Source: Alphaproteobacteria bacterium (GTDB lineage: Bacteria > Pseudomonadota > Alphaproteobacteria > Micavibrionales > Micavibrionaceae). Taken from it: 11,236 bases of DNA. Positions 1 to 11,236 of the stretch are shown here, in pieces (positions within the stretch are counted from its first letter, which is position 1; each line of letters starts with the position of its first letter). The DNA is taken from the NCBI GenBank assembly GCA_021776015.1, contig JAJFGT010000068.1, positions 1 through 11,236 on the forward strand. Reading direction: 5' to 3'. The notes under the pieces are model-generated. The model did not search any database. It saw only the letters and a program-made list of their open reading frames with translations, and was not told where the DNA came from. The position numbers and the translations under genes were made by a program.

Positions 1-171
1 ACGAATTGTACTTGCTATATAGACCAAAGCGAATTGATCTTGTTCAACAATAGCTGATGAGCCCAAAAAGAAAGAAAGAGACACAACAAGGGCAGAAGAC
101 ACAATGAGAGATAAAATTAATTTATCTCTCATTGCTGCAAAGAGCATGTATTTAACGATTGAAACGTTCAT
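1..171 (-). CDS. N-terminal part of an inner-membrane protein (gene runs off the window)
   Basis: An open frame starts at an ATG at 171, six bases after the secretin stop codon, and stays open for 57 codons to the window edge. The visible N-terminus has a short basic stretch (MRDK, residues 14-17) followed by one strong hydrophobic segment at about residues 18-41 (LILSLIVSSALVVSLSFFLG), then a more polar stretch ending FALVYIASTIR. This is a membrane anchor or the first transmembrane helix of a polytopic protein. The layout recalls the start of ABC-2-type permease-like proteins, but 57 residues are too few to name a family. The six-base gap to the secretin gene suggests translational coupling in one operon. 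The Shine-Dalgarno sequence is weak. Later in-frame Met codons (residues 9 and 14) are alternative starts. Confidence 0.6.
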   Translation of the reverse strand, partial: MNVSIVKYMLFAAMRDKLILSLIVSSALVVSLSFFLGSSAIVEQDQFALVYIASTIR

Positions 172-177
172 AAAATG

Positions 178-2064
178 TTACAGCTTAAGAGGGCGACGAT
201 CATTAGAGAATGTTTTATATAGATCACGATCTACTTGATGTATCGTAGTTCTTCCATTCTCAACAATTGTCGCCTTTAAAAAGACCACAAGCTCTGTCTT
301 TTTAATAGAGTCTCCTTGACTTCTAAAGAGATGGCCCAAAATAGGCACTTCACCAAGGACAGGTATAGATTCTTGTTCAGAATCTGTTCTATCTTGCAAC
401 AATCCACCTAAAATAGCGACTTCTCCAGAATTCATTAAGAGAACAGAATCCATTTCCTGCACATTGATTTCAGGAACCTCACTCACAACACCAGTAATAT
501 TGGCCGCTGCTGTTACAAATTGAATGGCAGGATCCTGTATACGATTAACAATCCGTGTAATTGTAGGTCGCACTTGCATAGTAATTGTTTGATCTTCCAG
601 ATTAATTGTAGGCATCACATTAATCAACACACCTTCTGGAACATTTCGAATATCAGAATCAATATCTGTTTGAGTAACACCTTGATCTGTTGTTACATCA
701 ATATCAATTTCGAAATAAACAGAATTTTTAGCAACATTTAAAGCCGCTGGTTGATTATTCAAAACTGTTAATCGAGGGCTGGCAAGAGCTCTTACTGTTC
801 CAAATCGAGATACGGCCTCAACAACTGTTGAGATATCACCGGAGGTATAGTTTACAAAGAGGCTGTTATTTGCATCAGAGGGTGAAAATGCTGGGCGACC
901 TGCTAACCCAAACCCAGCAGATACATTCCCTGAGAAAAGACTTAGATCATTCCAGTTAACACCTGTTGCAAATTCATCATTAAGCGTTACTTCTAAAATT
1001 TTAGCTTCAATCAAAACCTGAGATGAGACTGCTTTTTTAACAGCATCCAAATAAAGAACAATCTCTTCATGTATACGCTCATTAGCATAAACAGAAATCA
1101 TACCAGCCTGTTTATTCATAGAAAACGCTGGTGTAAAGTCAACATCATTTGCATTAGCAGAATCCGTTGATGTTGGGAGTGCGCCCACTTGAAGCGTAAC
1201 ATTTGGAGGTTGCACGACAGGAGGGGCTGATTGATCTTGTCCTGGAGATGGAACAGGCGTTCCATCCTCACCTAAAACTTCAGATTCTGCGACAGGTTCA
1301 ACGGAAACAACCGGTGCCTGAGGATTAGCAGATACAACACTTAGAGTAGGATCTGTTTCTGTCTTTAAAGATCCTTTTCCTGCATTGGACTCTAATATTT
1401 GTGTAATATTTTCGTTAAGTTCTTCCCAGAAATCTGATTCCGATTCACTACTAATAGAAAATTCAGATCCTGTGTCCGCGCCTTCTCCTGTTACAACAGA
1501 AATATTATTAGAAACAGCACTGCTTGATGTTCTTACAATTGAAAGATAATCAATTTTATATGTTTCGGTATAAGGGGTATCTAATTCAATACGAACAATA
1601 TCATCCGTAAAATTATAACGAAGCCCTGCAATCTTTGAAATTCGATCAATGACCATATCAAACGGACGATCTCGTGCTGTAAAAATAATAGATCCTGTAA
1701 TACGAGGGTCTAACTCAACATCGTAATCAGCTTGTTCGGCAAGGTCATAAAGAACATTTTTCAATGGAATGGTCTGATTCACAGATAAGGACACAAGAGG
1801 CATAGGGCGAAGATTATCAGGAACCGATGCAACATATGACTCGAGGGGAGGAATTCCATCCCCCTCACTCGAAAAGTTTTCAAACTCTAGATCGCGAGGC
1901 GCTAACCCATCTCTAAAATCTTGCCGCTCCATATCCGCAGCACGATCCATTTTAGTCTGGTTGGTAGCAAGATCACACCCAGAGAAAAGCAAGACAGTCC
2001 CTAAGGCAATAAAAGAAACAGCAGAGCTATATACTCTATTATATTTTACAGACATAAAAGCCAT
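178..2064 (-). CDS. mshL: MshL/PilN-like outer-membrane secretin lipoprotein
   Basis: Secretins form the gated outer-membrane ring of type IV pilus and type II secretion systems. The 628-residue product starts with a lipoprotein signal peptide (hydrophobic residues 14-28, lipidation Cys30 in LLFSGC). A short secretin/TonB N-terminal (STN) domain lies at about 92-160. A region at 165-230 with an acidic FWEELNENI stretch is typical of the MSHA-pilus MshL type. A Pro/Val/acid-rich linker follows at about 240-300, then the secretin core at about 345-600. The core contains VPEGVLINVMPTI and the family signature SIPVLGEVPILGHLFR at about 566-581. ATG 2064 is chosen over Met4 because an AGAGGT Shine-Dalgarno lies 9-10 bases upstream of it. 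Assignment as a secretin is firm; the MshL subtype rests on domain layout. The downstream partner genes (ATPase, pseudopilins) are not in the window. Confidence 0.88.
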   Translation of the reverse strand: MAFMSVKYNRVYSSAVSFIALGTVLLFSGCDLATNQTKMDRAADMERQDFRDGLAPRDLEFENFSSEGDGIPPLESYVASVPDNLRPMPLVSLSVNQTIPLKNVLYDLAEQADYDVELDPRITGSIIFTARDRPFDMVIDRISKIAGLRYNFTDDIVRIELDTPYTETYKIDYLSIVRTSSSAVSNNISVVTGEGADTGSEFSISSESESDFWEELNENITQILESNAGKGSLKTETDPTLSVVSANPQAPVVSVEPVAESEVLGEDGTPVPSPGQDQSAPPVVQPPNVTLQVGALPTSTDSANANDVDFTPAFSMNKQAGMISVYANERIHEEIVLYLDAVKKAVSSQVLIEAKILEVTLNDEFATGVNWNDLSLFSGNVSAGFGLAGRPAFSPSDANNSLFVNYTSGDISTVVEAVSRFGTVRALASPRLTVLNNQPAALNVAKNSVYFEIDIDVTTDQGVTQTDIDSDIRNVPEGVLINVMPTINLEDQTITMQVRPTITRIVNRIQDPAIQFVTAAANITGVVSEVPEINVQEMDSVLLMNSGEVAILGGLLQDRTDSEQESIPVLGEVPILGHLFRSQGDSIKKTELVVFLKATIVENGRTTIHQVDRDLYKTFSNDRRPLKL

Positions 2065-2183
2065 AATCGAAAAACCTCTTTATGATTTAAAATTTTAGAT
2101 CCGTTATGATCCAATTTTATAGACAAGAATCCAGCCGAAACTGAACTATGTTTCATATAATGCCCATATATTTACAATAGTGC

Positions 2184-2202
2184 AAGAGGTAAGCACCCTC
2201 TT
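2184..2202 (-). promoter_or_regulatory. Inverted repeat in the leader between the 228-residue gene and the secretin
   Basis: A perfect 6-bp inverted repeat (AAGAGG, 7-base spacer, CCTCTT) sits in the 173-base gap between the two minus-strand genes. No run of T follows it on either strand, so it does not look like an intrinsic terminator. On the minus strand its right arm runs directly into TTGCAC, a weak -35-like hexamer that is followed after 17 bases by CATTAT. It could be an operator or an mRNA hairpin controlling the secretin gene, or chance. Confidence 0.25.
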
Positions 2203-2237
2203 TCAAGGTAGATTCTTATGAAAAAATACAAAAAGAG

Positions 2238-2924
2238 CTAAAGCTTAAGACATTTCACTTCATGAACAAGACGTGTATGTGCTCGGAAATGCTGTTTTGA
2301 TTGCCCATGACTATAGTCACTATTAGCATGCCGAACTATTGCATTTAATTCCCCCAATGATTCAGTCTCTTCTCTTGTTGAAACTCCAAAATATGGTTGA
2401 GTTACAATTAATCCACTGGCTTCAAACTTTTCCTCCCCCGCTTCATACACATTTAACAAAATATCAGCGGCATCCTCTTCTGACCAGAATCGTACAGAAC
2501 AGTCTTTATGCATCAATTGGGTCTGCAAAAGATGTGCATTAGCCGTAGCGAATGGAACAGGTTGTTGTAAAAAAACCTCCACGTCAGGTTCCAACATTTT
2601 TGCAGCGCCAGTTTCTTTGAGTGCAAAAATAAAGCAATCTTTATGAGGACCACTCGGGACGACATCTCCAATACGAAGCCCTTCAAAAGAAACAGAGGCA
2701 TTTGCTTCTCGTTGCTTTTTTCTATCTTCATCAGGCAAAATATTTAATGATACACGCCCCTCTAGATGATGATTTGCAGTTATGTCCAGATCTCGAATGT
2801 CGCCAGATTTAAGCCCTAAGAGATCCAGCGTTAATCTTGTTCCATCTGAAGATAATCTAAGGGTTAGACCTTGAAACTCTCCCCTCAAAATTCGCTTAGC
2901 GCCGTCATCATTTGCCTTAGTCAT
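2238..2924 (-). CDS. Unrecognised 228-residue soluble protein
   Basis: I do not recognise this family. The start is supported by AAGGA eight bases before ATG 2924. The product has no signal peptide and no membrane segment, so it is probably cytoplasmic. The first 100 residues alternate short hydrophobic strands with charged turns (for example LTLRLSSDGTRLTLDLLGL at about 20-38 and EGLRIGDVVPSG at about 81-92), suggesting a beta-rich domain. The middle contains CSVRFWSEEDAADILLNVYEAG at about 142-163, and the tail is basic and His-rich (residues 206-221). Three Cys residues (97, 142, 225) form no obvious metal motif. A PilZ-type fold was considered because a secretin gene follows, but the RxxxR and D/NxSxxG motifs are not visible. 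It lies upstream of the secretin on the same strand with a 173-base gap, so co-transcription is possible but unproven. Confidence 0.75.
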   Translation of the reverse strand: MTKANDDGAKRILRGEFQGLTLRLSSDGTRLTLDLLGLKSGDIRDLDITANHHLEGRVSLNILPDEDRKKQREANASVSFEGLRIGDVVPSGPHKDCFIFALKETGAAKMLEPDVEVFLQQPVPFATANAHLLQTQLMHKDCSVRFWSEEDAADILLNVYEAGEEKFEASGLIVTQPYFGVSTREETESLGELNAIVRHANSDYSHGQSKQHFRAHTRLVHEVKCLKL

Positions 2925-2956
2925 AAGATCATTCCTTTTATTTTAAATAAAAAATA

Positions 2957-2985
2957 TTTTTAATAGAAAACAACCTTTTCGTCAA
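2957..2985 (-). promoter_or_regulatory. Candidate promoter of the 228-residue protein gene
   Basis: On the minus strand, TTGACG (2985-2980) and TAAAAA (2962-2957) are separated by 17 bases, giving 5/6 and 4/6 matches to sigma-70 boxes. Transcription would start roughly 25-30 bases before the ATG, leaving room for the AAGGA ribosome site. The surrounding DNA is extremely AT-rich, so similar matches arise easily by chance. Confidence 0.4.
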
Positions 2986-3053
2986 TGATTTTATGAAAAG
3001 ATGCCTTAAGAAATATAATCTATTAAAAGGCAATAATATTACACTCTTTTTGT

Positions 3054-3125
3054 TTGACATACACCCAGTAGAATCATATTTCTACTAATAATAGTGTGCC
3101 CAGCAATGACTAAGCGATATATAAT
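3054..3125 (+). promoter_or_regulatory. Promoter/operator region of the 94-codon gene
   Basis: Two promoter-like elements and one dyad lie here. TTGACA at 3054-3059 is a perfect -35 box, but the hexamer 17 bases on (TATTTC) is poor. A perfect TATAAT at 3120-3125 has no good -35 partner. Between them is a perfect 7-bp inverted repeat (AGTAGAA at 3067-3073, TTCTACT at 3080-3086, 6-base spacer). If the TATAAT box is used, the dyad centre is about 55 bases upstream of the start point, as for an activator site. If TTGACA is used, the dyad covers the -10 region, as for a repressor site. Either way the arrangement looks regulated. Confidence 0.4.
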
Positions 3126-3159
3126 TTTAATAATAACCCCACAATAGAGAGTTACGACA

Positions 3160-3444
3160 ATGAAAGCAAATACAGAACAAAACAGATTTGATACAATTGG
3201 ACAATGGCAAAAAAACCCTACAAAACCAAATCTTTTACAGGCTCATTTTATAACAGAATCAGGGCAAAGCGCTCCATATGATGCAGCTGCCTTAAGAAAT
3301 CTCTCTGACACTCTTACAGGACAAGAGGCTCTAAATGTAAAAGCAACGCTTAGCAGTCATAATCTTTTCCGTGTTAAGGAGGGACTAACACCCGACACGT
3401 CCCACCTCAAAAATCAAAACATTCAACACCGTAAGTTATTTTAA
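3160..3444 (+). CDS. Small orphan protein of 94 residues
   Basis: No family is recognised. The frame starts at ATG 3160 with GAGAG about eight bases upstream and ends at TAA 3444. The product is polar, rich in Asn, Gln, Lys and Thr, lacks Cys, has no signal peptide or membrane segment, and ends in a basic tail (HRKLF). The middle (about residues 40-75) could form a helix (DAAALRNLSDTLTGQEALNV), while both ends look disordered. It is the only plus-strand gene in the left half and stands divergent from the 228-residue gene and convergent with the TolC-like gene, with just 12 bases between the two stop codons. The dedicated promoter region with an inverted repeat supports it being real. Regulatory small protein or adaptor are both possible. 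Confidence 0.55.
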   Translation: MKANTEQNRFDTIGQWQKNPTKPNLLQAHFITESGQSAPYDAAALRNLSDTLTGQEALNVKATLSSHNLFRVKEGLTPDTSHLKNQNIQHRKLF

Positions 3445-3456
3445 TAGCACAAAAGA

Positions 3457-5091
3457 TTAATAAAGCTTTTCAGGAATGGTTTCTTCTGCATTTGCGGAAA
3501 CCATTGTGACATGCCCTGATTGCTGAGATAGCACACTAGGCCCCCTGTCCTTCAAGACAGTTAAGAGTCTGTCAAACAGTCTCGGGTTAATGGCATCTGT
3601 CCGTTTAGCAATAACACCCGTCATAGAGACTAAATCTGTGGCAGGCATATTTTGAGGTAAAGGGTCCATTCCAATAGAGGTCAACATCCGTCCATAGGCA
3701 TTTTGATACTCTGCGTAGGCAGAGTGGAGTTTTGAACGATTGAGGAGAGCTTCCATTTCACGCTCCAAATGGTCAGCAGATGATAGATTCTCCATTTTCT
3801 CTGTTGTGTTTGAAATCTTCTGCGTCACAGACGCCAATTTATGAATCACTCGAAAATGATCTTGAGCAAGAGTTAATCTATAGCGTGCCAAATGAACCTG
3901 AGACATGACGGCCACAATCAAAGCACGGCGACGCATTTCTATAAGTTTTTCTTTGCTTTTCACATGCTGGACACGCCGTGGCAAAGAAAATAACTTCACA
4001 AGATTTTCTGTAATTGAAAAAGAGATTTCATTCCAATCATTATTTCCAAGATAATGGTTTCCATCATAGTGATACCCTAAAGCCATACCTATACCAGGAA
4101 CAGCACTCAATGTTGTTGTTTTCACATTTCGTGCGCCAATACGTTTCATCAAGACATCTTCTCGAATTTCAGGACGTATCATCAAGGCCACAAGCTCTAA
4201 AGACTCGACATCTAGCTCCAACGTAGGAATACTATCTTGATTAAAAATAATAGATTCATTTACACTCAAAGGAAGATCATCTTCTGGTGATAAATTAATC
4301 AAAGATGCGAGCTCAACTTTTGCTGTGACCAACCCACCTTTTAAAGCCATCAAATCTTCCATATAACTCAGCAATCGAGCCTGCTGTTCATAGCGATGAA
4401 TTTGACTGTGAGGACGATTACCTTTACGGAGCCCCTCTCGATCAAGTCGTTCTACTTCTGCTTTTCCATTTTCAATCAAAGAATCAATGCGCGTCAATAG
4501 AATCTGAGCACTTGCAGCGCGCCAATACGCATACCGTACATCTTGGATAATGGCATGAACAACCTTACGACGGCGTTCTTCTGCGACACGCGCTTTATCA
4601 CTTAAACTTTTGGCTTCAGCATAGGCTATCCCTGCATCAATAACATTCCAATCCACACCTAAGCCTGCTGTTTTTTTCCTTTTTTCGTCAAAAACAGAAT
4701 CAGGAAGGCTTGTTGCTCCCGTTGCTACGGATTGATGCGTTAAACTAAGTTCTTCATCTCGTACTCTATAGCCAGCCTGTGCCGTTAAAGATGGAAGAAG
4801 CTCTAGTAACGCGAGATCCCCCTCGCCTTTTGCAATCATAGACTCCATAACGGAGACACGATGATCAAGATTATATAAAATACCTCGTGCCATGGCCTCG
4901 TGTAGAGACACAGGATGAGATACAGGCTCTTGATCCGCAAAAAGAGTTTTAAAATCTTGCTCAAGAACCTCAACATGCTCATCAAGCGTAATAGAATCAC
5001 TTGAACGTGAGCAACCTCCGATAGCGAGTACACTTAAAAGAGTCGCAATAAGAACAAAATTCGATGATGTGTTTTTTAAATAAAGAAACAT
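3457..5091 (-). CDS. TolC-family outer-membrane factor (lipoprotein)
   Basis: TolC/OprM-type proteins form the outer-membrane exit duct of tripartite efflux pumps and type I secretion systems. The 544-residue product has a lipoprotein signal peptide with lipidation Cys27 (LAIGGC), as in the OprM subfamily. The first repeat starts near residue 61 (VSLHEAMARGILYNLDHRVSV), reaches LLPSLTAQAGYRVR at about 98-111, and then LGVDWNVIDAGIAYAEAKSL at about 144-163, typical strand and coil landmarks of the family. Long charged helices follow (about 165-265 and 365-475). A tail of some 55 residues after about residue 490 is unusual. No in-frame start exists upstream: a TGA lies before the ATG. No close Shine-Dalgarno is seen. 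No membrane-fusion protein or pump gene is adjacent in the window, so the partner is unknown. Confidence 0.82.
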   Translation of the reverse strand: MFLYLKNTSSNFVLIATLLSVLAIGGCSRSSDSITLDEHVEVLEQDFKTLFADQEPVSHPVSLHEAMARGILYNLDHRVSVMESMIAKGEGDLALLELLPSLTAQAGYRVRDEELSLTHQSVATGATSLPDSVFDEKRKKTAGLGVDWNVIDAGIAYAEAKSLSDKARVAEERRRKVVHAIIQDVRYAYWRAASAQILLTRIDSLIENGKAEVERLDREGLRKGNRPHSQIHRYEQQARLLSYMEDLMALKGGLVTAKVELASLINLSPEDDLPLSVNESIIFNQDSIPTLELDVESLELVALMIRPEIREDVLMKRIGARNVKTTTLSAVPGIGMALGYHYDGNHYLGNNDWNEISFSITENLVKLFSLPRRVQHVKSKEKLIEMRRRALIVAVMSQVHLARYRLTLAQDHFRVIHKLASVTQKISNTTEKMENLSSADHLEREMEALLNRSKLHSAYAEYQNAYGRMLTSIGMDPLPQNMPATDLVSMTGVIAKRTDAINPRLFDRLLTVLKDRGPSVLSQQSGHVTMVSANAEETIPEKLY

Positions 5092-5143
5092 GTTTTTTGA
5101 AATCTGATGAAGCAGAGAGCCTCATCGTTGGATGATCCCTACG

Positions 5144-5172
5144 ATTCTGCCACGCAATGGATTTCCTGTAAA
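5144..5172 (-). promoter_or_regulatory. Candidate promoter of the TolC-like gene
   Basis: On the minus strand, TTTACA (5172-5167, 5/6) and CAGAAT (5149-5144, 4/6) are separated by exactly 17 bases. The start point would fall near 5137, giving a leader of about 45 bases before the ATG at 5091. One copy of the TATTTAAATA palindrome begins immediately upstream of the -35 box. Confidence 0.45.
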
Positions 5173-5174
5173 GA

Positions 5175-5244
5175 TATTTAAATACGAAAAAAAGAACCAC
5201 CTTAAATCTAATTGCATTTTCAATATGCTCATTGTATTTAAATA
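5175..5244. repeat. Two copies of the palindrome TATTTAAATA, 60 bp apart
   Basis: The 10-bp perfect palindrome TATTTAAATA occurs at 5175-5184 and again at 5235-5244, centre to centre exactly 60 bp. One lies just upstream of the TolC-like promoter and the other overlaps the likely -10 region of ribF and ends six bases before its ATG. They could be paired regulator sites serving both divergent genes. AT-only palindromes are frequent in such DNA, so chance is a fair alternative. Confidence 0.3.
5212..5240 (+). promoter_or_regulatory. Weak candidate promoter of ribF
   Basis: TTGCAT at 5212-5217 and TATTTA at 5235-5240 are 17 bases apart. Both match the sigma-70 boxes only partly. A start point about seven bases after the second box would fall within a few bases of the ribF ATG at 5251, giving an almost leaderless mRNA. 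This agrees with the absence of any Shine-Dalgarno sequence before the ATG. No FMN-riboswitch-like structure is possible in so short a leader. Confidence 0.3.
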
Positions 5245-5250
5245 AGCCTC

Positions 5251-6183
5251 ATGCAAATTTTTACACAGACAGCCCCTCTTCCAGAAACCTTAAAATATTC
5301 AGTGCTTGCCATTGGGAATTTTGATGGAATGCATAAAGGGCATGTGGCCCTTATTCAAGAAGCTCTTTCCTTTGCACGAAAAAATAATATGCCTATGGGA
5401 GTCCTCACATTTGAGCCTCACCCTCGACAAATTTTTCAACCCAATGAATCTCCCTTCCGTATCACACCCCCTGCTGTAAAACGTCAAAAAATTGAAGAAC
5501 TCGGTATTGATTTTCTAGTAGAGCTTGAATTCACACGAGACTTAGCCCAAAAATCGCCCGATGATTTTGTAAAAGACATCCTTATTGAGCATATTGGCGT
5601 AGATCATATCTTTATCGGAGAAGATTTTCACTTTGGACAGAACAGAACAGGTTCAGTAGAAACATTAAGATCACATGCTCTGAATGTTACATCGATTGAT
5701 ATTTTAGAAGATGAACATACTCAAAAATATTCGGCCAGTCATGTCCGCTCCCATCTTCGTCGAGGATTGATTTCAGAGGCCAACCAAATTCTTGGATGGG
5801 AATGGGAAATTCAAGGGCATGTCATCCATGGTGATAAACGAGGGCGTGAATTAGGCTACCCCACAGCTAACGTCTCTCTGAATGATACCCTTCATCCCGC
5901 CTTTGGTGTCTATGCGACATATGTTCAAATTGAAGGCGAAACACACTGGCACTCAGCCGCCACAAACATTGGAATTCGGCCTATGTTTGAAACAAAGAAC
6001 GCTCTCGTCGAAGCTTATCTTTTTAATTTCAATGAAGATATTTATGGGAAAATGTTACGGATACGCCCTATTCAAAAACTCAGAGATGAAGCTCGTTTCA
6101 ACTCTCTTGAAGATTTGGTAACGCAAATTGAAAAAGACTGCCAAAAAATTAAAACCATACTCTCTTCTCCAAAACATATATAA
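5251..6183 (+). CDS. ribF: Bifunctional FAD synthetase / riboflavin kinase RibF
   Basis: RibF phosphorylates riboflavin to FMN and then adenylylates FMN to FAD in the cytoplasm. The 310-residue length is normal for the bacterial enzyme. The N-terminal nucleotidyltransferase domain carries IGNFDGMHKGH (21-31) with the His28-x-x-His31 motif, followed by TFEPHP (53-58) and the conserved FIGEDFHFGQNRTG stretch (121-134). The C-terminal riboflavin kinase domain carries GYPTAN (202-207), the conserved TNIGIRPMF (238-246) and the likely catalytic Glu254 (VEAYLFNF), then YGKMLRIRPIQKLRDEARF. All key motifs are present, so the enzyme should be active. The start gives the usual short N-terminus before the first strand, but no Shine-Dalgarno precedes it. 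It is convergent with paralog A with only three bases between stop codons and no visible terminator. Confidence 0.97.
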   Translation: MQIFTQTAPLPETLKYSVLAIGNFDGMHKGHVALIQEALSFARKNNMPMGVLTFEPHPRQIFQPNESPFRITPPAVKRQKIEELGIDFLVELEFTRDLAQKSPDDFVKDILIEHIGVDHIFIGEDFHFGQNRTGSVETLRSHALNVTSIDILEDEHTQKYSASHVRSHLRRGLISEANQILGWEWEIQGHVIHGDKRGRELGYPTANVSLNDTLHPAFGVYATYVQIEGETHWHSAATNIGIRPMFETKNALVEAYLFNFNEDIYGKMLRIRPIQKLRDEARFNSLEDLVTQIEKDCQKIKTILSSPKHI

Positions 6184-6186
6184 GCC

Positions 6187-7113
6187 CTAACTGTTACGAA
6201 GCTCCATTATCAAATCAGGAAAATAAATAACATCCTCTCTAATATTTTTGCTTAATCTTTTACACTCTCCATTCGTAAGAGCAAAAACGGAATGCCCAAT
6301 GCCATTCAAAGCTTCTTCAAAAGCTTCCATACATTTTTGAGGGGTATTATATTCTTCATAAGCACCGTCTACAGAGGATAAAAAAAGAGAGGCTAACTGA
6401 TTTAATCGCCCTGTATTTCTTGAGGGGTCCGAAAACTCAGCCGACAAATGTATATGAGGATAGTTTGGACGTGTGTTTTCTTGTACTAAAGCTTCGCGCT
6501 CATAAGAACCTACGGCAAGAACTTTCCCGCCATTATGTTCCAAAAAGCTTATCATACTTGCCATTGTTGTTCCTTGTTCTATTTTATGATCAAAGACTAT
6601 AAAATAAGGATTGGAACACTCTCCATTAGAACTCACAAAGGGATTATGAGGCTCCTTCGATGAATGAAAAGGTTGGTTTTCATACAGCTCATAGACTTGC
6701 TTTCCCGTGAGAGCATGGACACTGTTTTGATTACCAGAACGATCTAACTGAATAGTATCAACAATGGAGTCCGCTATACGCCAGTTAATTTGAGGCAATT
6801 TTTTTTCTAAAATCATTTGAACCTTCTGCAAATGATTTACGTTTGCAACATGCGGATCAGAAAATTTTTTAGGATGCTTATGGGGGTATGCGATATAAAT
6901 GGTCTCTATAGGGCTTTTTTTTACTTCTTTGTTTATAAACTCAAAAAAGGAAATCATATTGGTCTCGACGTATAGATCAAAGGCATTAGGAAAATCTGGA
7001 CGTATTTCTTGTCGCCTTGGGGGATTTGTAACAATAAAATTTTCATAGCCTTTTTTACTCCTCACTTGAGGGGCTACAGATGTCGCTACAGATGACCAAA
7101 AACTACCAAACAT
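6187..7113 (-). CDS. Paralog A: phosphoribosyltransferase-like protein (308 residues)
   Basis: Last gene of the array. The strongest functional hint is residues 171-183 (FIVFDHKIEQGTT), followed by a helix (MASMISFLEHN) and the strand GGKVLAVGS. In order and spacing this matches the PRPP loop of type I phosphoribosyltransferases and the DDMIDTGGT loop of PRPP synthetases. Asp175 is kept, but the next residue is His176 instead of an acid. Upstream are FIVTNPPRRQEIRPDFP (26-42), IYIAYPHKHP (72-81) and IADSIVDTIQLDRSGNQNSVHALTGKQVYE (113-142), which may hold the substrate-binding part. No signal peptide or membrane helix is seen, so a cytoplasmic location is likely. It has its own promoter, a leader like that of D (AGGAATAGGG before the ATG) and an N-terminus almost identical to D, while its C-terminal part is closest to E. 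Function and substrate are unknown. Confidence 0.85.
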   Translation of the reverse strand: MFGSFWSSVATSVAPQVRSKKGYENFIVTNPPRRQEIRPDFPNAFDLYVETNMISFFEFINKEVKKSPIETIYIAYPHKHPKKFSDPHVANVNHLQKVQMILEKKLPQINWRIADSIVDTIQLDRSGNQNSVHALTGKQVYELYENQPFHSSKEPHNPFVSSNGECSNPYFIVFDHKIEQGTTMASMISFLEHNGGKVLAVGSYEREALVQENTRPNYPHIHLSAEFSDPSRNTGRLNQLASLFLSSVDGAYEEYNTPQKCMEAFEEALNGIGHSVFALTNGECKRLSKNIREDVIYFPDLIMELRNS

Positions 7114-7133
7114 CTACCCTATTCCTTAATATA
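7111..7133 (-). promoter_or_regulatory. Ribosome-binding leader of paralog A, shared with D
   Basis: On the minus strand the sequence AGGAATAGGGTAG immediately precedes the ATG. Paralog D has the same leader with one base changed just before its ATG (positions 10067-10089). The other leaders differ: E and B have GGAG or GGAA further from the start, and C has GAGGAG. The shared leader shows that duplication or conversion between A and D extended past the start codon. Confidence 0.6.
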
Positions 7134-7144
7134 CGAATTTATCT

Positions 7145-7174
7145 TATATATTCACAACCTAAAGAATATGTCAA
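7145..7174 (-). promoter_or_regulatory. Promoter of paralog A with a 22-bp dyad between the boxes
   Basis: On the minus strand, a perfect TTGACA (7174-7169) is followed after 18 bases by TATATA (7150-7145). Between and touching the boxes is an inverted repeat ATATTC, 10 bases, GAATAT (7169-7148), with perfect 6-bp arms. It starts on the last base of the -35 box, exactly the geometry of the promoter before paralog E. The leader to the ATG is about 25-30 bases. This indicates that A can be expressed independently of the upstream four genes and is probably controlled by a DNA-binding regulator. Confidence 0.6.
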
Positions 7175-7177
7175 CGC

Positions 7178-8101
7178 TTATGGAGTACTGTGAAGCTCCA
7201 TTATCAAATGACGAAAAGGGATAAGTTCTTGTTGAATATTTCTATTTAACTTTATACATTCACTATCTGTAAGCGCAAAAACAGAATGCCCAATATCATT
7301 TAACGCCCTCTCAAATATCTCCATGCATTTTTGAGGAGTATCATACTCTATATAAGCCGCCGATACAGAACAATAAAATGAATTGGCAAGCTCGGGCAAT
7401 CTCCCCGTATTCCTTAAGGGATTGGCAAATTCACCAGACAGATGTGTATCAGGATATTTAGATCGTGTGTCCTGCTGCACCAAAGCTTCTTCCCCATAGG
7501 AACCTACTGCAAGAACATTCCCGCCGTTATGTTCCAAAAAGCTTGTCATATTGGATAGTGTTGTTCCCTGATCCATCATATGATCAAAGACAATAAAATA
7601 TGGATTAGAAGGCTTTCCCCTAAAAGTTACAAAAGGATTTTCAGACGAAAACAATGAACGCGAATCCTTCTCTTTATAAAGTCCATAAATCTGTTTTCCT
7701 CTAAGAGCATGTAAGCTTCCTGTATCAGACGAACGATCCAAGTCAACGGTTTCAACAATGGAGTCCGCTATACGCCAGTTAACACGGGGGCACTGTTCTT
7801 TTAAAAATTCCTGCGTATCCCGCACATGATCGGTATTAAAATCATTCGCACTAGGAAACATTTCAGGATGTTTCTGAGGGTAGGCTATATAAATAGTCTT
7901 TAAAGGTTGAGTTAAGCTCTTTTCGTTTATAAATTCAATAAAGGGATCCATTCTACCGTATAGATGAAATGCATTTGGAAAATCTGGACGGAGTTCTCGT
8001 TTCATCGGAGGATTTGCAACAATGAACCTCTCATAGTTTTCTTTGTTTATAGCAGGAAACGATAAAGGTGTTTTAAGAATCTCTTTTAAATTAGTAAACA
8101 T
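7178..8101 (-). CDS. Paralog B: phosphoribosyltransferase-like protein (307 residues)
   Basis: Same block order as its neighbours. The PRPP-loop-like segment is at 169-181 (FIVFDHMMDQGTT) with Asp173-His174, then LSNMTSFLEHNGGNVLAVGS. The loop MMDQGTT is close to the MIDTGGT form of PRPP synthetases. Differences from the other copies: the RSxNQGS block reads RSSDTGSLHALRGKQIYG (124-140), losing the Gln present in the other four, and the Gly-Glu-Cys-Ser-Asn block before the loop is GKPSN, lacking the Cys. Its N-terminal 24 residues are unlike A and D. The start is supported by GGAA upstream; the leader resembles that of E (TATGGA, then TAAT, then the ATG). It follows C by 28 bases and is probably co-transcribed. 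If the conserved Gln is catalytic, B would be impaired. Confidence 0.84.
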   Translation of the reverse strand: MFTNLKEILKTPLSFPAINKENYERFIVANPPMKRELRPDFPNAFHLYGRMDPFIEFINEKSLTQPLKTIYIAYPQKHPEMFPSANDFNTDHVRDTQEFLKEQCPRVNWRIADSIVETVDLDRSSDTGSLHALRGKQIYGLYKEKDSRSLFSSENPFVTFRGKPSNPYFIVFDHMMDQGTTLSNMTSFLEHNGGNVLAVGSYGEEALVQQDTRSKYPDTHLSGEFANPLRNTGRLPELANSFYCSVSAAYIEYDTPQKCMEIFERALNDIGHSVFALTDSECIKLNRNIQQELIPFRHLIMELHSTP

Positions 8102-8129
8102 TAATTATATTCCATAATATATAGGTTTA

Positions 8130-9131
8130 TCAAACAATACTATGTTTCAACACTGATATAACATCCAAAACAGCTATAGGAGGAGAATGAGGATCGCTCT
8201 TATGAGCGTATAATGAGGATACCAAGGCAGGAAAACTTGTTTTGTCAGTTTCAACTTCGCGAATTAACTTTATGCATTCTCCATCCGTAAGAGCAAAAAC
8301 AGAATGCCCTACTTCATTTAATGCCCTTTCAAATACCTCCATGCATTCTTGAGGAGTCTTATGCTTGTATTGATGCAGCTTTGCTGAAGAAGAAAACATC
8401 CTTGCTAATTCAGGAAGCCGTCCTATATTTCTGGAGGGATTTGCAAATTCACCAGATAAAGAAACTTCTGGACAGCAATAGAGAGTATCCTCTTGTGCTA
8501 ACATCTTACATGTATTAGAGAGAACGCCCAATACCTTCCCCTCATTATGCTCCAGAAAATTAATTAAATTCGCCATCGTTGTTCCTTGATCTATCATGTG
8601 ATCAGCAACGATAAAGTACGGATTAGAGCATTCTCCTTTAGAAGTCACAAAAAGATTAGGGGCTGGTGTCTCAAAAGACTTTTCTTTTTCATAAACTTCA
8701 TAAACCTGCTTCCCTGTGAGAGCATGAACGCTCCCCTGATTATTTGAACGACCCAAGTTCACAGTTTCAACAATAGAAGTAGCTATACGCCAATCAATTT
8801 GTGGACATTGATCTTCTAAAACTCTTTTAAATAGTAGAAGATCATCAGAATTAGGATCTCTGTGTGCTGGAAATATTTCAGGATGTTTATGAGGATACGC
8901 AATATAAATACTCTTTATATCTTGTAACCGTGAGCCCTCTTTTTTTAATTCATCCTCTACCAACTCAACGAAAGCCCCTATACCATTACCGATATTAAGA
9001 GAAGGAGGAAAATCTGGCCGTATACCTTGTCTTATCAAGGGGTTTGTAACAATAAAATCTTTACATTTCTCTTGGGCTCCCCCCCTAGACCCTACAAGAG
9101 TAATAAGTGACTGAAAAAGATTCTCTAACAT
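8130..9131 (-). CDS. Paralog C: divergent, C-terminally extended phosphoribosyltransferase-like protein (333 residues)
   Basis: The most divergent copy. The PRPP-loop-like segment is FIVADHMIDQGTT (173-185), with Ala176 where the others have Phe, then MANLINFLEHNEGKVLGV, with one Gly of the Gly-Gly pair replaced by Glu. The Asp of the IADS motif is Thr (RIATSIVETV, 115-124). A Cys pair at 219-220 is unique. The C-terminus runs about 25 residues past A, B and D, ending in a hydrophobic stretch (PPIAVLDVISVLKHSIV), and its beginning resembles the tail of E. The start is well supported by GAGGAG six bases before the ATG, and that ATG overlaps the end of D by 7 bp, so translation is probably coupled. 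The changes may mean altered specificity or relaxed constraint. Confidence 0.84.
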   Translation of the reverse strand: MLENLFQSLITLVGSRGGAQEKCKDFIVTNPLIRQGIRPDFPPSLNIGNGIGAFVELVEDELKKEGSRLQDIKSIYIAYPHKHPEIFPAHRDPNSDDLLLFKRVLEDQCPQIDWRIATSIVETVNLGRSNNQGSVHALTGKQVYEVYEKEKSFETPAPNLFVTSKGECSNPYFIVADHMIDQGTTMANLINFLEHNEGKVLGVLSNTCKMLAQEDTLYCCPEVSLSGEFANPSRNIGRLPELARMFSSSAKLHQYKHKTPQECMEVFERALNEVGHSVFALTDGECIKLIREVETDKTSFPALVSSLYAHKSDPHSPPIAVLDVISVLKHSIV

Positions 9132-10069
9132 TTGAAACTCCTCAATTTTGTAATCAAATGAGGAAAACTTACCGCATCACGTTCAAACTCATCACTTAAC
9201 CTTTCACATTCCCCATCCGTGAGCGCAAAAACAGAATGCCCAATTCCATTTAAAGCACCCTCAAAGACTTCTATACATTTTTGAGGAGTCGCATATTCCT
9301 CATAATTTCCTCCTGCAGAAGAAAAAAAAGCAGCTGCAAGCTGAGGTAATCGTCCCGTGTTTCTGTTAGGGTTTGCAAATTCACCGACTAGATTTATTTC
9401 GGTGTGTTTAGAACGCGTATCTATCTGTACAAAATCAACAGATTTTTTAGAAGCAGTTGCTAATACCCTTCCTCCATTATGCTCTAAAAAGCTCATCATG
9501 TTTGCTATTGTTGTTCCCTGTTCTATGCCATGATCAAAGATAATAAAGTGTGGATTGCTACAGTCTCCTTTAGAAAAAACAAAAGGATTAGGGCTCTCTT
9601 GAGTAAAGAAAGAGCTTTCTTTATAAATCTCATAAACTTGCTTTTTGGTTAAAGCATGGAGAGAGCGTTGATTATCTGAACGCGCTAAATGAACAGTTTC
9701 AACAATAGAATCTGCAAAACAAAAATCAATTTGAGGCAAACGAGATTTTAACTTATTTTTTAGTGCGTCTATTCCTTCATCATTCATAATTCTATGATCA
9801 GGAAACATTTTAGGATGCTTATGAGGATAGGCTATATAAATACTCTTTACATCCCCTAATGAAGAATTTTGTTTATCTAGTTCATTTCTAACAATAACTG
9901 CAAGTGAGTCCATATCCCCAACCAGATGTCTATCAAAGGAACGGGGGAAATCTGGACGTATCTCTCGCCGCCCCGGGGGATTTGTAACAATAAAATCCTC
10001 ATAGCCTTTTTCACTCCTCACTTGAGGCGCTACAGATGTCGCAATCGATTCTAAAAGACCACTAAACAT
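9125..10069 (-). CDS. Paralog D: phosphoribosyltransferase-like protein (314 residues)
   Basis: The PRPP-loop-like segment is FIIFDHGIEQGTT (175-187) with Asp179-His180, then IANMMSFLEHNGGRVLA. N-terminal TSVAPQVRSEKGYEDFIVTNPP (11-32) differs from A at only two positions. Against the family consensus it reads DFCFADSIVETVHLARSDNQRSLHALTKKQVYE, so the Trp-Arg before the Ala-Asp motif is changed and the Gly of ALTGKQ is Lys. It ends in a short tail (LRSFKC) whose last codons lie inside the start of C. It follows E by 37 bases with no promoter found in between, so it is probably read from the E promoter. The leader AGGAATAGGG supports the chosen start. Confidence 0.85.
   Translation of the reverse strand: MFSGLLESIATSVAPQVRSEKGYEDFIVTNPPGRREIRPDFPRSFDRHLVGDMDSLAVIVRNELDKQNSSLGDVKSIYIAYPHKHPKMFPDHRIMNDEGIDALKNKLKSRLPQIDFCFADSIVETVHLARSDNQRSLHALTKKQVYEIYKESSFFTQESPNPFVFSKGDCSNPHFIIFDHGIEQGTTIANMMSFLEHNGGRVLATASKKSVDFVQIDTRSKHTEINLVGEFANPNRNTGRLPQLAAAFFSSAGGNYEEYATPQKCIEVFEGALNGIGHSVFALTDGECERLSDEFERDAVSFPHLITKLRSFKC
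9138..9143 (-). promoter_or_regulatory. Strong ribosome-binding site of paralog C inside the end of D
   Basis: GAGGAG lies six bases before the ATG at 9131, within the last codons of D. It is the strongest Shine-Dalgarno sequence in the array and fixes the start of C. Its position gives a 7-bp gene overlap, typical of coupled translation. Confidence 0.65.
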
Positions 10070-10106
10070 TTACCCTATTCCTGAATACATAAAAAATCAT
10101 ATACAC

Positions 10107-11039
10107 TTATAATCCATGCGACATATCATGTTTATATGTAGATGATAACGAAACTAAAGCTGGCAGACGTACTATCCCGCTCATAACATTCTCCCTTAAC
10201 CTTTTACACTCTCCATCAGTAAGAGCAAAAACAGAATGCCCCATGCCATTCAAAGCTTTTTCAAAAGCTTCCATACATTTTTGAGGAGTCTCATAGTCCT
10301 CATACCGACCTTTCATCGAAGAACAAAAAGCAAATGCAAGTTCAGGCAATCGCCCTGTATTTCTTAAAGGATTTGAAAACTCTCCATACAAATGTGTATT
10401 AGGATATTTTGAACGCGTGTCTTTTTGCACGAGTGGGGTAGGATTTATGTGAGAAGCTACAGCCAGGACTTCTCCTCCATTATGCTCCAAAAAACTCATC
10501 ATATTGGCCGCTGTTGTCCCCTGCTCTACGACATGATCAAAGATAATAAAATGGGGATTCGAACATTCTCCTTTAGAGGTCACAAAAGGATTCTGAGATG
10601 AAAATAATGAACAAAATCTTTTCTTTTCATAGACTTCATAAACTTGCTTTCCTGTGAGGGCATGAAAACTCCCTTGATCAAAAGAACGATTTAGGGACAC
10701 AGTCTCAACAACGGAATCTGCAAGAGGCCAGCTAATTTTAGGGAAATGATATTTTAATAAAAGTGACAGAATAAAGGGAACACCAGAATTCTTATCTTGA
10801 TAACCAGGAAATCTCTTAGGATGCTTCTGAGGGTATACTATATAAACTCTCTCTATATTCTGTAATGAAGAACTCTTTTCACTTAATTTATTTTCAATAA
10901 GAGAGACAAGAGAATCCATACTCCTATCTAAACGCACATCGAAAGTATTTGGAAAATCTGGACGGATTTCTCTTCGCGTAGGCGGATTTGTAACAATATC
11001 TCCTTGTGGAACTTTAAGCTTAAGACCCTCGTTTAACAT
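10107..11039 (-). CDS. Paralog E: phosphoribosyltransferase-like protein, first gene of the array (310 residues)
   Basis: First in transcription order. The PRPP-loop-like segment is FIIFDHVVEQGTT (164-176) with Asp168-His169, then AANMMSFLEHNGGEVLAVAS. The N-terminus is about 12 residues shorter than in A, C and D and lacks their amphipathic opening helix. This is a real difference, because two in-frame stop codons (TAATAA) sit directly before the ATG. Other blocks: IVTNPPTRREIRPDFP (15-30), VYIVYPQKHP (65-74), PLADSVVETVSLNRSFDQGSFHALTGKQVYEVYE (105-138). GGAG eight bases upstream supports the start. The C-terminal block (QKCMEAFEKALNGMGHSVFALTDGECKRL) is nearly that of A, while the tail (PALVSLSSTYKHDMSHGL) resembles C. 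Substrate and role are unknown. Confidence 0.85.
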   Translation of the reverse strand: MLNEGLKLKVPQGDIVTNPPTRREIRPDFPNTFDVRLDRSMDSLVSLIENKLSEKSSSLQNIERVYIVYPQKHPKRFPGYQDKNSGVPFILSLLLKYHFPKISWPLADSVVETVSLNRSFDQGSFHALTGKQVYEVYEKKRFCSLFSSQNPFVTSKGECSNPHFIIFDHVVEQGTTAANMMSFLEHNGGEVLAVASHINPTPLVQKDTRSKYPNTHLYGEFSNPLRNTGRLPELAFAFCSSMKGRYEDYETPQKCMEAFEKALNGMGHSVFALTDGECKRLRENVMSGIVRLPALVSLSSTYKHDMSHGL

Positions 11040-11070
11040 TTATTACACTCCATACACACGCCGAAGCATT

Positions 11071-11100
11071 TATATACATAAAGATCTTGCTGTATGTCAA
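11071..11100 (-). promoter_or_regulatory. Promoter of the paralog array (before E) with a 22-bp dyad between the boxes
   Basis: On the minus strand, a perfect TTGACA (11100-11095) is followed after 18 bases by TATATA (11076-11071), the same layout as before paralog A. Spanning 11095-11074 is an interrupted palindrome with arms ATACA and TGTAT around the perfect core AAGATCTT; 9 of 11 base pairs are symmetrical. The expected start point near 11064 leaves a leader of about 25 bases with GGAG before the ATG. The dyad placement between the -35 and -10 boxes is typical of a repressor or a MerR-type site. The DNA from 11101 to the window end holds no gene I can support. Confidence 0.65.
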
Positions 11101-11236
11101 GTTTTATATCTTTCCTTTCGCATGGATATATTTCTAAAATGCTTAAACATTCCCCTCCCTTGAAAAGCGTTCATAATAATGCAATAGTAGCAGCCAATAT
11201 GATAAGAATTAGGGATATATAAAAATGTAATAATAC

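Follow-up and report, generated by a model that had tools for sequence, protein, structure and literature searches.

What do five adjacent, strongly diverged genes of an alphaproteobacterial contig encode, and what could have kept all five intact? The window (the whole analyzed stretch of DNA, 11,236 nucleotides) carries on its minus strand, at positions 6187-11039, five tandem open reading frames resembling phosphoribosyltransferases (PRTs), here called copies A to E (Table 1). An earlier note, made from the sequence alone, had described five adjacent intact paralogs of about 310 codons that diverge strongly outside shared motifs, and this description stands: the frames are 307-333 amino acids long, none is disrupted, and the differences among them fall mostly outside the motif segments.

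Table 1. Positions of the array genes, the key codons of copy A, and the bordering features within the window
Feature	Position	Strand	Basis and remarks
Copy A	6187..7113	-	308 aa; open reading frame; family profile E 5.3e-120 (the profile includes A)
Copy B	7178..8101	-	307 aa; open reading frame and alignment
Copy C	8130..9131	-	333 aa; open reading frame and model; most diverged copy
Copy D	9125..10069	-	314 aa; open reading frame and alignment
Copy E	10107..11039	-	310 aa; open reading frame and alignment; most upstream copy
PRPP-loop codons of copy A, residues 175-183 (DHKIEQGTT)	6565..6591	-	alignment and weak APRT-loop profile match
Arg125 codon of copy A, loop after strand 2	6739..6741	-	42/42 members; strands from model
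Lys79 codon of copy A, loop after strand 1 (YPHKHP)	6877..6879	-	42/42 members; strands from model
ribF (FAD synthetase / riboflavin kinase)	5251..6183	+	PF06574 and PF01687
Near-copy of ileS leader and start	11163..11236	+	66/74 bases; at contig end

The left border of the array is ribF, which lies tail to tail with copy A; in two genomes ribF is followed by an ileS-like gene. The right border is probably the near-copy of the ileS leader, which in local alignment with contig C105 scores 58, a value that 500 shuffles never approach (at most 18). The gene name ileS, like dnaE, lptB and rpoN below, is presumed. Within the array the genes for C and D overlap by 7 bases. Searches of the window for tRNAs and Rfam families returned no match, and promoter-like sites are not in excess (16, as against 16.6 in shuffled sequence).

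The array is a lineage-specific amplification, A to E forming one clade with a support of 99/100, and it is of some age. Its repeat families, spaced about 1 kb apart, are 61-83% identical in DNA, which indicates old duplication and rules out an assembly repeat. Among the ten pairs of copies, protein identity is 49-57% and dN/dS is about 0.24-0.44 (NG86), ratios that are approximate at the observed dS of 0.85-1.64; the protein sequence of all five is under constraint. No decay is seen in any copy: of 30 positions chosen because at least 90% of a set of 37 relatives agree there, A and B deviate at three each and C, D and E at one each, and the relatives that served for this choice deviate at 0-4. 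No significant signal of exchange between copies came from a PHI-like test (p 0.098). The composition of the array (GC 0.37-0.38, GC3 0.25-0.31) does not differ clearly from that of four flanking genes (0.39-0.42 and 0.24-0.32).

The motifs that the copies share are largely those noted earlier. D-H-x-x-[DE]-Q-G-T-T, RPDFP and GHSVFALT are present in all five, and GGxVL in four, with EGKVL in C, the Glu-for-Gly exception given in the earlier note; two further blocks reported as common, YPHKHP and HALTGKQVYE, are exact in only three copies each (the former reads YPQKHP in B and E, the latter is exact in A, C and E). By alignment, B to E carry loops equivalent to the PRPP loop of copy A. Across 42 family members, Lys79, Arg125, Asp175, Gly181, Thr183, Gln211 and Thr280 are invariant, and all five copies keep them. 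Absent is the pair of adjacent acids (DD or ED) of the PRPP motif, which reads DH in every copy, with His at position 176. Across the family ten different residues, His among them, are accommodated at this position, and Asp, and with it the DD loop, is found in 9 of the 42. Residue 179 is Glu in 35 members, Asp in 6 and Cys in 1, and residue 119, Glu or Asp in all 42, is one candidate for a stand-in for the missing acid, although the DD-loop members have it too. With the second acid of the DD pair given up, ribose or the metal must be contacted in another way than in textbook PRTs.

The family is homologous to PRTs, and its predicted fold resembles theirs. In hhalign comparisons it matches two canonical PRT alignments at P 1.9e-8 and 2e-8, while 14 control alignments gave P 0.05 or worse. 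One DD-loop member matches PF00156 at E 1e-4, below the PF00156 cut-off, and the members P0025 and P0019 match phrog_22413 at 6.8e-6 and 2e-5. AlphaFold models of copy A (pLDDT 86.4, pTM 0.85) and copy C (pLDDT 83.6, pTM 0.82) both fit the PRT core, which is defined by a parallel sheet with flanking helices and a PRPP loop after a core strand. Among the 50 VIA-align matches listed for each, 48 for A and 49 for C are named PRT-superfamily chains, with hypoxanthine PRTs at the top. Thus, the PRT-type fold has the support of profiles with controls, of two models and of members that retain DD. The comparison with the PRPP loop of type I PRTs in the earlier note holds for the fold and fails for the second acid of the classic motif. 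Matches to PRPP synthetases, which it had also named and which have two PRT-like domains with a site for ATP and ribose 5-phosphate, are weak: ribP_PPkin matches 2 of 27 members (best 0.043), and synthetase chains occupy ranks 24 and 43 among the VIA-align matches listed for copy A.

A name for the family was not forthcoming from the same searches. All matches in direct Pfam and NCBIfam scans fall below the cut-offs, and no confident assignment came from Pfam, NCBIfam and PADLOC (27 members, set A2) or PHROGs (three members). The profile searches and structure predictions that the earlier note had called for yielded no strong match to a characterized family, and the two models do not point to another fold, so that neither outcome named in the note as a refutation came about. 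Among solved structures searched by sequence, the APRT PRPP loop is matched at E 0.17, weak when taken alone; the top match there, a rhoptry fragment at E 0.019, was judged meaningless. BFVD gave nothing at E below 1e-3, its list being mostly helicases and polyproteins. A search of the open-licence PMC literature found no description of this family.

The reading preferred here, held with slightly better than even confidence, is that these are accessory, amplified PRT-fold enzymes that use PRPP. The five genes would specify soluble proteins, divergent representatives of the type I PRT fold, which most likely retain PRPP binding and act as PRPP-dependent phosphoribosyl transferases or hydrolases; both binding and catalysis are presumed. 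Models and alignments predict a pyrophosphate site in the loop after strand 1 (YPHKHP, with Lys79) and a mobile loop after strand 2 (L-x-RS...HALTGKQ) bearing invariant Arg125. The ribose and 5'-phosphate would be held by the PRPP loop, D-x-x-x-[DE]-Q-G-T-T, and a putative acceptor hood would be built from N-terminal RPDFP and the C-terminal RNTGRLP and GHSVFALTxxE segments. Perhaps several differently surfaced copies were retained together. Different surfaces, or dosage, are a better account of the array than five base specificities, since the invariant residues are kept and the divergence lies elsewhere.

The distribution of the family bears on what such enzymes might do. Of 142 genomes from the order, 14 carry it and 128 lack it, and the searches made here found it nowhere outside this one order of small-genome alphaproteobacteria, which includes Micavibrio-titled records. 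One member (P0009) found no match among 50,697 phage and 72,556 plasmid records, and set A2 found none in IMG/VR. No constant partner gene or operon accompanies the family genes: they follow a dnaE-like gene in four genomes, lie between lptB-like and rpoN-like genes in three, and in six others have neighbors such as phosphomannomutase, a DinB-type polymerase, malic enzyme or a folD-type gene. The neighbor scan covered ten neighbors, two of which matched no family, and no defense gene was recognized among those examined. The lack of a constant partner, the common invariant residues and the lack of any signal-like or membrane segment in a crude hydropathy scan leave the roles suggested earlier (salvage from a host, modification of a host or phage target, a diversified effector set) without direct backing. 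Conceivably, the family is related to the solo PRTs that phages and plasmids carry and became an accessory chromosomal gene in this order; a part in intergenomic conflict, through action on nucleotides or bases, is a tentative suggestion that we consider somewhat improbable.

A narrower proposal, and an unlikely one, is that the proteins are ShosT-like conflict effectors, perturbing the purine or PRPP pool upon phage or plasmid entry, with the array as a stacked defense locus. ShosT is a PRT that serves as the toxin in the anti-phage system ShosTA (PMC12593503). Its structure with PRPP (8zvc) is ranked second by Foldseek in the PDB (E 0.019), the PADLOC ShosT profile matches 14 of 14 canonical kin (set A3; best 4.1e-9), such kin are found on plasmids and in phages, and the distribution is patchy. 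However, that profile is matched by just 1 of 27 family members, at 0.024, the genome's single DprA-family match lies on another contig, the array contains no antitoxin-like gene, and the family's neighbors that were examined include no recognized defense gene. This proposal is a special case of the PRPP-using enzyme and does not exclude it.

The resemblance of the fold to 6-oxopurine PRTs, the closest solved folds among the VIA-align matches listed for A and C, would suit ordinary nucleobase salvage, with five base specificities, perhaps for bases from other cells. By loop spacing, residue 179 falls at Asp137 of human HGPRT, a residue described as lying near the purine (PMC2228302). Five specificities sit poorly with copies that share their invariant residues and His176 and differ mostly outside the motifs, the genome encodes three further proteins that pass the PF00156 cut-off, and 128 genomes of the order do without the family; salvage thus seems quite unlikely. 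Equally doubtful are catalytically dead sensors or regulators binding PRPP, a nucleotide or an alarmone, for which the relaxed second acid (33 of 42 members), PyrR chains among the VIA-align matches listed, PurR among those of Foldseek and a weak NCBIfam match to GfcR, a PRT-like regulator (6 of 27 members, best 0.0095), might speak, but Pfam finds neither a DNA- nor an RNA-binding domain in copies A to E or in set A2 (27 members; HTH_35 in 2 of them, best 0.04, is not credible), and a mere sensor would hardly need invariant Lys79 and Arg125.

The PRPP-using enzyme may be pressed further, to a form that we regard as a long shot. In a new PRT-fold class, the DD ribose clamp would have been dismantled while the loop Lys, the mobile-loop Arg and the phosphate loop were retained, and the phosphoribose of PRPP would pass to an acceptor other than a base or to a macromolecule, or PRPP or a nucleotide would be split, the copies held at a single locus sharing one chemistry and aiming their surfaces at different partners or invaders. 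Unnamed in Pfam, NCBIfam, PADLOC and PHROGs, the family breaks the DD motif by which PRTs are recognized and leaves the predicted active site otherwise intact. Whether a PRT can do without that motif, and what phage and plasmid PRTs do, can now be tested, one locus supplying five natural variants for comparison after expression.

Among known systems, ComF/ComFC-like PRTs have a zinc-finger-type N-terminus, whereas none is seen in the array proteins, and ComF does not appear among the NCBIfam matches listed for the family. Relative to HPRT/HGPRT, the array proteins are only 7-13% identical over the top matches, lack the second loop acid at 176 and are extended at both termini by long segments (307-333 residues, against about 170-220 in the matched chains). 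With ShosT they share the PRT fold, the high Foldseek rank and, through canonical relatives, a profile kinship; unlike ShosTA, the window has no DprA-like partner gene, and direct matches to the profile are confined to the single one given above. A precedent for doing without vicinal DD is the PRT-fold CriT domain of Bcs3, the Haemophilus influenzae type b capsule polymerase, in which D680 and E818, from two different loops, are described as replacing the pair in a more open site (PMC10299916). It is a precedent only, no link to it in sequence or structure having emerged, and unlike Bcs3 the array has no recognized capsule or HAD phosphatase gene beside it.

Nearest by profile comparison are the PRTases of invasive elements, a group defined by its DD motif, found solo and within polyvalent proteins; its phage and plasmid PRTs are called enigmatic by their describers (PMC5512222). 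The array family differs in having DH in all five copies, in being chromosomal, with no phage, plasmid or IMG/VR record matched in these searches, and in an N-terminal half that did not align. Several features are shared: phrog_22413 is the best profile-profile partner tested (P 2e-8 over 134 columns), both include solo proteins of similar size, both have a C-terminal LTxxE segment, and by our own mapping both have an Arg in the loop that follows strand 2, Arg125 being the candidate equivalent.

The five-gene array that an earlier note had described from the sequence as intact tandem paralogs bearing a PRPP loop is real and was well described there. The genes, A to E, are spaced by 28-64 bases, the exception being D and C, which overlap by 7 bases, and the array repeats with a unit of about 1 kb in which the repeat families detected have 61-83% DNA identity. 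Protein identity is 49-57% across pairs. The motifs listed in that note are present in the five copies with small exceptions, YPHKHP reading YPQKHP in B and E and HALTGKQVYE showing departures in B and D in the five-copy alignment, and its placement of the family is correct at the level of the fold, that of phosphoribosyltransferases (PRTs). Conservation in 90% or more of 37 relatives marks out 30 positions; A and B depart from them at three each and C, D and E at one each, compared with 0-4 departures among the relatives, which also served to choose the positions. Over the ten A-E pairs, dN/dS is about 0.24-0.44 (NG86), and the copies are old and divergent and stand under constraint.

Features of the window
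Feature	Coordinates	Strand	Remarks
Secretin nearest MshL (MSHA-type pili)	178-2064	-	214.2 bits vs cut-off 250.2
228-aa ORF	2238-2924	-	no Pfam or NCBIfam match
94-aa ORF	3160-3444	+	no Pfam or NCBIfam match
TolC-like outer membrane efflux protein	3457-5091	-	protein found in 3/3 genomes of genus, 0/6 others searched
PRT-like array	6187-11039	-	five complete ORFs, 307-333 aa (ORF search of window)
A	6187-7113	-	
B	7178-8101	-	
C	8130-9131	-	
D	9125-10069	-	
E	10107-11039	-	
Near-copy of ileS-like leader	11163-11236		last 74 bases of window

Identity among the five copies is concentrated in the motif segments (numbered as in copy A), where identical columns make up 54% of residues 167-203, which contain the PRPP loop, 58% of 223-241, 68% of 261-285, and 50% of both 70-85 and 123-144. 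Elsewhere it is low, at 7% of 1-27, 0% of 46-69, 13% of 86-108, 18% of 145-166, 11% of 204-222 and 9% of 286-308. Read off the alignment, this distribution argues for copies that would share the same chemistry while presenting different surfaces, rather than for five base specificities.

Within the PRPP loop, Asp175, Gly181 and Thr183 are invariant in all 42 members compared, and Gln180 is kept in 40 of them. Four other residues never change either: Lys79 in the loop that follows strand 1, Arg125 in the one that follows strand 2, Gln211 and Thr280. At residue 176, where the classic "DD" pair has its second acid, all five window copies have His, and the 42 members as a whole show Asp (9), His (8), Ser (8), Asn (6), Trp (3), Thr (3), Gly (2), Ala, Cys and Arg (1 each). 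By spacing, in a mapping of our own, Asp175 and residues 176 and 179 would align with Glu133, Asp134 and Asp137 of human HGPRT, positions given in PMC2228302. The DD rows require five changes on the tree, at least three of them by well-supported branches, and the history of this state is unsure because several DD rows are long branches. The family is a new, divergent branch of the known PRT superfamily with an unusual motif change.

Profile matches occur in 17 of 142 genomes searched from the order, presumably GTDB's Micavibrionales. The hits in three of these (G035, G058 and G132) are at loop level, to a distinct canonical PRT family, and were set aside, so that 14 genomes carry the family. 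Eleven carriers have one copy, G139 and G136 have two side by side, and the five of the window's genome are a copy number found nowhere else in the order. Among 385 class and 398 phylum genomes sampled, at E up to 1e-5, there is, besides the window's genome, one loop-level match each in G265 and G646. A search of 5.8 billion proteins recovered 27, five being the window's own, and a genome-contig scan gave five loci in records titled Micavibrio sp. (2) or Alphaproteobacteria bacterium (3). Plasmid and phage collections (query P0009) and IMG/VR (query A2) gave no family match. In the 42-member tree, the window's five form one clade (support 99/100; 98% of 200 bootstrap trees). The two G139 copies are non-sisters yet overlap by 4 bases (L043:659-2649), so unlike copies have been maintained side by side more than once. 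In several genomes, family genes lie at the same two chromosomal sites, L041, L042 and L045 with L043 of G139 at one and L044, L050 and L051 at the other, which we take to be 3′ of a dnaE-like gene and lptB-rpoN-like, respectively. G265, another genome of this class, has an ORF of 786 aa (L040:394-2754, minus strand) that matches type I-G CRISPR Csb2 at residues 1-262 and 475-781 and carries a canonical PRT domain (DDFIGQGGT loop) between these segments, apparently a PRT domain inserted in a Cas protein.

On the left, ribF adjoins the array tail to tail. In the congener G001, ribF is followed after 165 bases by a gene of 967 aa, and in G005, of the same bacterial family, by one of 976 aa, both presumably ileS as read from sequence. 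The window genome's best match to this gene lies on contig C105, its start codon 63 bases from the contig end, and the window's terminal bases match its leader and start at 66 of 74 positions, with an alignment score of 58 where 500 shuffles reached no more than 18. The near-copy, with eight differing bases and an ATG followed in frame by TAA TAA, may reflect a duplicated leader, variation between strains or an error at the contig end. Most simply, the ribF-ileS interval would hold these five genes and nothing else; with eight mismatches at a contig end, this falls short of proof. Neither of the congeners G001 and G002 yields a family match, and ribF of G002 is in a different setting.

Canonical relatives include mobile-element PRTs: matches to P0090, itself a canonical relative, lie in 169 records among 72,556 from plasmids and in two among 50,697 from phages. 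Of the 20 plasmid rows listed for it, two (H4 and H5) carry the annotation KfrC, a protein of stable plasmid inheritance. P0090 and another canonical relative, P0042, also match the NCBIfam XopC/Rsp1239 type III effector model weakly (0.0022 and 1.2e-4, respectively; far under the 1000-bit cut-off), probably through the PRT domain. The reading adopted is that A-E are enzymes of the PRT fold that probably use PRPP, that they are accessory and amplified, and that they are kin to PRTs of mobile elements; a conflict role is possible.

According to PMC12593503, ShosT is a PRT that acts as a defence toxin by upsetting purine metabolism. It is paired with a DprA-like gene, whereas the array holds none, the genome's single DprA-family match being on another contig. 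In Moraxella phage Mcat8, P0090 matches the C-terminal part of a gene annotated as coat protein, directly after terminase and portal, an arrangement resembling the PRT-MuF fusion described in PMC5512222, where its role is termed enigmatic and nucleotide production or sensing during DNA entry is proposed. For the motif change, a known precedent is CriT of Bcs3, a PRT-fold enzyme that, like A-E, is missing the vicinal acid pair; there D680 and E818, from different loops, divide the role of the pair between them, and the authors tie this to a more open site (PMC10299916).
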